A DNA stretch of 64,000 nt. Source: Pyropia yezoensis (lineage: Eukaryota > Rhodophyta > Bangiophyceae > Bangiales > Bangiaceae). The translations under genes and the position numbers were made by a program. The notes beneath the pieces were generated by a model. It searched no databases, was not told the origin of the DNA, and worked only from the letters and a program-made list of their open reading frames with translations. This document shows positions 1 through 64,000 of this stretch, piece by piece; positions within the stretch are counted from its first letter, which is position 1; each line of letters begins with the position of its first letter. The stretch covers positions 5,534,083-5,598,082 of the forward strand of contig CM020619.1 of the NCBI GenBank assembly GCA_009829735.1. Direction: 5' to 3'.

Positions 1-840
1 GATCGCCACACTGCGCCACCCCCGGACAAGCCCATAGTTATGGCCGTGCCGTCCTATGATGACCATATGACTCAACCCACTGCGGGGGCCCCAAGTCGGG
101 GTCGCAGTTGCACCCGGGTACCGCCACCTCGGCGGGCCCCTCCGCTTCCTCCTGTTCCTTTCCAACCTCACGGGAACATCCCGATCAGCGTGGCCGTGGA
201 GTCTTCCACCCCGGTGTCCCCCAACTTGGGGGCCACCCTCCTGACGGTATGCCCCAAGTTGGTGTTGCCGCCCCCGCCTCTAACCTCAGAGATGATGATC
301 ACCACGTTGGTGCGCACCATTTCCTGGTTGGCCGCGTCGACCGCCACCCTACAGAATTGCGAGACTCCTCAACTTGAGGCGCGCGTTCGTACTGCAGTGG
401 CGACAGCGAGTTGCGAGTCGGTGGCGGAGTTTATGACAGCCGAGGTGGCTCGCATTTGGGCTATTATGCCCCTGCCAGCCCCACTTGGGCGTGGCAAACG
501 TCGCGCGAGCCGGGCATACTCGCCTCCTCGCCGTCGTCGCCGACACTCGCGGCGCTCTCCTTCCGTATCGGAAGACGAGTTGTCTTACTCCGTTTCGGAG
601 TCCTCTACCCCGTCGAAGACGGAGTCTGTCCAGCGTCTGCGTCGCAAACTTGCGCGCAAGACCATGCAGAAAAGTGGCCACGGTCGGCGCCACTTGCGCG
701 ACCGTGAGGGGCGCGACGGTTCCGACTTGGAGCCGCCGCCCCCTCCAACAAGTGGAGACCGTTATCGGCGTGGGTCTCGCCGCTCGCCTCCACGTGAGGG
801 CGAGGGCCGTGGAGTGGGAGAGTCTAGCATGCGTGCCTAA
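1..840 (+). CDS. Antisense accessory ORF of family 1 retrotransposon, copy A (5' partial)
   Basis: The frame is open from base 1 to a TAA at 840; the start lies left of the window. It is transcribed towards the gag-pol block and ends about 110 bp from where the intact pol frame would end (952), so the two are convergent. The product is Pro-rich at first, then has a central stretch with possible helices, then a strongly basic Arg/Ser-rich segment (many SPPRR and SRR motifs), and ends in a Glu/Arg-rich tail. Copy B encodes a close homologue on its antisense strand (34638-36008). The basic RS-type region suggests a nuclear or RNA-binding protein, but no family is recognised. Confidence 0.6.
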   Translation, partial: DRHTAPPPDKPIVMAVPSYDDHMTQPTAGAPSRGRSCTRVPPPRRAPPLPPVPFQPHGNIPISVAVESSTPVSPNLGATLLTVCPKLVLPPPPLTSEMMITTLVRTISWLAASTATLQNCETPQLEARVRTAVATASCESVAEFMTAEVARIWAIMPLPAPLGRGKRRASRAYSPPRRRRRHSRRSPSVSEDELSYSVSESSTPSKTESVQRLRRKLARKTMQKSGHGRRHLRDREGRDGSDLEPPPPPTSGDRYRRGSRRSPPREGEGRGVGESSMRA

Positions 841-1056
841 TTGGTAGCTGCCTTTGTTGTGAGAGTGTGAGGGTTAGGGCTGTAGTTAAAAGCCACTCTG
901 CGTACCACTTCGACTTGAAGCACTCTCTTGGCAATGTTGCTCGGCCTTCCCTCACGTTGAGGGGGGGCTGTTAGGGTCTATCTCATTCCGGGCACAGTAC
1001 GCCCGGACCTTCTCAGCGGGAAGGTCCTCCACATACTCCCACGTATCGTCCTTGGC

Positions 1057-4000
1057 TTAGTAGCCAAACCAACGCACCCTCAACATGAGGCGGTCAGTGT
1101 CTTCATCCCATCCGTGGTCGATGAACTTATCGAACACGTACTCCTGCGGGCCCTGTTTGGCCGCAGGCAGTGAGGGGAGGCGCCACGCTTCCAAAGCACG
1201 CGCCCAAGCTGGGTCGCCTGCAGGCGGTGGTGCAACTTTGACCACGTCCTGTCCGTTCACTGTGCGGACCCCATCGTCACTTTCGATGGCGAAGCGCCGC
1301 CCATCAGTACGAAGGACCTGGTACGGTCCCTTCGTCTGGAATACCAGCTTACCCCCAGTTGGGGTGTGCGAGTGTACCAGCACCCAGTCACCCTGCTCGG
1401 GGACATGTTTAGCATTGCGCACCTTTTTGTCAAAGGTACGCTTGTAGCGCTTTTGTGCTTTGTCCATCTCAGCCCTGACTTTAGGGATGAGGTTTTCAAG
1501 CCTAGCGGCGAACTCCGCCTTACTCTCAGTAGGAGTAGGCGTACTGCCGCCATCCTCCCTAGTTGGGAGCGACCGCCGCACGGCAATAGACCGCACGCGA
1601 CGGGGGGTCACAAAAGCGAGGGGTACATCCCCTGTAGATAAGTGAACCTGCGAATTGTAGGCAGTAGTAAGGATAGAAATGTATTGGTCCCACGTCTTCA
1701 CGTGCTCACTCACATAGTGGCGTAGCTGCCTAACAATAGTTTTGTTGAAGCGCTCCACCTGCCCATTAGTTTGTGGGTGGTAGGGGGTGGCATAGTTTGC
1801 CTTAACCCCCAACATATCCAGCACTCCCTGAAACAGTACAGACGCAAATTGCGGTCCATTGTCCGATAGTGTACTATCTGGGATGCCATACGCGGCAACC
1901 CAGTGATCTAGGAAGGCTGACACGACCGACATGGCCGTGATCTCTGCCAGTGGGATCGCTCGCGTAAGTTTCGTGAAGCGGTCACAGATGACCAGGAGGT
2001 ACTGGTTGCCCTCCTCGGTCACGGGCAGTGGCCCAAGGATGTCCATTGCCAACGCGGCAAAGGGCTCCTTGGCCGGGAAAAATAGCATAGCCGTACTAGG
2101 CCGCCGTTCCATCAGACGGTTCTGTGCACAACTTGTGCAGGCAGCCACCCAACTGTAGATGTCCACCACCATGGACGGCCAGTAGTACCTGGTCCTCAGG
2201 GTCTGGTACAGTTTACTAGACCCCAGGTGTCCACCCGTGGGAGCGTTGTGCTCCCTCTCAAGGATACTGTCCTTGAGGGATGCGGGGACGACAAGTTGTT
2301 CGGTCCCCTGGAATACCCCCCTCCTCATGAGGAGGCCATCGTCTCCCAGAAAGAAACGCGTCTCTACCACTGTATACAGTATATCCCTCTGCGACTTGCA
2401 GAAGGGATCCTCGGCCCGGGCCTTCAACACCTCTTCCAGGGACAGGGGCAAGTACTTCTTGTTCCCTGGCGCCTCGGGGTTCAACGCCTGACCCGAGCGC
2501 GTGACTACCCCCACGATGGGGATGTCCTCATCGACTGGGTTAGTGTCCAGCCCCTCGGTAGGTACCCGAGAAAGGCCGTCGGCAAGGGCATGTTGCCTGC
2601 CGGGTCGGTACTCAATGTCAAAGTTGAAGGGTGCCAGTCGCACCCTCCACCGGTTGAGACGAGTGTTCGTACAGTCCGTCTTAAATATGAACTGCAACGA
2701 GCGGTGGTCACAGCGGATGAAGAACTTCTTACCCTCTAGGTAGTGACGAAGTGACGTCACCGCCCACACCACTGCGAGTCCTTCCAACTCGGTGACTCCG
2801 TAGTTCTTCTCGGCCGAGTTCAGCACCTTGCTGAAGTATCCCACCGGCAAGTACTCCTTGTCCGGCTGCTGCTGAAGCAACACACAACCAAGTTGGTCGT
2901 AGCTAGCGTCCACATCCAGGATGTAGTGGCCTCCCAACCTGGGAATAGCCAAGATGGGGGGCTTCAGCAGAAGGTCCCGAAGAGTCTCAAAGGATTCCTG
3001 CTCCACCCGACTTGGGGGAGGCAGGTTCTTCGGTAGCGTTGAGCTCACTAACTCATTCAACGGCTTCGGCACCTTGGCGAAGCCCTTGGTGAAACGCCGG
3101 TACACGTTACACATCCCGCGGAAGCTCCTCATCTGGGTCTGGGTCCGGGGGTACTGAGCCTTACGAATGGCCCTCAAGTTCTTGTCGTTAACACTGAGAC
3201 GCCCCGGGCGGACAACATGTCCCAAGTACTCCACCTCTTGAGTGAAGAGGTGGCACTTACTCGCCTTCAGCGACACACCGGCGTCAGCAAGTAGCTTGAA
3301 CACCTGGCCAAGATGGCCAATGTGTTCCTCCGGACTTCGGGAAAACACAATGATATTGTCTAGGTACACGAGACAGATCTGCCACCGTACTCCGGCCAGA
3401 ATCATGTCCATAGCGCGCTGGAAAGTTGCCGGCGCGTAACACAGACCAAACGGTAGGCGCTTGCACTGGTTGGTACCACAGTGACAGGTAAAGGTAGTTT
3501 TATGCCTGTCCTCCGGGGCAATGGGAATTTGCCAGTACCCCGCGTTACAGTCCAGGGTAGAGAACACGTTTGCCTCCCCCAGAGAGTCCAGACAGTCGTC
3601 CATCCTAGGTAGGGGATAACTGTCCTTCACCGTGCTCTCGTTGAGCTTACGGTAGTCGATACAAAACCGGGGGGTCCCATCAACTTTGGGGACGATAACC
3701 ACCGGACTCGCCCACTCGGCGTTGCTGGCCTCGATCACATCGAGGGCCTCCATGCGAGCAACTTGCTCCTTAACGAGGGCCCTTGAACGAGGTCCTCCCC
3801 TATACGGTTGTTGGCGTATAGGGGGTGCACCGGGCTTCAACTCGATCCGGTGTTGGGTGGCTCTCATGAGTCCCAATTGACCATCCCACAACTTGTGATA
3901 TTGGTCCAAGAGGCGTTCAACTTGAACCCTCAACCTGGGTGGGACACCCTCCATGTTCACATGGGGCCGAGGAGAGGCGGCCGACTTGGCTTGATGCTTC

Positions 4001-4931
4001 TCCTTTCCGGACTTCGGGTCGCTACTCGCGCCCGCATTGAGGGTGACGGCCACTACCGGTCCCTCATGTTGGTCGATATAGCCGAACTTGGCTCCCGACT
4101 TGAAGTACTGGGGCGACTCAGGTTCATAACCTAGATCCCCCACGGAACCCCGGCACTGGAGTCCATCGTGCCAAGGGCAACATGCACTTGGTGCTTGCGA
4201 GCAAGACGGGGGTGAGGGTGCACCAACCCGTTCCCCGTATAATCAGTTACAACGTCAGCGTGCGCCACCGAGTTGGGAAGCAACGTGACTTTACGGGCTA
4301 GACGCAGGGTAGCAGTAAACCCTTCCCTCTCAGAGCAAACAGGCTTTGACTGTGAGACTGTCACAGGAGCCACAGACTTTCCCTTACCAAGGATGGGGAT
4401 GGTCTCCCCATTCATCAACTTGACCCAGTACTCAGGGCCACAAATCAAAGGCACTTGTGTAACAACATAAGGGGTACCCAGAAGCAGGGGTACCGATATA
4501 TTCTCAACTACACCATAGGTCAAGTCGACCTCATGGGTCCCCAACCTAGTTGGTAGGGTCACGGCACCAACGATGGGAAGTACCCCACCATTGATATCGA
4601 TCAGATGGTCAGCTTTAGACCTCCAGCGTTGGAGCTTCACCTCCTTTGGTAATGGCGACTTGCGTATCAAGGAGGCTCCTGACCCGGTATCAAGTACGAT
4701 ACGGGCACAACAGGCGCGGCCGGGGGCTAGTTGCACCCGTCCAGCCACCTGGAAGTTCTCACCCGTCAGCACCGCGATGACCCGACGTGGGTTTACGTTA
4801 TTGGGGAGTCCTACCCGAGGTGGGCGGACTCCCTTAGGTCGCCGCAGTATCCGGCACGGTTGGTTCGTCCTCCTGGCCCACTTGGCCGAGGCTGCCGTTG
4901 TGAGCTTCGGACGACCAGCCCCAACGGTCAT
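1057..4931 (-). pseudogene. pol: pol of family 1 copy A (protease-RT-RNase H-integrase-chromodomain), broken
   Basis: Order on the minus strand: aspartic protease with DTGSGA, reverse transcriptase, RNase H, integrase with an HHCC zinc finger and DD35E core, then a chromodomain. Compared with copy B there is (1) a nonsense codon at 4131-4133 (CAG to TAG), (2) a 4-nt deletion about 15 nt further on that shifts the frame, so protease and RT now lie in different frames, (3) the RT active-site motif YLDD changed to YLDN at codon 3355-3357, and (4) a nonsense codon at 1057-1059 (AAA to TAA) inside the chromodomain; the intact frame would end at 952. The first codon at 4931 is an ATG just downstream of the gag frameshift heptamer. 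Non-functional by several independent lesions. Confidence 0.93.
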
Positions 4932-6874
4932 TCGTTTCCCGCCGACTTGGCGTCCGAATCTGAGGGCGGGGAGGAAGACGACGAGTCCGAGGACGACGTG
5001 TCCGCCTCCTTCGCCGAGGGTGTGGCGACCGCGACGACTGGTCGAGACCCACCCTCGCGGCGTGAACGTACTTCGTTCGTAGCCGACTTCTTACTCGCAT
5101 TCCTAACAAGTTGTTGGATGCGTTTACTCAACTTGGGGCAATCATATGCCCAGTGTCCATCGGAGTTGCAGTTCCAACACCGATGGTCTGTTCCGGGAGG
5201 GGTCTTCCCAACTGGGGAAGACGAAGGGATACCCTGGGAAGTTCCCACGGCAGCTACCACCCTCTCCTTGCGGATTCGGCGTGCCTCTCTCAACTCTCTG
5301 GCCTGGGGCGCCTCCTCCCGTTCCTTGGCCAACTCGGCCTGACGCTCCTGGCGTTGTTCCTCCCGCAACTTGCGGTAGGCCTCGCCCCTGCGATAAGCGA
5401 ACCTAGCCATCTCGGCCAGGGTCGCCCGGGCAGTGTTATGCTCCCGGGTCTCCATCCGGACTGACCAATGGAGTCCCTCCACAAACCGACTCTTCACCAC
5501 AGCTTGTGGATGAAGAAACCCACAAAGATTGTTGAGCTTACGGACTCGCTCCGCAAAGGACAACTCGTCCTCCGCCTCTTCCTGATGGGCTTGCGTAAAC
5601 TCCTCGACTTGAGAAGCCAACGCCGCTTCATCAACCATGGCCCTCAACAACCAGTTGACGAGCTCCAAATAGGACGTCACCTCCCCAGCGCCTCCACTTG
5701 AGGAGCTGGGCATGACGGACATAAGTTCTGTCCGCAGGTCGCCCTTCGTAAACTCCTGTAGCATGTAAAAAGCCATGCCTTCACTTATGGCATTGTCGTC
5801 ACAGGCTTTTGTGAAATGACGTAGAAACTCAAAGACACGGAGGGGGGGAGTTCCATCCCACTCCGCTTTGTGCCCAAAAGAATGAAGTGCATTCTTCTTG
5901 GCACGGCCCATGGCTCGGGCCTGGTCAGGACCATACGCCACCGAGATGTTGTGGAGGGCGTAGGTCTCACAGTCAAAGATCCTCTGGTAGACCGGGTTGG
6001 CTACCTGGATCTTTGGCGGCACCTCACGTTGAGGGAACAGCCGTTGTCGCACTGGGGAAAGTTAACCCTCCGCGCCTGTAGTCTGGTACGGCGAGCTTGG
6101 TGTAGCCGCCGGTGTTTCCGAGGGGAACTCCCCCATGACGGGCGTACGCCCCACCGAGATTGGTGCGGCTCCCACGTTGGGAGTCACAGGGGTCCCCCCC
6201 TGTTCGGGGCGACCCGGAACAGGCGTCAGGGGAGATTCCCCCTGCGTCTGCGGGCTCGAAAGCCCCAATTCGGTCTGGACATTAAGGCCATCTGGCAAAC
6301 TCGCCACAATCTGATTCAGAATAGTATTCGTCATCGTGATCACCAGGTCCGGCAAAGTCTGCCGTAACACATTGGTCGCCTCCCGACGGACAGTTTCCGC
6401 GAGGAGTGGATTGACGACTCCAGTTGAGTCTCGGTCCGCCTCCGGGAGTCCACCTGAGGGGTGACCACATTCCTCAGGGGTCTCAACCGGGGGCATGGGC
6501 GCGAGCCCATCGCCGACCAACGGAAGTCCGCCGTCCTCCGAAAGCCTAGTTGGCGACGGCTCCAAGCCAAAGTTGGCTCCAACCCGAGTGGAACCCGCGG
6601 GGACAGTCCTCACCCCTTGGGACGTTCCCGTTGAGTATACCACACGGTGGCCAGACTTCGGCCCACCCACATCAGAAGTGTCACCCGAGTGAACTCCCGA
6701 CTGAGTCGGGGTGGCCTGTTGCCCGCCCGCACTTCCAGTCCTGCTGGCTTGAGGGACCTCTAGTCCCTCTGCGACCCCAGGTAAACCCACCTGTGTCGCA
6801 CCAGTATTCAAAGGCACTGAATAACGTGCGTAACCCGTGTACTCCCCGGACGACGGGGGGTCCGAACTAGCCAT
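4928..6874 (-). pseudogene. gag: gag of family 1 copy A, interrupted by a stop
   Basis: The ATG is at 6874 and the gag stop at 4928. The N-terminal half is Pro/Gly/Thr-rich. The C-terminal half is a helical capsid-like region followed by an Arg/Glu-rich stretch (REEQRQERQAELAKE), a CCHC zinc knuckle (CWNCNSDGHWAYDC) and an acidic Ser tail ending AGNE. A single in-frame nonsense codon (GAA to TAA, 6062-6064) splits it. The zinc-knuckle region, which is frameshifted in copy B, is intact here. Confidence 0.88.
4934..4940 (-). promoter_or_regulatory. -1 ribosomal frameshift heptamer at gag end, copy A
   Basis: On the minus strand the gag codons read GCG GGA AAC GAA TGA, which places G GGA AAC in the X XXY YYZ register. 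A -1 slip enters the pol frame and reaches the pol ATG two codons later. The same heptamer is at the same place in copy B and in family 2. Confidence 0.65.
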
Positions 6875-6973
6875 GTGGGCTGACGATCCGTATGACACGG
6901 TCCAAGTCCACCGTTCCTCTGAGACAGAGGGCCCCCTACACCCGGGTGCACCCGGAGGTAAAGTTTACCTCTG

Positions 6974-6991
6974 TCCCCTGCTGCTCCACCA
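6974..6991 (-). other. Primer binding site, family 1 copy A
   Basis: TGGTGGAGCAGCAGGGGA begins 2 nt inside the LTR. It is complementary to a tRNA 3' end of form ...CTGCTCC-A-CCA. The same 18 bases follow the LTR in copy B and in family 2. Confidence 0.85.
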
Positions 6992-6993
6992 AA

Positions 6994-7462
6994 TGTGGCA
7001 AAAACCACTAGCACACACGGCACCCAAGTTGGGGCGGTGGGCTAGGGCTGCCTCCCGTGTCGGGGGAACCGGAAGAAGTGCAAGTCGCACACACTCTGTC
7101 CCTGTTGTGGGGCAAACCCCCCACGGACAAACAAGAGGATGGTGTGTGGTCCAACAGTTTCTTGGTCGGGACGGGGAAGCAGGGCCAAGCCCCGCTGTCC
7201 CTCCCCTTATCCCCCCAGGGTCCACTCAGAATCTCGCCACTCAGAATGTCCCACCCCAGCACCTGCCCACCGGGCCACACGAAAATTCAAGACGATAAAT
7301 GCAGAAAACCCTCAAATCCAAGTTGGATTTACTACTAAGCTAACTATCCCAAACTTAGGGAATATGGACCCAAATGCAGGGGGAGGAACGGATCAGGCTA
7401 GTGGCCTGCCGCCCCTTGCATGGCACGTGTTGCCCCCCTACCTGGGGGTCAATACTGCCACA
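6994..7462 (-). repeat. 5' LTR of family 1 copy A (469 bp)
   Basis: Bounded by TGTGGC...GCCACA inverted ends and homologous to the two 469-bp LTRs of copy B (28011-28479, 36381-36849). Its partner is left of the window. Confidence 0.93.
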
Positions 7463-7592
7463 TGGACCTTTTTCTGACTTATTCTTATCCTGGCTGAGCT
7501 TGACGTGCCCTGGTCAGAGCTTTGCCTACCCAGCAGAGGGCCAGGCCGTTCTCCAGACGGCGATTTTGGAGTGCGAAGGAGAGCGTTCTTGA

Positions 7593-8111
7593 ATGGGCAG
7601 CTACCATGGGGAGTACGCTGTTCTTGCTGACGTACTTGGGGCGATCATCCGCGTGCTCTCCTTAATTGGATGTCAGCCGGAAGGAGCGATGCTGGCGGCC
7701 CATGTCTCCCACGACCCTGCGTCCTTTTCTGTTGTCGACGCCTTCATTGATGTAGTAGGTGAGGACGGTCACCGTCGGTGTGTGCTGCGGGCCGGCAGTG
7801 CTGTCGTTCAGCTCAAACCCTCCTGCGTGCACGTTCCACTCCATTGTGTTGCTCAGGCTGTGAGAGAGGTGATGGAGGGAGGGGGCTCAAGTGATTCGGC
7901 GGCAGCTGTTCACACTAGAGCGAGGCAGATAGCTTTGGCGAGGCCGTGTATTTTATTGGGAGTCATCCATGATGGCAGTGCACACTTCATGTACCCGCAT
8001 GTGCACCCTAGTCTGTTCCAGGACTACACTGGTGCAACCTTACATGCCTTCCACTTGGACAGTGCGACGAGGGAGAAAAGCTGTAAGAAAACGGCCCCAA
8101 GCACACAATGA
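7593..8111 (+). CDS. Hypothetical 172-aa protein
   Basis: ATG at 7593 directly follows an in-frame TGA; the stop is at 8111. The composition looks protein-like (mixed hydrophobic and charged residues, no simple repeats) and unlike the GC-driven shadow frames elsewhere. It includes an aromatic/His-rich stretch near the C-terminus (HDGSAHFMYPHVHP). It lies between the LTR of copy A and the broken minus-strand ORF at 8243-8591, and converges with that ORF. No domain is recognised. It may be an accessory gene of the old DNA transposon that the retroelements later invaded. Confidence 0.4.
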   Translation: MGSYHGEYAVLADVLGAIIRVLSLIGCQPEGAMLAAHVSHDPASFSVVDAFIDVVGEDGHRRCVLRAGSAVVQLKPSCVHVPLHCVAQAVREVMEGGGSSDSAAAVHTRARQIALARPCILLGVIHDGSAHFMYPHVHPSLFQDYTGATLHAFHLDSATREKSCKKTAPSTQ

Positions 8112-8242
8112 AGACTTAAACTGGCCAGACGATGCAGCACTAAGCAAAGAAGCGAACACACGACACCCTCTTGAGCAGTTCCTTGATCTCCTACGTCTGC
8201 AGAGTACTGGAGCACCTCCGCAGGGCGATCTTGACCGAAGTA

Positions 8243-8591
8243 TCAGCCACGGCTCCCTGCTGGAACCGCGTCCAAGGCGTCTTCGACTTGGACTCCCAAG
8301 AGTGAAAAGATGGTGTCACACGGCGTTTCCATCACAACGATCTGCTTCTGCATCTCCACAGAACTTGTGTCAAGGGCACAAGAGACGTCGGTCCCCAGGT
8401 GCACAACCGCGTGGGCCTGCTCCACGACAGCGCGCCCTGGGGTGCTCTGGAGCAGCACGCCCCACGCCGACATGCGCTTCATGCAGGTGGCGTCCAGCTT
8501 GGTAACCGCCTCCCGCAACGCACCCGCAGTGCTAGCGAGAAAGTTCTTGTCGTAATCCGGTGCATCACGTTCCGCAGAGGGGGGCGCGGTC
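8243..8591 (-). pseudogene. C-terminal half of an ORF split by the family 2 composite element
   Basis: If the inserted 8592-21792 and one copy of the CGGTC duplication are removed, the minus-strand frame from 22363 to 21793 continues in frame here and ends with a stop at 8243. The whole would be about 310 codons. This half is about 115 residues, helical and moderately conserved-looking, with several Cys and His. No family is recognised. The in-frame junction and lack of other stops show the ORF was intact when the element landed. Confidence 0.7.
8587..8591. repeat. Target-site duplication CGGTC, left copy (family 2 composite)
   Basis: CGGTC directly abuts the LTR at 8592 and is repeated directly after the LTR ending at 21792, so these two outer LTRs bound one insertion event. 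Confidence 0.85.
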
Positions 8592-8954
8592 TGTAGCACA
8601 ATAGGAATCCGTCGCACGTCCACTCTCAGGGAACACTCACCAAGGGGGATCGGCACCAACGTCACCGGGAGGCCAAGGTTGCTGTCCTTGGAGCGCAAGC
8701 CACGGGACCAAGATGGGAGCCCAAATGGGAGGGGTTTGTTGTTCTGCCTTGGCCGGCGGTGGATTCACCGGCGGCCCCCACGTTATAAACCCTCGGAGAC
8801 ACTACTAACTACCCTCCACCCCAAGATGCAAGTCCCTCTGGTCATACGTAACTTATAGATACCGTGACCAGTCCAGACTATCAAATTGAAAGCCAAGGAT
8901 TAGAAGTAGCCCCCCAAATATTAGGGTCACAATACGGACAACCATATTGCTACA
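8592..8954 (-). repeat. Family 2 LTR 1 (outer, left)
   Basis: 363 bp, TGTAGC...GCTACA ends. Flanked on the left by CGGTC. In its last ~90 bp it agrees with LTR2 rather than LTR3. On the plus strand it has TATAAA at 8784-8789. Confidence 0.93.
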
Positions 8955-9543
8955 TATCCCCCCCTTAGATTCGGCCCGTCCTCGGGTCGAGTTGCATTCG
9001 GGATACCGAATGTAAGTGCGTCGCGTGCCCGTTTACCAGTCGGGTGGGGCTTTGCGCCCCGTCGCGACAGACATCCCTTTTCGAGGTTGTCTGAGGGGGG
9101 TGCCCCCCTTTGTGTGGTACACACACGATCCGTTTTCCGGACCGTTAAATTCCCGATGCGGGTTCTGTTCACGACCCCCCTTTCCGAGGGGTGGTGCAAG
9201 CGGATCCGCCACCAGGTGTCTGGTGGTAGGGGAGCCCCTCTCGTGTTACCGAGTGAATGGGGGCGGCCGCTCCCGCTTTTCGCGGGGGCGGCTTCGGGGT
9301 GAGCCCCTCTTGGTTGCCCCGTACGGGGGTGTGGCGCCGGCCCGCCCAGGTGCCTGGGTGGAGCCCGTTCGTAGCCTCGTGGAGCGCGGGTCGACCCGCG
9401 CGCCTGCGGCGCTTCTCGTGGCCGTTTGTGGTCATAAGCGCGGGTGCCCGCGCTTCCCTGGCTCGTCCCGGTTGTCCCACCGTACCGGGTCGTAGCCGTC
9501 GACGGCTTTTCTGACGGGGCGCTCCTGCTACCCTGGTTTCACC

Positions 9544-11008
9544 ACGTCGGACCTCCAGGTACCCGGGGGCGAGGACGACCTCCTGCTTGAAGAGGAGGAA
9601 GAGGTGATGGTGGACGACGTTTCCGTCTCTGCCACCGCCGCCGAGTGCTTCCTAGCGAGCTCGTCGGAGGACGAGGACGACCGGGTGACCGTTCGTGTGG
9701 CCCCGGAAGGCGCGCCGGGCGGGCTGTCGTCCGTGTGTAGCGGCACGACGGCTCCGTCGGGTGGCGGACAACCGCGTGCAGCGGTGGCTTCTACCGCTAC
9801 TCCTTCGGGCGGCCCGGATGGCTTCTGTCGCCGGTGCCGGCGTGGCTCTACCTCCAGATGGTGTTGCCGGCGTGGCGGATGGTGGTGGCGGCACCCCAGC
9901 CGGTACGGCGGGTCAAGACGGCGCGGGTGCCCGACCGGTTGGCGTGTCCGCTGCTGCGGGTAGCGGGTCTACCCGTGCTGCCCCCGTGGTACCCACGTCG
10001 GGTCCGGGTGGCGGCGTCGCTCTGCCCGCGGTGCCGCGGACGCGTCATGGTCAAGAGGTATCTACCCCGATGGCAGTGGACTCAGGGAGTTACTGCGGGC
10101 AGGCGCGCGCCCTTCTTCTTCCTCCTCGGCCTCGGGCACCACCGGCAACGGCCCATGTGCCGGTGGGGCATCCCCCGGCCCCCCGATTCTTCCTGGTCCA
10201 GCCCAGGTTGCCCCGTTGGGTGGCGGCGTCGCCGTGGCGGCGGGTCAACCCGCCATGTCGATGTCCGACTTGGTGGCTCGGGTTCGAGGCCTCACTGTGC
10301 AAGAGTAAATGGAGTCCGATGAGCGGATGCGGGTGGACTTCCACCTGCCCCATCCCCGTGGAGAGTCCTCCCGGCGCGTCAAGGTGGACCCGAGTTGGGA
10401 GCGGGAGTTGGTGCGGCTGGTCAACCAGCCGAACGCGGTGCGAGTGGAACACCATTGGATCCTGAGTCAGCCGGACGACCGGCATGCGCAGCTCTGGCGC
10501 ACCCGGGTGGGACGGGGTGAGGTCTACCTCGACCCCGCCTTCGGGGTGTGCGACCTGATTGCTCCCGCGTTGCCGCGGGAGGTTGACTACCCGGCTAGTG
10601 CTCGGGGGATTGCGGCGGCGGCGGAGCCGGTTGCGTTTGGGGAGACGGTGGGCAGTACCGGTCGGTATCCCGACTTTCATTACTACCCGGGGGTATCCCC
10701 GTATCTGTCGTTGACGGCTCCCTACCCGCCTATGGCGGGGTTGAAGTCGGCGTCGAGCTGGCGACGTAACCATGGTGTCATGGCGGATGCGTTCCGCACC
10801 GATATAACGTGTGCGTTGCAGACCGGCAACGGTCGTGCACCGGTATACACTCCAGTGCGCCCGCCTCTATGGCAGGAGGGGTGGGATCCCGCCCCTGCTT
10901 TCCTGTTTGACACCGGTCCCTGTCTCCGATACTTCGGAAGTGTGTTGGCCTCCCGGCCGGTCCACCCGTTGCAGGGTACCTTTACCCTTGAGGTTACCCT
11001 CGGGCAGG
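9544..11008 (+). pseudogene. Remnant of family 2 antisense ORF, left copy
   Basis: Homologous to codons of the ORF starting at 11962, but the start codon is ACG instead of ATG (9544-9546). There is a 1-nt frameshift near the AT-to-GC change around 9805-9815 and a nonsense codon (TCA to TAA) just before 10309. The copy stops abruptly at 11008, where LTR2 begins. The non-coding 8955-9543 between LTR1 and this remnant is the diverged equivalent of 11372-11961. Confidence 0.88.
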
Positions 11009-11371
11009 TGTAGCACGATAGGAATCCGTCGCACGTCCACTTTCAGGGAACACTCACCAAGGGGGATCGGCACCAACGTCACCGGGAGGCCAAGTTTGCT
11101 GTCCTTGGAGCACAAGCCACGGGACCAAGATGGGAGCCCAAATGGGAGGGGTTTGTTGTTCTACCTTGGCCGGCGGTGGATTCACCGGCGGCCCCCACGT
11201 TATAAACCCTCGGAGACACTACTAACTACCCTCCACCCCAAGCTCCAAGCCCCTCTGGTCATACGTAACTTATAGATACCGTGACCAGTCCAGACTATCA
11301 AATTGAAAGCCAAGGATTAGAAGTAGCCCCCCAAATATTAGGGTCACAATACGGACAACCATATTGCTACA
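11009..11371 (-). repeat. Family 2 LTR 2 (internal; 3' LTR of the complete unit)
   Basis: 363 bp with the same ends as LTR1 and LTR3 and several private changes in its left two-thirds. It abuts GCAGG of the left copy, and no GCAGG follows LTR3. Plus-strand TATAAA at 11201-11206. Confidence 0.93.
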
Positions 11372-11383
11372 TATCCCCCCCTT
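11372..11383 (-). other. Polypurine tract, family 2
   Basis: On the minus strand AAGGGGGGGATA lies immediately upstream of the 3' LTR, where plus-strand DNA synthesis would be primed. The same tract borders LTR1 at 8955. Confidence 0.6.
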
Positions 11384-11961
11384 AGATTCGGCCCGTCCTC
11401 GGGTCGAGTTGCATTCGGGTTACCGAATGTAAGTGCGTCGCGTGACCGTTTACCAGTCGGGTGGGGCTTTGCGCCTCGTCGCGACAGACACCCCTTTTCG
11501 AGGTTGTCTGAGGGGGGTGCCCCCCTTTGTGTGGTACACACACGATCCGTTTTCCGGACCGTTAAATTCCCGATGCGGGTTCTGTTCACGACCCCCCTTT
11601 CCGAGGGGTGGTGCAAGCGGATCCGCCACCAGGTGTCTGGTGGTAGGGGAGCCCCTCTCGTGTTACCGAGTGAATGGGGGCGGCCGCTCCCGCTTTTCGC
11701 GGGGGCGGCTTCGGGGTGAGCCCCTCTTGGTTGCCCCGTACGGGGGTGTGGCGCCGGCCCGCCCAGGTGCCTGGGTGGAGCCCGTTCGTAGCCTCGTGGA
11801 GCGCGGGTCGACCCGCGCGCCTGCGGCGCTTCTCGTGGCCGTTGTGGTCATAAGCGCGGGCGCCCGCGCTTCCCTGGCTCGTCCGCGCGAGCGTTCCTCG
11901 TACCGGGTCGAGCCGGCCTCGGCTTTTCTGCAAGGGGCGCCCCTGCCACCCCGGTTGCACC
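11384..11961 (+). other. Conserved GC-rich noncoding block between the 3' LTR and the antisense ORF
   Basis: About 580 bp with no convincing gene. It is kept almost unchanged in the left copy (from 8967), and its inner part recurs as an isolated, more diverged fragment at 39676-39926. It has many short inverted repeats (for example GCGGGTCGACCCGC). It would be the 5' leader of the antisense ORF if transcription starts in the LTR. Confidence 0.6.
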
Positions 11962-14331
11962 ATGTCGGACCCCCAGGTACCCGGGGGCGAGGACGACCTC
12001 CTGCCTGAAGAGGGGGAAGAGGTGATGGTGGACGACGTTTTCGTCTCTGCCACCGCCGCCGAGTGCTTCCTAGCGAGCTCGTCGGAGGACGAGGACGACC
12101 GGGTGACCGTTCGTGTGGCCCCGGACGGCACGCCGGGCGGGTTGTCGTCTGTGTGTAGCGGCACGACGGCTCCGTCGGGTGGCGGAAAACCGCGTGCAGC
12201 GGTGGCTTCTACCGCTACTCCTCCGGCGGCCCGGATGGCTTCTGTCGCCGGTACCGGCGTGGCACTACCTCAAGACGGTGTCGCCGGCGTGGCGGATGGT
12301 GGTGTTGGCACCCCGTCTAGTCCGGCGGGTCAAGACGGCGCGGGTGCCCGCCCGGTTGGTGTGTCCGCTGCGGCGGGTGGCGGGTCTACCCGTGCTGCCC
12401 CCGTGGTACCCACGTCGGGTCCGGGTGGCGGCGTCGCTCTGCCCGCGGTGCCGCGGGCGTCTGGTGGTCAAGGTGGGTCTACACCGATGGCTGTGGACTC
12501 CGGTAGTTACTCCGGGCGGGCGCCCGTCCTTCTTCTTCCTCGTCGGCCGCGTGCGACTCCGGCGCCGGCCCCTCTTCCGGTGGGGCATCCCCCGGCGCCC
12601 CCCATTTTTCTTGGTCCAGCCCAGGTTGCCCCGTTGGGTGGCGGCGTCGCCGTGGCGGCGGGTCAACCCGCCATGTCGATGTTTGACTTGGTGGCTCGGG
12701 TTCGAGGCCTGACTGTTCAAGAGTCAATGGAGTCCGATGGGCGGATGCGGGTGGACTTCCACCTGCCCCATCCCCGTGGAGAGTCCTCCCGGCGCGTCAA
12801 GGTGGACCCGAGTTGGGAGCGGGAGTTGGTGCGGCTGGTCAACCAGCCGAACGCGGTGCGAGTGGAACACCATTGGATCCTGAGTCAGCCGGACGACCGG
12901 CATGCGCAGCTCTGGCGTTCTCGGGTGGGACCGGGTGAGGTCTACCCCGACCCCAACTTCGGGGTATGCGACCTGATTGCTCCCGCGTTGCCGCGGGAGA
13001 TTGACTACCCGGCTAGTGCTCGGGGGATTGCGGCGGCGGCGGAGCCGGTTGCGTTTGGGGAGACGGTGGGCAGTACCGGTCGGTATCCCGACTATGATTA
13101 CTACCCGAGGGTATCCCCGTATCTGTCGTTGACGGCCCCCTACCCGCCTATGGCGGGGTTGAAGTCGGCGTCGAGCTGGCGACGTAACCATGGTGTCATG
13201 GCGGATGCGTTTCACACCGATATAACGTGTGCGTTGCAGACCGGCAACGGTCGTGCGCCGGTATACACTCCCGTGCGCCCGCCGCTATGGCAGGAGGGGT
13301 GGGAACCCGCCCCTGCTTTCCGGTTTGACACCGACTCCTGTCTCCGATACTTCGGGAGTGTGTTGGCCTCCCGGCCGGTCCACCCGTTGCAGGGTACCTT
13401 CACCCTTGAGGTTACCCTCGGGCAGGCGTCCTCCTTCTTGCTGTCCGTCCGCCGGCAGGGGCGCCTGTTTCATCTTCCGACGGGTGTCCGTCTGCACATC
13501 GCGCAGTTGGGCGTGGACCTGATAGCTGCCAAGACCGGGTTGGCCCGGGAGTTCGAGGCCCTGCTGGCTGTTCACGATGCCGTGAACTGGGGTGGGGTGC
13601 TAGCCCTTCCCCTGTACCGGGACCCGGAGGCTGAGGCTACCCCCTTGCCTCGTCACTCGTTGCGTATCCGGCGTACTCAGCCGGGTGAGCCTAGTTGCCA
13701 TGGGTGGGCGTCCACCGAGGCCGTTCCTGACCTGGGTATTCCCATGGTTATCCATGACCCTCTTCAGGTCCTTGCCCCGTGGTTCGGTAACCCGATACCG
13801 GCGGCGGTTGGCCGTCGTCTCCGAGAGTGGGGCTCTGCGGGTGGGGAGCGTGAGGTTTCCCGTCGTCGGGCGGAGCCCCGCCGGGGTTACGGTGGAGCCC
13901 CTTCGGTAGGGTCCTACCGAGCCTCGTATCAGGTGCCACCGGCTCCGGTGGTAGCCGTGTCGGCTCCTTTGGCTCCTCTGGCTGCGCCAGTGTCCGCTCC
14001 CGCCCCTGTCATACAAGACGGGGGTCCCCGTCTCTGGTATGAGGGCGTTGACGCCCTTGTTGCCCGCGCAATGCGGGAGGGTCTCTCTGTTAGCTGGGGG
14101 GATATCCCCCCAGGTGCTGCGCTGGTTGGGTCAGCGCGTTGCTTCGGTGGTGTGCTTGACCGCCTCCAGAAAGCTCTGGAGGACGTGGAGGCTGGCCGCA
14201 GCACCCTCGTCCAGCTATGCACCGAGGTAGCTCGGGTGATTGACCGTCGTAAGATTGCCGACCGGTGGAGCACGGAGGTATACGCGCTTACGCGTGAGTG
14301 GCCTCTTTCGGGCAGTGGGTCTACCCACTGA
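11962..14331 (+). CDS. Antisense accessory ORF of family 2 retrotransposon (789 aa)
   Basis: Starts at an ATG (11962) and is open for 790 codons on the strand opposite to gag-pol. Its end (14331) faces the pol end at 14809. The N-terminus is very acidic (Asp/Glu/Ser clusters), followed by about 150 residues rich in Gly, Ala and Pro. A better structured region follows from about residue 240 with many charged, Trp and Pro positions, and the C-terminus (last ~100 residues) is predicted helical with LDRLQKALEDVEAG. A second copy (9544-11008) preserves much of the protein sequence, which argues for coding function. A TATAAA on this strand in the adjacent LTR (11201) could supply a promoter. No domain is recognised. 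Family 1 has a differently sequenced ORF in the same place and orientation. Confidence 0.75.
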   Translation: MSDPQVPGGEDDLLPEEGEEVMVDDVFVSATAAECFLASSSEDEDDRVTVRVAPDGTPGGLSSVCSGTTAPSGGGKPRAAVASTATPPAARMASVAGTGVALPQDGVAGVADGGVGTPSSPAGQDGAGARPVGVSAAAGGGSTRAAPVVPTSGPGGGVALPAVPRASGGQGGSTPMAVDSGSYSGRAPVLLLPRRPRATPAPAPLPVGHPPAPPIFLGPAQVAPLGGGVAVAAGQPAMSMFDLVARVRGLTVQESMESDGRMRVDFHLPHPRGESSRRVKVDPSWERELVRLVNQPNAVRVEHHWILSQPDDRHAQLWRSRVGPGEVYPDPNFGVCDLIAPALPREIDYPASARGIAAAAEPVAFGETVGSTGRYPDYDYYPRVSPYLSLTAPYPPMAGLKSASSWRRNHGVMADAFHTDITCALQTGNGRAPVYTPVRPPLWQEGWEPAPAFRFDTDSCLRYFGSVLASRPVHPLQGTFTLEVTLGQASSFLLSVRRQGRLFHLPTGVRLHIAQLGVDLIAAKTGLAREFEALLAVHDAVNWGGVLALPLYRDPEAEATPLPRHSLRIRRTQPGEPSCHGWASTEAVPDLGIPMVIHDPLQVLAPWFGNPIPAAVGRRLREWGSAGGEREVSRRRAEPRRGYGGAPSVGSYRASYQVPPAPVVAVSAPLAPLAAPVSAPAPVIQDGGPRLWYEGVDALVARAMREGLSVSWGDIPPGAALVGSARCFGGVLDRLQKALEDVEAGRSTLVQLCTEVARVIDRRKIADRWSTEVYALTREWPLSGSGSTH

Positions 14332-14808
14332 GGAGTGCTATTGGTTGTGAGGGAGAGGGCCCCGGTGACCCTTATGGTAGCCGGGTAGTAGTGAGTATAA
14401 ACTCATCCCTTTTGGGGGCATTGCTTGCCTCTGTTTGCTGCCCTGGGGAGTACCCCTTCTGGCTCAGTGGTGCCTTGCCTCCCGCCCAACTTCTTCCGGT
14501 TGGTTCATGCTTGGGGAGGTCCTCCTCTCTCACTTTGTGTCTTGGCTTGGGGAGGTCATCCTCCCGTGTAAGCCCCCTATTTACTTCGATATTATCGAAG
14601 TTAGCCTTTACCTTTAAGTTAACTTATTAAGGTTCAGGTTTTACTCAGTTACCTAAGCTTGACTCTACTTAGTTGCCTAAGCTTGGTTCGACTTAGAACC
14701 CCTGTCTGATTTGACTTAGAAACCTGAGTCTGCCGTAACCATGTCACACCCTACTTAGTAGGTATAAGCCTCACCCCCCAACAGCCGAAGTCGGTGTCGG
14801 TTGGGTTG
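14332..14808. other. Gap between convergent antisense ORF and pol
   Basis: AT-richer than its surroundings, with short repeated motifs (two copies of TTGCCTAAGCTTG-like sequence, several GACTTAGAA-like words). No ORF is seen. It probably holds 3' ends for both convergent transcripts. Confidence 0.5.
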
Positions 14809-16374
14809 TTACAGTAGGCGTCTTCGCCTCATGTAAGGCATGAGGAGTTGGCGGGGTATATTTGCCGCCTGCTCCCAGGTGGGTGAGTCGTATCCGACCC
14901 ACATAACCTTGACGTACCAGGGTCCTGGTAGGTCCGGGTCGGTGTGTCCGACCACGCTCTCTACTTGGTATGGAATCCCATCCGGTCCCACCGGGTCATC
15001 TGACCGGTGGGTTGTAAGAGCTTCATGTAGCAACCCAGCCGGTACCGGCTGAGGCTGTTCCGGCTTCGGAGCAGGTGTGACATCATTCACACTGATGCGT
15101 TGGATCTCCGTATCGGAGTGTAAGATGACAGAGTGGTCATCTCTGTGGAGAATCTGGTACGGTCCCTTGACCGGTTGCATGAGCTTGTTCCCCCGGAACT
15201 TCTGGTGTCTGATGTAGACCCAGTCACCTGTTACCAGGGTAGCGTTGCGCACCCGTAGTCGGGCGTCGAAGTTCTTCTTATATCGAAGTTGTGTTCTGTC
15301 AAGGGCACCCTTGAGCTTAGGAATCATCCACGATAGCTTGGCCAACCAAGCCAGGTGGATACGTTCGGCCGGTCGGCCTTTCGGTGTATCATACCGAGTG
15401 CACCTGCCTGGTGGCAGCGTCAGGTTACCGACGCCTAAGGGCATGACCCACTCCAGTGGCGCGATGTTCGTGCTCCGATGTGGCCTGGCATTGTATGCCA
15501 GGGTGAGTACGGACAGAAGCCTGTCCCAAGTGTTCGTGTGCTCGGCCACGTAGCACTGTAGCATCTTGACGATGGTGCGGTTGAACCGCTCCACCTGCCC
15601 GTTGGTTTGCGGGTGGTAGTCAGATGCCCGACGTGGTTCGATGCCGAACATGCCCAGGACCTTAGTGCAGAATGCTGACGTAAGGTTTGCTCCGTTGTCG
15701 GAGAGGAGTTGCTTCATGACTCCGTATGCACTGATCCAGTGGTCAACCACTGCGTTCATGATGGTGTATGCCGTATCATTCGGGATGGCTGCCGCTCGTG
15801 ACAGCTTGGTGAAGCGGTCAGACATGACCAGGATGTACCTGTTCCCTTCTTCCGTTACCGGAAGTGGCCCGAGTATGTCGATAGCGACCTGCTCGTTGGG
15901 CCCATCAGGTGGGAATGGCTTCATGGCAGACGCCTGCCTATGCAGACTCATGCGGTTACGTGCACAGGGGTGGCATCCCCTTACGTGGTCGACCACGTCG
16001 ACGGCCATTGCTGGCCAGTAGAAGAACCTTCGCATTGCTGCGAACATACATGAACCCCCCGGGTGTCCGGCTGTGGGGTTCTCGTGTTCTCGTTCCATGA
16101 CGGCTTGCCGTATGGACACGGGAACCACGACTTGATGTCCTCCATCGGCGGGTGCCCGCCGGTATATGAGTCCGTCTTCGTTCTCGGAGAAGATGCCGGC
16201 CGTACCGGCCAGGAGGTTAGCGCGATGACGTCTACAGTCGTCGTCATTGGCGTGTGCCTCGCGGAAGTCCGCGAGGGTTAGTGGGCATGCTCGGTGTGCC
16301 ATGGTATGGTCAACCATACCTTGGGTAGCGTTACCCACCATGCAGACCGGTACCACCGGGATGTCCTCGTCCAC
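14809..16374 (-). CDS. pol: pol of family 2, integrase and chromodomain part
   Basis: About 520 codons, without an ATG at the left edge of the frame, because it is the downstream part of pol separated by a frameshift. Seen in order: HHCC zinc finger (H..H then CHPC), integrase core with D in VAIDILGPL, D in LLSDNGAN and E in TNGQVERFN (DD35E), then a basic linker, and a chromodomain at the end (YVKVMWVGYDSPTWE). It inserts cDNA, and the chromodomain probably guides insertion to marked chromatin. Removing a 37-bp tandem duplication at 16371-16444 would join it to the RT/RNase H frame. Confidence 0.92.
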   Translation of the reverse strand: MDEDIPVVPVCMVGNATQGMVDHTMAHRACPLTLADFREAHANDDDCRRHRANLLAGTAGIFSENEDGLIYRRAPADGGHQVVVPVSIRQAVMEREHENPTAGHPGGSCMFAAMRRFFYWPAMAVDVVDHVRGCHPCARNRMSLHRQASAMKPFPPDGPNEQVAIDILGPLPVTEEGNRYILVMSDRFTKLSRAAAIPNDTAYTIMNAVVDHWISAYGVMKQLLSDNGANLTSAFCTKVLGMFGIEPRRASDYHPQTNGQVERFNRTIVKMLQCYVAEHTNTWDRLLSVLTLAYNARPHRSTNIAPLEWVMPLGVGNLTLPPGRCTRYDTPKGRPAERIHLAWLAKLSWMIPKLKGALDRTQLRYKKNFDARLRVRNATLVTGDWVYIRHQKFRGNKLMQPVKGPYQILHRDDHSVILHSDTEIQRISVNDVTPAPKPEQPQPVPAGLLHEALTTHRSDDPVGPDGIPYQVESVVGHTDPDLPGPWYVKVMWVGYDSPTWEQAANIPRQLLMPYMRRRRLL

Positions 16375-18937
16375 CGGGCGGGTATCCCCGCTCGGGGTGT
16401 CGAGTCGCCACCGGGCGGGTATCCCCGCTCGGGGTGTCGAGTCGAGACAATGCGTCTCCGAGATGGTGGGTTGACCCAGCCTTATACACGGTACGGTAGT
16501 CGTGCTCGGCCATTTTTAGCCTCCATCGGGCTAGCCTCCCATGGCTATCGGAATCCTTGTCACCAAGGTTGAGGAGCCATCGTAGGGGTTCGTGGTCGGA
16601 CCTCACGATGAACCTGGAGCCCTCCAGGTATGGACGGAGCAGTTGCACTGCCCATATAACTCCGAGGCATTCACGCTCGGTGGCACTATAGTTACGCTCA
16701 GCCGGGTTGAGTGTCCGGCTGAAGTATCCTACCGGACGTAGGTCCGGGATAACGTTATCGGTACCGATCAACGTCTCTTCCTGTAACAGGGTGCATCCCA
16801 CTTGTGTATCGCATGCATCGACATCGATGACGAAGGTACCCCGTCGGTGCGGTAACGCAAGGACGGGTGGGGATAGTAGGGCTCGCTTCAGCGACTCGAA
16901 TGCCTCCTCTTCGCTAGGCGAAGGGGGTTGGAGTACCTTGGGCAGGGTACTGCTCGTAAGAACCGTTAACGGTTTAGCTATCCGAGCGAAGTCCTTGACG
17001 AACCGTCGGTATACATTGCACATTCCCAGGAAGCTCTTGAGCTGTGTCTGGGTGTTAGGGAACCGGGCATCTCGGAGTGCCCGGGTATTGGCTTCGAGTA
17101 CCCCTAGTTTACCAGGGGTTATCTGGTGGCCCAGATACTCGACCGTCTGTTGGAAGAAGGCGCACTTCTTCAGACGCAGGGTTACCCCGGCGTTCCTCAA
17201 GAGGGTGAGTACCTCGTCCACATGTTGCACATGGTCATCCATGTTACGCGAGAAGACGATGACGTCGTCGAGGTACACTAGGCAGTTACGCCACTTCACC
17301 CCCGACAGTATAATGTCGATAGCCCGCTGGAATGTAGCGGGGGCATTGGACAATCCGAAGGGCATCCTTAGGAACTCGTACACTCCACTGTGACAGACGA
17401 ATGCCGTCTTGGGGATATCCTCGTCCGCCACCGGGATCTGCCAGTATCCGGCATTGCAGTCGATGGTGGTAAACACCGTAGCTTCCCCCAGGGAGTCGAT
17501 GCATTCATCCATCCTTGGTAAAGGGTAGGAGTCCTTCTTGGTAACCAAGTTGAGGCGTCGATAATCGATGCAAAACCGAGGGGTTTGATCCTTCTTCGGT
17601 ACGATGACGACCGGGGCACCCCACTCCGACATCGAAGGTCGTATCACCTTCGCTTCGCTCATCCTCTTCACTTCTTCATCAACGATCTCACGTTGCATAG
17701 GTCCCGCTCGGTGCGGATGCGACCGGGCGGGTCGTGCGCCTGGTACCAGGTCTATACGATGTTGGGTTGCCCCAATGGTACCCAAGGCTCCGCCTGTCCA
17801 CATGACGTCATGCTTTCTTAACATCCGTCGTACACCTTCGGCTACGGAAGGGGGAAGGTGGTCGAGGTCAGCCTCGGCCAGTGCCTTCAATGCTTCTTGG
17901 TCCTTCGGCGGAATATCCGCCGGTAATGATGGTCGACTAGGCTTCCCGTCATCGGGTTGCTGTCGCTCGGTGGTCTCGGCGGCCGCCAGCACCTCAAGTG
18001 GTTCCACTTGACCTTCCTTGTCACGGGTAAGGATATCCCCTTTGTAGAGCTCGGCGATCCCGAGGATAGTTCCCTTCGGGAGGGTGACTGCCTTACGGCG
18101 ATAGTTCGCCATCACTAGGAGGGACGACCCTCCGGCTGGGAGGTCTATGAGACCGTTGGCCATGGTCAACCCATGGCGTTTGTACGTCCGCAGGTTGGAC
18201 CGGACTCTGCAGATGCCTGCGAGGTCGCAGTTAACCGGGAGGACTGTCTCCGACAACGGCTCAAAGCGAGTTCGCTTGGCCAACCGAAGTGTCTTCGGCT
18301 CGACGCTTGCGTACACCTCAGCCACGTTAACGTGGCTCCCTTGTAGCGTCAGGTCCCTGACGATAGCCGTATGTCCTCGCTTCGTCCCGTCGGCTTCTTG
18401 AAGCTCGACGGTCCTCCGGCCTGGCCGGATTGCATCAACGTGAACGTTGATGAAGGTGCACCCCAGTATGCAGGGCACCGATAGGGTCTCACACACCAGG
18501 AAGTCGACTTCCGTGGTGAGTTCCCCGATGGTCACCCGTAGCGAAATCGCTGCGGTCGTACGAATGAGGCGACCATTCGCGTCCTTGATGGTGGGTCCCC
18601 GAGTCACTCTGACTCGCGGAAGCCACTTGTCCGGGAGGGTATCCTTCCGGATAAGGTTGGGTCCAGCCCCTGTATCCAGTACAGGGTAGTACGATCGTGT
18701 CGACTGGGGGTCAACCCCCAGTGTGGCTGATACCTTGAAGTTTTCCAAGGTGAACAGCACGTGGCCTACACCGATATCCAGTGTAACTCGGGCATCCTGA
18801 ACAGAGCCCTTGTCTTGTTCCATGTGACGGGGCTTCCCGTCCTCTCCTCCCAACCTTGGAGGTTGGTCATCAATCCCCTGACGCCGTGTCGTCGGGGCCG
18901 AAAGGTGTACCCGGGGGTTGATGCGGCGTCGGCTCAA
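16331..18937 (-). CDS. pol: pol of family 2, protease-RT-RNase H part
   Basis: Motifs in order: retropepsin DTGAGP, RT with YRRLN, DCNAGYWQIP, PFGLSNAP and the intact catalytic YLDD, tether, and RNase H (DVDAC...RSDHEPL). The frame is open upstream of 18937 through the end of gag, in the -1 frame relative to gag, so it is probably made by frameshifting at 19027-19033 rather than from its own start (18937 is TTG). It ends prematurely at 16331 because of the 37-bp duplication. Catalytic residues of all three enzymes look intact. Confidence 0.92.
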   Translation of the reverse strand: MSRRRINPRVHLSAPTTRRQGIDDQPPRLGGEDGKPRHMEQDKGSVQDARVTLDIGVGHVLFTLENFKVSATLGVDPQSTRSYYPVLDTGAGPNLIRKDTLPDKWLPRVRVTRGPTIKDANGRLIRTTAAISLRVTIGELTTEVDFLVCETLSVPCILGCTFINVHVDAIRPGRRTVELQEADGTKRGHTAIVRDLTLQGSHVNVAEVYASVEPKTLRLAKRTRFEPLSETVLPVNCDLAGICRVRSNLRTYKRHGLTMANGLIDLPAGGSSLLVMANYRRKAVTLPKGTILGIAELYKGDILTRDKEGQVEPLEVLAAAETTERQQPDDGKPSRPSLPADIPPKDQEALKALAEADLDHLPPSVAEGVRRMLRKHDVMWTGGALGTIGATQHRIDLVPGARPARSHPHRAGPMQREIVDEEVKRMSEAKVIRPSMSEWGAPVVIVPKKDQTPRFCIDYRRLNLVTKKDSYPLPRMDECIDSLGEATVFTTIDCNAGYWQIPVADEDIPKTAFVCHSGVYEFLRMPFGLSNAPATFQRAIDIILSGVKWRNCLVYLDDVIVFSRNMDDHVQHVDEVLTLLRNAGVTLRLKKCAFFQQTVEYLGHQITPGKLGVLEANTRALRDARFPNTQTQLKSFLGMCNVYRRFVKDFARIAKPLTVLTSSTLPKVLQPPSPSEEEAFESLKRALLSPPVLALPHRRGTFVIDVDACDTQVGCTLLQEETLIGTDNVIPDLRPVGYFSRTLNPAERNYSATERECLGVIWAVQLLRPYLEGSRFIVRSDHEPLRWLLNLGDKDSDSHGRLARWRLKMAEHDYRTVYKAGSTHHLGDALSRLDTPSGDTRPVATRHPERGYPPGGRGHPGGTGLHGG
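16371..16444. repeat. 37-bp perfect tandem duplication breaking family 2 pol
   Basis: Unit 16371-16407 is repeated at 16408-16444. Since 37 is not a multiple of three, the copy shifts the frame between RNase H and integrase. With one unit removed, the two parts of pol are in frame. Confidence 0.9.
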
Positions 18938-19020
18938 CCGAGCTCTCCGTGGGGCTTTCCCCTCGGTATTCCGGGATGGTTTGTTTGGGCTACCCCAGCG
19001 CCCCCCGGTCAGCCTTCCTC

Positions 19021-21204
19021 TTACTCGTTTCCCGCTCTTGGTAGGGTGCTGTCCGCCGGGACATCCGGCTGCGGAGGTGCCTCCTCGACGGCCAGGACTC
19101 CACCTGGAGCTGGCTGCCTACCCGGTGCGGGTCCGGGTGCTCTGGCGGGATACCCCCCGGTGGATGCCTTGCGGTGCGCCGCTGCCCGCCGAGACTCCTC
19201 GGGGATGAGTGGGCAGGAAGACACCCAGTGCTGGGGATCCCCACACAACATACATCCGGACGTGCCGGTCCCTCCTTGAGTTCGCATCGGGGTAGCCCCG
19301 TAGCTGCGGTTGCCTCCCTCGGGCGCCCGAGTGCCTGCTCCCTGGTAGGCCTTGGGTCCTTGGGTCAACCGGAACATGGACTCCCCCAACCGGTTGGGTG
19401 GGCCCGCAATCTGCGGAGGTGCCTCCGTGCGCACCGCCCATGTTGGCAAGGGTTGGTGAGGGTTACCCGTCACCGGCGAGTACCCCGTAGTCCGTACATA
19501 CGGGACGCGACGTCCCGGGCCCTCGCTGACCTGGAACTGGGTCCCCGCCGGAGCGATGTACGCTACCGTACCTTGCTCGTCGATCACCGGCGTAGCCGGT
19601 AACAGCAGGTGGCCCTGCTGGTCAACCAGTGGTTCCTCCTCGCCCGTGGGGGCGTACTCGGTAGCCACCAGGACCGGTGCGGGCTTCCGTTCCATCTTGT
19701 CTTGCCTCGGTACCGGGGTAAGATTGAGCTTGCTCCCCTCACCCTTGGGCTTTGAGGCAAGAGCACACTCCGGGTGAAGCACCCGGTAGGCGTCCCCCAG
19801 GGACTTGCACATATGCATCAGTCGACTGAAGTTCGTCCGTGCCGTATTGGCGCCCCGTGCGGATATCCGCACGTAGCTGGGTACTCCTGCGAACAGGATG
19901 GCCCGTAGCTCCCCTTCTCCGAGGAGCTTCCCCAGCTCGTAGTCGAGCTCTTGGATCCGGCGTCCAAACATCTCCTCATCCTCCCAGCTCTGGTCGGTGG
20001 CAGTGCGCAGGGCCCGGTAGTGGTCCTCGCACTCGTCCTCACTGAGGTAACTGCTCAGCAGCTCCTTGAGAATCCCACGGTAATCCATGGGGGTGGCCGC
20101 CACCCTCATTCCCGGCATCGGGGATGCCTGGCGAAGGATGCCTCGCACCCGTTCATCAACAAAGAACGGGAGGATCTCCAGGGCCAGCCCCTCGTTAACG
20201 AGGGCCTTGTCCGCGGCTGCCTTGAAGCTAATCAAGAAGCCGATGACTGACAACGGGCGTCTGCTCGGCCCTCCGAACATAGGGACTCCCTTCATAAGGG
20301 TCTGCATAGAGCGGATCGCCCGATGCGATGTATTACGCATCGATTCCGATACGGAGGTAGAGCGGTCCTCCAAACGATAACGTTCCGGAGTAAGAACCGA
20401 CCGGAAGACCTCGTTGACGATCTCCGTGTCAGCGTCCTGGATATCCAGTCGCTTAGCCAGTTGATGAGCAAACTCATCGGACTCCATCCGCTTCAGTAGG
20501 CTCGCAGTTACCTGCGCGGTCATAGCTTCCACCACTGAAGAGGGCACTTCAGGCGTCGGCACCTCGGGAACCCTAGTTGCCTGGCCTCCTTCGTCGTGGG
20601 GATACTGTGAGAGGGTACCCCCTCCGCCAATAACCGACTCTCCACCGGCGTAAGTATCCGCCGGGTCGTGTCCGCGGAGTCCGCTTCGGGTGCTCCGAGC
20701 GTATCGCTCCGTGTGACTCCGTTCCAACTCTGCCGACGAGTCGGATCCATACCCCATTGTGTCCGGGGGTTGTCCCGGAGTAGCAACACCGGGGTTGACT
20801 CTGGTGGACTCCGAAAGTAGTCCGGCCGGTTCGAACCGTACCGGTGTGGGAGGAACACGACGGGGTCCCGTCGTGTGGCGTGTTGACATCAACTCTGCCA
20901 TCGCGTCCTCCGTCCGCTCCTGGCGAGCGTCGAGTCCGGAAAACCGGGCCTCGATGCGGGCCAATGATGCCATCAGGGAATCCCCTGGTGAAGGAGGCGG
21001 CGGAGTGAGGTCGGTCGACGACAGTTGAGGCGGGCCCCCGCCTCCTGCCGTCCGAGCCGTGCCAAACGTCGATCCGGCACCGGAAAGCCTTGGCGTCTCA
21101 ATGTTGTCAATCGGGTTCCCGATCCCGGTTCCCGTAGTCACCTCCGGAGTCGGCGTCGACGCCGATCCGTCATCTTGAACGTTCCCCGTCTCTTGGGTAG
21201 ACAT
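19021..21204 (-). CDS. gag: gag of family 2 (727 aa)
   Basis: The start is the ATG at 21204, and the stop TAA is at 19021-19023. The N-terminus is rich in Thr/Pro/Gly. The middle (about residues 230-480) is helical and capsid-like, and includes LLSSYLSEDECEDHYRALRT. The C-terminal part has a CCHC zinc knuckle, CMLCGDPQHWVSSC, for RNA binding. The last residues (AGNE) match those of family 1 gag because they overlap the frameshift heptamer. The frame is intact, unlike both family 1 copies. Confidence 0.9.
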   Translation of the reverse strand: MSTQETGNVQDDGSASTPTPEVTTGTGIGNPIDNIETPRLSGAGSTFGTARTAGGGGPPQLSSTDLTPPPPSPGDSLMASLARIEARFSGLDARQERTEDAMAELMSTRHTTGPRRVPPTPVRFEPAGLLSESTRVNPGVATPGQPPDTMGYGSDSSAELERSHTERYARSTRSGLRGHDPADTYAGGESVIGGGGTLSQYPHDEGGQATRVPEVPTPEVPSSVVEAMTAQVTASLLKRMESDEFAHQLAKRLDIQDADTEIVNEVFRSVLTPERYRLEDRSTSVSESMRNTSHRAIRSMQTLMKGVPMFGGPSRRPLSVIGFLISFKAAADKALVNEGLALEILPFFVDERVRGILRQASPMPGMRVAATPMDYRGILKELLSSYLSEDECEDHYRALRTATDQSWEDEEMFGRRIQELDYELGKLLGEGELRAILFAGVPSYVRISARGANTARTNFSRLMHMCKSLGDAYRVLHPECALASKPKGEGSKLNLTPVPRQDKMERKPAPVLVATEYAPTGEEEPLVDQQGHLLLPATPVIDEQGTVAYIAPAGTQFQVSEGPGRRVPYVRTTGYSPVTGNPHQPLPTWAVRTEAPPQIAGPPNRLGESMFRLTQGPKAYQGAGTRAPEGGNRSYGATPMRTQGGTGTSGCMLCGDPQHWVSSCPLIPEESRRAAAHRKASTGGYPARAPGPAPGRQPAPGGVLAVEEAPPQPDVPADSTLPRAGNE
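19027..19033 (-). promoter_or_regulatory. -1 ribosomal frameshift heptamer at gag end, family 2
   Basis: The last gag codons read GCG GGA AAC GAG TAA. G GGA AAC is in slip register and a -1 slip continues in the pol frame, which is open here through 16331. Confidence 0.7.
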
Positions 21205-21410
21205 AGTCACAATCAGTCAACCGACGTTACAATCACCACGAATAAGAGAGCGAGGGGGTAGATTGGGGAGAGTAACAGTAGATCACAGTCAAAGGTAAAA
21301 ACTCAACACAATCGATCAGGTCGCAACACCACGAGTACAAGAAAAGGACCGGATCCCTATCCGTGTGCCAGGGCCGAAGACGGCGTCACCACAAGGGTGA
21401 CGGAAACCCG

Positions 21411-21428
21411 TCCCCTGCTGCTCCACCA
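21411..21428 (-). other. Primer binding site, family 2
   Basis: Same 18 bases, TGGTGGAGCAGCAGGGGA, as in family 1, one base inside the LTR. The untranslated leader 21205-21410 lies between it and gag and shows no ORF. Confidence 0.85.
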
Positions 21429-21429
21429 A

Positions 21430-21792
21430 TGTAGCACAATAGGAATCCGTCGCACGTCCACTCTCAGGGAACACTCACCAAGGGGGATCGGCACCAACGT
21501 CACCGGGAGGCCAAGGTTGCTGTCCTTGGAGCACAAGCCACGGGACCAAGATGGGAGCCCAAATGGGAGGGGTTTGTTGTTCTGCCTTGGCCGGCGGTGG
21601 ATTCACCGCCGGCCCCCACGTTATAAACCCTCGGAGACACTACTAACTACCCTCCACCCCAAGATGCAAGTCCCTCTGGTCATACGTAACTTATAGATAC
21701 CGTGACCAGTACGAACTATCAAATTGAAAGTTAAGGGTTAGAAGTAGCCCCCCTAATATTAGGGTCACAATACGGACGACCATATTGCTACA
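21430..21792 (-). repeat. Family 2 LTR 3 (outer, right; 5' LTR)
   Basis: 363 bp. For its first ~250 bp it resembles LTR1, then has clustered private changes in the last ~90 bp. Followed directly by CGGTC. Minus-strand TATAAG lies about 100 bp into the LTR, and TATAAA on the plus strand at 21622-21627. Confidence 0.93.
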
Positions 21793-21797
21793 CGGTC
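21793..21797. repeat. Target-site duplication CGGTC, right copy
   Basis: Identical to 8587-8591. Confidence 0.85.
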
Positions 21798-22363
21798 GCG
21801 CCAACGGACGATTGATGAGTGTGGGCTTGCGAACAACGAGAGGGTGCCGCAGAGGGGGATGGACGAGCGGCTGAATCAGGCGCCAAGCTCGTGCGAGCCA
21901 ACTCGGCTGCTACGGCAGAAACGGAGTCAGTGCCTGTCTGGTCACGCGACCGAGATTTGGCGACGCCAGGCTCCTCCGACTCCGAGGCCCGTCCCGATAT
22001 CGCCTGAGGACGCTCATAGTCCAGGGCACGGCTATGTGCCGCCCTGTACAGCTTCAGGGAGACCCACACGGGATACCAAACCTGCTCCGTCTCTTCCCGG
22101 GTGGAGGCCGCTTCAAGTCCCTTGTACTGGCGCATTGCTTCCAGCAGTGGCTCCCACTTATCAAATTCCTTCTTGGAAGACATCATCAACGTTGACAACC
22201 TCAAGAAGCGCTCGTCAAACTCAGCATCCATGGCGACCCCAGCGCCCTCTGCCAGTAGATCCGCAGCATGCTGGCGGTAATGCTGGCGCTCGGACGCGAC
22301 AATGTCACCGATTATCCTGGTGACAGCGAAAACATCACCAACAGGGGAGGGAGCTGCTGCCAT
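21793..22363 (-). pseudogene. N-terminal half of an ORF split by the family 2 composite element
   Basis: The ATG at 22363 opens a frame of about 190 residues that runs directly into LTR3; it continues in frame at 8591 after removal of the insertion. It is mostly helical with a middle segment rich in Glu/Arg/Trp (EEFDKWEPLL-like) and a Ser/Ala/Pro-rich linker at the break. No known domain. It lies on the same strand as, and downstream of, the KDZ-like transposase, so it could be a second gene of the same DNA transposon, but I cannot show this. Confidence 0.65.
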
Positions 22364-25047
22364 GGCCGCTCGCACGTGATGCTTCGCTAACAGGTCGCGA
22401 CGCAGGTCGGGGCGTTGCGGCTATCAAGGATGAGGGAGTCCACGACCTACACAGCCCAAGCCAGCGGTGAGATCTGCCTCGGTCGGGCGGGCGCTTTACA
22501 CAGCCGCTCCGGGACTTCCAGTACGTGAAAAGCAAACGTCCTACCCCATTACCATTATATACAGGTAAGGACGCAGTTGCGCTCGGCAAATGCACAGTAT
22601 TATGAACGCCAGTGCGCCGCATTAGTCCCCCGAATCTGCCGATGCAGGTACTCGTGCCCGCGGTGCCAGCAGCATAGCTCGTCCGTGGCTGACTCAAAAC
22701 TCCCTGCCACCACTCGCATGGGCGAAACTGCGCCGAGCTTGCACCGAAAGAGGGGCTGATGGAAGAAGAAGCACATACATGCAGAATGGACGTTCTGCGT
22801 CAAGCACAATACCTCCAGTGTGTGCGCCCGCGCAGCCCCCCGCCCTACCATGTACCGACACCCGCCAGCGCTGCGATGTACGACGTGATGAGCAAACCAG
22901 ACCCCCATGCCCTGCGACGAAGAGGCACCCGCCAATCGAAAGGCTGGAAAAGCCCATTTCCATATCGAAGAGCGCTAACGGTTCGCCCGGTCATCACATG
23001 CACTGGATGTTAGATACGCACCACCGGGGCACCGGTCAAGCGCGTGCACGGCTGGAACTTTGGAGCTGGACGGATGAAAGCCACTCGTCTAGACGGGAGG
23101 TCGCTGCTCTAATCGCAGAGAGCACTTGCCCACCGAGCATCTGTCTGTATTTATCCCAGGCTTTGTCAGCGCAACAGTCCCTGAAGAGTATCAGTTGCAA
23201 CAGTGGCAGCCATCTCTCCCGTAGAATCGCCCCAAGAGCCGTCCTGCTGCGTTCTCGTTCGCCTGATCATGACGAGAGCATAGCGAGCGCCTGGGACGCT
23301 GCTTGAAGTCCACGTCTGCCCGAATCAACTGAGAAGAGGAGGCAGCTGCAGCGTGTCTATTCTGACACCCGACCATCAATTTCCCGTTGTCCAATGTCTG
23401 GGTTCATGAGTGCGACCACACACGTGCGGCGGCTGTGCAGGGGTACAATGCGCTGGAAGAGGGGGGAGGTTTTTTCTTCAAAGGACTAGTCTCCGCTGTA
23501 CGCGCAGTGCGCCCCTCCGCGACGCGCGCTCTCAGGCAGCACCCCATTTGCAATGCTCCCTCACGTGCAGATGTGCGAACAAAAGAGACTCTCACGAACG
23601 AAGTGAAAGACCAGCGCAGGGAGCTCCGCCGACCAGATCAGCCAGACAACAAGAGGGAGCAGCGGCGCATCTGGTCTGTCCCCAAAGATCCTCTCAACCG
23701 CCGTCCCATGGTCGGGTACCTGCGTGCAGTCGCACACATGCGAAAGCGGCACCGGGTGACAGCGGATGGTAAGGGGGAGCAAGTCATGTGCTCCCTCAAG
23801 CAATCCATTTGCACGTCCTCGCTGTATACGCTGTACGCACGCATATGTAGCCCACGCTGAGCAGCTTTATTGGCGTGGCAGCCTTTCTGCCAGGCGCCCC
23901 ACTCAGACGAGGCCCAGGCCCGGTGTCCACGACAGTAGGTGCCAAGTGGTGCCGTCCTGCATGGCACCCTCTTATCACCTGAGCTCAACTTGTCCCGGGC
24001 AGTCCCCACCAGCGGTGACCCACTCGACCGATCTTTTTCACACGCCTCCCTTTACTCGTTCCTGCCAGAGAGTACAGTATCGGTGGGTCGGTGCCGATTG
24101 CACAGGACCATCAAAGTGGGTATCTGGAGAGGGATGGCCACGTATGCAGTTGAGTTGCCCACCACTGCTCTCGCCCGAAGAGGCCTTCTGCCTGGCGGAT
24201 GCGTGCGGTCGCTGACCTGGCGTGCCAGCAGCGCCATGACGTTAGGGCGCACCTAACCCTAGCTGTAACCCTAACTCGTGAAACCTGGTCATCGGAACAG
24301 AACAAGTACAAAATTAGGAGCTCGTAATTGATATTGCAGTAGTCCATCGGCTTCGGTCCATTCCGTCACGTGGATTGGCGCCACCTGCGCCATGCCCATG
24401 TTCACCATTGGGGGGCCCGACACTGTAACGAACGAGGGCGCCAACCAGTTGCCGCTGCCCGACCGTGAACGGACGCCTGATCCGCACAGCTGGGCGGGAC
24501 CGTTCGATGGGCGCTTGCAAGCACGAGGTGCGAGTGGCGATGATCTTTGCTGTCGGCTGTAACAGCCACCTGCTGCGGCTCTCTTGCACAGATTGTGCGA
24601 CACCTACGAGGAGAGGCGGGCTGCAGTGGCGTGGGGGGGCGTTTGCACGTCGCGTCTGTCTAGGCACTCGCTAGTGCCGCTGTCGTCCCTTGCGGGCGCA
24701 CGGGGACCTCGTGACCTGGCCGACTGCGGCTGATGGTCCGCATACGCAGGCACATGTCTGGGCCCCTTTTCCCCCTTGTGCCCATACGCATTAACTGCGA
24801 ACCACTTTCACGCTGCAGCCCGCCCTATCGCCTGTCGTCCACTGCTGGCGCACGCGGACCTCGTGACATCGCTACAGCGCGTGGTCTGCTTGTGCAGGCC
24901 CATGTCGTGCCCCTGTTTCCCCCTTTGTGACCATACGCACTTACTTCGAAACATTTTCATGCTACAACCCGCCCACCCGCCCCTACTTGCGATATGCACA
25001 GCCGTCTAATAGTTCTACGATTGTCAGTTGAGCATGTGCGTTGCTCG
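22364..25047. other. Spacer with no supported gene
   Basis: Short frames only, none with recognisable domains or conserved-looking composition. It contains a two-copy tandem repeat (24677-24980) and one degenerate telomere-like stretch near 24247-24272. It probably belongs to the old DNA transposon that holds the flanking minus-strand ORFs. Confidence 0.5.
24677..24980. repeat. Two tandem copies of a ~152-bp unit
   Basis: GCGCACGGGGACCTCGTGAC at 24696 and GCGCACGCGGACCTCGTGAC at 24848 anchor the alignment. The rest of the units (for example CATACGCA, CAGCCCGCCC/CAACCCGCCC) match with modest divergence. Confidence 0.8.
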
Positions 25048-28010
25048 CTACCACTGAGGCCAACCAGTGCGATTCAATGCAGCCGACGATTCAACCTCAT
25101 CACATGCGCCGCGATACATGGCCATGATGTTGCTTAGGCACTGCTGGTAGGCGGAGAAGGTGAGGAAGTTCCGCTGGTTGAGCAGTCTGATGAATGAGAC
25201 GAGTCGCTTCGTCGCAGCGTTGCGCTGCTCCGATGATAACGTGTTGACCCCAAGCAGCGACTCAAAAGATGTTGGGCAACGCGCCGAAGAGCACGTCTTG
25301 TGGCTTTTCCGAAAATGAAAAGCATCCACGGATGTGTTGACCAGCTTAGCAACTCGAGGCACACGACATGCGGCGGCCTTGTGGGTCCCACAGGCAAAGT
25401 CTTATATGATACTGCTGGGCAGGGTCGGCATGCAAGAGACGACAAAGTCCAACGGCATTCGAGGACCCTCATGTCCGTCCATCATAATCACAGCGATGCA
25501 CTTGGGGTGCGAACAGCAACAGAAAACACCAAACGTCCCCGGTGTCCACCCATCCGCACAACCGTAGTCCTTTTCACATGTGGAGTCCTCCTCGGTCCGC
25601 CGGCCACCATTCTGGAAGTCGAGCCCTGGTCGCAGCGGCGGCAGCAGCGGGCAGAAAATGCCGGACCGATGAAAATCAGATGCCGCGGCCACGCGCTTGT
25701 CTCCGTACACATCCCGGAGAGAGTTAAGCACAAGCGGCTGCACTAGCCACAGTTGCTCGAACTCAATTGGTGTGACGGGCCGTCCAAGGTCACCACTTGC
25801 GACGCTGTGACGCGTCAGCGGCGGCTCAGCTTCAATCGGGTCGTCTCCATCAGCTTGGATAAAGCGGTCATATTGACCGGCTCGGTCAATCACGGCCACA
25901 AGCACGGCTCTGAGCGCCCGACGCACGTGCGGGAAAGAAGCCATCGCAGGGGCGAGGCAAGCCACCGCACCGCGCAAGACTCGGAGCTGACGCACTCGAG
26001 GATCCTTGAGGGTGACCTCGAGCCGCTCCTCCGACCAGTTGCGATCAACAAGGGTATCTATGACTTGCTGAACAGCTGACCAATCTCCATGAGTGCTCCA
26101 AGGGAACACTGTCTCGGCACAGAGAGCACGCACAAACGAGACAATCCTCAGGGCCGCATTGACCGTCGTGGGAAAGCTGGGATGTACTGCCACCTTAGCT
26201 CTCTGGCCGCGGCCTGTGCCGCTCGGACCGCCTGTGTCCACAAGCGCGGGTTCATCGAAAATGGCGGCGCGCCTTCGGTCGGGACATTGGGGAGGAAGAT
26301 CCTGCAGCCCACTCTCAGCAGCGGCTTCAATAAGAGTTCTCAAGCGCGCCAGCATTGGAGCAGGAAGTTTCGCCCTGATGTCGCTTGAAGAGTCCATGAC
26401 GGCCCGCGCTAACACAATGGAGACGTCCTTCCCGAGTAGAACCGTGCGGATGAAGTCAACCAGGGCGGGGTGCACCTTATTCTCCTTCACTGGGTCAAAC
26501 TGGGGCAGTCCATGTTCTGATTCGGGGTCTCCCTCGTCGCCGCCATCCTGCGCTCCACCAGGAAGGTCGAACAGCACCTCCGGGCTCAGAGTCGCAATGG
26601 CGTACACAGCCCCTTTAACTGCACCAATAGACTTGAAGCGCAGGGCCTCGATCTTGCCCTTGCTGTCTGCCTGAGCATGACGCAATCCGCAGGACAAAGC
26701 CAGTACCACTCGATTGTCGCTTACCAAACTGCACGACGCGACCGCCCCGGCAGCAATGTCCAACGCCACCTTGATCCTGGTCATGTCGCGGCGGTGCTTT
26801 GCCCTAATTCCAACGTACAAGCCATCGAAGCACAAGACCTTAAAAGAGCCGTTGGACAGGACGCAACACTGGCACTGTAGAACTGCAGGTGGCATGCCGG
26901 CGACTACGAGCTCTAGGTACAGCATCATGCCTTGGCGCAATGCCCTGAGCGCCCGCAAATCACACGCTGCCAGAGGTAGTCGGATGTTGCCAGACAGCTC
27001 CACCATGTGCCTCCGGAGTTGAGCAGATCCCGAGAGGCTCGAACCGTTGGATACGAGGCCGTAGGCAACGTTGAATAGAAATACTTCGGAAAAGCCCGTG
27101 TTCCCCGAGGAGAATATAACACCCTCCGCCAACCCATCTGGCATCACTTTCAAGTCGCACAAGGTGCAGAGCCACCACTTGAGAAAGCAAGCAGCGGCTC
27201 CATCCTCGAATTCAACCCGCGCGGCATCTATTCCACGGTGGCCGCTCAGCAAGAACACACCCTGGCAAGATGGGCACGTGTCCACAAACTTGTAGGTGAA
27301 GCGCGTGCCCTTCAGTGCGTGCTGACGCAGAACCGCTTCATGCACAAACGCGGCCTCGGATGGAGCAGCGGCTCGTGGCTTGTGGGATCGCCGGTACGTG
27401 AACTTAATCCTCTCCAACGGCGTCATCCTGTCCACCTCCTCCTCCTCATTGTCATCTTCACCGTCGGCCTCGCCTTCCGCTGCAGATTCAGACACGACGA
27501 CGCGAGCGCACTCGCCGTGCGTGCATGCAAGGCCTTGCTCTGTGCATGACAAGCACGTCCAGAAGTTGGCTCTTGACCTGCGCACTAGTGCCCATGGCCA
27601 GTTACCACCAACGCTGCGGACGGCGCACAAAATATCTCCAAAGAGATGCCCCTCGCCTTCCGCTCTTGGCGGTCCCAGACGCGAGCGAAAGGCCCTCAAC
27701 AGCTCGCAAGGACGCACACCGCAAGCCGTGCTTACCCTCTGGAACGCTCCAGTCACCTCCACTGAGAAGGTGCACCCCGTGCGCAGGCACTGCTCCGCAC
27801 AGCTGCAAGCACATACAACCTCCTCGTCGCCATCCTCGAGAACAGTCAACTCGATGGCGGCGGCCTGGTGCAATCCAGTCTTGCTCCGCGGTCCGGACCG
27901 ACCAAACTTCGCGACGACGCCCACATGCCCAATGGATGACAAAGAAAAGACTCGGGCATTCATTTTCTTGTCACTGTAGAAGCTCAACGAGGAACGCACC
28001 TCGTTGACGC
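25048..28010 (-). pseudogene. KDZ-like transposase, central and C-terminal part, interrupted
   Basis: The minus-strand frame contains several Cys clusters (CACSCAEQC, WTCLSC...CTHGEC, TCPSC, LCTLC, CQCC), then a domain with the order expected for KDZ (Kyakuja-Dileera-Zisupton) DDE transposases. A first Asp lies in CFDGLYVG, a C-rich segment with a GHEGPR motif follows, then an Asp-Phe-Ala-Cys motif, a DAFHFRKSHKTC motif, and a Glu in NTLSSEQRNAA. The residue before DFAC, normally Tyr, is a TAA stop (25402-25404); the frame then stays open to a TAG at 25048. The frame runs into the LTR of copy B at 28010 and resumes at 36850. Nuclear DNA transposase in origin; dead from the nonsense codon and the insertion. 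Confidence 0.72.
28006..28010. repeat. Target-site duplication GACGC, left (copy B)
   Basis: GACGC immediately before the LTR and again at 36850-36854. Confidence 0.93.
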
Positions 28011-28479
28011 TGTGGCAGTATTGACCCCCAGGTAGGGGGGCAACACGTGCCATGCAAGGGGCGGCAGGCCACTAGCCTGACCCGTTCCTCCCCCTGCATT
28101 TGGGTCCATATTCCCTAAGTTTGGGATAGTTAGCTTAGTAGTAAATCCAACTTGGATTTGAGGGTTTTCTGCATTTATCGTCTTGAATTTTCGTGTGGCC
28201 CGGTGGGCAGGTGCTCGGGTGGGAGATTCTGAGTGGCGAGATTCTGAGTGGACCCTGGGGGGATAAGGGGAGGGACAGCGGGGCTTGGCCCTGCTTCCCC
28301 GTCCCGACCAAGAAACTGTTGGACCACACACCATCCTCTTGTTTGTCCGTGGGGGGTTTGCCCCACAACAGGGACAGAGTGTGTGCGACTTGCACTTCTT
28401 CCGGTTCCCCCGACACGGGAGGCAGCCCTTGTACACCGCCCCAACTTGGGTGTCGTGTGTGCAAGTGGTTTTTGCCACA
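28011..28479 (+). repeat. 5' LTR of copy B
   Basis: TGTGGC...GCCACA, 469 bp, nearly identical to the 3' LTR. Confidence 0.96.
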
Positions 28480-28481
28480 TT

Positions 28482-28499
28482 TGGTGGAGCAGCAGGGGA
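28482..28499 (+). other. Primer binding site, copy B
   Basis: TGGTGGAGCAGCAGGGGA two bases after the LTR; implies a tRNA with GGAGCAG acceptor strand and discriminator A. Confidence 0.87.
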
Positions 28500-28598
28500 C
28501 AGAGGTAAACTTTACCTCCGGGTGCACCTGGGTGTAGGGGGCCCTCTGTCTCAGAAGAATGGTGGACTTGGACCGTGTCATACAGATCGTCAGCCAAC

Positions 28599-30546
28599 AT
28601 GGCTAGCTCGGACCCCCCGTCGTCCGAGGAGTACACGGGTGACGCACGTAATTCAGTGCCTTTGAATACTGGTGAGACACAGGTGGGTTTACCTGGGGTC
28701 GCAGAGGGACTAGAGGTCCCTCAAGCCAGCAGGACTGGAAGTGCGGGCGGGCAACAGGCCACCCCGACTCAGTCGGGAGCTCACTCGGGTGACACTTCTG
28801 ATGTGGGTGGGCCGAAGTCTGGCCACCGTGTGGTACACTTAACGGGAACGTCCCAAGGGGTGAGGACTGTCCCCGCGGGTTCCACTCGGGTTGGAGCCAA
28901 CTTTGGCTTGGAGCCGTCGCCAACTAGGCTTTCGGAGGACGGCGGACCTCCGTTGGTCGGCGATGGGCTCGCGCCCATGCCCCCGGTTGAGACCCCTGAG
29001 GAACGTGGTTACCCCTCAGGTGGACTCCCGGAGGCGGACCGAGACTCAACTGGAGTCGTCAATCCACTCCTCGCGGAAACTGTCCGTCGGGAGGCGACCA
29101 ATGTGTTGCGGCAGACTTTGCCGGACCTGGTGGTCACGATGACGAATACTATTCTGAATCAGATTGTGGCGAGTCTGCCAGATGGCCTTAATGTCCAGAC
29201 CGGATTGGGGCTTTCGAGCCCGCAGGCGCAGGGGGAATCCCTCCTCACGCCTACCTCTGGTCGCCCCGAACAGGGGGCGACACCTGTGACTCCCAACGAG
29301 GGAGCCACATCATACTCGGTGGGGCGTACGCCCTTCATGGGGGAGTTCCCCCCGGAAACGCCGGCGGCTACACCAAGCGCGCCGCGCCGGACTACAGGCA
29401 CTGAGGGTGAACTTACCCCAGTGCCACAGCGGCTGTTCCCTCAACGTGAGGTGCCGCCCAAGATCCAGATAGCCAACCCGGTCTACCAGAGGATCTTTGA
29501 CTGTGAGACCTACGCCCTCCACAACATGTCGGTGGCGTATGGTCCTGACCAGGCCCGAGCCATGGTCCGTGCCAAGAAGAATGCACTTCACTCTTTTGGG
29601 CACAAAGCGGAGTGGGATGGAACTCCCCCCCTCCGTGTCTTCGAGTTCCTACGTCGTTTCACAAAAGCCTGTGACGACAATGCCATAAGTGAAGGCATGG
29701 CTTTTTACATGCTACAGGAGTTTACGAAGGGCGACCTGCGGAGAGAACTTATGTCCGTCATGCCCAGCTCCTCAAGTGGAGGCGCTGGGGAGGTGACGTC
29801 CTATTTGGAGCTCGTCAACTGGTTGTTGAGGGCCATGGTTGATGAAGCGGCGTTGGCTTCTCAAGTCGAGGAGTTTACGCAAGCCCATCAGGAAGAGGCG
29901 GAGGACGAGTTGTCCTTTGCGGAGCGAGTCCGTAAGCTCAACAATCTTTGTGGGTTTCTTCATCCACAAGCTGTGGTGAAGAGTCGGTTTGTGGAGGGAC
30001 TCCATTGGTCAGTCCGGATGGAGACCCGGGAGCATAACACTGCCCGGGCGACCCTGGCCGAGTTGGCTAGGTTCGCCTACCGCAGAGGCGAGGCCTACCG
30101 CAAGTTGCGGGAGGAACAACGCCAGGAGCGTCAGGCCGAGTTGGCCAAGGAACGGGAGGAGGCGCGCCAGGCCAGGGAGTTAAGAGAGGCGCGCCGAATC
30201 CGCAAGGAGAGGGTGGTAGCTGCCGTGGGAACTTCCCAGGGTACCTCTTCGTCTTCCCCAGTTGGGAAGACCCCTCCCGGGAACTGACAATCGGTGTTGG
30301 AACTGCAACTCCGATGGACACTGGGCATATGATTGCCCCAAGTTGAGTGAACGCATCCAACAACTTGTTAGGAATGCGAGTAAGAAGTCGGCTACGAACG
30401 AAGTACGTTCACGCCGCGAGGGTGGGTCTCGACCAGTCGTCGCGGTCGCCACACCCTCGGCGAAGGAGGCGGACACGTCGTCCTCGGACTCGTCGTCTTC
30501 CTCCCCGCCCTCAGATTCGGACGCCAAGTCGGCGGGAAACGAATGA
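28599..30546 (+). pseudogene. gag: gag of copy B, frameshifted before the zinc knuckle
   Basis: The ATG at 28599 starts a protein matching copy A gag: Pro/Gly/Thr-rich N-terminus, capsid-like helical region, then an Arg/Glu-rich region. An extra G in the run at 30279-30281, compared with copy A, shifts the frame and gives a stop at 30287. The zinc knuckle CWNCNSDGHWAYDC and acidic tail ending AGNE continue in the other frame to the TGA at 30544-30546. Without the zinc knuckle the product could not package RNA normally. Confidence 0.88.
30534..30540 (+). promoter_or_regulatory. -1 ribosomal frameshift heptamer at gag end, copy B
   Basis: GCG GGA AAC GAA TGA in gag frame. G GGA AAC is in slip register and the -1 frame leads through CGA into the ATG at 30543 of pol. 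Start-stop overlap (ATGA) makes reinitiation an alternative. Confidence 0.7.
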
Positions 30547-33500
30547 CCGTTGGGGCTGGTCGTCCGAAGCTCACAATGGCAGCCTCGGCCAAGTGGGTCA
30601 AGAGGACGAACCAACCGTGCCGGATGCTGCGGCGACCTAAGGGAGTCCGCCCACCTCGGGTAGGACTCCCCAAGAACGTAAACCCACGTCGGGTCATCGC
30701 GGTGCTGACGGGTGAGAACTTCCAGGTGGCTGGACGGGTGCAACTTGCCCCCGGCCGTGCCTGCTGTGCCCGTATCGTACTTGATACCGGGTCAGGAGCC
30801 TCCTTGATACGCAAGTCGCTCTTACCAAAGGAGGTGAAGCTCCAACGCTGGAGGTCTAAAGCTGACCATCTGATCGATATCAATGGTGGGGTACTTCCCA
30901 TCGTTGGTGCCGTGACCCTACCAACTAGGTTGGGGACCCATGAGTTCGACGTGACCTATGGAGTAGTTGAGAATATATCGGTACCCCTGCTTCTGGGTAC
31001 CCCTTATGTTGTAACACAAGTGCCTTTGATTTGTGGCCCTGAGTACTGGGTCAAGTTGATGAATGGGGAGACCATCCCCATCCTTGGTAAGGGAAAGTCT
31101 GTGGCTCCTGTGACAGTCTCACAGTCGAAGCCTGTTTGCTCTGTGAGGGAAGGGTTTACTGCTACCCTGCGTTTAGCCCGTAAAGTCACGTTGCCCCCCA
31201 ACTCGGTGGCGCACGTTGACGTTGTAACTGATTTTTCGGGGAACGGGTTGGTGCACCCTAACCCCCGTCTTGCTCGCAAGCACCAAGTGCATGTTGCCCT
31301 TGGCACGATGGACTCCAAAGCCGGAGTCCCGTGGAGGATCCAGGTGATGAACCTGAGCTCGTCGCCCCAGTACTTCCAGTCGGGAGCCAAGTTCGGCTAT
31401 ATCGACCAACACGAGGGACCGGTAGTAGCGGTCACCCTCAACGCGGGCGCAAGTAGCGACCCGAAGTCCGGAAAGGAGAAGCATCAAGCCGAGTCGGCCG
31501 CCTCTCCTCGGCCCCATGTGAACATGGAGGGTGTCCCACCCAGGTTGAGGGTTCAAGTTGAACGCCTCTTGGACCAATATCACAAGTTGTGGGATGGTCA
31601 ATTGGGACTCATGAGAGCCACCCCACACCGGATCGAGTTGAAGCCCGGTGCACCCCCTATACGCCAACAACCGTATAGGGGAGGACCCCGTTCAAGGGCC
31701 CTCGTTAAGGAGCAAGTTGCTCGCATGGAGGCCCTCGATGTGATCGAGGCCAGCAACGCCGAGTGGGCGAGTCCGGTGGTTATCGTCCCCAAAGTTGATG
31801 GGACCCCCCGGTTCTGTATCGACTACCGTAAGCTCAACGAGAGCACGGTGAAGGACAGTTATCCCCTACCTAGGATGGACGACTGTCTGGACTCTCTGGG
31901 GGAGGCGAACGTGTTCTCTACCCTGGACTGTAACGCGGGGTACTGGCAAATTCCCATTGCCCCGGAGGACAGGCATAAAACTACCTTTACCTGTCACTGT
32001 GGTACCTACCAGGGCAAGCGTCTACCGTTTGGTCTGTGTAACGCGCCGGCAACTTTCCAGCGCGCTATGGACATGATTCTGGCCGGAGTACGGTGGCAGA
32101 TCTGTCTCGTGTACCTAGACGATATCATTGTGTTCTCCCGAAGTCCGGAGGAACACATTGGCCATCTTGGCCAGGTGTTCAAGCTACTTGCTGAAGCCGG
32201 TGTGTCACTGAAGGCGAGTAAGTGCCACCTCTTCACTCAAGAGGTGGAATACTTGGGACATGTTGTCCGTCCGGGGCGTCTCAGTGTCAACGAGAAGAAC
32301 TTGAGGGCCATCCGTAAGGCTCAGTACCCCCGGACCCAGACCCAGATGAGGAGTTTCCTTGGGATGTGTAACGTCAACCGACGTTTCACCAAGGGCTTCG
32401 TCAAGGTGCCGAAGCCGTTGAATGAGTTAGTGAGCTCAACGCTACCGAAGAACCTGCCTCACCCAAGTCGGGTGAAGCAGGAATCCTTTGAGACTCATCG
32501 GGACCTTCTGCTGAAGCCCCCTATCCTGGCTATTCCCAGGTTGGGAGGCCACTACATCCTGGATGTGGACGCTAGCTACGACCAACTTGGTTGTGTGTTG
32601 CTTCAGCAGCAGCCGGACAAGGAGTACTTGCCGGTGGGATACTTCAGCAAGGGGCTGAACTCGGCCGAGAAGAACTACGGAGTCACCGAGTTGGAAGGAC
32701 TCGCAGTGGTGTGGGCGGTGACGTCACTTCGTCACTACCTGGAGGGTGAGAAGTTCCTCATCCGCTGTGAGCACCGCGCGTTGCAGTTCATCTTCAAGAC
32801 GGACTGTACGAACACTCGTCTCAACCGGTGGAGGGTGCGACTGGCACCCTTCAACTATGATATTGAGTACCGACCTGGCAGGCAACATGCCCTTGCCGAC
32901 GGCCTCTCTCGGGTACCTACCGAAGTGCTAGACACTAACCCAGTCGATGAGGACATCCCCATCGTGGGGGTAGTCACGCGCTCGGGTCAGGCGTTGAACC
33001 CCGAGGCGCCAGGGAACAAGAAGTACTTGCCCCTGTCCCTGGAAGAGGTGGTGAAGGCCCAGGCCGAGGATCCCTTCTGCAAGTCGCAGAGGGATACACT
33101 GGATACAGTGGCGGAGACGCGGTTCTTTCTGGGAGACGATGGCCTCCTCATGAGGAGGGGGGTATTCCAGGGGACCGAACAACTTGTCGTCCCCGCATCC
33201 CTCAAGGACAGTATCCTTGAGAGGGAGCACAACGCTCCCACGGGTGGACACCTGGGGTCTAGTAAACTGTACCAGACCCTGAGGACCAGGTACTACTGGC
33301 CGTCCATGGTGGTGGACATCTACAGTTGGGTGGCTGCCTGCACAAGTTGTGCACAGAACCGTCTGATGGAACGGCGGCCTACTACGGCTATGCTATTGTT
33401 CCCGGCCAAGGAGCCCTTCGCCGCGTTGGCGATGGACATCCTTGGGCCACTGCCAGTGACCGAGGAGGGCAACCAGTACCTCCTGGTCATCTGTGACCGC

Positions 33501-34526
33501 TTCACGAAACTTACGCGAGCGATCCCACGGGCAGAGATCACGGCCATGTCGGTCGTGTCAGCCTTCCTAGATCACTGGGTTGCCGCGTATGGCATTCCGG
33601 ATAGTACACTATCGGACAATGGACCGCAATTTGCGTCTGTACAGTTTCAGGGAGTGCTGGATATGTTGGGGGTTGAGGCAAACTATGCCACCCCCTACCA
33701 CCCACAAACTAACGGGCAGGTGGAGCGCTTCAACAAAACTATTGTTAGGCAGCTGCGCCACTATGTGAGTGAGCACGTGAAAACGTGGGACCAATACATT
33801 TCTATTCTTACTACTGCCTACAATTCGCAGGTTCACTCATCTACCGGGGAAGTACCCCTCGCTTTTGTGACCCCCCGTCGCGTGCGGTCTATTGCCGTGC
33901 GGCGGCCGCTCCCAACTAGGGAGGATGGCGGCAGTACGCCTACTCCTACTGAGAGTAAGGCGGAGCTCGCTGCTAGGCTTGAAAACCTCATCCCTGAAGT
34001 CAGGGCTGAGATGGACAAAGCACAAAAGCGCTACAAGCGTACCTTTGACAAAAAGGTGCGCAATGCTAAGCATGTCCCCGAGCAGGGTGACTGGGTGCTG
34101 GTACACTCACACACCCCAACTGGGGGTAAGTTGGTATTCCAGACGAAGAGGCCGTACCAGGTCCTTCGTACTGATGGGCGGCGCTTCACCGTCGAAAGTG
34201 ACGATGGGGTCCGCACAGTGAACGGACAGGACGTGGTCAAAGTTGCACCACCGCCTGCAGGCGACCCAGCTTGGGCGCGTGCTTTGGAAGCGTGGCGCCT
34301 CCCCTCACTGCCTGCGGCCAAACAGGGCCCGCAGGAGTACGTGTTCGATAAGTTCATCGACCACGGATGGGATGAGGACACTGACCGCCTCATGCTGAGG
34401 GTGCGTTGGTTTGGCTACAAAGCCAAGGACGATACGTGGGAGTATGTGGAGGACCTTCCCGCTGAGAAGGTCCGGGCGTACTGTGCCCGGAATGAGATAG
34501 ACCCTAACAGCCCTCCCTCAACGTGA
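30543..34526 (+). CDS. pol: pol polyprotein of copy B (1327 aa): protease, RT, RNase H, integrase, chromodomain
   Basis: One uninterrupted frame. Protease DTGSGA at residues 81-86; RT about 390-570 with DCNAGYWQIP, PFGLCNAPATF and catalytic YLDD at 524-527; RNase H from about 670 (DVDASYDQLG); integrase HHCC finger about 896-938; integrase core D965, D1025 and E1061 (DD35E); chromodomain about 1275-1320 (LRVRWFGYKAKDDTWEYV). It copies element RNA to cDNA and integrates it. Two unusual residues compared with copy A: RNase H RCDHR is RCEHR here (codon 32769-32771), and VYRRF is VNRRF. The first may weaken RNase H. Probably expressed by -1 frameshifting from gag. Confidence 0.96.
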   Translation: MTVGAGRPKLTMAASAKWVKRTNQPCRMLRRPKGVRPPRVGLPKNVNPRRVIAVLTGENFQVAGRVQLAPGRACCARIVLDTGSGASLIRKSLLPKEVKLQRWRSKADHLIDINGGVLPIVGAVTLPTRLGTHEFDVTYGVVENISVPLLLGTPYVVTQVPLICGPEYWVKLMNGETIPILGKGKSVAPVTVSQSKPVCSVREGFTATLRLARKVTLPPNSVAHVDVVTDFSGNGLVHPNPRLARKHQVHVALGTMDSKAGVPWRIQVMNLSSSPQYFQSGAKFGYIDQHEGPVVAVTLNAGASSDPKSGKEKHQAESAASPRPHVNMEGVPPRLRVQVERLLDQYHKLWDGQLGLMRATPHRIELKPGAPPIRQQPYRGGPRSRALVKEQVARMEALDVIEASNAEWASPVVIVPKVDGTPRFCIDYRKLNESTVKDSYPLPRMDDCLDSLGEANVFSTLDCNAGYWQIPIAPEDRHKTTFTCHCGTYQGKRLPFGLCNAPATFQRAMDMILAGVRWQICLVYLDDIIVFSRSPEEHIGHLGQVFKLLAEAGVSLKASKCHLFTQEVEYLGHVVRPGRLSVNEKNLRAIRKAQYPRTQTQMRSFLGMCNVNRRFTKGFVKVPKPLNELVSSTLPKNLPHPSRVKQESFETHRDLLLKPPILAIPRLGGHYILDVDASYDQLGCVLLQQQPDKEYLPVGYFSKGLNSAEKNYGVTELEGLAVVWAVTSLRHYLEGEKFLIRCEHRALQFIFKTDCTNTRLNRWRVRLAPFNYDIEYRPGRQHALADGLSRVPTEVLDTNPVDEDIPIVGVVTRSGQALNPEAPGNKKYLPLSLEEVVKAQAEDPFCKSQRDTLDTVAETRFFLGDDGLLMRRGVFQGTEQLVVPASLKDSILEREHNAPTGGHLGSSKLYQTLRTRYYWPSMVVDIYSWVAACTSCAQNRLMERRPTTAMLLFPAKEPFAALAMDILGPLPVTEEGNQYLLVICDRFTKLTRAIPRAEITAMSVVSAFLDHWVAAYGIPDSTLSDNGPQFASVQFQGVLDMLGVEANYATPYHPQTNGQVERFNKTIVRQLRHYVSEHVKTWDQYISILTTAYNSQVHSSTGEVPLAFVTPRRVRSIAVRRPLPTREDGGSTPTPTESKAELAARLENLIPEVRAEMDKAQKRYKRTFDKKVRNAKHVPEQGDWVLVHSHTPTGGKLVFQTKRPYQVLRTDGRRFTVESDDGVRTVNGQDVVKVAPPPAGDPAWARALEAWRLPSLPAAKQGPQEYVFDKFIDHGWDEDTDRLMLRVRWFGYKAKDDTWEYVEDLPAEKVRAYCARNEIDPNSPPST

Positions 34527-34637
34527 GGGAAGGCCGCGCAATAGTGCCAAGAGAGTGCTTCAAGTCGAAGTGGTACGCAGAGTGGCTTTTAACTACAGCC
34601 CTAACCCTCACACTCTCACAACAAAGGCAGCTGCCAA

Positions 34638-36008
34638 CTAGGCATGCATGCTAGACTCTCCAACCCCACGGCCCTCGCCCTCACGTAGAGGCGAGCGACG
34701 AGACCCACGGCGATAACGCTCCCCACCAGTCGGAGGGGCCGGTGGCTCCAAGTCGGACCCGTCGCGCCCCTCACGGTCGCGCAAGTGGCGCCGACCGTGG
34801 CTACTCTTCTGCTTGGTCTTGCGCGCAAGTTTGCGACGCAGACGCCGGACAGACTCCGTCTCCGACGGGGTAGAAGACTCCGAGACGGAATAAGACAACT
34901 CGTCTTCCGATACGGAGGGAGACCGCCGTGAGTGATGGCGACGACGGCGAGGAGGCGAGTATGCCCGGCTTGCCCGACGCTTGCCGCGCCCAAGTGGGGC
35001 CGGCTGGGGCACAATCGACCCAATACGAGCCACCTCGGTAGTCATAAACTCCGCCACCGACTCGCAACTCGCGGTCGCCACTGCAGTACGAACGCGCTCC
35101 TCAAGTTGAGGAGTCTCGGAAACTTGAAGGGTTGCAGCCGACGCGGCCAACCAAGAAATGGTGCGCACCAACGTGGTGATCATCATCTCGGCGTTCAAGG
35201 GCATGGCCGGCAGTACCAACTTTGGGTAGACCGTGAGTAGGGTGGCCCCCAAGTTGGGGGACACCTGGGTGGATGTCTCAACAGCAACGCTTATCAGGAT
35301 GTCCCCGTGCGGCTGGAGTGGGACAGGAGGAAGCGGAGGGGCTCGCCGAGTTGGCGGAGCCCGAGAGTAACTGCGACCCCTACTCGGGGCCCCCGCAGTG
35401 GGTTGAGTCATGTACTCATCGTGAGATGGCACGGCCATAACGATGGCCTTGTCCGGGGGAGGCGCGGTGTGGCGATCCACCCCCGGGGCATACGGGTAGT
35501 CCCCGATGTTCAACCCCTCTCGAAGTACCACAGGGCCGTCGTGAAGTTCACGACCGACCCAGACGAGCTGGCGAAGTGTGCCATCGTCCTTGGGCCCGCG
35601 GGAAGATCGGCGCAACTTGTGCTCGATGCTCTCCCACTCGATGAGTTTATGGAGGCGCAGCATCTCCTCGAGTAGAGTGAGCTGTCCCGATGAGCACCCC
35701 TCAGCAACTGGCTGAGGGGTGAGCTGCTCCAAACCTTGGATAAGCCGGGGGGATAGATGCCAGAGCATCCCCCGCTGCCGGACACAAGACACCCAGGTCG
35801 ACATGACCTCGAGGAGCCACTGGGTTGCCAACATGGCGAACACCAGGTGGTCCGGGCTAGCCGTCAACATGACGGAGCCGAGGTGGTCGAGCAACCGCGG
35901 TAGTAGCGCCGGGTGACGCGGGCATACCATCCCCCGGAGCGACCGCGGGGCCCCCGCCGGAAGTCCCGGCGGGCGCCACATCGCAGGATGTATCCTCCAT
36001 CCGTTCAT
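34638..36008 (-). CDS. Antisense accessory ORF of family 1, copy B (456 aa)
   Basis: Runs opposite to gag-pol and ends 110 bp from the pol stop. The C-terminal 266 residues match the ORF at the left edge of copy A. Region order: N-terminal stretch, helical middle (HKLIEWESIEHKL and similar), Pro-rich part, helix, basic Arg/Ser-rich segment with SPPRRRR and SVSEDELSYS, and a charged tail. The first ATG of this frame is 36008. An overlapping frame from ATGs at 36042/36039 gives an acidic N-terminus like that of the family 2 antisense ORF and ends at 35857, so the true N-terminus may be in that frame with a frameshift (or intron) near 35860-36000. No domain is recognised. Confidence 0.65.
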   Translation of the reverse strand: MNGWRIHPAMWRPPGLPAGAPRSLRGMVCPRHPALLPRLLDHLGSVMLTASPDHLVFAMLATQWLLEVMSTWVSCVRQRGMLWHLSPRLIQGLEQLTPQPVAEGCSSGQLTLLEEMLRLHKLIEWESIEHKLRRSSRGPKDDGTLRQLVWVGRELHDGPVVLREGLNIGDYPYAPGVDRHTAPPPDKAIVMAVPSHDEYMTQPTAGAPSRGRSYSRAPPTRRAPPLPPVPLQPHGDILISVAVETSTQVSPNLGATLLTVYPKLVLPAMPLNAEMMITTLVRTISWLAASAATLQVSETPQLEERVRTAVATASCESVAEFMTTEVARIGSIVPQPAPLGRGKRRASRAYSPPRRRRHHSRRSPSVSEDELSYSVSESSTPSETESVRRLRRKLARKTKQKSSHGRRHLRDREGRDGSDLEPPAPPTGGERYRRGSRRSPLREGEGRGVGESSMHA

Positions 36009-36042
36009 CCAGGGAGTCAGACTCCAACCCCTGGGTCATCAT

Positions 36043-36367
36043 GGCTCTCCCCAAGTTAGGGAGAGACAACGCGGCTGCAGCTGCACGAGACCCACCTCCA
36101 GTTGAGGGGGGGGGCTCAGATCGCGGGTTGATGGGTGGCCTCCCCAGCGTGGGGCGGCCCAGGGTAAGGTGAAGAGGATGGTTTGGTGGTGGTGAAGTGA
36201 GTACAGATAAGAGCAAGCTGCCGAGTGGGCAAGCTTGAGGAGGGGGGCGGTCAACGTGACCGCCTCCACGTCTACGTGACGTACCAGGGGGGAAGCAAGT
36301 TGCGCCCCCAACGCCGCGATGTGCGTATCTACGCCCCCTTGCAGGGCCGACCGGGTCGGTCGGAACT
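36043..36367. other. Leader between antisense ORF and 3' LTR of copy B
   Basis: About 325 bp, GC-rich. An open minus-strand frame reaches back to an ATG in the LTR (36423), but it is rich in Pro/Arg/Gly and not supported as coding. It would be the 5' leader of antisense transcripts. Confidence 0.4.
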
Positions 36368-36380
36368 GAGGAGAGGGGAG
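36368..36380 (+). other. Polypurine tract, copy B
   Basis: GAGGAGAGGGGAG directly before the 3' LTR. Confidence 0.75.
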
Positions 36381-36849
36381 TGTGGCAGTATTGACCCCCA
36401 GGTAGGGGGGCAACACGTGCCATGCAAGGGGCGGCAGGCCACTAGCCTGACCCGTTCCTCCCCCTGCATTTGGGTCCATATTCCCTAAGTTTGGGATAGT
36501 TAGCTTAGTAGTAAATCCAACTTGGATTTGAGGGTTTTCTGCATTTATCGTCTTGAATTTTCGTGTGGCCCGGTGGGCAGGTGCTCGGGTGGGAGATTCT
36601 GAGTGGCGAGATTCTGAGTGGACCCTGGGGGGATAAGGGGAGGGACAGCGGGGCTTGGCCCTGCTTCCCCGTCCCGACCAAGAAACTGTTGGACCACACA
36701 CCATCCTCTTGTTTGTCCGTGGGGGGTTTGCCCCACAACAGGGACAGAATGTGTGCGACTTGCACTTCTTCCGGTTCCCCCGACACGGGAGGCAGCCCTT
36801 GTACACCGCCCCAACTTGGGTGTCGTGTGTGCAAGTGGTTTTTGCCACA
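36381..36849 (+). repeat. 3' LTR of copy B
   Basis: 469 bp, one difference from the 5' LTR, followed by GACGC. Confidence 0.96.
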
Positions 36850-36854
36850 GACGC
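36850..36854. repeat. Target-site duplication GACGC, right (copy B)
   Basis: Same as 28006-28010. Confidence 0.93.
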
Positions 36855-37413
36855 GATCGACAGCGTCTGCGTGAAATCCAGGAAGGAGCCCGTCGCGCAG
36901 CAGGACTGACAAAGCGTCTCTGCAAAAAACAACAGTAGATACCGCTCGCAGCGACAGTCGCACGTCCAGGCCTGACCCCAGGGCGCGCCCCTTACCTGGA
37001 CCCTGGAAGCCCTTGACCTTGCCAGCAGTAACCCAGTCCTTGTCTGATGGCTCGGGGTCGGGCAAGTCAACGTAGTCCTCGTCTGGCCCGTTGCCGCTGC
37101 CAGATCTGCCGCCAACGTCGTCCTCGTCCATCACGGACTGCTCGTTGCTGAGAACCGCTTCGCTTGGTAACAAACTCGCGTTCAACACGGCGTCTGTGTC
37201 GTGAAGCACCGCCTGGTAACGAGCTTCGTGGGAGATGATACCACGGACACCCACCTGAGGCTCCAGAGACATGCTCGCTGCGTCGTCACCGGGAATCTGC
37301 TGCATGAGATGGCCAACATCAGGCTCCATTGGCGCGTGCAGTGCAGCTACCTCGCCGCCCTCAGATGAGTCCCATGCCACTGGGCTGAAGTGCAGCGGTC
37401 GAGGCCGCTTCAT
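36850..37413 (-). pseudogene. KDZ-like transposase, N-terminal part
   Basis: Probable start ATG at 37413 (the frame extends further to 37473, where only a GTG is available). About 185 residues, acidic in the middle (DEDDVGG, DEDYVDLPDPEPSDKDWV), ending in the insertion site. After removal of copy B the frame joins exactly to 28010. No Cys cluster or catalytic motif is in this part. It forms the N-terminus of the gene at 25048-28010; the whole would be about 1175 codons. Confidence 0.68.
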
Positions 37414-39675
37414 CACGCACAGACCAACCGCATCAAGCAGCAGCCTCGGACAACTCTTGAGCACCCTGAGCACAGCAATGTGCCGTCACCAACGAAGCCA
37501 GAGAAGCGCATCAGCATTCTCCCCGGAGCCGACGTCAACGATGAGAAGCCGAGCGAAGGCACCGTGCACCACGTGCCGCCAAAGATGGAGGTGGACGAGG
37601 TGACCAGGTGCTATCGGGACCGACTCGGGGGCACGGATGGTGACGCACAGCCGGCAGCGCCCCCAGTGATGCCGCTGTCAACGATGAGGATGAGAGCACG
37701 AGCACGGTGCACCAGCTGCCGCCAAAGATGGAGGTGGACGAGGTGACCAGGTGGAAGCGGGACGCACCCGGGGGCTCGGATGGCGACGCACAGCCAGCAG
37801 CGTCCCCAATGAAGACGCCAGGCGGGGTGGTAAAGTACCCCGTAGTCACCAAGACGGGAGTCGAGTCAGCCGACAGCGGAAGGACGCCGGCGCCCGGACC
37901 GGTGCCAGAGAAGGAGACCGTGTGAGGATAGCACAGTGCGGGCGTCACGCCAATGGTAGTGGAAGAATGACGAAGCGGGCACAAGTGCACGCCCTCAAGG
38001 GAGTGGGCGGGAGCGACGCACAGGTGACGCGGTGGCGCAGACCCCCTCCGCAATGTCCAGCCACCGCGCAGCCGCCGCACGCCCAGCGATACCAATGCTG
38101 GTCCGGCGGCGCGATCGTCGACGACGCTAGGGATGGCCGCCACCACTGCCCTCACACGGCGCGTGCGGGCGGGCGGCGGCTCGCGTGGGGACAAGCACCG
38201 GCAGCACGCGCCGACAATACGCGCAGGCAACACGGGTCGGTCGACGACTCGGCTCATGCGGCGCGCACCCGGACTGCCGCGCGGTACAGTAAGATGGGCG
38301 AGTCACGGCATGCCCAAAGCGATGGCGGTTGTTGGGTCCGATGGCGGATAGGTACACCGCCACAGAGACGCACACAACCGCCGAAATGGGTGGACACCCC
38401 CCCCCCCCCGCTGGGCCGCGACGCAGAGGTGGAAAGAAGGGCAGCGCCCCGTCCACCGAACGATATCTCCCTCATCGGGTGTTCTAAACTGTTGGAAGTT
38501 ATCACGTTTACATTTGATGAAACAGTGACCCACAGTATAATGATGTTGTAGTAGTTGCGCATCGTGAAAGCAATGCGTGGACCGGCGCAATTTACAGCGT
38601 TGGATAAGCTCCCATAAACTCCATCTGAAGAATACAATTGTTCGATAGCTAACATATTCTTAACGGAGCCGAAGCCTGCCGAAGTCGTTCGTAAGTACGT
38701 ACGAAACGGGACTGCACTTGATTTGGGGACGTTGTTCACGTCGACCCCCGAGAATGCATGTGGGCGCCCCCAGGTAGCAGCACGCTTCCGTTTTATACAC
38801 CCAATGTCTTTTGGACGGTAGCCACTCTTGCGGGGTGGACGGTCCGCAGCAAGCATGGGGCCGCCAGGGGTGCGGGGCAGCCGGAAGCCACCCCGGTGGC
38901 GCGGGGCAGCCCCCGGGCGCCAGGGGCGCCCCAAGGAGCGCCCGACGGCGTCAGGGCGCGAGGGGTGGCGACAGAACGAATTCGACTGGGGCTGGTACCA
39001 AAAGGAGCTCCGAAGCGCTGGTGGCCACGCCGACGGTGCGGCATAGCCAGAACCCCCCCCGGTGGCACAGAGCCGCCCCGGAGCGCCAGGGGCGGCGAAA
39101 GAGGCACCGGATCGCTCAAAAAGAGGCACCAGACCGCTTCAGGGCGTGAAGGGAGTCGGCTTCGTGCCTTGGGTGGACGGAGGAACCCAGAAAAGCGTAG
39201 AGGCGCCAGGGGATGCGCCAGGGGCGCCAGGGGCGCCAGGAGCCCCCCGCCCGGCGGCCGCGCCGGGGCGCGCGAAAAATGGGGCGACCGCGCCCCATTC
39301 TATCATGTGAAACATTGGGAGCCACGAGGCGGATCTATAATTGAAAGTGGTATCAACGTGGCATTACCGAAAGGGATCTGGACAGGAGTGAGCAGCGAGA
39401 GTTATTGGACCCGTGCGACGGCGGCGTGAATATGCGGTTCAGACCGAGCCGGGGGCGTGATTGCCAGCCTCAAATTTAGCGAGAGGCCGGCCAGCCCGAC
39501 AGATCGGACGGGTTCTATTGGCCCACGCACCAGTCTCGATGCGGAGTGACTCAATTGCAGCCGCAAGCTCCATGCCCTCAAGCCCCATGTACGCGTACCC
39601 GGAGTAGAATCGTCTCGATGCGGAGCAGAATGTCTCGAGGCGGAGTGTAGTGTTACCCCGTGTTGCCATACCTGG
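37414..39675. other. Repetitive spacer right of the transposase
   Basis: No supported gene. It contains a two-copy 143-bp repeat (37537-37821), an AT-richer stretch at about 38470-38830, and a degenerate GCGCCAGGGG-type repeat field at about 38850-39270. Plus-strand reading of the 143-bp repeat gives PPKMEVDEVTR twice in different frames, so a decayed coding exon is possible but not supported. Confidence 0.45.
37537..37821. repeat. Two tandem copies of a ~143-bp unit
   Basis: Anchored by CAACGATGAG (37537, 37679) and AAAGATGGAGGTGGACGAGG (37581, 37724). The period is not a multiple of three, so any frame through both is shifted. Confidence 0.85.
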
Positions 39676-39926
39676 CACAAGGGGAGCCCCTCTCGTGTGA
39701 ACGAGTGAGTGGGGGCGTGGCTGCCCGCTTTTCGCGGGGGCGGTTGCGGGGTGACCCCCCTTGGATTACCCCGTATGGGGGCGTGGCCCAGGCCCAGGTG
39801 CCTGGGTGGAGCACGCTCGTAGCTCGCTGTGGCGCGGGTCGACCCGCGCTCCCGTATCGCCCATCGTTGGGCTTTTTGTGGTCATAAGCGCGTATGCCCG
39901 CGCCGGCTCGTCGCGGTTGTCACACC
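39676..39926 (+). repeat. Isolated fragment related to the family 2 noncoding block
   Basis: Matches about 11645-11900, sharing GGGGAGCCCCTCTCGTG, CCCGCTTTTCGCGGGGGCGG, CAGGTGCCTGGGTGGAGC, GCGCGGGTCGACCCGCG and GTGGTCATAAGCGCG, with substitutions and small indels between. No LTR or ORF accompanies it. Confidence 0.85.
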
Positions 39927-42411
39927 GGGTTAGGGTTAGGGGTGCAGAAGAGGTAACGGGGGGCATTCAAACAGTTGAACCCTACCGCAGCCGCCGCCGT
40001 ACCAACCGCGGCCGTCCTTGCCTGTGCCGCCGCACCGTCGGGTAGCCGGGCCGCCGCCCCCCACAACCGGCGGCCACAACGGGCCACGATGACGGCCGCC
40101 GCGACAGCCGTGGCAGCCCTGGTGCAGGCTACCATAGGGTCGGTGCACGGGTGACGGGACGGACGACGAAAGGCAGGCGGCGAAACTGGCCTTGAAAATC
40201 CGGCAAAGTCACGAGGGGAGTTCGGGGTTCTCGGCCAAAGGGACGCCACCAACCCGGCGAGACAGATGCCAACATTAACCCGCCCTGCTGCCGAGACGCC
40301 GACGCAAGAAGATGCATGTCACAGAGGGGCGACTCATCATTCACAGGGGCGTCAGCGGCGTAGCCGCGGCGCAGCCCCCCCCGAGAAGCCGAAACCGTGC
40401 GACAATAGGCGGCGACGACAGCGCCGGCGCTGTCGTGAGCTCAGCACCACGTACAAAGAGGCGAGGAGTACCGAACGCCGGCGGGCGGGCACCTGCGTGG
40501 TGGCACAGCCTTGCATCCCCACGTAGACAGGGAACGTGGTGGCGGGCAAGCGCACACAAGACCACACCCTGCCCAGCCGCGTGGCCGCCGCCGCAGCCAG
40601 CGACGCGCGTGGTCGCCCACAGTCATTGTCACCACCCCCTTCAATTCCATACACGTTGGGCAGGTAGACGACACGCAAAACAGCAACACCGCTGTCGCCG
40701 CCGGCGTCAACCGACAAGCCTCGAGGGAGGCGAACGGGTCCCGGCAAGGGAGAAGACACAAGCGGAGGTCCTGCCTCTCCCACTGCTTAATCGCCATGTC
40801 ATCGCCGCAGGGGTCCTGAAACTTGACAGCAGCTTGGTCGGGGAGGCCTCGGCAGGGAAGGGAGGGGGAGGAGGGCATCATGCACACACGTCACCGACAA
40901 GCGTGCATCCAAAGCGCAGCCAATGCCGCCGCCATCGCCGCCATCGCCGCCGATGCCGACGAAAACACCAACGGCACCATCACCATCACCGCTATCACGA
41001 ATACCACCACCAGGGGGAGGACCCGCGCCAGGTCTCCCACAGGCAGCCAGTCAGTCATGGCTTCCGCGGCGATGGACAAGCACAGCAGCCCGTCGCGGGA
41101 GGGAGCGCGGCGCTCACGCCAGGAGTTCATGGTGGCAATGCGGCCGCCCCGCTCGGGGAGTTGACGAGTCGCGCACTGCCGCCGTCGCCTTCGCCGCCAA
41201 CGCCGCCAAACCCAACGGTACGTATAGCATCCGCAGAGCGCAGGCCCTCCCCTTGTTGGTGACGGCAGTCACCGAAGTGATGCGCCAGTCCAAGCAGCAG
41301 AATTAGGTGCGGTGGAAGATCCACACGTGGCGAAGTAGCCACTCCGAGGAATACAACGCCCATGTGGACGCCGCCATGGAGGAAGACTTGCATCCATGTG
41401 GCTGCGTGGTAGAGCATATCCAGAAGGGTGCCAGCGCGGAGCTTGCGGCCGATCACCGCCCCCTGCTGGCTGGCGCAACTGAAGAAGGAGCATTGGCAAT
41501 CAAAGACGTAGGTCAATGAAACTTGCGAGGTTGCCGTACCTCTGTACAGGTACGAGCGCCACCCCACCGCGCAGCCGGTGACCGCAAGCGGAATAGGAAG
41601 ACGAGGGTGACCAGGTCCACCCACTGAGAGTCGAGGAGAGCACACGGCGCGGGGGGGGGCGGGGTGGAGCTCGTACACAACCCGCACGGATAGGGGGACA
41701 GCTGCACCTGCCCCTCGTAGCCACGGGGCATGGCCCCAGGTCATGCAGGCTACGCTCAGCTTCCAGACCAGGCGGGCGTACCGTGCGGCAGCGGCATAGA
41801 AGCCCACGACGGCCGACACATGTTGTAGGTGGCAACATCCACCGCCGCAGCAGCACCGCGGGCGCACCCCAGCCACCACCACTGGGGGAGACGTTCCCCC
41901 TAAAGGCCGCTCTACATGCGGCCGCAGCGGCAATGGGCAACAACGTCAGCAGTGACAGCGGTCACACACCCATGAGGTAGTCAGAGGACAGCCAAGTCGA
42001 GCCCAGCCACGGGAGAGGGCCCTCGAACAACAACGCCGCAGGCTCGCGGGTGGCGACCAGGACAGGCACCAGCGTCCTGACGACACGAAGTACCCAGTCG
42101 AACGCACCGACTTCGCCCTCGTTACCACCGCCGCGACCAACACTGCCCGACTCATTGCCGTCGCCGCTAAACGGCGAGTAGAATGATAGGCCAGGGGAAG
42201 CAGGGAAAGCTGCGTCGCCGTCGTGAAAGGACACTGGATGTCCCACGGCACAGTATCAGCTGCCGCCCCTCACCACCGCGGTGGCGGCCTGCCGACGGCC
42301 ATGTCGCGCGGACGCACCGCCGCCGCCGTCACCATCGGGCAGGTCCCAACCACTTTCCTCGACTCCACACAGAGTATGGCCAACTACAGCAGAAGCGGCG
42401 CACTCAGCCCG
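39927..42411. other. Diverged repeat modules, no supported gene
   Basis: The stretch about 39990-41010 has a diverged copy at about 43945-44910 (for example CCGCCCTGCTG at 40280 and 44207, GGGGCGTCAGCGGCGTAGCCGC in both, then ACCGTGCGACAATAG). Long frames occur on both strands from the GC content. On the minus strand, short hydrophobic frames recur in the two copies, but no family is recognised. It includes a telomere-like GGGTTAGGGTTAGGGG at about 39924. Confidence 0.5.
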
Positions 42412-43355
42412 ACCAGGGGAAGGGATACGCTCGAGGACGGCACAGGCGGCGCGCCCCACCCTACCAGGGGGAAGAGTACGCTCGACCACAGCACAACCGA
42501 AGCGCCCCCCCCCACCAGGGGGAGGGGTACGCTCGACCTCCGCACAGGCGGCGCGCCCCCGCCCCACCAGGAGGAGGGATACGCTTGACCACAGCACAGG
42601 CGGCGCGCCCCTACCCCACCAGGGGAAGGGGTACGCTCGACCTCCGCACAGGCGGCGCGCCCCCGCCCCACCAGGTGGAGGGGTACGCTCGACCACAGCA
42701 CAACCGGAGCGCCCCCCCCCACCAGGGGGAGGGGTACGCTCGACCTCCGCACAGGCGGCGCGCCCCCGCCCCACCAGGAGGAGGGGTACGCTCGACCAAA
42801 GCCCAACCGGAGCGCCCCCCGCCACCAGGGGGAGGGGTACGCTCGACCTCCGCACAGGCGGCGCGCCCCCGCCCCACCAGGAGGAGGGGTACGCTCGACC
42901 ACAGCACAGGCGGCGCGTCCCTACCCCACCAGGGGGAGGGGTGCGCTCGACCACCGCACAGGCGGCGCGCCCCCGCCCCACCAGGTGGAGGGGTACGCTC
43001 GACCACAGCACAACCGGAGCGCCCCCCCCCACCAGGGGGAGGGGTACGCTCGACCTCCGCACAGGCGGCGCGCACCCGCCCCACCAGGTGGAGGGGTACG
43101 CTCGACCACAGCACAACCGGAGCGCCCCCGCCCCACCAGGAGGAGGGGTACGCTCGACCACCGCACAGGCGGCGCGCCCCCCCCCACCAGGGGGAGGGGT
43201 ACGCTGGACCACCGCACAGGCGGCGCGCCGCCACCCCACCGGGGGGAGGGGTACGCTCGACCACAGCACAGGCGGCGCGCCGCCACCCACAAGGGGGAGG
43301 GGTACGCTCGACCACCGCAGTACGGTCGACCACCGCAAAGGCGGCGCGCTCCTGC
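42412..43355. repeat. Minisatellite, 18 units of 51/52 bp
   Basis: GTACGCTCGACC-type anchors recur at spacings of 51 or 52 bp from 42430 to 43308. Two unit types differ in the middle: CACAACCGGAGCGCC (51 bp) and CACAGGCGGCGCGCC (52 bp), partly alternating in the array. Since 52 is not a multiple of three, all frames stay open on both strands. These frames are not taken as genes. Confidence 0.95.
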
Positions 43356-46300
43356 CATCGCACATGTGAGCAGGAGGTGACGTTGGCTCCCAGGCACGGC
43401 CATCTGCAAACCCTCAACATCTGTCGTCCCCGCATTTTCCACCCCCACCCACCGTGTCACATCTATTTCCACCTGCAAGCCTGCCGCTATCCCCACCCGC
43501 GGCGAGTGCGTCGGCACCCGCCAGCGGCTGTTCTCCCCCGCCGCTGTCGCAAGGGGACAGGTGCGGTCAGCGGCGCGCACCCGCCCCAGCAGCTGGCCGA
43601 TCGCCCTCATGGGAAAACAGTGCGAAGGGCGAGCCGCTGCCGCCGCCACCGCCAACTCCGTCGCCGCCACCAAATCAGCGCCGCTCGGCAGCGGGTCCTT
43701 GCCAGTCACAGTACGGTCCTTGGCCGCGGCCGCCAACTTCACTGGTAGCCCCGCAGTGGGCGTCACTCGCGAAGAGGGCGTGGGGCCGCTCATAAACACA
43801 CCCGCCCCAACGAAGCGCGGTGAGCAGGAGCACCCGAGCGGCACGGGGTCCGCCAAGTTGGGGCCCACACCATGCATCATACAACGTGCGGCGCCCACGG
43901 GGGGGAAGCAAAGCGAGAGGAAGCAAAGCACACAAAGGATCTCGCCGTTGCCCTCGCCGTGTCGATTGCGGACGCCCTCGCCTTGCGGCCTCGCCAACGG
44001 GCGCCGGGTTGCAGCACCTCACAACCGGCGACCAAAACAGGCGAGTGTCAGAGCTGCCGCGGCAGTCGGGGCGCAGGCTGCCGCCATGCAGCGCTTGAAT
44101 GGGCGGCGGAACGGTCCATGAAGGAGAGGCATCGGCCGGCGAAGGGGTGCAGAAGCGTTCGGACAAAAGGCGCAGTGCCAACACGGCGAAGTAGATGAAA
44201 GCATGGACCCGCCCTGCTGTTGAGACGCCGCGCAGGAAGAGGCGTGTCACAGAGGAGCGACCCATTATTCACTGGGGCGTCAGCGGCGTAGCCGCAGCGC
44301 TAACTCCCCCAGGCCACAAAAACCGTGCGACAATAGCGGCAACGGCAGCACTATCGCCGTCGTGAGCTAGGTACCACGTCTACGCAGGCGGGCAGGACTG
44401 AACGCCGGCGGGCGAGCAGCCGCGTTGTAGCACAGCCCTACATCGCCATGCAAGCCGTGCGGGTGGTGGCAGGCACGCCCACACATAATCGTACCCCGCC
44501 CAGCCGCACGAGCGCCGCCACAGCCAGCGACGCGTGTGGATGCCCACTAGAACAACAGCTTCGCCACTGCAGCCACAAGTGTCAACTAGCAGTTGTCTCC
44601 GAAGTCCAACGGATCCCGGCGGGGGAAGAGACAGCAGGTGCAGGGTGCCCATCTGGCCGTGCTTCGTCACTATGCCGCTGTCACTGGCATCAATGGCCTA
44701 TTCGCTGTCACGTCACGCCGCTTTCGGAGAGGGAAGATGAAGCGTCTTGCACGGGCGGCGCAGACATAATATTATAGGCACCCGCATCGCCGCCGCCGCC
44801 TTCACCGCCGCTACTACCGCCGCCGTCGCCCACGCCGACACCGAAACAACCGCCACAATCACCACGAGCTCGAACGCCACCACCACCACAGAGGCCCAGC
44901 CCAGTCTTGTCAACTCCACCACCAGCTCAACCCTCGCCGCCGCGAGGCTCGACAAAGCTGCCAGCTGCGCCTTAAGCGCCCCGACGGTGACCCGCGCCGG
45001 GTCCTCGACGAGCAGCTAGTTCGTCAACGACGCCGCGGCGGTGGTCATTCGTAAAGGTTCGCCGTGAAGCTCGGGCGGCGCTTCCACCGGGGGCCCGAGG
45101 CAACCGAGGGCGGCCGCCCCACGGGGGGCGGCGACAAATCGCGCGCCACAATCTTCACCGCCGCCGACGCCGCCAAAGCAGCAGACACGCACATCACCAG
45201 GGGGAAGAGCGGGCCCCCTTCCATGTCAGTAGCGGCAGCCACCAGCGCAATGCGCCAGCGGTAACATAAGCATGAAGTGTAGGAGAGGGCACAACCGTTA
45301 ACGCGCCACCCCCGCCCCCGGCACCCCGCGGCCGCCTGTACTGGATAGTGAGGGATACATCCAGACGGTGGCGTCAGGTCCCCCACGTGCCACGCCGGCC
45401 GCTGCAACGACATGGACAAGGGACCGGCCGCTTCTTGCGTATTCACGAAGTGGATGGCCGCGATGCAATGAAAGCGGCACGACAGCGATAGCATCGCCAA
45501 AAAGACCCGGCAGGCGGAAGACATGCCGGTTGAGGGCGGCGGGTGTCCCCACCTCCCGCCCCTGGTAAGAGAGGGTGGCAGGCTCCACCTCCTTCGCAGC
45601 CCTGGCGGCGTGACCACGTCTGGGAGCGCAAAGCCCATGAAGACGCCGCCGACAATAAGTGTACAGTCGACCGGGTGGAAGAGCATGCGGAGACGGTCGC
45701 AAAAGCGAAAAAAACAGTACGCAACTGTACACCGCCTCCGGCTGGCAAGCGCCGCCGCCGACGAGGCCATCAAATAGGTCGACCAGCGTGACATCGAGGT
45801 CGCGGTGCACCTCTACGGCGGCCGGCGCCGCACTCACCAGCCGCCGGTGACCAGAGGAGGATAGAGGAAGACATGCCCGCCGCGGGCAGCCCCCTTATCA
45901 CACTGGGCGCCGGTAGCCTGTCGCGAAAGAGAGACAATGCCTCACCTGTAGGGGCGGGAGATGGCGGCCCCCGCCCACTTGAAAGGGGATGGCCCCAGTC
46001 GCGCGGGCCACTCTGGCAATCTCCGCCCACCGGGCACGCCGCGCGACAGCGGTGACGGCAGTAAGTTCGGCCGCGGCGTGCAGCACACAGCGACAAACGC
46101 GGTGGACACCAGCAACAGCACCAGCGTGTCCGTCGTTGTGTTAGTAACGACCACACCCGTCGGTATGCAGAGCGCACTGACACCCCATAGCCACTTCGCA
46201 TGACAGCGCAGGCCACACCCCCCCCCATCACCCCTACCATGCGCGCGTGCCGCTGCAGCGGCAGCAATGGCCGAGCCGGTGGCGCGCAATGCACGGTGGT

Positions 46301-48523
46301 ATCCAAGTCGCGAGCGGCGGCCGCTGCAAACATGGAGGAAGCCAGTGGTAGAACCACCGCGCCTGCCTATGCGTCAGCCACCACCGCAGATGTCGACCGG
46401 CAGACTGTGCCTACACATGGCCACGCAAGCCCCCACGCAGGTGCAGCAACTGCCTGCCGGGCGGACGGCGACAAGGCACAGAAGGCCGGTAGGGGGAGGG
46501 TGTCCAGGCGGCTTGCGATAGCATGACGGTGCTCTTGGCGTCTTCGAACCTCCAGCTGTCCTCGCAGGGACGGCCGCAGAGACGATGTGCAGCTGCACCA
46601 CGGCATAAGCGACCCCCGTACTGCCCGCCCGGGAGGTCGCACCCACCCCGCGCACGTCGATGGCGGGGAAAGCTGGGGTGACGAGCGCACGGGGAGCCTG
46701 CCTCGGCCCACAACGGCATACCACACACCGCCGCCCGGTCGGTGACGACAGCTCCCCATGTCACGCCACTGCGGTGGCGGCGGCAGTAGCAATTTGCCCG
46801 CGGTCGGCCGTCGCGAAAGTGCGGGGAGGAAGACGAGGGGACGGAAGATGATAGGCAGGTGTGCATTGACGGCAGCCGGGGAGAGGGGGGCGCCGCAACC
46901 AGCGGGGGCAGGTGGCAGCCACCGTTGCCGCCGCTGGGCTTCACCTTGTCAGCCCGCCGTGCACAGCGGCAACAACACCAACAGGGACACCACCGCCGCT
47001 GCCACCACCGAAACCGCCACCAACTGCCTTTGAAGCCGCCGCGGCGACCACCATCGGAAGTCAGCCGCGAACGCCACAGCAGCCACGAAAGGGACGCGCT
47101 GCTGCCACGCGTATGCGCACCCCCCCTTCAGCGCGGCGTCACAAAATGAACGCTAATAATGGACAAGTGAGAATGAAAAAGGCGCATGAAAAAGCGCTGC
47201 AGCCCATCATAGGCCAGGAAAAGCAGCCTGTTCAAGAAGGGCACCGGCTCCAGCAAGGAAGCCACCAATCACCAACAGACGCGCAGAAACAACCCCTCCG
47301 CCGCCCTCTTCCGCCGCCGTGTCGCGCTCCTTCTTCGTGCCTGCGCCGCATGCCTGCACCACAGGCAAAGGGCGGCAGGCGGCGGACAGCGAAGGTGGCA
47401 GGACGAGGGCGGCGGGCCGGGGCCGGGGCCGGGAGCCCGGGGCAGCGGAAGCCCCGGTAGGCGGCAGAGCCGGCGGCGGTAGCGCAGCGGCGGTGGCGGC
47501 AACCAGCGGCAGCGGCAGCCAGCTGGCGCCGGTGGCCGTAGCCGACGCCGGCATGCCACGGCGTGGAGGAGTGGCGCAGGTGCGGGGGCGAGCGCAAGGT
47601 AGGCACGGCGGCAGCGGCGGCGGGGTCGCCTGCCGCTGGGCGGCTGCTGGGCCGCTTGATGCTGGGATAAAACAAAGAACATCAGTTGTGGCGAAATATC
47701 TTTGCTTAAGTAGGGATTTGTCATGGCTCCTCTCCCACACTCGATTTTGAAATAAGCCTGCCCACAGGCGTCGTCACTGACCCACAATCAGATACAAGAG
47801 AGTGTGCCCCATGTGCAGGAAACGCGTGTATTCGCGCGAGGCCCGAATCGACGGATCGTTGTTTCGTCGCCACACTTACTTTCTCCGCGGGAGGGGAAAC
47901 GAAACGAACGGAAGGGATGGGGGGATGCGTCGTGGCCAGGCAGGGAAGGGGCGTGCCCTGCGAAGGAAACGAATATATACGGGGGAAAGGGACCGGACAA
48001 TTTGGCGCGCATTGCGTTGGACTGTCACGCGTGTCCCGGCTGAATGTTTCGGATCCGCTGGACTTTAAAACATCAGGCACTTGAAATCACGATCAAGCCA
48101 ACCCCGTGAATCTCTGGGCACATCCGGCTGTGCTCGAGTCATCCCCAAGCCCGACCAGGTCTCCATCATGGAGACAGGCCGGTCCACCAGCTCCAGCTGG
48201 GCGACCGTGGGCTTGCCTTGGTCATCACGGGTGCAGCAGCATTCTGCATGATGATGGAGCCGACTTTCCGTGTGCTGACTGTGTGCGTTGGCATGCAACG
48301 AAGCGCAAAAGAGTAACACACACGCGTCCGTGTCCATGCCACTTGGCTCCCGCCTCTCCCAGTCGCGGCGACCCGCGACCGGCTCATCCACTCCCGTCTG
48401 CCCGCCCATGCTACAACCCCCGACATGGCCGCCTTACCTCCTTCGACTGGAACTGCCGGCGTGACTGCCCCTTCTGCCCCCGCACCCCCCCCCCCCATTG
48501 GACTTCACCTCCTCTTTGCCCAG
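43356..48523. other. Repeat modules and unannotated sequence, no supported gene
   Basis: Contains the second copy (about 43945-44910) of the module at 39990-41010 and further weakly similar stretches up to about 47150. From 47150 to 48523 I see no repeats or genes. Frames here are Ala/Gly/Arg/Pro-rich on both strands. Confidence 0.45.
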
Positions 48524-49937
48524 TTAAAAGACAGACAGAGCGGCGACGACGGCGGTCCGCGCAGCATCTGCCCACCCCCTCCCGCCCCCGTGCAGCCACC
48601 CCACCGACCACCCCGTCGTGCGGTAGAGCGCCGCCGCGGGCGCCAGCGCTGCTCGCGCGGCCGCCACGGGCACCGCCGTCGTCCACGTGCTAACCACAAA
48701 GCCGTCGACGATGAGGTCCCCAGACAGGGTGTGCGGGTGGTACAGCCCCTCCGCCACCACCCGCTCCACCGCGACCACGACGGCGGGCGTCACCGTGCCG
48801 TCGGCGGCAACGGCCGGGAGGGTGTCGCCCACCACCACCGCCGACGCGGGCGTCCGACCCCCATTGGCGTAGATGAGGTGTCCCGGGGAGGCGGTGAGGG
48901 CACCACCGCTGGCGGTGCGCAGGCGCACAAACGGGTGGCGCCCGGCGGGCAGCCGGTGGGACCACAGGTACACGTCGGACGAGGCGCCGTCGGCGCCGAC
49001 GCGCAGGGCGTCGCCGACCGAAACGTCGGCGAGCCGCACCGCCGCCCCGTCGGAACGCTGCACCATGGCCGAGGCGGGGAAGCACGCGGCGCCGCCGTCC
49101 GGGTCGGCCGCCGGTGTTGGCGACGAGCGGTTGGCCGCCGCCTCGGCGGCCAGCTCCTGGACGGGCCCGTAGCACACCACCTCCCGCCCGTTGGTGTCTT
49201 GCAGCGGCCGGGCGTTGCCCGCGGCGGGGCCCTCTCCGCGGATGGCAGCAAACGCCGACACCTGCACCCGCGACACGGAGAGGACGTCTGTCTGGAGGAA
49301 CCAGTTCAAGCCTTCGGTGCAGGGCGGGGTGGTGAGGCTCCCCTCGAGGTGACAAAAGCCGCTCTCGGGGCGCATCACATTGTCCCACTCCCCCGCCGCG
49401 ACGGTGACGTTCGTCTCTGCCGCCTTGGCGTCGAGCAGCCGCTGCAGCAGCGGGTGCGGCGCGCCCAGGTAGTCAAACAGCATGCCCACCACCGCGATCT
49501 CCTGCGTGTCTGCCGACACGTGGACGGCGTGGAGCTCCAGGGGGAAGGACCGCCCGTTGAGCTGGTGCTCGGCCGGCACGTGCGCGTGGATGTCGAGCAG
49601 CGCGTAGGTGGTGTTGGCCCACCGGAGGCGCCCGCAGGTGGACGCCGAGTCACACTGCATCGGCACGTTGTTGGCCTTGACCTCCACGTGGAAGAGCCCC
49701 CCCTCGGGGCGTGCCAGGTCGTGCATCACCGTCCCCGCCGCCCGCGGGGGGGTGACGACAACGTTGATGGGGCTCTGGCGGTCCCCCGCGCCGCACGAGG
49801 CAAAGCGGTTGTCCAGGGCGTGCCAGTGCGCCGGCCCCGACGGGCCGTCGTAAAACCAGGGGGGCGTCTCCCCGCCGGGCGCCGCCGCCGCCGCCGCCCG
49901 GGGGACGCCGGGCGCGCCCGCCACGGCCGCCACCGCC

Positions 49938-49969
<32 letters not shown>

Positions 49970-49999
49970 CAGCCGCCTCCCCATGGCCGACCGCGTCAT
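48524..49999 (-). CDS. Secreted alpha-carbonic anhydrase fused to a Hint (hedgehog/intein) domain
   Basis: 491 aa. Start chosen at the ATG at 49999 because it gives an N-terminal signal peptide (two Arg then a run of Ala/Val, to about residue 35); the frame upstream has only non-ATG starts. Residues about 45-270 are a complete alpha-carbonic anhydrase (CO2 hydration): QSPINV at 75-80, zinc ligands H138, H140 and H157 in DIHAH and ELHAVH, and GSLTTPPC at 220-227. C69 and C227 are placed for the disulfide usual in secreted members. The proton-shuttle His of typical enzymes seems absent (Gly101 region). A Ser/Pro/Ala linker follows, then Hint from about 306: catalytic-type Cys306 (ACFPAS), SPGHLIYANG at 371-380, and SGDLIVDGFVVSTWT at 426-440. 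The tail is Ala-rich and hydrophobic. Hint domains self-cleave at the first Cys, so the enzyme may be released from, or modified at, its C-terminus. Single exon. Confidence 0.92.
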
Positions 50000-52783
50000 G
50001 CCGGCAGCCGCAACGCGTCGGCGTGACGCTGGCGGCACGGGGGTAGGGCGGGATAGGGCGGGGTGGCGGGTGGGGGAGGGACGGGCGGCGCCGGAAAAGG
50101 CAGCGCAAAAAAGGGGGTGGCGCGCCGCGGGCACAGACGGCGGCGGGCGGGCGGCCGAGGGGCGGGACGCGGGCGTGCGCAGCGGGACGCGCTCGTCCCG
50201 TCGTCGCCGCCGGCAACCCGTCAGACGCAACGGCCCCGTGTGGGGGCGGCGCGTCCTTGCGATGGCGCCGCGCCCCCCCCTTTTTGTACACGGACACTAC
50301 AGTCCCCACTGGCACCCCCCCACCGGCCGCACAGAGCCAGCCGGCGGCGGCGGCCACGCAGCGCCCGCCGGGGAAGCCGCTTTGAATGGGCGCAGGCGGG
50401 GGGGGGGGGGGGGGGCCGGGGCCGCCTCGGGGGGGGGGGCGGCATGCCAGAGGCGACCCCTGCGGCGCCGCTGCACCCCTTCCCCCCCCCCCCCCCTCCG
50501 ACGCGCCCCCCCCCTGTCCCCTGCCGCCACTGCGGGGGCGCCGCGCGGGGGTGTGCCGACACCGCCGCCCGCCACCCGCCCGCCCGCCCGCCGCCGCCGC
50601 CACCGCAGCATACCAAGAGGGCACAGCAAACACGGCGCACCACCTGTCGGTGCGGGGGCGCCCGCCCCCACCCAACGCCCGCAACGGCCAGCCCGCGCGG
50701 TGCGGCGGGGCGGGGGGTCTGCCCCCCCCCCCCACAGCCCGGCCGGCGGGCGGCGCCAGCGGATCGCCGCGCTCGCGCGGCTGCGCCCGGCGAGGGGCCC
50801 TGTCAGGCCCCTGGGGGGGGGGGGGGGGGCGGGGGAGGGGGAGGGTGTGTGTGGGTCCCTCCTCGCCGGGGGAAGGCGGCGGCGCGCGCGTGTGCGGGCC
50901 GGCGGCCGGGCGGCCGGGCGGCACCCTGCCAGGCGGGGCGGCGGCGGCACACCGCCGGCGACGCCCTGCCGACCCGGTCAGCGTCTCGATCATCAGGCCA
51001 CAAGACGCAGGATGATGCCCCGCTCTCTTTTTTTTCCCCTCACTGCCGGCCTTTTGGGTCGCGTTGTGGGCAGTGGAGGGGAAGGGACGGGGGGTGCTGG
51101 GGGGGGGGGGGGTGGGGGGGGGGGGGGAAAGAGAGAGGCGCGCCCTGAGAGAGGAGGGCGGCGCCGGTGCTCGTCGATGCGCTGCGCTGGAAATGGTTGT
51201 AGGGGCGCGGGGCAAAGCCCAGCACCCCCCCCCCCCTTAGTTTGATGCCCGCGATCGTCCGTGCAGAGCGCAGTTCGGCCACGTTCCAACGTGCTGCCGC
51301 GGCGCGCCCCCGTCATGGCCGATGCTTGCCCGATGCTTGCACACCGCCACGAGTCGGGTGTGTACAGGGGGCGCCTGGAGCCACTGTCGGATGACCCTGG
51401 CATGGAAAAGGTGGAGGAGGATGATCCACGCCGGTCCCCGACACCGCCCGATCCACTCGCGCCCCGCGAGGGCCCCACCCGTTCCGGGGGGGGGCTGGCC
51501 GGCGGCCCTGCCGTCCCTCACCAGAGGAGGCGTGTGTGGCACGAGCGGCCGTCGCCACGCCTCTGTGCGCACACGTGCGTGGGCGGCGCCGCCGCCCGCC
51601 GGCCGGCCGGGCGGGGGCCGTGGCAGCAACGTACCGAATGGGCCGACTCTCCACGCCGGCTGCCGCGCACAGCACCCCCCACCCATCACCCCACCCCGCC
51701 AGCCTGCCAACTGTGTGCTTCATCATCAAGCTCAAGCTGGCTCGTGATGGCGCACTGTGCAAAGGGGCACAGTATGCAGGTGGGTGACGCATGGCATAGA
51801 AAATATCCGCCCTGTCCCTGCGCCGTATCCTTTTCCTTATGCATGTATCTACGTTTTGTATCTAGGTTATGCATCCCTCCATAGGCCCATGGCCCCTTGG
51901 GGTACCCCCCCGCCTCCTCAATCCTGTGCTCGAGTTTTTGACGGTGTGCTCCCTCTTCGCGCGCAGAAGCGTGTACAGTGTACTGTCCTATGCTTGTATG
52001 TATGTACGTACATACACATGTATGTACATACATACATGCTGAACAGCGCCGCAGCGGATGCATCATGGCCTGTCTTATCAGACGATGGGGACCCGTTGCT
52101 GCCCCGCACGAGCGGTCGTGCCCCCGACAACAGGGAGCTGGGACGTGGGCGGTACGGGGATGGAAGGCGGCGAGAGGCTGGGGGGCTCGGCCACGTTGGC
52201 AACCCCCTCCGAGACAGCGCATTGACACGGGTCACCGCCTGGACAGTGAGAGAAAGGTGGGGGGGGGGAGGGAGGGTCAGGGTGCGTGGTGGCGAGGACC
52301 GCCCCCGCCGCCGTCAGGCCGTCGCCAACACAGACCGGCGGCGGCGCGACGGTCGAGGCACTTGGACGCGGGCGCAACTTTGGCACCCCCTCTCTGTCGA
52401 AGGGGGAGGGGGGGGTGCCTGCAGCGGGCGGGACCCACCAGTGAATCTTGTTTCGAGCGAGCCCAGCCACCCGCTTTGACATCCGCGGATTGTGGCGCCG
52501 TTGCCTGTCGACGATGAATCAAGATGTTTGTGAATCGTACCTACAGCAGCCGTTGGACGGTTTGCTACCACGGAGATGGATGGGCCTGCCACCACTTGTG
52601 CCACCATGCGGGCGTCGGAGCGTACGCCCGCATCCAAATGTACGCCCGCATGGTGGCTTTCTGTACCGTAGGATATGGACTGTACATACATACATGTACA
52701 GTATGTATCCACTGCAGGGGAGGGTGGCGGCGCCATGGGGACTTCCCCCAGCAGAAAGTTCACCGTTGATGCCACCCGCCGCT
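50000..52783. other. GC-rich spacer, no supported gene
   Basis: Long frames on both strands consist of Gly, Pro, Arg and Ala and match no family. Homopolymer runs are frequent (for example about 50400-50420 and 50813-50830). It contains the upstream region of the carbonic anhydrase gene and tetranucleotide microsatellites at 51995-52038 and 52681-52709. Confidence 0.5.
51995..52038. repeat. ATGT/ACAT microsatellite, self-complementary
   Basis: GTATGTATGTACGTACATAC followed by a similar run; the GTATGT and ACATAC halves can form a hairpin. A related shorter tract lies at 52681-52709. Confidence 0.8.
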
Positions 52784-53162
52784 GCGCAGTGGGGTCTAAA
52801 GGGGGACCACCGATTTCTTGCATTCCGGGTGTTTTCCGCTTGCGCAAGAATTTGCAACCCCCTCTCACGGCATGAAGGACGCCGATTTTGAGTACGTTTG
52901 TTGCTTTACGCTTCCAGCTGCCAGTTGCACAAGCCCGCATGGATGGTGCCCGTCTGCGCCGGAACCGTACGACCCTCAGCTGCCAGGTGGTACCAGCAGA
53001 ACAACGTGCGGGCTTGTGCAACTGGCAACTGCAAGCGTAAAGCAACCAAAGTGCTCAAAATCGGCGTCCTTCATGCCGTGAGAGGGGGTTGCAAATTCTT
53101 GCGCAAGCGGAAAACACCCGGAATGCAAGAAATCGGTGGTCCCCCTTTAGACCCCGCTGCGC
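52784..53162. repeat. Foldback element with 155-bp inverted arms
   Basis: The left arm 52784-52938 is nearly the exact reverse complement of 53008-53162, with only a few mismatches, around a 69-bp loop. No ORF, no clear target duplication. It could be a MITE-like element or a source of long hairpin RNA. Confidence 0.93.
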
Positions 53163-53939
53163 TGTTCGAGCAGCCCACCCGAGGGTAGTCGCCACCTTCG
53201 CAGCAGTCGGTCATCTGAAAAAAAAGGTGGGCCGCGGCCATGGCGGCTGGGCACTGCAACACTTTGGCGGCGGTGGCGCCCATGTCCTCGAGGAAGAGCC
53301 ACCAGCAGGCGGCGACGTCAGCAAGGAAGGGGGCCGCCATGCTACGGTGGACCCGGTTGACTCTGCACGGAACAGCAGTCGGCGTGCGGTGCGGCACGAG
53401 GGGAGGGGCTGAAGCGGGTATGGGTGGGGGCAAGCCGCCTGCGCAGCATCGGCCGGGTGCGGAGCGCTGGCTTGCCAGCGGCAAACTTGTCAGCGACCCA
53501 CGCTTCCGCTTTCCTCAAATCCCTCCCCCCCCCACAGCGCGCTCTCCCGTCTCGTCAGCCAGGTAGGATGGCGGCATGTCAAAAGAGGACCGACCCGTCC
53601 CAGGGGCCACACACCCGCCCCACGCCACGCCCACAAGCGGCGGCGCACGCGTGGCGCCCTCAACAACTCTCCAAGCAGGGTGGCGCCCGACAAATGGAAC
53701 GGGTTCTCTTTTTTGCTGTCGACAGGGCAAGGTCGCCGCCCGCCCGCACGGTACAGTACACGCGCTCCTTCATGTTGCGACGGTCGACCTCCCGTCCTTG
53801 CGCCATGTCGGTGACCACGGGCGGGGTCGCAGATGCCCATAAAGAACACACTGCCCCAGCGTCCCGCTCTGCACAGCGCGACCGCTCCTCCCACCCCTTA
53901 CCCATCCACCCACTGTCCCGGCACGCGTCCGCAGCCTTC
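53163..53939. other. Spacer, no supported gene
   Basis: Frames are GC-driven. It holds the 3' flank of the minus-strand gene at 53940. Confidence 0.5.
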
Positions 53940-54716
53940 TCACGCTCCAAAGCCCAGCGGGCACTGGCCGCCGCCCTCGGCCGGCAGCGGGGTGCTCAGG
54001 TCAAACGCCCCCCCCGTCTTGCCCGCCAGCTGGTGCAGCAGCACCGTGGGGTCGTAGAAAATTTCGACGCGCGCGATGCGCAGGGCGGCGCCGTCCGCCC
54101 CCCCTCCCCCCACCGTATGCGCCACCCCCGAGCCGTACAGGTGGAGCATTCGCCCCGTTGGCGGGGAGCCCCCGTATGCCCCCTTCATCGCCCCGAAATG
54201 GTGCCACGAAAACGCCACCGTCGGCGGCGGGGACCACACGTCGAGGACCTCCCACGCAAAGCCGTCGGGGAAGGCGCCGCGGAACGCGTCGTGGGACGAG
54301 GCGAACGAGTGGGCGGCGGGGTCGTACCCGTCTTCGGGGCCCATCAGGCTGTTGTAGCTGCCGCGCTCCAGGAACGCGTCGAGCGTCACCGGCGGCCCGC
54401 CGTTGGTGGTGATGGTCCACCCGGGGGCGGCCGACTGCACGTCGGCGGCACGGGGCTTGTGCGACACCTCTGCCTCCCACGTCTTGACCAGCCACTCGAG
54501 GACGTCGGGGAGGCTGCCGCGCTCATGCGTCCGCGTCCGGTGCGCCGCGTAGGTGGCGTTGACGGCGTCATAGGTGGGGCGGCCGGCGCGGAAGACCGCC
54601 TCGGACACGTCGGCAATGTACGACCGCCGGTCGACAAAAGGCGCCGCCGCCGCAGCGGCCGCCGACACGTCCGTCGCCACCACGGCGGGAGGGGGGGGCG
54701 GGGCGGGGGCCGCCAT
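53940..54716 (-). CDS. Plant pathogen-related-protein family, SnoaL/NTF2-like fold
   Basis: 258 aa from the ATG at 54716, which follows in-frame Pro-rich sequence that does not look like part of the protein. The N-terminal ~25 residues are Ala/Pro-rich. The conserved core has the family motifs LVKTWEAEVSHK (about residue 75-87), SSHDAFRGAFPDGFAWEVL, PPTVAFSWHHFGAMKGAYGG, PPTGRMLHLYG and RIARVEIFYDP. The fold is that of SnoaL-like polyketide cyclases, but for plant members no enzyme reaction is established; they are named from induction by pathogens. Probably cytosolic, no signal peptide seen. Single exon. The 5' flank carries a 30-base C tract on the coding strand. Confidence 0.82.
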   Translation of the reverse strand: MAAPAPPPPPAVVATDVSAAAAAAAPFVDRRSYIADVSEAVFRAGRPTYDAVNATYAAHRTRTHERGSLPDVLEWLVKTWEAEVSHKPRAADVQSAAPGWTITTNGGPPVTLDAFLERGSYNSLMGPEDGYDPAAHSFASSHDAFRGAFPDGFAWEVLDVWSPPPTVAFSWHHFGAMKGAYGGSPPTGRMLHLYGSGVAHTVGGGGADGAALRIARVEIFYDPTVLLHQLAGKTGGAFDLSTPLPAEGGGQCPLGFGA

Positions 54717-54745
54717 AGCCTCACTCGGGCTATCGGGAGGGAAGA

Positions 54746-54746
<1 letters not shown>

Positions 54747-54776
<30 letters not shown>
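54747..54776. repeat. G30 homopolymer
   Basis: Thirty G on the plus strand (C30 on the coding strand of the gene at 53940), 31 bp upstream of its ATG. Confidence 0.9.
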
Positions 54777-54779
<3 letters not shown>

Positions 54780-56068
54780 GAGGGCTGATGAGGGGAGGGT
54801 GGAGGGATGACGAGGGGAGGCAGCGGCAGATGCAGGCGCGAACGGTAGGACAGGGCGAGAGAGGGGACGGCGCGTCGCAGCGACGCCGCCGTTTAGGCGT
54901 GCGTGTCTGTGCACAGGACAGGGGGACGGGGGGTGGTTCAGATGCCCCTCCCCAGCGTCAGGTCGATGGCACGTCGTCGACCCCCCTCTCCCCCCCCCCC
55001 TCTCTCCGCCCCCGTCTCTCGCGTGCGTTGGCGTCCGCATCAGCCTGCCAGTCGCACCTCCCGCCCCCCACCCACCCCTCCATCTCCCAGCACATGGCAA
55101 CGCAGCGGCGGTCATGAGCGGGCGATCATTGTTGGTGGCGCGCCGCCAGCGCATGAGCGCGGGAGACCCCCCCCCCCCCCTTCCCCCCCAACCCCCCGCT
55201 CCCCGCCGCCGCCAGTGAAGCGAGAGGACCCCTTCCCGCACACCCTCCCCTGAGGGGGGGTCCCCTCCCCCACGACGCGTTCCCGGCGTGGGTGGGGAGT
55301 GCGTGGGGTGGCAAGCAACCCCCCCCCCGGGGCCCCCCGGGTGGCCCAGAACGGCCATCCCCGCCCGCCAGCCCCCACTTCAGCGCCGCTCGCTGGGATC
55401 CTCTGGCGCGACCCCGCCGCGACCGCCTCGTGGGCCCCTCCCAGGCCAGCGCGGTTCGGGCGCTTCCGGAGGCGCTCCCCTACGCCCGCCCCCCGCCGCG
55501 TCACGAGGCAGCCACCCAATCCAATGAGCTCCGCGCTGGGCAGGCGCGCGAGCCAAAACGGCGCCCACGAGAGCGGATGAGCTGCTGCGGACCGCGACGC
55601 GTCCGCGCGCAGACGCGTCGAGGACAGAGGGGCAAGGGGATCGCTACAGCGTCCCCGGTGAGCGCGCGTGCCCGGGCGGGGTGCCGTTCTCTGTTTTTCC
55701 CCTCCCAGCGTGGGGTGTCCACTCGCCCCCATCCCCCCACCCCCGGCCCCCACCCGCGCTGCCCCGAGTCCGCCGGTGCTTTCCTCGTCGTTTTTTTCTT
55801 TCCTGTCGTCTGTTGTTGTACTTTTTACTCCGTCGCGACCGGCGGCGGCGGCGTGGGGAGCCTCCCGCCGCCGTCGGCCGCCCGCGCGACGGCCGCCGCG
55901 GCAGTGCGGGGCGGCGCCGCCGGCGCTGGCGGGCTGGACGGCTGCTTGGCCCGCCGCGGGTGCACGGGGGCGTTGTGGAAAAGAGGGTGACCTACGGAGA
56001 AATGGATAAGCTATGGAGGGGGAGGGGGACGGGGCGGCGGAAGGGGCGGCGGAAGGGGCGGCCCCCGC
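54777..56068. other. Spacer between two minus-strand genes
   Basis: C- and G-rich with many homopolymer runs. No supported gene. It would hold the promoter of the gene at 53940 and the 3' end of the gene at 56069. Confidence 0.5.
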
Positions 56069-57260
56069 TCACCCGTTCGTGGGGGGGAGGGACGTCAAAC
56101 GGGCGGCGGGGGTGCCCCCCCCCCCCTCCCCAACCACAATCCCCGCACGCCGGTAGCGGGCGGCCATGCTCGGCACCCCCCCCAGGCCGCCCGAGTGGTA
56201 GTAGACGAGCCGGGTGGCCGGGGGCGGCGGCGCGTCCCACCCCCACCCCGGCGTCCAGCCCCACCCCCCCCCCGCGCCGTCCCGCCGCACCAGCCGCAGC
56301 AGCGCCCGCCACGTGCGGGGGGCGTAGACGAGGTCGACGGCCAGGCCCGCGGCGGCCAGGCGGCTGTACATCGCGCCGTCCTCGGCACAGGGGGTGCCAA
56401 AAGGGGCGACGGGCTCTGCGGGTGGTAGGATCGTCGGCAGCCAGGGGGGGGGGGGGGGGGGGGCGGCGGCGGCCGCCGCCGCCGCCACGGGCGACGACGG
56501 CTGCCTGTCGAGGGCGGCCATCTGGGCGGCCGCGGCGGCAACGCCGCCCACCGCGGGGACCACCGCCACGTGGACGGGCCCGCCGGCGGCGGCGGCAGCG
56601 TCGGCGGCGGCCAGCCCGCGGGCGAGGTAGTAGGCGGTGGTGCACGTGCCGCCCGGGAGGACCACCACCGTTGCACACGGCCCGCCGGGGCGGCGGGCGT
56701 TGAGGGCGCCCAGCTGCGCCGCCAGCTCCGTCGCCAGCCCCGCTACGCCCGCTGCGGCCGCCGCCGACGCGCCGCCGCGCGGCACCGCCACCGCCGCGGG
56801 GTCGGCGGCCGCGTCGGCCGCCGCCGCCGCCGCCGCCGCCGCGTCGCCGCCGCCGCCGCCGCCGCCACCGCCACAGCCACCGCCACCGCCGCCGCCACCG
56901 TCACGGCGGGAGAGGCGGGGGGGGTCATCGACCACCGCCAGCTCCATCCCCGCGCTGAGCGCGGCGGCCAGGTTGCCCGTCGGCGCCGCGGCGAGCCACG
57001 CCGGCAGCCGGCGGGTGTGGTACGTAAAACGCCACCCGCGGGCGGCCGCCAGCGCCGCCACCGCGGCCATGGCGTTGGACTGGGCGCCGCCGCTGCTCAC
57101 CAGCCGTGGCCGCGGGAGGAGGGGGGGGGAGGGCGCAGGGGCGGGGGGGCGAGACGCCATCGGCGGGGACCCCGCCGCCCCGCCGCCACCCACCGCATCG
57201 ACAGTGGCCCCGTTGGCGGGACGGGTTGCGGTCGCCGCCGTGGGGGGCGGCGGCAGCAAA

Positions 57261-57295
<35 letters not shown>

Positions 57296-57844
57296 GGCTG
57301 CCGTCCCAGGCGGGGCGGGACAGGTGAGGAGGTAGCCGAGCTTGCGCGCCTTGCCGCCCGCCACCACCCCGCCGCCGACCGTGTGCGCATCATCACGCTT
57401 GATGTACACGGTGAGGCCGTCAAAGTCAAACGGCTCGAGCGGCGAGGCGGGGGCGGGGGGGGGGCGCAAGTCCGCCACAACCGCGTCCGCAGCCGCCGCC
57501 GCCGCCGCCGCCACCGTCACTGCCGCCGCCACCGCCGCCGCCACCCCCCCCGCCGCCGCCCCACAGGGGGGCCCAGGCGGGGGAGAGGATGCCGCGGGCG
57601 GGGGTGCCCCCCCCCCGCCCCCCGCCGCCGCCGCCGCCGCCGCCGCGGCGGGCGGCGTGGTGCGGCGGCGGGTGGCGGCGGCGGCGGCGGCGGCGGGTGG
57701 CCGCCTGCAGCGGCGGGCGGGGTGACCGAGGGGACAGCGGCGGGGGGCGGCGGCGTGGGGGGGGGCCCACGCGGCGGCGGCCGCCGCGGCGGCGGCGGGG
57801 CGGGGGGGAGGGGGAGGCGGCACGCCGCCGTCGTGTCGCCCCAT
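56069..57844 (-). CDS. PLP-dependent ACC deaminase/D-cysteine desulfhydrase-like enzyme
   Basis: 591 aa from the ATG at 57844. After about 130 residues of Ala/Pro/Gly low complexity comes FDFDGLTVYIKRDDAHTVGG and GGKARKLGYLL, where the Lys of GGK (about residue 165) is the expected PLP Schiff-base residue; the family usually has GGNK. Then LVSSGGAQSNAMAAVAALAA, a Gly-rich run, VLPGGTCTTAYYLARGL for the phosphate, FGTPCAEDGAMY, LVYAPRTW and YYHSGGLGGVPS. These fit the fold II PLP family that includes ACC deaminase (yields ammonia and 2-oxobutyrate) and D-cysteine desulfhydrase; substrate cannot be told. A Pro-rich insert of about 60 residues and a Gly/Ala insert of about 60 interrupt the core. 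The low-complexity N-terminus could hide an organelle transit peptide. Single exon. Confidence 0.8.
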
Positions 57845-58279
57845 AGCAGACGGCACGGGGAGATCTACAGGGGTAGGGGAGGGGGGATGGTGGTGGCGGC
57901 GCTGCCGACGTAGGGGCGGGGTGGTACGGAGGTCGCCGGGGGAGTAAAATAGTCTTTATTGGCTGGGATCAGGAGGAAGAGCACCGCAGCCCGTGCCTCA
58001 ATGGGGTCGAGGCGGGGGCCCGTCGCGGCGGGTCGCGGCCAGACCCCACGTGGGGCCCGTCCGCGAGGGTGGGCGAGCGGGGTGCGGCGGGGCCCGGGTC
58101 TGGCGAGACGAGCAGTTCACGCCGCCGCGCCCCGATCGGCGTGTGTGCGGCCGCGCGCACCACTGTCGCCCGCCCACCTTCCCCCCCCCCCGCCCCACGG
58201 CACCCCCTCTCTTTTCCTCTCTGCCCTCCCCCCCCACCTTCCCCCCCCCGCTGCTTTTTTTCCCCTCGCGGTGCGCGCC
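57845..58279. other. Divergent intergenic region
   Basis: 435 bp between the divergent starts of the PLP enzyme (minus) and histidine phosphatase (plus) genes; promoters of both probably lie here. An AAAATAGTCTTTATT stretch near 57946 is the AT-richest part. Confidence 0.45.
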
Positions 58280-60918
58280 ATGCCGCCGCTGCCCCTCCCC
58301 CCCTCCCCCGGCGGAGGTGGCGGCGACGCCAGCGGTGGCGGTGGGGGCGGCGGTAGCGGTAGCGGTGGCGGTAGCGGTAGCGGTGGCGGTAGCGGTAGCG
58401 GTAGCGGTGGGGGCGGCGGGCTCGGCGGTTGTGGTGGCGGTAGCGGTAGCGGGGGCGGTGGGGGCGGCGGCGCCCCCCGCGGCACGCTCTTCATCGCCCG
58501 CCACGGGGAGCGGGTGGACCACGTGGACCCGACGTGGCCCGCGCGGGCAGAGTGGCCGGCGGACCCAGAGTTGACGCCCGGGGGGCTGCTGCAGGCGCGC
58601 GAGCTGGGCGGTGCGTTGAGGGGATTTGGGGGGCGTAAGGAGGGGGGGGGGGGGGGGGGAGGAGGAGGAGGCACTGGTGGGTGCGGCTGGCCGCCCCCCG
58701 CGGGGCGGCGCGGGGCGGCGCGGGGCGGCGCGGGGCGGCGCGGGGCGGGTCGTGGCGGGGTGTGGGCGGCGCGGGGCGGCAGCTGACGCGGTCGGGACCC
58801 CTCGCGTGGGTGTATGTTGTTGTTGCTGCTCCTCCCCATCGCTTGATTTTGGTCGCCCGTGGGGATGACTGGCGGGTGGTGGGGATTGGGTGGGCGGTTC
58901 TTTTGGCTTCCTTGTGGGTGACGGCGGTGCATCGACGACGACGTCGGCGGCGGTGATGTGCGGCGGCTGGTGCGGTGGCGGGTGTGGTGGGGCGGTGTGG
59001 GGCGTTGCGGGCGACTACAGAGCGCCTGCGGGGGGAGGGCGTGTCGGTGGTCTTCGCCTCCCCCTTCCTCCGGACCATCCAGACGGTACGACATTGGGGG
59101 GGAAGGGCGGCTGGGGTGGCGGCGGCGCAGGGGAAGGTGGGAGGGGCTGCTTGGGGGGGGGGGGGGGCAGACGAGCAGGGGGAGGTGCCGCCGCCCCGCT
59201 TGCCCCCGCGCTCAACCCCCCCTCCCCCTTCTGCCCCCGTCACGTGATCGCGAGCGGGTGGGTGGGTGGTGTGTCTGTCGACGGGGGGTGCCCCGTCCCC
59301 CGCCCCCCTGCCCCTCTTTGCAGACGGCTGCGCCTCCTGTCCCCCTTTGACCACGACGGTACCCAGGCGAGTGTTGTCTTTCTTGCTGCGGGCGGCGCAG
59401 CCACGGCGGGGCAGCCGGCCACGCGTGGTGGTTTGTGCCACGGCCGCGCGGCGGGCCACCCCGGGGGTGCAGCCTTGCTGACGTGTACGGCTCTTCCCTC
59501 TCCTCTGTCTCCTTCCCTTTCCCTGCGTCTGGAGCGGTTTTCCGTCTCCTGTTTCTCTCCCCTGCTGGCCATTGGCGGCTGTGACGGCATGTCATGCCCC
59601 TTCCCTACCTTCCCCTCCTGGCGGCGTCGGTTCCCCCCCCCCCCCCCCCCCCATGCAGGCTCACGCGGTGGCAGAGGTGCTGGACGTACCGCTGGTTGTG
59701 GAGGATGGCCTCGGCGAGTGGCTCAACGCGAGCTGGTTTGGTACGTCCGCCACGGGGTGTACCTGGCGGGGAAGGAGTCGGCGTCGTGGGGGGGTGGGTC
59801 TACCGTAGGTACAGCGGGTGGGTGTGGGGGATGGCAGCCGCTTGGGGAGCGCCTTTTTGACCTCCCTGCCTGTGCGGATGGTGTCTGCGGCAAGTGGTCA
59901 GCTGACTGTGTACGTCTTCTTCTTATTCCTCCTTTCCGCCCGTGGTGCCCCCGCGGGCGGTGGTGTGTGTTGACCGTCCCCCGCCCCCCCCGCCCCCTCC
60001 CTCCACTCCCCCCCCCCCCCGGCTGCTGCGTGTACCTCACAGGCGACAAGACCCCTCGCTGGCGGCCCGTGTCCTCGCTTCTCGCCACCTACCCGCGGCT
60101 CGGCATCCCCCCCCCCGCGCCCTACACCCCCGCCCACAGCGCCGCGTTTCCGGAAAGCCGCGCCGCCCTCTACCGCCGGGCCGGCGCAACGGCACGGCAC
60201 ATTGCAACCTGGGCTGCCGCCGCCCCGGGGGTGGCCACCGTCCTTGCCGTTGGCCACGGCATTAGCTGCGAGGCGGCCATTTTTGGGCTCGACCCGGCCG
60301 CGCGCATGAAGATGATCACGTGTACGTTGGGAGGGGTGCGGGGGGGGTTCCAAGTGGGGGTGAAGGCGAGACAGATTGGTGCAAAAAGGATTCTGTTGCG
60401 TAGGGCGAGGGTGGAGGCGGGGGGGGGGTGAGGGCAAAGTGCGTGACTGGTGTGTGGGTTAAGGTACGTTGGGGAGGGGAGGGCGAGGGCCATGCCCATA
60501 TCCCGGAGGGTCGCGCCGTGCGCGCCCGTGTTGTCGTTCCTGACTAACACAAATGGATAGGATGTGGGTGCGTGGCCGTCCCGGTGGTCACCTTTTCTGC
60601 CAATGCTGCTCCGCCTGCGGCGGCTCAGACTGCTCGCTCTCCACGCTGACGCCGGGCGCCCCCCCCCCGGGTCCGCCCTCGACGCCCCCCTATCCCTACA
60701 CCGCCACCGCCTTGGCCGACGCGTCCTTCCTCTCCCGCCCGGAAGCACACGCGGCCACCCGGTACGCGCCGCCGCCGTTGCCGGGGGCGGACGCCTCGCC
60801 GACGCCGCCGCCATCGACCGGGGAGGCGGATTACGTGGTTGTCTCGCCGGAGGACATTGCGGCCGCCGCGGGGCGGGTCGGGGGGAAGGAGGGGGAGGCG
60901 GGGGAAGAGGCCGCGTGA
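58280..60918 (+). CDS. Histidine phosphatase (phosphoglycerate mutase/UBASH3-like), five exons
   Basis: Exons 58280-58610, 59021-59085, 59659-59740, 60043-60321 and 60629-60918 give 1047 nt, 348 aa. All junctions are GT-AG with GTGCGT, GTACGA, GTACGT and GTACGT donors, and each keeps the frame while rebuilding family motifs. Exon 1 has a Gly/Ser repeat (residues 11-66) then RHGE at 74-77, whose His is phosphorylated in this superfamily, and LTPGGLLQARELG. Exon 1-2 join gives ELGERLRGEG, followed by FASPFLRTIQT. Exon 3 has DVPLVVEDGLGEWLN. Exon 3-4 join gives SWFGDKTPRW, and exon 4 has VLAVGHGIS with the second catalytic His. Exon 4-5 join gives ITYCSLSTLTPG. Substrate unknown; relatives include protein tyrosine and sugar phosphate phosphatases. 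Intron 1 carries G-rich and CGGGGCGG repeats. Confidence 0.88.
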
Positions 60919-61390
60919 AGGGGCACTGTCAGGGGGGGGCTGACGGAGGGCGACACTGAAGCACCACCCCGTACAGCGTGTGGTAGCTGCTCTTTGAAGG
61001 CAAGGAGGGGGGAGGGACCGGAAATCGGGGGCAAGCGGTAAGGGGGTGGCGCGGTGGAGAAGGCACCTCTGTCTTGTAGGCTGTTGGCGGCAAGAGGGGG
61101 GCGCGGTGGAAAGGATACCCTCTTGTAGGCTGTTCGCACGACTGGGCCCGTGGCCGTGGGGCTGGAGCTCTCTCCCCGGTCGCATGTGGCGTCTTCCTTT
61201 TGTTGCCCCACCCAGTTGCGACCCCGTGTGCCCACGCGTCCACGCGGGGAGCCCCCCGACCCATGGCGCGATGTGATGCCACTCATACACGAGAGAACAA
61301 CCGCGCAGACACGAGAGAACAAAAGAGAAAAAAAGGTGGAGGAAAGATGGGGAGAGAGACAAAAAACACCACCATCCCCGCGTCCCGCCC
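60919..61390. other. Convergent intergenic region
   Basis: Between the ends of the histidine phosphatase and ATP synthase genes. It contains a two-copy direct repeat of about 45-55 bp (61031-61085, 61090-61134; shared GGCGCGGTGGA and TCTTGTAGGCTGTT) and an A-rich stretch at 61319-61340. Confidence 0.6.
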
Positions 61391-62833
61391 TTACGCCATG
61401 GCCAGCGCGGACCGCATGGCGGTGTACGTGTCCAACCCAATCTGCGCTTCCGCCTTCTCCGTGTCATTCTTGGCAGCCGCCATCGCGGCCTGCGCGTCGG
61501 CCACGCCCTGCGTCACGGCGGCAGCGTCCAGGTCCGCCAGCTACACGCACCCCGCCGCCCCGCCCCGCAGCCCATGGACACCCACACGACGCCATTGTCG
61601 CACGCGATGCCGGCAGCCATCAGCCCAGCCAACCGTGCAAAATGGACCGGCATGACGAACCACACGCCAGCCACCACCGAGACGCTCTCGCCCACTCGTC
61701 GTCAGTGCACCGTCCAGCACAGCTGCCCCCACGCACCCGCGGAGGCCAACCCCGCACAGACGCCCGCCGTAGTGCTCCTACACGCGCGCTCAGCAGCGAC
61801 CGGCCCGGCAACACATCGTGTGCGCCTCTCCTCGCTCGCCAGGATCGCAGACACCCCCCCCCCCCCCGTCCCCCCGAACGCTAACACAAAGGCACAGACA
61901 AAGAAAAAACACACATGGTGCTCACCGCACCGCAAAAAACAAAAACGCAAACTCCACACATCGACCCCCCCCACCCCCCTTGTCCACCACCACCACGTAC
62001 CGGAGCCGCCGCCACCGCACACACGTCCGTCCGCTCCTTATGCACAAACGCAAAGCCAGACGACACAAAGTACTTTTCCTTGGCCCCATCCGCGTGCACC
62101 TCCACCACCCCAGGCCGCAGCTGCGCCACCGTCGGCGCGTGCCGCGGCAGGATGCCCATCACGCCGCTCGAAGCGGGGACCAGCACCATGTCCTGTTCGC
62201 ACACACGTTCGCAACGGTCGTGGCCGCAGCCGCACCAGCAGCAGCGAGAGCAATCCAGGCAAAATCCCAACAAGGCAGAACAAGGTGGGGAGAGGTCCAT
62301 CACACCGAGCCAATCGTCAGTACAACCACACAGAGAGATCGTGCCTCAGAGCAAAGGCCCCCCCCAACACGTAACTGCCAATGCCCACCACCCCGCAGGA
62401 GCAGCACAACGGCCAATGCCACCACCCCGGCCGTCTGCCGCCATCACTGCCACCTGCAGCCCAAGCTCAGCCAGCCCCTCTGCTGCAACACGCGGGCGGC
62501 TCCCAGGCGCATGGCAGCCTGCAGTGGCGCCACACCTATCCTCGCACCCACCCTCTGCCCCTTTGCGTATGGCCCGTCCACACATTATGCAACAAACGCC
62601 CGAACACAATCGCGGCAGCCGCCCGAAAGCACACGACCAGGAGGGCAACGCTCCCCAGTCAAACGCACCACAGCCGCGTCCTTTTGGATGGCCCCCCCCG
62701 GCAGCAAAAAGTTAAAATGCAGCTTGTCCGCCGCCACCGCCGCCTCGGCCAAGTGCCGCCGCTGCGCCGCCGCCGCCGGCCCGGCCGCCGACCGCGCCGC
62801 GGCCGAGGCCCGGATCGCCACCTGGCGGAGCAT
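61391..62833 (-). CDS. Mitochondrial F1 ATP synthase delta subunit (bacterial epsilon homologue), three exons
   Basis: Exons on the minus strand 62833-62669, 62192-62001 and 61540-61391 give 507 nt, 168 aa. Introns of 476 and 460 bp have GTGCGT and GTACGT donors and AG acceptors, both in phase 0. Exon 1: ATG at 62833, an Arg/Ala-rich presequence (MLRQVAIRASAAARSAAGP) typical of mitochondrial import, then DKLHFNFLLPGG. Exon 2: VPASSGVMGILPRHAP, TVAQLRPGVVEV and YFVSSGFAFVH, the beta-sandwich of the subunit. Exon 3: LDAAAVTQGVADAQAAM and the C-terminal helical hairpin ending ALAMA. It is part of the central stalk that couples rotation of the c-ring to ATP synthesis. A housekeeping gene and the best evidence that this is nuclear DNA of a mitochondriate. 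Confidence 0.95.
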
Positions 62834-63784
62834 GACGAAAAACGTCGCAAACGACGACGAAGAAAAAAAGCACGGGGGCGGCCGCGTGGCACCGGGACAC
62901 GGGGTGGGCCTCGTTGGCTGCAGCGGGGGAACGATTGCGGAACAAAGGGAGGCCGGTGGGGGTTGTGGGCGACGGGATGTACGCGACTGTTAGGTGGCTC
63001 GGTGGGAGGTGGTCGCAGACAAGGCCGGTAGACGGGTGGCTGCGGCCCCGTCTGGTCAACCGACCGTGGTGCTACTTGACCATGAAGCCTCAATTTGTAG
63101 AATGTAATCTAGTCGATGATTTCATGACACTCAAAGGAGGTGCAGCAGGATTTGTCAGCAGCTTGGCTTGTCACAGAGGCGAGGGCTGTCACCCCTCTGG
63201 GACTGGTCTCCGCCCCTGCGGCTCAGACGGTTCGACCGCGGTGAGACATCATCGTGCCACCATCGGCTGTTCGCCTCGACGCCACCGCTAACGAATACAG
63301 TACCTGCATTGGCCGCTTCTGTTGGACCTTGGGACCCGGAGGAGGGACGCCCAACCTCGGAGCGATACTTTTTCATGGCGCTGCGGCCGCTCTGGGAACC
63401 TCCTCGAACCCCCACCCGCCCAGTGTCAGGGAAGGTGGAGAGGGCAGTGAAGGCAAACAGAACACCCGCGCGTGGGAGGGCACTCTCGCACAACAGCGGC
63501 GGGGGGTGGACAGTTGGCACTCTGCAGCTGCAGCTGCCCACCGCTGATTGGCCAGCCGCCCCTGTCGGGGCAGCGTCGGCGGGGGCCACATCGATGCACC
63601 CCACCGCGGCGCACGCAGCCCGCCCCCAGCCCGCCCACGGTTCCGTCTGTGCCCCGCGCCGGCCCAGGCTGCGCGCGACGGCGGGCGTCGACGGCCCCCA
63701 CCGCGTGGTGGTGGCTTGGGCTTCGGAGAAAAAAAAAAAGACAAGCCACCCTCAGGCCTCTCACGCAGAAGGCACGCCACACAG

Positions 63785-63785
<1 letters not shown>

Positions 63786-63820
<35 letters not shown>
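63786..63820. repeat. C35 homopolymer
   Basis: Thirty-five uninterrupted C; length is probably uncertain in the assembly. Confidence 0.85.
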
Positions 63821-63821
<1 letters not shown>

Positions 63822-63960
63822 CGCCCCCCGCACCCTACCTCTCCCTCCCGCGCAACGTAGGAGCGACCGTCGGTCTCGGGGGGGACCCACTGTGTGTGGG
63901 ACGCGCGCGACCACAGGCCTTTCCCCCTACCCTCGGTGTCTTGCTCCATCGCCGTCTTGG

Positions 63961-63987
63961 TGTGCGTGTGTGTGTGTGTGTGTGTGG
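63961..63987. repeat. (TG)n microsatellite
   Basis: TG repeats with one interruption (C at 63965). Confidence 0.85.
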
Positions 63988-64000
63988 TGCTTTCCGTGCA

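Follow-up and report, generated by a model that had tools for sequence, protein, structure and literature searches.

Hedgehogs have been called singular for the covalent attachment of cholesterol (PMC7242414), and the family of their C-terminal autoprocessing (Hog) module also has members in red algae. Burglin 2008 (PMC2362128) listed Porphyra yezoensis and P. haitanensis ORFs of the same Hog family as the protein described here, with the Cys of motif J replaced; two Hog ORFs were given per species, and their upstream part matched nothing in other organisms. The word 'carbonic' is absent from the main text of that paper, and the text of it available to us does not mention a His at position 46. 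The Kelch-Hint genes of the Cyanidiales (PMC9812998) resemble the present gene in that Hint is joined to another domain through a Thr/Pro/Ala-rich linker and in that there are many copies, but they differ in having Kelch and trefoil partners and a subtelomeric location, and no mention of carbonic anhydrase (CA) was found in the text of that report available to us. As for CAs, 15 alphaCA genes have been described in P. yezoensis, several of them extracellular, several predicted to be plastidial and some conchocelis-specific; extracellular CA activity is on record, and extracellular CA has been given a role in freeing carbonate from shells and in the use of shell CaCO3 (PMC7423979). The main text of this last paper contains neither 'hedgehog' nor 'intein', and 'hint' appears there only in 'hints at'. 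We found no published description of a CA-Hint fusion in the literature searched.

The gene studied here lies in a 64,000-nucleotide stretch of the Pyropia yezoensis genome (hereafter the window; C2:5534083-5598082 of 107,475,971 bases). A first-pass annotation, made from the letters alone, had read minus-strand positions 48524-49999 as one uninterrupted frame, and this held: 491 codons are open, from the ATG at 49999 to a stop ending at 48524, giving a protein of 491 aa (Table 1). The second ATG, at 49984, may be the real start, because the homologue P0002 lacks the first five residues. The same annotation had seen an alpha-CA followed by a Hint domain, and Pfam returned exactly these, both above the curated cut-offs: Carb_anhydrase (residues 55-275; 94.3 bits, E 1.2e-26) and, downstream of it, Hint PF01079 (residues 304-462; 64.9 bits, E 1e-17). 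No other match exceeded its cut-off, so the N-terminal Hedge signalling domain is absent by this measure. The first ~40 residues are rich in Ala and Val and, judged by eye, plausibly form a signal peptide.

Table 1. Features of the CA-Hint gene in window coordinates.
Feature	Position	Strand	Remarks
Whole ORF	48524..49999	-	491 aa: N-terminal leader, alpha-carbonic anhydrase, linker, Hint, helical tail
N-terminal leader, Ala/Val-rich, probable signal peptide	49874..49999	-	Residues 1-42; basis, sequence; pLDDT <50 for 1-42
Alpha-carbonic anhydrase domain	49160..49864	-	Residues 46-280
First two zinc-ligand His codons, His138 and His140	49580..49588	-	
Third zinc-ligand codon, His157	49529..49531	-	
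Variable linker	49085..49159	-	Residues 281-305; Ala305 is the predicted new C-terminus
Hint core	48680..49084	-	Residues 306-440
Cys306 (Hint Cys1), predicted nucleophile, predicted cut directly N-terminal to it	49082..49084	-	Starts the superposition on 1at0
His348, column of hedgehog Asp46 (general base)	48956..48958	-	Profile alignment to 1at0 (FMDR) and 6tyy (FMHR)
Ser371-Pro-Gly-His374, block-B TxxH/SxxH motif	48878..48889	-	
Tail helix 1, counterpart of sterol-recognition-region helix 1	48614..48667	-	Residues 445-462; AlphaFold and profile alignment
Tail helix 2	48530..48574	-	Residues 476-490; AlphaFold, lower confidence (block means 72, 76, 67)

The CA domain had been read as complete, and the zinc His 138/140/157, QSPIN at 75, GSLTTPPC at 220 and both Cys69 and Cys227 are indeed present. 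In human-CA-II numbering, Glu144 and Thr224 are the equivalents of Glu106 and Thr199, Cys69 and Cys227 those of the Cys23/Cys203 pair, and the column of the proton shuttle His64 holds Asn110, in agreement with the earlier remark that the shuttle His is missing. Some accepted alpha-CAs also lack His64, which is not required for membership. By its fold, Pfam score, zinc His, Glu106 and Thr199, the protein is an alpha-carbonic anhydrase, for which CO2 hydration is predicted. Three N-glycosylation sequons (at 129, 197 and 290) are all kept in P0002, P0003 and P0004, which does not hold for the more distant rows. Elsewhere in the genome (contigs C1-C3), 35 of the 58 alpha-CA rows span only about profile positions 192-252 (e.g. 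C1:10200657-10200824); many of these partial rows lie in frames of ~82 aa and they are dispersed genome-wide, as would be the case for a CA gene fragment carried by a repeat.

The Hint domain had been proposed to start at Cys306, and our alignments place Cys1 at this residue and the SPGH motif at 371-374. Among 51 aligned Hint copies, which are 37-55% identical to the window copy, the residue in column 46 was invariably His, the position at which hedgehog carries its general base Asp46, and the same His was found in 29/29 rows of a second alignment (the window piece with Pyropia/Porphyra, Gracilariopsis and other proteins). His72 was equally invariant (51/51), position 69 was Ser in 26 copies and Thr in 25, and the end motif of the domain had Ser135 and Thr138 in all 51. 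The best match of a profile built from these copies was Drosophila hedgehog, with the invariant His falling on Asp46 of 1at0 and on His46 of 6tyy, and the alignment continued past Hint into helix 1 of the sterol recognition region (SRR) of Drosophila Hh, up to profile position 170. All hits listed for the full-length model in structure searches were carbonic anhydrases or dioscorin, so that Hint was folded alone; profile and structure comparison together then placed the window Hint nearer to hedgehog than to inteins. The likeness to hedgehog (1at0, 6tyy) comprises the C-terminal Hint, Cys1, the T/SxxH motif and a predicted helix-loop-helix tail, the fold matching at 1.3 A in the model. However, the N-terminal domain of hedgehog is Hedge whereas here it is a carbonic anhydrase, and the Asp46, motif-J Cys and HWY tail of hedgehog correspond to His, Thr and a tail without HWY. 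PDB entry 6tyy is entitled 'Hedgehog autoprocessing mutant D46H', and the natural His46 of the window protein is thus the very change engineered in that hedgehog, a mutant which reportedly keeps near-native cholesterol activity. According to the available text of a paper citing Zhao 2019, the hydroxyl of cholesterol is likely activated by Asp46, and the D46H change widens the range of usable sterols (PMC8529194).

Behind the Hint core, AlphaFold predicted a helix-loop-helix, the shape described for the sterol recognition region, with helix 2 at lower confidence. The window tail has neither A-P-x-R nor HWY, the latter being a helix-2 motif of SHH (PMC7242414). A-P-x-R occurs in 37 of the 51 tails, and the 14 that lack it include all three from the CA-Hint genes found here (the window gene and loci L005 and L059), which counts against a sterol anchor, as does the motif-J Cys, which is Thr in the window and Cys in only 4/51 copies.

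A search for the same fusion elsewhere, suggested by the first-pass annotation, yielded 17 homologues with both Pfam domains (P0002-P0011, P0013 and P0015-P0020); five of them bear organism names, namely Pyropia vietnamensis (three), P. yezoensis and Porphyra umbilicalis. The closest are 98% (P0002), 88% (P0004) and 87% (P0003) identical to the window protein, and P0003 is an orthologue annotated in Pyropia vietnamensis as MMPV_000425. Because these three share the two-domain architecture, the fusion is no accident of the assembly; separate genes, a chance ORF and an assembly accident were all ruled out by the same fusion in homologues of other assemblies. A Hint score below threshold together with an unconserved Cys had been named as evidence that would speak against the fusion protein; the score is roughly double the cut-off, and Cys1 is present in 16 of the 17 homologues. 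The only one without it, P0018, is an NCBI gene model (I4F81_005321 of P. yezoensis) that omits the linker and Cys1, probably through a false intron, and in the CA tree it lies at zero branch length from the CA part of L059. Identity between the window protein and P0003 is high in CA (222/235), Hint (107/131) and tail (51/55) and lower in linker (18/25) and leader (16/40), and therefore Hint and tail look constrained.

In the Hint tree, 14 CA-Hint rows formed one clade (support 100/99) with three subfamilies, each of which has a member in this genome (the window gene, L005 and L059), and the simplest reading is a single fusion that preceded the split of these species and was followed by duplications. 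The CA-Hint rows do not form an exclusive clade in the CA tree: L006 and P0014, both of which lack Hint, nest among them, so that three changes of the label are required. L006:1195-2493 (-) is a 97% copy of the L005 CA and linker over 1172 bases that ends before Hint; it is presumably a natural Hint-less, soluble version, so that a soluble form of the CA may exist. Members of another subfamily (L059:342-2801 (-), P0011, P0013 and P0015-P0019) have lost zinc His: two of the three are replaced (A/H/Q) in 7/7 rows covering the zinc sites, with His46, Ser69 and His72 kept in 7/7 and Cys1 in 6/7, the seventh being P0018. From these residues, this CA is probably catalytically dead with the Hint active site retained. 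The animal CA-related proteins are comparable dead CAs.

The PF01079 profile gave 84 rows over the genome, which reduce to 76 loci when rows within 1 kb of each other are merged. Of these, 53 were examined in detail, namely the 51 strongest rows together with L005 and L059. Hint was the last domain found in every one of these 53 frames. Their Pfam partners were carbonic anhydrase in three, imelysin in one (L027) and fasciclin in one (L050), with matches below cut-off to DOMON (L028) and an extensin-like domain (L030); partners may be missed because 13/53 frames are cut at their N-terminal end by the limit of the examined stretch. BLASTP grouped the N-terminal parts of 51 Hint proteins into 30 clusters, a number inflated by cut frames. 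In the ten residues preceding Cys1 the fraction of Asp plus Glu was 0.306, compared with 0.123 in the sequence further upstream (51 genes; Wilcoxon p 9e-8), and therefore the junction is similar in proteins that are otherwise largely unrelated. The aligned set consists of the 51 of 53 frames in which a pattern found the Cys1 motif, so that Cys1 in 51/51 is partly due to selection of the rows for a Cys1-like motif. The two frames left out are L052:2055-3707 (-), whose motif is changed around a fitting Cys, and L045:1865-3112 (+), a near copy of the L013/L016/L017 group whose start is missing and which lacks Cys1; both keep F-x-H and S/T-x-x-H. Outside this genome we noticed a spondin-Hint protein, P0064. 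A protein search with the Hint part gave 9 matches among 8000 scored candidates and one with a Gracilariopsis query gave 5, too few for a map of the family over life.

Sequence, profile and model all support, as the best reading, a self-processing extracellular CA with a hedgehog-type Hint. The gene would give a secreted alpha-CA precursor with a C-terminal Hog module. In the secretory pathway, by analogy with the chemistry of the family, Cys306 would attack the Ala305-Cys306 bond with the assistance of Ser371 and His374 to form a thioester; the helical tail would deliver a membrane sterol to the active site, where its hydroxyl would be activated by His348, in the position of Asp46, and would accept the carbonic anhydrase. 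The Hog piece would then be shed, and a sterol ester at the C-terminus of the CA would hold the enzyme on the outer side of the plasma membrane. We consider it somewhat more probable than its negation that the self-cleaving Hog tail leaves the CA sterol-anchored at the cell surface. Our analysis favours tethering over release because of the large genome-wide family, the His at the general-base position in 51/51 copies and the predicted shape of the tail, which is that described for the sterol recognition region.

Release is the reading we would nevertheless take seriously, if as an unlikely one: water would resolve the Cys306 thioester and free a soluble CA into the wall or the medium, and the tail would only target or regulate the precursor. 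Hedgehog without its SRR cleaves without cholesterol (PMC7242414), secreted alphaCAs have been reported in P. yezoensis (PMC7423979), the three CA-Hint tails differ from hedgehog at the helix-1 arginine, and the Hint-less L006 suggests that a soluble form is tolerated; hydrolysis, however, needs neither a tail identical at 51 of 55 residues to that of P0003, nor an invariant His in the general-base column, nor a helix-loop-helix shape. Rather less probable in our opinion is that the tail recognises a nucleophile other than a sterol (a wall polysaccharide, a glycolipid or an amine), which would fix the enzyme to the wall in a sortase-like manner. We found no report of the adduct of any non-animal Hog protein, the equivalent region of nematode proteins was named adduct recognition region, for 'a sterol or similar moiety' (PMC2362128), and helix 2 of the red-algal tails is unlike that of hedgehog; on the other hand, the profile similarity to hedgehog reaches SRR helix 1, and sterols are the reported substrates of D46H hedgehog (PMC8529194).

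That Hint stays uncleaved as a stable fold, for example a relict or a binding domain, seems to us very improbable. Cleavage of the Hint proteins is a prediction here and L045 lacks Cys1, but all 51 copies retain the His at position 46, a Ser or Thr at 69 and His72 in spite of their otherwise limited identity. Inteins carry an Asn at their C-terminal splice end. Splicing of this kind, joining the CA to a downstream part, has the fold common to Hint and inteins in its favour; since Ser135 and Thr138 stand in place of that Asn in every copy and the frame ends ~50 residues after Hint, with no downstream extein, we give it practically no credence.

A sterol anchor on the CA and many other secreted proteins would fill a gap in a lineage said to lack GPI anchors. 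The Rhodophyta apparently have no GPI biosynthesis, and PIG-A too is missing (PMC3797821); loss of the pathway in ancestral red algae has been restated (PMC9812998). Profiles for Gpi16, PIG-A, C13/PIG-K and Gaa1 had no match in this genome, with poor controls, none of them eukaryotic: Gpi16 and Gaa1 matched no control genome, PIG-A matched one prokaryote below the cut-off and C13 one above it. STT3, also an ER-membrane protein, was found at E 7.1e-98. The sterol data are mixed. Pyropia tenera has measured cholesterol, and 37 red algae are cited as having it as their major sterol, yet it made up only 1.3-8.6% of the sterols of Porphyra and Palmaria in one cited study and was not found in Halymenia in another (PMC8234223). 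It is conceivable, if doubtful, that red algae, from which an early loss of GPI anchors has been reported, use a promiscuous Hog module as a genome-wide replacement for GPI, dozens of proteins (CA, fasciclin, imelysin) being cut before Cys1 and sterol-anchored, with the natural His base widening the range of sterols. We found no such proposal in the literature searched.

Were this so, it would explain how proteins are retained at the surface of an organism without GPI anchors, and sterylation of dozens of Hog proteins would be a general anchoring route of an algal lineage, beyond animal morphogens. Surface tethering would keep the CA beside the membrane in moving water, where it could feed CO2 to uptake or, in the conchocelis stage, take part in the dissolution of shell carbonate, and a surface enzyme of nori carbon acquisition and shell boring would be tied to a definite chemistry. 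Natural His46 Hog domains are also possible tools for attaching sterols to proteins.

Finally, the GC content in the first 36 kb of the window is 0.57-0.67, lower than the 0.71 around the gene. A bacterial island, suspected at 1-36 kb from the GC content and overlapping ORFs, was ruled out, as Pfam shows reverse transcriptase and integrase of LTR retrotransposons there. Long frames with reverse transcriptase and RNase H lie at 1057-4143 (-), 16331-18937 (-) and 30543-34526 (+), two of the three also with integrase, and by these domains LTR retrotransposons occupy part of the first 36 kb of the window.
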